Assembly (NCBI GenBank): GCA_946887345.1
Contig: CAMPKR010000075.1
Coordinates: forward strand, 1-9,290
Source of the DNA: an uncultured Bacteroidota bacterium
Lineage (GTDB): Bacteria; Bacteroidota; Bacteroidia; Chitinophagales; Chitinophagaceae
Length of the DNA stretch: 9,290 nt
Reading direction: 5' to 3'
In this document: positions 1 through 9,290 of the stretch, in pieces
Numbering within the stretch: the stretch's first letter is position 1
Layout of the letters: every line of letters starts with the position of its first letter
The notes under the pieces: generated by a model
The model's database searches: none
Told to the model about the DNA's origin: nothing
What the model saw: only the letters and a program-made list of their open reading frames with translations
Translations under genes and position numbers: made by a program

Positions 1-339
1 ACATTGCATTACGGCGCGGGCCAGCTTCACCGGGTTTTTAATATTGCTGACACCACTCACGGCTCCTGCTTCCAGTCTTTTGCCTTCCATAATAGAGGCA
101 TCCATCTCGTGCCCGCCTGCACTATTGAAAACGGAACCTCTGCCCGCATTGAACATAGGAAAATCCTCCAGCGAAGCTACCGCCGCTTCTACTGCATCAA
201 GGCTGCTGCCCCCGGAGGTTAAGACTGTATAGCCTGCATCAAGGGCAACATTCAAACCCTGCTCATATTGCAGTTGAAGTTCGGCAGTCATACTGCTGCG
301 GAGAATGGTTCCGGCTCCGCCGTGTATGGCTAGTACCAT
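1..339 (-). CDS. Isoaspartyl peptidase / L-asparaginase (Ntn-hydrolase family), N-terminal part
   Basis: This is the first 113 codons of a plant-type asparaginase (Asparaginase_2 family); the rest lies beyond the left edge. Seen directly: an N-terminal HGGAG at residues 6-10, a GGSSLDAVEAAV segment near 43-54, NAGRGSVFN at 64-72, then HEMDASIMEG near 77-86 and AGAVSGV near 91-97. These are the usual order and spacing of the alpha-subunit motifs. Family knowledge: the enzyme hydrolyses isoaspartyl dipeptides and/or asparagine, and it self-cleaves before a nucleophilic Thr near residue 170-190, which is outside this window, so activity cannot be judged. The ATG at 337-339 is chosen because an in-frame stop lies only eight codons upstream (361-363) and HGGAG follows at once. 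No signal peptide is visible at this start, so a cytoplasmic location is inferred. The next gene upstream on the same strand ends 38 bp away, so co-transcription is possible. Confidence 0.9.
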   Translation of the reverse strand, partial: MVLAIHGGAGTILRSSMTAELQLQYEQGLNVALDAGYTVLTSGGSSLDAVEAAVASLEDFPMFNAGRGSVFNSAGGHEMDASIMEGKRLEAGAVSGVSNIKNPVKLARAVMQC

Positions 340-377
340 TGGTATTCTGTTGATAGGCTGCTAAAGTAGCTTAAAAA

Positions 378-725
378 TTACTTCTTCAGCGTGTCCATGC
401 TATTTGCCGCAGGCGTAATAGTTTGCGCAGGTGGCGCTGCTGCCCTCCTGGATGTGTCTCGTCTTCTGCGTGCGGAGCTTGCGTCGCCGGAGCCTGTCGC
501 GGTGGCATTTGTCGCATTGCGACCTGAACCCTGGCGAGGCTGAGCATCATTTGTACCACGCCTATTACTTTCACCACGCCGGGTTGGTTCTCTTTCAAAA
601 TCAGTTCTCGGAGTTACTGCCTCTCTGCCACTATTTGAAGTTGAGTTTCCTTTGTGCTGTGCCGTGGCGGTACTGCACCAGCATACCGATGAGATTATGG
701 CCAGTGCTAAAATCCTTTTTTTCAT
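378..725 (-). CDS. Small secreted Arg/Ser/Ala-rich low-complexity protein, unrecognised
   Basis: This encodes a 115-residue protein that I do not recognise. Residues 1-23 look like a signal peptide: MKKR, a hydrophobic stretch (ILALAIISSV), then ATAQ, with cleavage likely just before or after Q23. The mature part is low-complexity, polar and basic, rich in Arg, Ser, Thr, Ala, Gly and Asn. It contains RR pairs and an RRRR cluster followed by a Pro/Ala stretch, and it ends in DTLKK. No catalytic motif, no cysteine after the signal peptide and no repeat of fixed length is visible, so the mature protein is probably disordered in the periplasm or outside the cell. An in-frame ATG at 785 would give 20 more residues, but the MKKR start at 725 places the signal peptide correctly. 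The codirectional asparaginase-like gene begins 38 bp downstream. The function is unknown, and the low complexity makes homology hard to judge. Confidence 0.6.
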   Translation of the reverse strand: MKKRILALAIISSVCWCSTATAQHKGNSTSNSGREAVTPRTDFEREPTRRGESNRRGTNDAQPRQGSGRNATNATATGSGDASSARRRRDTSRRAAAPPAQTITPAANSMDTLKK

Positions 726-811
726 AGCTATAATTTTAAGACTGAAAACAACGAAAGGGATAGCTAAAACACTATGCCCCTGCATCTAAAACTATCTTTA
801 AAATTATTTGA

Positions 812-837
812 AGGGCGTTAGCTGATCAGCTTGCCCT
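812..837 (-). terminator. Hairpin over the stop codon of the lipocalin-like gene; possible weak terminator
   Basis: The perfect palindrome AGCTGATCAGCT (820-831) is flanked by AGGGC (812-816) and GCCCT (833-837), which also pair. The hairpin overlaps the TGA stop (826-828). On the minus strand it is followed by TCAAATAATTTT, which is T-rich but not a clean T-run, so intrinsic termination would be weak. An alternative is an mRNA 3'-end stabilising hairpin. Confidence 0.3.
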
Positions 838-1308
838 GTTGTATTTATACGTTGTCTCAAAGGATGTTCCGTCCGACCAGGTGCCGTAAACTCTTATTAA
901 GAGTACGGTTTCAGAAAGTTCGAGAATCTTCGCTTCATAGCTTGTCTCAAATACAAGGTGCGTCAATTCTATCTGTGTATTGCTTACCAGTACCCAAGTT
1001 TGGTTCACACTTGTCTGGGGCGAAGCGACATCACATTTTAAAGGACCCTGGTCAACTAATACTTCATGCCCGTCTTTGGTAAAGGTGACGATGTCATCCT
1101 TCTGACAGTCGTCCATATTGCCGTAGATATCCTGTGTAGCATGCACGCCGTCCTTTTCGGTATTAGTATACGCTTCTACCAAAACCCAGGAGCCCTGCGT
1201 AAGCAGTTGGTACTGGCTTTTAGCAGGAATTGCTTTTTGTTCCTTCTTGCAGGAGAAGAGAGCTGACGACAGCAAACAGAAAAAGAGTAATGCCTTTAAC
1301 GAACCCAT
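826..1308 (-). CDS. Lipocalin-like lipoprotein
   Basis: This encodes a 160-residue predicted lipoprotein. The N-terminus (MGSLKALLFFCLL...) is a signal peptide ending in a lipobox L17-F18-S19-C20, so C20 should be lipidated. KKEQK follows, and the protein probably sits in the inner or outer membrane facing the periplasm or surface. The body resembles the small lipocalin-like domain common in Bacteroidota lipoproteins: an early LLTQGSWVLVEA strand, MDDCQKDD with C68, a TFTKDGHEVL strand, KCD with C92, and NQTWVLVSNTQIEL. The two cysteines are in positions that often form a disulfide in this group. The assignment comes from remembered sequence pattern, not from a search. The ligand and role are unknown. 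It lies between two other minus-strand genes with gaps of 76 and 100 bp. A hairpin covers its stop codon. Confidence 0.7.
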   Translation of the reverse strand: MGSLKALLFFCLLSSALFSCKKEQKAIPAKSQYQLLTQGSWVLVEAYTNTEKDGVHATQDIYGNMDDCQKDDIVTFTKDGHEVLVDQGPLKCDVASPQTSVNQTWVLVSNTQIELTHLVFETSYEAKILELSETVLLIRVYGTWSDGTSFETTYKYNRAS

Positions 1309-1384
1309 GGCGCTTCGCTTTGATATAAATTTACGAAATACTCTTTGAGATAATGGGGGTGATTTTTGTTAATAGCCGGGCTTT

Positions 1385-2041
1385 TTACCTCCTTTTTATG
1401 GCCACATCTATGAGAATCAGGCCGATGTGCTTCCCGTTTGGGTAGAAATAGTCGATGCTGATGAAACCGTATTGGGGGTTGTAGGTGTACTGTATTTTAT
1501 AGCGGCCCAGCTTTTCGTGTTCTGAGGCGTTGTACTTTACGAAGAGGCGGCAGGGCAGCATCTGGCCATCAAAGTTGATTGCTGTGTCGCGCAGGTATTT
1601 CGTTTTCTGGTAGATGATCGTGCTGTCAAGGCTGCCGTAGGCGTCTTCGTACTCTTTCTTTTCATTGAAAACTTGCTTTTCGGGTGCTGCTGTTAACGCC
1701 AGGGGATGACCCGCCACTGCAATGAGCTCATTATCAAACCCAACGTAGTTAAGAGGCAACTGCAACTCCACCCTATCTTCTTCGACTGTCATATTCCGCA
1801 CCTGGAAATAATCGTGACGGGTGTTTTCCCATTTTATCTTTTTGAAGGCGGTGCTATAGCTGGTTATATCGGGTTCTTCTATCGTGAAGCTTAGTGTATC
1901 GTGCCTTGTTATTCGTCCTTCGGCATAAGTGTACGCTGTGGCATAGGAGAACCGTGATCCGGTAGTAAAAGGTGGCTTCTCCTCTTCTGAACAACCGGCG
2001 AGCACTAATAGCAACACCGTTACATATATCTGTTTCCGCAT
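1385..2041 (-). CDS. Predicted lipoprotein, unrecognised family
   Basis: This encodes 218 residues from the ATG at 2041. The N-terminus is MRKQ, then a hydrophobic stretch (IYVTVLLLVL), then the lipobox L14-A15-G16-C17. The mature protein begins CSEEEKPPF and has an alternating hydrophobic/polar pattern suggesting mostly beta strands. There is one further Cys (MLPC) and a basic C-terminus (AIKRR). I do not recognise the family. The reading frame is open for eight more codons to an ATG at 2065, but the MRKQ start puts the charged end, hydrophobic core and lipobox at standard spacing. It is the first gene of a run of four on the minus strand and is divergent from murI. The 126-bp gap between them must hold both promoters, but I found no clear TAnnTTTG box with a -33 partner on either strand. 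Confidence 0.7.
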   Translation of the reverse strand: MRKQIYVTVLLLVLAGCSEEEKPPFTTGSRFSYATAYTYAEGRITRHDTLSFTIEEPDITSYSTAFKKIKWENTRHDYFQVRNMTVEEDRVELQLPLNYVGFDNELIAVAGHPLALTAAPEKQVFNEKKEYEDAYGSLDSTIIYQKTKYLRDTAINFDGQMLPCRLFVKYNASEHEKLGRYKIQYTYNPQYGFISIDYFYPNGKHIGLILIDVAIKRR

Positions 2042-2167
2042 GACCATTTGTGTAATATAGATCAAACTTTGTGCCCGTTGCCACCGGGCGCTTACCTTAC
2101 AATACGTTGAAATACTTTAGTAATTGTATCACATCCAATGGTCTAAGGTTTTACCTTTACAGCAATA

Positions 2168-2992
2168 ATGCAATCTCATCCCATAGGCATTTTCGATTCG
2201 GGTTATGGCGGACTTACTGTCTTCAGTTCTATAGCAGCTTTGTTGCCGCATTACGACTATATATACCTGGGCGACAATGGCCGTGCACCCTATGGAAACC
2301 GCTCTTTTGAGACGGTACATCAATACACACTGGAAGCGGTAGAATGGTTTTTTAAAATGGGTTGCCCGCTTGTGATCCTTGCCTGCAATACTGCCTCAGC
2401 CAAAGCTCTCCGCACTATACAGCAGCAAGACCTGGAACATATCGGTCCCGATAAAAGGGTGCTGGGAGTGATCAGGCCTTCCGCAGAAGTAATAGGGAAT
2501 TATACGAAAACGAAGGCTGTGGGCATATTGGGCACGAAAGGCACTGTAAATTCTAATTCGTACAAAATAGAGATCAATAAATTCTTCCCTGATGTAGCTG
2601 TGCATCAATTAGCCTGCCCCATGTGGGTACCCCTGGTAGAAAATGGCGAATACGAGTCAGAAAGCGCAGACTACTATGTAAAGAAATACCTTGACCAGCT
2701 GCTTTCTTCTGCGCCAGATATAGATACAATACTTCTAGCCTGCACCCACTATCCACTGCTGATGAATAAAATAAAAACTTACCTCCCCCCACATATAAAG
2801 GTCGTTGCCCAGGGTGATCTAGTGGCACACAGCCTTGCTAACTATTTAAACCGCCATGCCGAAATAGCAGATGCGATCAGCAAAAACGGAAACATTAAGT
2901 TTTATACTACCGATAATAAAGATGATTTCAACTCCCTGGGAAGTGTATTTTTCGGGCGGGAAATCCAGGCGGAATTTCTCGAATTGAAGTAA
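2168..2992 (+). CDS. murI: Glutamate racemase
   Basis: This enzyme interconverts L- and D-glutamate in the cytoplasm, supplying D-Glu for the peptidoglycan stem peptide (added by MurD). Its 274 residues match the usual family length. Visible motifs: the N-terminal GIFDSGYGGLTV with D10 and S11; GDNGRAPYG near residues 35-43; ACNTAS with catalytic C73; and ACTHYPLL with the second catalytic C192 followed by H194. The paired cysteines act as the two acid/base residues in this cofactor-independent family. LGTKGTVNS near 121-129 is also typical. The start has no Shine-Dalgarno site, as is common in Bacteroidota, and the DSGYGG motif follows at the normal distance. The gene is monocistronic in this context: a divergent lipoprotein gene lies upstream, and a strong hairpin lies directly after the stop. 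No missing residue or frameshift was seen. Confidence 0.97.
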   Translation: MQSHPIGIFDSGYGGLTVFSSIAALLPHYDYIYLGDNGRAPYGNRSFETVHQYTLEAVEWFFKMGCPLVILACNTASAKALRTIQQQDLEHIGPDKRVLGVIRPSAEVIGNYTKTKAVGILGTKGTVNSNSYKIEINKFFPDVAVHQLACPMWVPLVENGEYESESADYYVKKYLDQLLSSAPDIDTILLACTHYPLLMNKIKTYLPPHIKVVAQGDLVAHSLANYLNRHAEIADAISKNGNIKFYTTDNKDDFNSLGSVFFGREIQAEFLELK

Positions 2993-3035
2993 AAAAATAT
3001 GCTCCCTGAAAAGGGAGCATGTATACAATTTTTTT
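2991..3035. terminator. Bidirectional terminator after murI and at the end of RNA unit A
   Basis: A perfect 9-bp stem (ATGCTCCCT at 2999-3007, AGGGAGCAT at 3012-3020) encloses a GAAA tetraloop. On the plus strand a run of seven T follows at 3029-3035, 8 nt after the stem, so it can terminate murI. On the minus strand the stem is followed after about one base by seven T (the A-run at 2991-2997). That is the more canonical arrangement, and it would end a minus-strand transcript coming from the gap. Confidence 0.8.
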
Positions 3036-3089
3036 AACCATTTAAAGAAGCTTTTTGGGTTTCTCTCTCCACCTCTCCGCCGCTCCTTC
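2991..3089 (-). ncRNA. Candidate small RNA, unit A of a three-copy tandem family
   Basis: Read on the minus strand, the order of elements is: a -7-like box TACTTTTA (plus positions 3096-3103, one mismatch to TAnnTTTG), a purine-rich stretch, GAGAGAAA (3067-3060), TTTAAATGGTTAA (3046-3034), then a 9-bp hairpin and a T7 run (3020-2991). The predicted transcript is about 99 nt. The same order of elements recurs at 3290-3385 and 3490-3578. A longer minus-strand reading frame starts at the ATG within 3092-3094 and reads through, but its frame is not kept in the other copies, so an RNA role is favoured. No known family is recognised. Confidence 0.45.
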
Positions 3090-3289
3090 ATATAGTAAAA
3101 GTATATTGTCAATTGTTGAGGTTTCGTTAATGTGCTGTTGGGGAAATGTTAAAACATATTTTCATTTATACTCAACATTATCCGCTTTATACTTACTTAC
3201 CTAAATACAAGATGAAAAATCGTACCAACCTCGGCTATACCATTATTGCAGACTTCGGGTGCATAACATAGTATGGCGCCCTATAATAG

Positions 3290-3315
3290 AAAAACCCTCC
3301 GGCGCTGCCGGAGGG
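3290..3315 (-). terminator. Intrinsic terminator of RNA unit C
   Basis: A perfect 9-bp GC-rich stem (CCCTCCGGC at 3295-3303, GCCGGAGGG at 3307-3315) has a 3-nt loop. On the minus strand it is directly followed by five T (the A-run at 3290-3294). On the plus strand no T-run follows, so the signal is directional. No protein gene ends upstream of it on this strand except pyrG, which already has its own terminator. Confidence 0.75.
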
Positions 3316-3385
3316 CGGATTAACCAGGAAAAGTATGGTAGAAGCAGTTTCTCTCTTATGCCTCCAATAGCTTTTTCCAATCCTT
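3290..3385 (-). ncRNA. Candidate small RNA, unit C of a three-copy tandem family
   Basis: On the minus strand: a -7-like box TAATTTTA (plus 3392-3399, one mismatch to TAnnTTTG), GAGAGAAA (3355-3348), TGGTTAA (3326-3320), then a GC-rich hairpin and T-run. The predicted length is about 96 nt. It has the clearest secondary structure of the three. GGATTGGAAAA near the 5' end (3383-3373) pairs with TTTTCC (3332-3327) and AATCC (3321-3317), giving an 11-bp helix with a 5-nt bulge. That bulge is TGGTT, part of the conserved box. A small inner stem AGAA/TTCT can form around 3340-3352. The family is unknown. Confidence 0.5.
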
Positions 3386-3489
3386 AGAGATTAAAATTAT
3401 TGAAGTGCATTGATTTATGATGTTAAGCCCGGATATAGAACTGTTAAAATATAATTATGCACGTCCCGACCAAGCGAAGGACCGAAGGC

Positions 3490-3519
3490 AAAACGCCCTC
3501 CTATAAATATAGGAGGGCG
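3490..3519 (-). terminator. Intrinsic terminator of RNA unit B
   Basis: A 12-bp inverted repeat (CGCCCTCCTATA at 3494-3505, TATAGGAGGGCG at 3508-3519) forms a long stem with a tight AT-rich loop. On the minus strand it is followed by four T (3493-3490), then GCC. On the plus strand a T-run comes only about 13 nt after the stem (3534-3539), so minus-strand use is favoured. Confidence 0.65.
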
Positions 3520-3578
3520 AAAAAATCTTTCAATTTTTTAACCATTTAAAATTTAAGATTCAAGATTTCTCTCAAATC
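3490..3578 (-). ncRNA. Candidate small RNA, unit B of a three-copy tandem family
   Basis: On the minus strand, downstream of a perfect TAnnTTTG box (3592-3585): GAGAGAAAT (3573-3565), TTTAAATGGTTAA (3550-3538), then a 12-bp hairpin and T4. The predicted length is about 89 nt if transcription starts roughly 7 nt after the box. A stretch of about 20 nt (plus 3531-3550) is identical to unit A (3026-3046) except for one T in a T-run. It starts just after the pyrG terminator, so it should be an independent transcript or depend on read-through. A 14-codon frame (3545-3501) begins at the ATG in the conserved box but is not preserved in unit C. Confidence 0.5.
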
Positions 3579-3584
3579 CTGGCA

Positions 3585-3592
3585 CAAAAATA
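3585..3592 (-). promoter_or_regulatory. Bacteroidota -7 box for RNA unit B
   Basis: The minus strand reads TATTTTTG, a full match to the Bacteroidota sigma-A -7 consensus TAnnTTTG. No TTG was seen at the expected -33 position (about 20 nt upstream), so only half the promoter is supported. Confidence 0.4.
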
Positions 3593-3637
3593 AACGTTTA
3601 TCAGTTATATTTTAGTTAAAGTGATTTATTTGCGCAT

Positions 3638-3668
3638 AAAAAACCCCATACATGTGAAAATATGGGGT
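3638..3668 (-). terminator. Intrinsic terminator of pyrG
   Basis: An 8-bp stem (ACCCCATA at 3643-3650, TATGGGGT at 3661-3668) with a 10-nt loop is followed on the minus strand by a T-run of six (3643-3638), the first of which closes the stem. It lies 24 bp after the pyrG stop codon, the standard place. Confidence 0.85.
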
Positions 3669-3692
3669 ATAATCTCTTGCTTTACTATCGGG

Positions 3693-5345
3693 CTATTCTG
3701 CCGTGCTTTTTTCAAAAACCTGGTGGCTTTGGGTATTTCTTCTTTCGTGGGTTTCCTTTGCCGCCTTTACAAAGGCTACAAATAACGGGTGAGGATTTTC
3801 TACCGTGCTCTTATACTCGGGGTGGAACTGAACACCTACATAGAATGGATGTGACGGTATTTCCACAATTTCCACCAGTCCGGTTTTAGTATTCTTCCCT
3901 ACAGGTATCATACCCGCGTTCTCGTATGCGTCAATATATTCGTTGTTGAACTCGTAACGATGCCTGTGGCGCTCTGAGATATGAGTAGTGCCGTAAATAG
4001 AAGCAGTCTTGGAGTCAGTACGCAATTCGCAGTCATAGGCACCAAGGCGCATTGTTCCGCCCATTTGCGTAATGTTCTTCTGCTCTTCCATCATAGCTAT
4101 CACCCCCTGGTCTGTATCGGGGTTCATCTCTGTAGAGTGGGCCTTTTGCATACCCAGCACATTGCGTGCAAATTCTACACAGGCCATCTGCATCCCCAGG
4201 CAGATACCAAAGAAAGGAATCTTATTCTCACGCGCATAGCGTATGGCTTCTATTTTTCCTTCTATACCGCGACTACCGAAACCAGGCGCAACGAGTATTG
4301 CATCGAGATTCTGCAGCTTCTCTACGGCATTGTCGATAGTAAGATGCTCTGAGTGAATGTTACGTACTTCTACCTTGCATTCATTCATGGCGCCTGCATG
4401 TATCAGGCCTTCGAGTATAGATTTATATGCATCCTGCAGCTCCACGTATTTGCCTATCAGGCCTATGCTCACTTTCGATTTAGGATAGCGCAGTTTATTC
4501 AGGAATTCTTTCCAGCGATGCAGCTCGGGCTCTGTGCCTTGTGGCAGGTTCAACTTCTGGAGGCATATCAGGTCCAGCTTTTCACGCATCATCTCCAGCG
4601 GCACGTTATAGATGGTATCCGCATCCAGCGCTTCTATTACAGCTTCAGGGGTAACATTACAGAACAGCGCAATCTTTCTTCTCAGTTCAGTATACAAAGG
4701 TTCTTCAGTACGGCAAACAAGCACATCGGGATTCAAACCGTGCTCACTCATCATCTTTACGGAGTGCTGGGTAGGTTTTGTTTTCAGTTCTTTTGCCGCC
4801 TTCAGATAAGGTATAAGTGTCAGGTGAACTACGATGCAATTCTCGTCACCCATCTCCCATTTCAGCTGGCGTACAGCTTCTATGTAAGGAAGTGACTCAA
4901 TATCACCCACCGTTCCCCCAAGCTCGGTAATGACGATATCGAATTTGTTATCCTGCCCCAGCAGGGTCATACGGCGCTTTATTTCATCTGTGATATGAGG
5001 GATTACCTGCACTGTTTTGCCCAGGTATGCACCTTCACGCTCTTTATTGATGACGTATTGATAGATTCGGCCGGTAGTAACATTATTGGCCTGCGAGGTA
5101 AATGTATTCAGGTAACGCTCGTAGTGACCAAGGTCAAGATCTGTTTCCGCACCATCCTCAGTTACATAGCATTCGCCATGCTCGTAAGGATTCAGGGTCC
5201 CTGGGTCAACGTTAATGTAAGGATCAAATTTTTGGATAGTAGTGCTGTAGCCGCGGGCCTGGAGCAGTTTTGCTAACGATGCTGCAATAATTCCCTTTCC
5301 GAGAGAAGACGTAACCCCTCCGGTTACAAATACATACTTTGTCAT
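3693..5345 (-). CDS. pyrG: CTP synthase (glutamine-hydrolysing)
   Basis: This enzyme makes CTP from UTP, using ATP and ammonia channelled from glutamine, in the cytoplasm. Its 550 residues are close to the usual 535-555. The N-terminal synthase domain (about 1-270) starts with the P-loop GGVTSSLGKG (9-18) and has EDGAETDLDLGHYER (63-77, including D71) and ELGGTVGDIES (141-151), the ATP/Mg and UTP-binding segments. The C-terminal class I glutamine amidotransferase domain (about 295-535) has the nucleophile elbow GICLGMQ with C382, and FHPEYKS with H508 and E510 completing the triad. All key residues are present. The ATG is directly followed by TKYVFVTGG, the standard N-terminus. A promoter lies about 80-110 bp upstream and a clean terminator follows the stop, so it is probably transcribed alone although the PagL-like gene precedes it on the same strand. 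The C-terminal tail (about 536-550) is polar and probably flexible. Confidence 0.98.
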   Translation of the reverse strand: MTKYVFVTGGVTSSLGKGIIAASLAKLLQARGYSTTIQKFDPYINVDPGTLNPYEHGECYVTEDGAETDLDLGHYERYLNTFTSQANNVTTGRIYQYVINKEREGAYLGKTVQVIPHITDEIKRRMTLLGQDNKFDIVITELGGTVGDIESLPYIEAVRQLKWEMGDENCIVVHLTLIPYLKAAKELKTKPTQHSVKMMSEHGLNPDVLVCRTEEPLYTELRRKIALFCNVTPEAVIEALDADTIYNVPLEMMREKLDLICLQKLNLPQGTEPELHRWKEFLNKLRYPKSKVSIGLIGKYVELQDAYKSILEGLIHAGAMNECKVEVRNIHSEHLTIDNAVEKLQNLDAILVAPGFGSRGIEGKIEAIRYARENKIPFFGICLGMQMACVEFARNVLGMQKAHSTEMNPDTDQGVIAMMEEQKNITQMGGTMRLGAYDCELRTDSKTASIYGTTHISERHRHRYEFNNEYIDAYENAGMIPVGKNTKTGLVEIVEIPSHPFYVGVQFHPEYKSTVENPHPLFVAFVKAAKETHERRNTQSHQVFEKSTAE

Positions 5346-5425
5346 AACGCTCCTGTTTTTAAGACCGGGTTGCGCAGCCAGGTAAATATTACGATAAATA
5401 TTTGGGGATTGCTGTAACGGTCACA

Positions 5426-5457
5426 CAAAGATAGGAGATAATGCGGGAATGGGAAAA
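5426..5457 (-). promoter_or_regulatory. Promoter of pyrG
   Basis: The minus strand has TATCTTTG (5433-5426), a full match to TAnnTTTG. A TTTT element lies exactly 20 nt upstream (5457-5454), at the expected -33 position and close to the TTTG/TTG consensus. Transcription would start near 5419, giving an mRNA leader of about 75 nt. The leader contains two inverted repeats (5365-5382 and 5384-5403). Confidence 0.6.
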
Positions 5458-5495
5458 TATGTATTGTCAGAAGGAAGAAATTTTCAGCACTCTTT

Positions 5496-6629
5496 TCAGA
5501 GGCCCAGCCCCACACCAAATTCAATGAACTCCGCCTGGATCTTGTGGCATTTCAGCATGGAGTAGACACACAGCTCCTTAATGGGGCCCATTTCGTTCTG
5601 AACTACGTAGAAATTATAGCCCAGCTTCTGGTAATACAGCCCGTTTGTCAGGTAGGCCTGTTTTAAATAAAAGCCCAGCTGCAATACAAAGCCAAAACGC
5701 CCCATCAGGAATTCATTGCCTATATAAGCGGCACTCTTCCAGGCATGCTTGCCTTCCTCTCCTACATTTACCTCGTTATTCTTCATAAAGGCTACCAGGG
5801 AGTTGTGGTAGGAATAGTCGAGCCCCAGGTAAGCCTTGTTCCGGCTGGCGTAGCGTTTGCTCACAAATACTGATGTAGTATATACAGGATATGTTGGCCC
5901 GTTGGGAGCATTGAGCTCATTGGCCGAGAACCCCAGCCTTGCCTGGAAGAGCCAGCGATTCTTCAGAGGCGTCAACTCTTTCTTTATTTTTTCCGGATTA
6001 TCCCCGGCCGGAAAAAATCTTAGCCCGATATGCGCACCATACATATTCACTCCAAGATTCGGTTGCCGCCAGGCCCCGTCCGATATGTGGGTAAAATTGC
6101 CTCCCAGGGTTATGGCCCACTGATTATCGATCTTATAGCGAAGATCGGTAGCGAACATGGTAAAGTTGTTCATGTGGCTGCCTACAGCATTGTTAATGGT
6201 ATCCCAGGTGGGCACCCGCTCATAAAAATTAGTGACAAAACCTGCGCCCAGCCCGAATTTAAACGTCCATTCAAGTTTTTTGCCTCGTACTATGGGTATC
6301 TGCAAAACCGGGTAAAGACCAATACACTTACCATACACAGAATCCATTCCGTAGTCTGTATAAGTTATTCCTAGCCCTACCAGGGGATAATGCCTGCGTT
6401 GTTGCCAGTCCTTGCGTCCGGCTGTCTGTTGCAACAGGTTGATATCTATTCCTGAGGAGTAAGAAGGAACGGGGCCTTTGAATTTAGCAGAGTGCTTGAA
6501 TATCTTGCCGCCTATATAACTGGCCTCAACGCCATAACCCACCCAGGGATCTTTTTCCTGAGCAAGGGTGGTAAGACAAAAAAATAGTAGGAAGCTAGCC
6601 GAAAACGCCAGCCTGTATCTCTTTAGCAC
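5496..6629 (-). CDS. PagL-like outer-membrane acyloxyacyl hydrolase / lipid A deacylase family protein
   Basis: This encodes 377 residues with a signal peptide (MLKRYR, hydrophobic to about 20, then TTLAQ, cleavage near 23-24). The rest has aromatic and glycine-rich amphipathic strands typical of an outer-membrane beta-barrel, for example GLGITYTDYG, FKFGLGAGFVTN and WAITLGGNFTHISDG. The core FTHISDGAWRQPNLGVN carries H181-x-S183, matching the His-x-Ser of the PagL lipid A 3-O-deacylase active site. The family's third residue, a Glu about 12 residues after the Ser, would fall on N195, so activity is uncertain. Bacteroidota homologues of this size are usually annotated as acyloxyacyl hydrolases. 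The start is GTG (6627-6629): an in-frame stop lies six codons upstream, no earlier ATG exists, and an AAAGGA lies about 11 nt before it. A plain structural barrel is the alternative. It is followed 150 bp later by pyrG, probably without functional linkage. Confidence 0.65.
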   Translation of the reverse strand: MLKRYRLAFSASFLLFFCLTTLAQEKDPWVGYGVEASYIGGKIFKHSAKFKGPVPSYSSGIDINLLQQTAGRKDWQQRRHYPLVGLGITYTDYGMDSVYGKCIGLYPVLQIPIVRGKKLEWTFKFGLGAGFVTNFYERVPTWDTINNAVGSHMNNFTMFATDLRYKIDNQWAITLGGNFTHISDGAWRQPNLGVNMYGAHIGLRFFPAGDNPEKIKKELTPLKNRWLFQARLGFSANELNAPNGPTYPVYTTSVFVSKRYASRNKAYLGLDYSYHNSLVAFMKNNEVNVGEEGKHAWKSAAYIGNEFLMGRFGFVLQLGFYLKQAYLTNGLYYQKLGYNFYVVQNEMGPIKELCVYSMLKCHKIQAEFIEFGVGLGL

Positions 6630-6709
6630 GGTTACAAATGTCCTTTAACGGTTAAAAATAGGAATGATTTGCTAATAAACTTAAATGGCAGGGCTTAGGG
6701 CCTTTTATA

Positions 6710-6717
6710 TACCTTTG
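6710..6717 (+). promoter_or_regulatory. -7 box abutting the DUF502 start codon
   Basis: TACCTTTG is a full match to TAnnTTTG and ends only 4 nt before the ATG at 6722. If used, transcription would start at or just inside the start codon and give a leaderless mRNA. No TTG is found about 20 nt upstream (TGG at 6686-6688 is the nearest), so use of this box is unproven. Confidence 0.35.
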
Positions 6718-6721
6718 CGCC

Positions 6722-7312
6722 ATGCGCCGCTTAGCTGCAATACTTTTTCGATCGTTTCTGCAGGGCCTGCTCATTCTCAGCCCAATCGCCATAACTGCTT
6801 ATGTTATTTATACGGTCTTCGACAGCGTAGACCGTCTTCTGCCTTATTTTCCCCGCGGACTCGGTTTTCTTTCAGTAGTAGCCCTGGTTACGGTAGTTGG
6901 CTACCTGGGTACCCGCCTCTTTGTCGGGCGCCTGCTTTTCGATGCCTTCAATCACCTGATGGAGCATACGCCGGGGATCAAATACATCTATTCTTCTATC
7001 AAAGACGTGCTTGATTCCTTCGTTGGTGATAAGAAAAAATTCAATAAAGCTGTATGGTTAAGAACCAGCATCACTCCTGAACTCTGGCGCATAGGCTTTG
7101 TCACTCAAAGTGATCTCAGCGACCTGGATATGGCAGAAAGCGTTGCTGTATACCTGCCGCACTCATACGCCATATCGGGCTGGGTGGTAGTTACTACTGC
7201 CGACAACATTAAGCCGGTAGAAGGCATGAGCTCTGCCGAAGCGATGAAATTTGCCGTGAGCGGTGGCATTACCCGCCACGTAGATGACAAGCATGACAAG
7301 AACCACAACTAA
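6722..7312 (+). CDS. DUF502 family inner-membrane protein
   Basis: This 196-residue protein belongs to the DUF502 family, whose biochemical role I cannot state. There are two membrane segments, about residues 12-33 (SFLQGLLILSPIAITAYVIYTV) and 46-68 (GLGFLSVVALVTVVGYLGTRLFV). A soluble domain follows. Family-typical stretches are HTPGIKYIYSSIKDVLDSF (82-100), ITPELWRIGFVT (about 107-118), YLPHSYAISGWVVVTT (about 144-159) and SSAEAMKFAVSGGI (about 170-183). The C-terminus (HVDDKHDKNHN) is charged and His/Lys/Asp-rich. The start is supported because the N-terminal RSFLQGLL...P pattern begins within ten residues, as in relatives. A perfect -7 box ends 4 nt upstream, raising the possibility of a leaderless transcript. 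Its 3' end overlaps serC by 20-29 nt in another frame, so the two are very likely co-transcribed and translationally coupled, although DUF502 has no known link to serine synthesis. Confidence 0.88.
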   Translation: MRRLAAILFRSFLQGLLILSPIAITAYVIYTVFDSVDRLLPYFPRGLGFLSVVALVTVVGYLGTRLFVGRLLFDAFNHLMEHTPGIKYIYSSIKDVLDSFVGDKKKFNKAVWLRTSITPELWRIGFVTQSDLSDLDMAESVAVYLPHSYAISGWVVVTTADNIKPVEGMSSAEAMKFAVSGGITRHVDDKHDKNHN

Positions 7313-8375
7313 ACATACCATCAACTTTGGTTCAGGACCTGCCGCCCTGCCTGCAGAAGTGTTGCAGCAGGCTTCAGAAGCGATTGTCAGCTATAACAAT
7401 ACGGGACTCTCCATACTGGAAATACCACACCGGGGTAAGCTCTTTTCAGCAATATTGGAGGAAAGCAAGCAACTGGTCCGCGACATCTGTGGCATAGGCA
7501 GCGACTATGAAGTGCTCTGGCTGCCCGGTGGAGGCCGGTTGCAATTTTCTATGATACCCATGAATTTCCTGGGAGAAAGAGAAACAGCAGGATATATAGA
7601 TAGTGGTCACTGGTCGGCCGAAGCGATGGAGTATGCCGAATACTACGGCAAAGTGCAGTTGCTGGCTAGTAGCAAAGACAGTAGCTACAAAAGTCTGCCG
7701 CAACTTCCTGCACAATATCCTGATGACCTCGCCTATGTGCACTACACTACCAATAATACCATATTCGGCACACAGTGGAATGAAGCACCCAAAACTTCCG
7801 CGCCGCTGATTGCTGATATGAGCAGCGATATACTCAGCAAGCGGACCAACTATAGCAGGTACGCGATGTTCTATGCCTGTGCCCAAAAAAACATTGGCCC
7901 CGCCGGCGTTGCCCTTGCCGTTATACACAAGGATTTGCTGGCAAAAAGCAAACGGGAGCTTCAGCCCATGATGAGCTATGCAGCGCATGCGGCAAAGAAC
8001 TCGGTGTTAAACACGCCTCCTGTTTTCGCAATCTATACCTCTATGCTTAAACTACGTTGGACGAAGGCAAAGGGCATTGCAGCCATAGAAAAGGAAAACG
8101 AAGAAAAGGCAGGGCTTTTGTATGCTGAGCTGGAAAGAAACAGTGCTTTTACCCTGCGGGTCGCAGAAGCTGCGCACAGAAGCAAAATGAATGTATGTTT
8201 CAATGCCAAAGACGCCGCAACTGAAAATGCCTTTGTAGCTTTGTGCGCCCAACACAACATCACAGGTATTGAAGGGCACCGAACTGTGGGCGGACTGAGG
8301 GTTTCGCTTTATAATGCAGTAACAACCGACCAGGTAAAAGCCCTGGTGAACGTAATGAAAGAATTTGAAAAATAG
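7284..8375 (+). CDS. serC: Phosphoserine aminotransferase
   Basis: This PLP enzyme converts 3-phosphohydroxypyruvate plus glutamate to O-phospho-L-serine plus 2-oxoglutarate, the second step of serine synthesis (and, in some bacteria, a step in PLP synthesis). It is 363 residues, close to the E. coli length. Motifs in order: INFGSGPAALP at the N-terminus; ILEIPHRGK with the substrate-binding HRGK; GGGRLQF with the PLP-phosphate loop; ADMSSDI with the PLP-binding Asp; AQKNIGPAG with the Schiff-base lysine K202; NTPPVFAIY; and GHRTVGGLRVSLYNA at the C-terminus. All expected residues are present. Two in-frame ATGs (7284 and 7293) are both possible starts. The second would make the lysine residue 199 and reduces the overlap with the DUF502 gene from 29 to 20 nt. 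The next gene begins 16 bp after the stop, so the three plus-strand genes probably form one operon. SerA and SerB are not in the window. Confidence 0.96.
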   Translation: MTSMTRTTTKHTINFGSGPAALPAEVLQQASEAIVSYNNTGLSILEIPHRGKLFSAILEESKQLVRDICGIGSDYEVLWLPGGGRLQFSMIPMNFLGERETAGYIDSGHWSAEAMEYAEYYGKVQLLASSKDSSYKSLPQLPAQYPDDLAYVHYTTNNTIFGTQWNEAPKTSAPLIADMSSDILSKRTNYSRYAMFYACAQKNIGPAGVALAVIHKDLLAKSKRELQPMMSYAAHAAKNSVLNTPPVFAIYTSMLKLRWTKAKGIAAIEKENEEKAGLLYAELERNSAFTLRVAEAAHRSKMNVCFNAKDAATENAFVALCAQHNITGIEGHRTVGGLRVSLYNAVTTDQVKALVNVMKEFEK

Positions 8376-8391
8376 AATAAGCTAAAGATAC

Positions 8392-9290
8392 ATGGCAAAG
8401 ATCATCCCTTTTAAAGGCCTGAGGCCGAAGAAAGAAATAGCACCACTGATGGCCACTCTACCTTACGATGTGGTAAGTGTAGCAGAAGCAAGGCAATTCA
8501 GGAAAGACCCTTACAACTTCTATCACGTTACCCGCTCGGAGATAGACCTTAATGAAAATGTAGACGTGCATAGCATGCAGGTATACGAAAAAGCCAAGGA
8601 AACACTGGATCAGTGGATGGCCGATAAGGTGATGGTGCAGGATAACGAGCCCTGCTACTACATTTACGAACTTGAAATGAATGGCCGTTCACAAACCGGG
8701 CTGATCTGTGGTTCTTCCTGCGATGACTATTTCAACGGCGTGATAAAAAAACACGAATTCACCCGCCCTGAAAAAGAACTGGACCGGATCAACCATATAA
8801 AAACAACTCGTGCCCAAACAGGAATCGTATTCCTGGCCTACAAAGACCATGAGGATGTGCAGGAGATCATCAGCAACTGGAAAAGTAGTCACCGGCCGGA
8901 AAACGATTTCAAGTCGGAAGATGGTATACGCCATACTTTCTGGGTGATCGACGACTATGCTAAGGTTTCTCTCATTAGCCGGCTTTTTGAAGAAGAAGTG
9001 CCTGCTACTTATATAGCAGATGGTCATCACCGTGCAGCTTCAGCAGGCAAGGTTTGCCAGGAGATGCGCGATAACGGCATGTACATAACAGGAGATGAAT
9101 CTTTCAATTACTTCATTACTGCTATTTTCCCGGAGAGCCAGCTGGCCATACTGGACTATAACCGGGTAGTAAAGGACCTGAACGGCATGACGGCGGATGG
9201 CTTTGTGGAAGCTCTGAAAAAAGATTTTGACGTTGAAAAGGTTACTGAACAATATAAACCGAAAGTCGCACACGAGTTTGGCATGTATAT
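8392..9290 (+). CDS. DUF1015 family protein (COG4198), C-terminal part outside window
   Basis: The reading frame opens at the ATG at 8392 and stays open for 299 codons to the right edge, so the stop is not seen. The family is typically about 400-450 residues. Recognisable DUF1015 features are the N-terminus MAKIIPFKGLRPKKEIAP, then TLPYDVVS (near 22-29) and NFYHVTRSEID (near 42-52). HEFTRPEKELDRINHIKTTRAQTG follows near 124-147, and the signature ADGHHR lies at 209-214, followed by AASAG. No signal peptide or membrane segment is visible, so the protein is probably cytoplasmic. The function is not established to my knowledge. Its position 16 bp after serC suggests a role in serine or phosphoserine metabolism. 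The DGHHR motif recalls the active-site motif of ParB/sulfiredoxin-fold free serine kinases (SerK, SbnI), but that comparison is from memory and is inference only. Confidence 0.85.
   Translation, partial: MAKIIPFKGLRPKKEIAPLMATLPYDVVSVAEARQFRKDPYNFYHVTRSEIDLNENVDVHSMQVYEKAKETLDQWMADKVMVQDNEPCYYIYELEMNGRSQTGLICGSSCDDYFNGVIKKHEFTRPEKELDRINHIKTTRAQTGIVFLAYKDHEDVQEIISNWKSSHRPENDFKSEDGIRHTFWVIDDYAKVSLISRLFEEEVPATYIADGHHRAASAGKVCQEMRDNGMYITGDESFNYFITAIFPESQLAILDYNRVVKDLNGMTADGFVEALKKDFDVEKVTEQYKPKVAHEFGMY

What the first reader, a model, noticed from the sequence alone, without database searches (positions are those of the whole stretch)
2991..3592. Tandem array of three related small-RNA-like units between murI and pyrG
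Seen directly: on the minus strand the gap contains three copies of the same ordered pattern. Each has GAGAGAAA, then TGGTTAA, then a perfect GC-rich hairpin, then a T-run. The distance between the two boxes, measured on the plus strand as TTAACCA start to TTTCTCTC start, is 26 (3034 to 3060), 28 (3320 to 3348) and 28 nt (3538 to 3566). A -7-like box (full match or one mismatch to TAnnTTTG) lies upstream of each, and predicted lengths are about 99, 96 and 89 nt. Hairpin sequences and flanks differ while the boxes and their order are kept, which suggests an old duplication under selection rather than recent copying. Three terminators in a row are not needed for pyrG, which has its own. Inference: a multicopy sRNA family not known to me.
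Basis: partly seen in the sequence, partly recalled or inferred. Interest (0 to 1): 0.72.

Follow-up and report, generated by a model that had tools for sequence, protein, structure and literature searches.

The report
Three tandem predicted small-RNA genes
Between two ordinary genes, a Bacteroidota bacterium carries three predicted small-RNA genes in a row whose switches are laid out like those of phosphate-uptake genes in its relatives, so the RNAs may be made when phosphate runs short.

Summary
Three minus-strand units lie between murI and pyrG, each with a -7 box, GAGAGAAA, TGGTTAA, a hairpin and T's. The box pair appears in 0 of 3000 dinucleotide shuffles of the gap. Rfam has no match at gathering score. 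Two relatives (L008, L102) carry one copy in the same place, orthologous to the middle unit; a third (L002) has a doubtful one.

The main new result lies upstream. The promoters carry TTAACA-type repeats about 11 bp apart, 52-53 nt from first repeat to TTT(G/A) in win1, win2, L008 and L102. The same layout precedes 11 of 13 porin(-pstS) promoters read in relatives. A score model built from those 11 alone ranks win1's promoter second among independent sites in 0.94 Mb. Published Bacteroidota PhoP DAP-seq gives TTTAACA as most conserved bases (passages).

Best reading: small regulatory RNAs switched on by a Pho-type response regulator, exposing two boxes for pairing. Expression, regulator and targets are untested; one target search was negative. 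win3 is the weakest unit. The clear form was found in the window and two relatives only. Known kind, apparently new family.

The parts
3114..3152 (-). win1 upstream box: four TTAACA-type repeats 11 bp apart (TTAACA, CCAACA, TTAACG, TCAACA)
   Evidence: read back; score 20.4 with a model from pst-type promoters only, second among independent sites in 942 kb; 4 of 20000 AT-matched random 75-mers reach it
3096..3103 (-). win1 -7 box TACTTTTA
   Evidence: matches TAnnTTTG with one mismatch
2991..3089 (-). win1 predicted RNA, 99 nt; GAGAGAAA 3060-3067, TGGTTAA 3034-3040, terminator hairpin 2999-3020
   Evidence: start inferred from position after the -7 box
3410..3447 (-). win2 upstream box: TTAACA, ATATCC, TTAACA, AATCAA (steps 11, 10, 11)
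   Evidence: score 10.0, reached by 44 of 20000 AT-matched random 75-mers
3392..3399 (-). win2 -7 box TAATTTTA
3289..3384 (-). win2 predicted RNA, 96 nt, the member with orthologs (L008, L102); GGAGGCATAAGAGAGA unchanged in all three; GAGAGAAA 3348-3355, TGGTTAA 3320-3326, hairpin 3295-3315
3603..3619 (-). win3 upstream box, two repeats TTAACT and ATAACT; the other two positions are weak
   Evidence: whole-box score only 2.3, reached by 309 of 20000 random 75-mers
3585..3592 (-). win3 -7 box TATTTTTG
   Evidence: full match to TAnnTTTG
3489..3580 (-). win3 predicted RNA, 92 nt; GAGAGAAA 3566-3573, TGGTTAA 3538-3544, hairpin 3494-3519
   Evidence: shares TTTAAATGGTT(A)AAAAAATTG with win1 (0 of 2000 shuffles as good); not found by model R2
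3643..3668 (-). hairpin followed by T's, the likely terminator of pyrG itself
   Evidence: sequence read
2168..2992 (+). murI (glutamate racemase), convergent neighbour
   Evidence: ORF; 114 relatives by tblastn, 80 kept
3693..5345 (-). pyrG (CTP synthase), upstream neighbour on the same strand

Best explanation
The array is three small regulatory RNA genes under a Pho-type response regulator (PhoB, called PhoP in some Bacteroidota). At low phosphate the regulator would bind the 11-bp TTAACA-type repeats and bring RNA polymerase to the TAnnTTT(G/A) -7 box. Each RNA of 90-100 nt ends at its own terminator. A 5' hairpin shows GAGAGA in or near a loop and leaves GGUUAA mostly single-stranded; these two boxes would pair with mRNAs, perhaps with the help of an RRM-type protein, and retune genes during phosphate shortage. 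Shown here: the anatomy, that the boxes are not chance, homologs in two relatives, promoter geometry shared with porin(-pstS) promoters, predicted accessibility of the boxes. Inferred: that the RNAs are made, which regulator binds, the phosphate signal, pairing and targets.
For: Box pair in 0 of 3000 shuffles. Homologs between murI and pyrG in L008 and L102 with an unchanged 16-mer. Repeat-to-TTT(G/A) distance 52 nt in 11 of 11 trained porin(-pstS) promoters and in win2, L102, L008; 53 in win1. The model from those 11 alone scores win1 20.4, L008 14.6, L102 11.0, L002 10.4, win2 10.0 (4, 10, 39, 41, 44 of 20000 random AT-matched 75-mers reach these). In the two genomes that hold the sRNA (G004, G015) the same box, again exactly 52 nt from TTTG, precedes a lipoprotein gene next to a TonB receptor; in F. 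johnsoniae a TonB receptor and a pectin-lyase-fold lipoprotein of the PhoBR operon are strongly induced by phosphate depletion (passages of PMC8115612). A PstS downstream of such a box passes TIGR00975. PhoP of Riemerella: most conserved bases TTTAACA (passages of PMC9603813). GAGAGA at least 63% unpaired in 5 of 6 RNAs and GGTT(A/T)A at least 65% in 5 of 6. RRM_1 proteins in 7 of 7 relatives searched.
Against: No expression data. win3's box is weak (309 of 20000 reach it) and its GAGAGA only 34% unpaired. Fold stability beats shuffles for L102, L008 and win3 (z -3.0, -2.2, -2.3) but not for win1, win2 or L002 (z -0.9, -0.8, +1.0). 2 of 13 porin promoters lacked the box, and 3 of 7 regions around PstS-type genes did too. 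In G004 and G015 themselves no high-scoring PstS was found, so the pst promoter could not be compared inside those genomes. Riemerella PhoP has 583 peaks and an ArcA-like motif, so the regulator may not be phosphate-specific. The complement of the conserved 16-mer is no commoner than control (26 and 15 against 30 and 18). That the G004/G015 lipoprotein is a homolog of the F. johnsoniae one was not tested.
Confidence: 0.5

Rival explanations
1. The units are sRNA genes as described, but the TTAACA repeats belong to a broader or different OmpR-family regulator (for example envelope or redox stress), so the signal is not phosphate.
For: Riemerella PhoP binds 583 sites with an ArcA-like TTTAACA motif (passages). 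Sites over score 8 also occur elsewhere in the murI loci (57 positions in 942 kb, many of them orthologous or overlapping). 3 of the 6 non-porin, non-lipoprotein matches were read and show no Pho link.
Against: The exact 52-nt layout is shared with porin(-pstS) promoters (11 of 11 trained) and with the TonB/lipoprotein locus in the two genomes that carry the sRNA.
Confidence: 0.25
2. The units are mainly terminators or 3'-UTR pieces of pyrG that became stable RNAs, without a regulatory role of their own; in G015 no separate terminator is evident between pyrG and the unit.
For: In L102 the box starts some 20 nt after the pyrG stop with no hairpin between them (read). win1's hairpin abuts the murI stop and could end both transcripts.
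Against: In the window pyrG has its own hairpin at 3643-3668, and each unit has its own promoter-like layout. A 16-mer inside the RNA is unchanged across three genomes while its flanks vary.
Confidence: 0.13
3. The units are not trans-acting RNAs but a cis element (riboswitch or attenuator) or tiny peptide genes (ATGGTTAAAAAA in win1 and win3 could start a peptide).
For: L102 and win2 fold into a closed stem with an internal loop, somewhat aptamer-like. win1 and win3 share TTTAAATGGTT(A)AAAAAATTG.
Against: No same-strand gene follows any unit; next comes another unit or the convergent murI. The ATG is missing in win2, L008 and L102 at this point, and the frames run into the hairpins (read from the sequence).
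Confidence: 0.06
4. Chance: AT-rich intergenic sequence with unrelated terminators and accidental boxes.
For: win2 and win3 share little but one box (595 of 2000 shuffles as good). The relaxed box pattern is no commoner than its reversed control in 13 genomes (24 against 38).
Against: 0 of 3000 shuffles hold even one box pair; orthologs in two relatives; promoter scores.
Confidence: 0.04

Closest known systems
FopS / GibS multicopy sRNAs of Bacteroides thetaiotaomicron (PMC11697453, passages)
   Same: Several copies per genome, similar sizes, own TAnnTTTG-type promoters for FopS, a Rho-independent terminator, a conserved single-stranded seed. The published 70% consensus of the FopS R1' seed contains AAGGTTAA, which is also in L008, and GGTTAA is in all three window units. 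An RRM protein (RbpB) binds FopS, and RRM_1 proteins occur in 7 of 7 relatives searched.
   Different: FopS has its seed in a single-stranded 5' stretch and no GAGAGA hairpin is described in the passages seen; FopS responds to bile salts and its copies are dispersed; no Rfam match of the window reached gathering score. The shared 6-8 nt are too short to claim homology.
Pho regulon promoters (PhoB/PhoP boxes)
   Same: Tandem 6-bp repeats at an 11-bp step just upstream of the promoter (E. coli and B. subtilis forms recalled); TTTAACA in Riemerella PhoP DAP-seq (passages); same layout as porin(-pstS) promoters of relatives.
   Different: Here the box drives predicted non-coding RNAs; binding of the regulator is not shown.
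Flavobacterium psychrophilum independent sRNAs such as Rfp18 (PMC9723704, passages)
   Same: Independently transcribed sRNAs of Bacteroidota; the sigma-A -7 consensus TAnnTTTG is described there.
   Different: No sequence comparison was made; Rfp18 is tied to proteases in that paper.

Membership tests
Small regulatory RNA gene | own promoter and own intrinsic terminator in an intergenic region, no conserved reading frame | tested here: met
   -7 boxes, hairpins and T's read back; promoter scores; no shared ATG across win2, L008, L102. By sequence only.
Small regulatory RNA gene | a discrete transcript exists | not testable with these tools
   no RNA data at hand
Small regulatory RNA gene | pairs with target mRNAs | tested here: inconclusive
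   16-mer complement no commoner than control in 2 genomes; 11 of 41 matches read, none convincing; shorter seeds not tried
Pho regulon (PhoB/PhoP-controlled) | tandem 11-bp repeats at a fixed distance from the -7 box, shared with known phosphate genes of the clade | tested here: met
   met for win1, win2, L008, L102; for win3 inconclusive
Pho regulon (PhoB/PhoP-controlled) | binding by the regulator and induction at low phosphate | not testable with these tools
   needs gel shift, reporter and expression tests
FopS / GibS family | R1/R1' seed in a single-stranded 5' stretch directly followed by the terminator | tested here: not met
   the window RNAs begin with a hairpin; only the 6-8 nt GGTTAA/AAGGTTAA core is shared, compared by eye with the consensus
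FopS / GibS family | match to a covariance model of the family | tested here: inconclusive
   no Rfam family reached gathering score; whether FopS is in this Rfam copy was not checked
Riboswitch or attenuator | lies 5' of a gene on the same strand that it controls | tested here: not met
   each unit is followed by its terminator and then another unit or convergent murI

The most novel reading that the evidence does not exclude
A Pho-regulon sRNA cassette in Bacteroidota: one ancestral RNA beside murI, grown to three tandem, separately promoted members in this lineage, which retune costly genes at low phosphate through GAGAGA and GGUUAA seeds, a phosphate-starvation counterpart of FopS.
Probability: 0.4. 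Interest if true: 0.7.

Novelty: new member of a known kind. Interest (0 to 1): 0.54.

Why it matters
Phosphate limits growth in many habitats. The listings and passages seen here on Bacteroidota describe phosphate control of proteins and show no small RNA under that control. If the reading is right, this is a candidate RNA arm of the response, and the box model (four 11-bp TTAACA-type repeats, 52 nt from first repeat to TTTG) could be used to predict phosphate-controlled genes in Chitinophaga-like bacteria from sequence.

Tried and rejected
Strict box pattern: only the window's three among the window and 80 loci. Relaxed pattern with a hairpin: the window plus L008. Relaxed pattern in 13 genomes: 24 matches against 38 in the reversed control. 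Loose TTAACA triple pattern with 2 mismatches in 8 genomes: 44 against 46 in the control. RNAalifold on three sequences: stems misaligned, no pair with both sides changed, so structure rests on single-sequence folds. Combined pattern TTAACA..TTAAC..GAGAGA in 393 genomes: 20 places in 19 genomes, while the control column adds up to about 30, so the pattern as such is not enriched; the two known copies are among the 20, one other (G207) was read and lies before a protein gene, 17 were not read. Weak hits of R1 (84 of 86 genomes with E up to 0.1) and R2 (7 of 9 with E up to 0.01) were taken as background by score and not read one by one. Target search negative. Peptide reading rejected because the ATG is not kept.

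Selections to know. One search gave 24 porin loci; 18 of these plus L205 and L206 went into (L226 is the same place as L206; L227 and L229-L232 are partial matches). For 7 of the 20 no reading frame passed my filter (one of them, L209, is the L202 place, which shows the box); 13 were read, 11 have the box, L211 and L228 do not. In L213, L216 and L219 two repeat registers tied and I took the upstream one, so the 52-nt count partly reflects my choice in three of eleven; in L206 the box is TTTA. That pstS follows the porin was seen in the loci only (4 of 7 regions), not checked for every porin. Only one PstS (L202) was put to TIGR00975. The pattern was drawn with the porin boxes in view, so its four porin-promoter matches are not independent. 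The score background is the murI neighbourhoods L001-L080, not whole genomes, and includes the L008 and L002 sites.

Full report
What is there. On the minus strand between pyrG (3693-5345) and the convergent murI (2168-2992) lie three units. After pyrG's own terminator-like hairpin (3643-3668) come win3 (RNA 3489-3580), win2 (3289-3384) and win1 (2991-3089). Each has a -7 box of the Bacteroidota type (TAnnTTTG; consensus seen in passages of PMC9723704), an inferred start 4 to 7 bases later, GAGAGAAA, TGGTTAA, a perfect GC-rich hairpin and T's. The box pair is in 0 of 3000 dinucleotide shuffles of the gap. No same-strand gene follows any unit before the convergent murI. Rfam gives nothing at gathering score; five weak matches (E 0.85 to 4.7) are far below their families' cut-offs.

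Relatives. No whole genome is held for the window. A scan with murI brought 80 loci, mostly Chitinophagales and Mucilaginibacter by title. pyrG is seen in 8 of 80 and lies convergent next to murI in 4: L002, L008, L010, L021. L008 has one clear homolog in the gap, L002 a shorter, doubtful one, L010 none that I could see in its gap; the gap of L021 was not read. A DNA search with the L008 copy in 147 genomes found one more strong match, L102 of G015, again beside murI; ten weaker matches (E 0.0005 to 0.01) were mostly short pieces, of which seven were looked at without finding the unit. win2, L008 and L102 share GGAGGCATAAGAGAGA unchanged. Source names for a protein on G015's contig say Flavipsychrobacter. 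Two sequence models found only G004 and G015 strongly: 2 of 296 genomes and 2 of 394; the two sets overlap. R2, built from win2, L008 and L102 with their promoters, also finds win1 (E = 0.014) but not win3, among the window, L001-L050 and L102. win1 and win3 share a block around TGGTTAA (0 of 2000 shuffles as good). So one member (win2) has orthologs, and two (win1, win3) form a pair that I saw in no other genome.

The RNAs. In single-sequence folds GAGAGA is at least 63% unpaired in 5 of 6 RNAs (34% in win3) and GGTT(A/T)A at least 65% in 5 of 6 (47% in L002). L102 and win2 share a plan: a closing GGAU/AUCC stem, an A-rich/U-rich stem, a GAGAGA loop, and GGUUAA on the 3' side between the two stems. 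Stability beats shuffles for L102, L008 and win3 (z -3.0, -2.2, -2.3), not for win1, win2 or L002 (-0.9, -0.8, +1.0).

The promoters. Upstream of the units stand TTAACA-like repeats; win1 has four, exactly 11 bp apart. This is how PhoB-type sites look (E. coli and B. subtilis forms recalled), so I read promoters of phosphate genes. PF12849 was sought in 10 relatives. Of 7 regions fetched around high-scoring or similar PstS genes, 4 have a porin-like gene before pstS and TTAACATTAAATTAAT-like repeats ending in GTAACA before the porin; 3 do not. One of these PstS proteins passes TIGR00975 (370.9 bits, cut-off 205). The porin was then sought in 119 genomes (16 with a match), and of 13 promoters read, 11 carry the box. 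In these 11, TTT(G/A) starts 52 nt after the first repeat; in win2, L102 and L008 also 52, in win1 53. A score model from these 11 alone, run over the window and 80 loci (942 kb, both strands), puts win1 second among independent sites, behind the promoter of a SusC/RagA-family gene in L066. Against 20000 AT-matched random 75-mers, 4, 10, 39, 41, 44 and 309 reach the scores of win1, L008, L102, L002, win2 and win3.

Is it phosphate? A tighter pattern in 18 genomes gave 12 matches against 3 in its control. Four are porin promoters already seen; two, in G004 and G015, lie before a lipoprotein gene that follows a TonB-receptor gene, and there the first repeat is again exactly 52 nt from TTTG. Of the other six, three were read and show no Pho link. 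The lipoprotein matches no model in the NCBIfam or Pfam copies searched; its relatives bear PF28492 in the protein database. Passages of PMC8115612, with table rows, report that in F. johnsoniae the TonB receptor and a pectin-lyase-fold lipoprotein of the PhoBR operon are strongly induced when phosphate is depleted; whether the G004/G015 pair are their homologs was not tested. Passages of PMC9603813 give TTTAACA as the most conserved bases of Riemerella PhoP sites, but also 583 peaks and an ArcA-like motif, so the regulator may act more broadly. In G004 and G015 no high-scoring PstS was found.

Function. The likeliest mechanism is activation by a Pho-type regulator at low phosphate, then pairing through the two boxes, perhaps with an RRM protein (7 of 7 relatives have one over the cut-off). 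Targets are unknown: the complement of the conserved 16-mer occurs 26 and 15 times in G004 and G015 with up to 3 mismatches (two of these are the sRNA itself) against 30 and 18 in the control, and 11 of the 41 matches, read one by one, gave no convincing site.

Known relatives. FopS/GibS (passages of PMC11697453) are the nearest kind: multicopy Bacteroidota sRNAs with an RRM partner and a seed consensus that contains AAGGTTAA. The likeness is short and was judged by eye; the architecture and control differ, so I do not file these as FopS. The paper listings, limited to the open library and those terms, showed me no Bacteroidota sRNA under Pho control.

Verdict. Real and not chance, probably an array of sRNA genes without a database entry, with a good but unproven case for Pho control.

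Noticed in passing
L289 and L290 (G004, G015), box at base 1501 of the reverse strand: A Pho-like box 52 nt from TTTG precedes a PF28492-type lipoprotein gene that follows a TonB-receptor gene; the place also holds the same Sua5-like, nucleotidyltransferase-like and macro-domain-like genes (by eye) that precede porin-pstS in L202-L204.
   Followed up: partly
L066:7933-8030: The highest-scoring box in the scanned loci lies before a SusC/RagA-family gene (TIGR04056), a candidate phosphate-controlled SusC/D pair.
   Followed up: partly
L179, L180, L181, L182, L184, upstream of the second PBP_like_2-type gene: A conserved promoter block like GTTAAATTA.TGTTACAAC stands before this gene in all five of these loci; a different regulator site or a variant.
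   Followed up: no
about 17 loci such as L035, L037, L048, L057, L072, near base 2200: Orthologous TTAACAC..TTAACAACTG repeats before the same gene in many loci, another likely response-regulator site.
   Followed up: no
2990-3020: win1's terminator overlaps the murI stop codon by position and may end both convergent transcripts.
   Followed up: no
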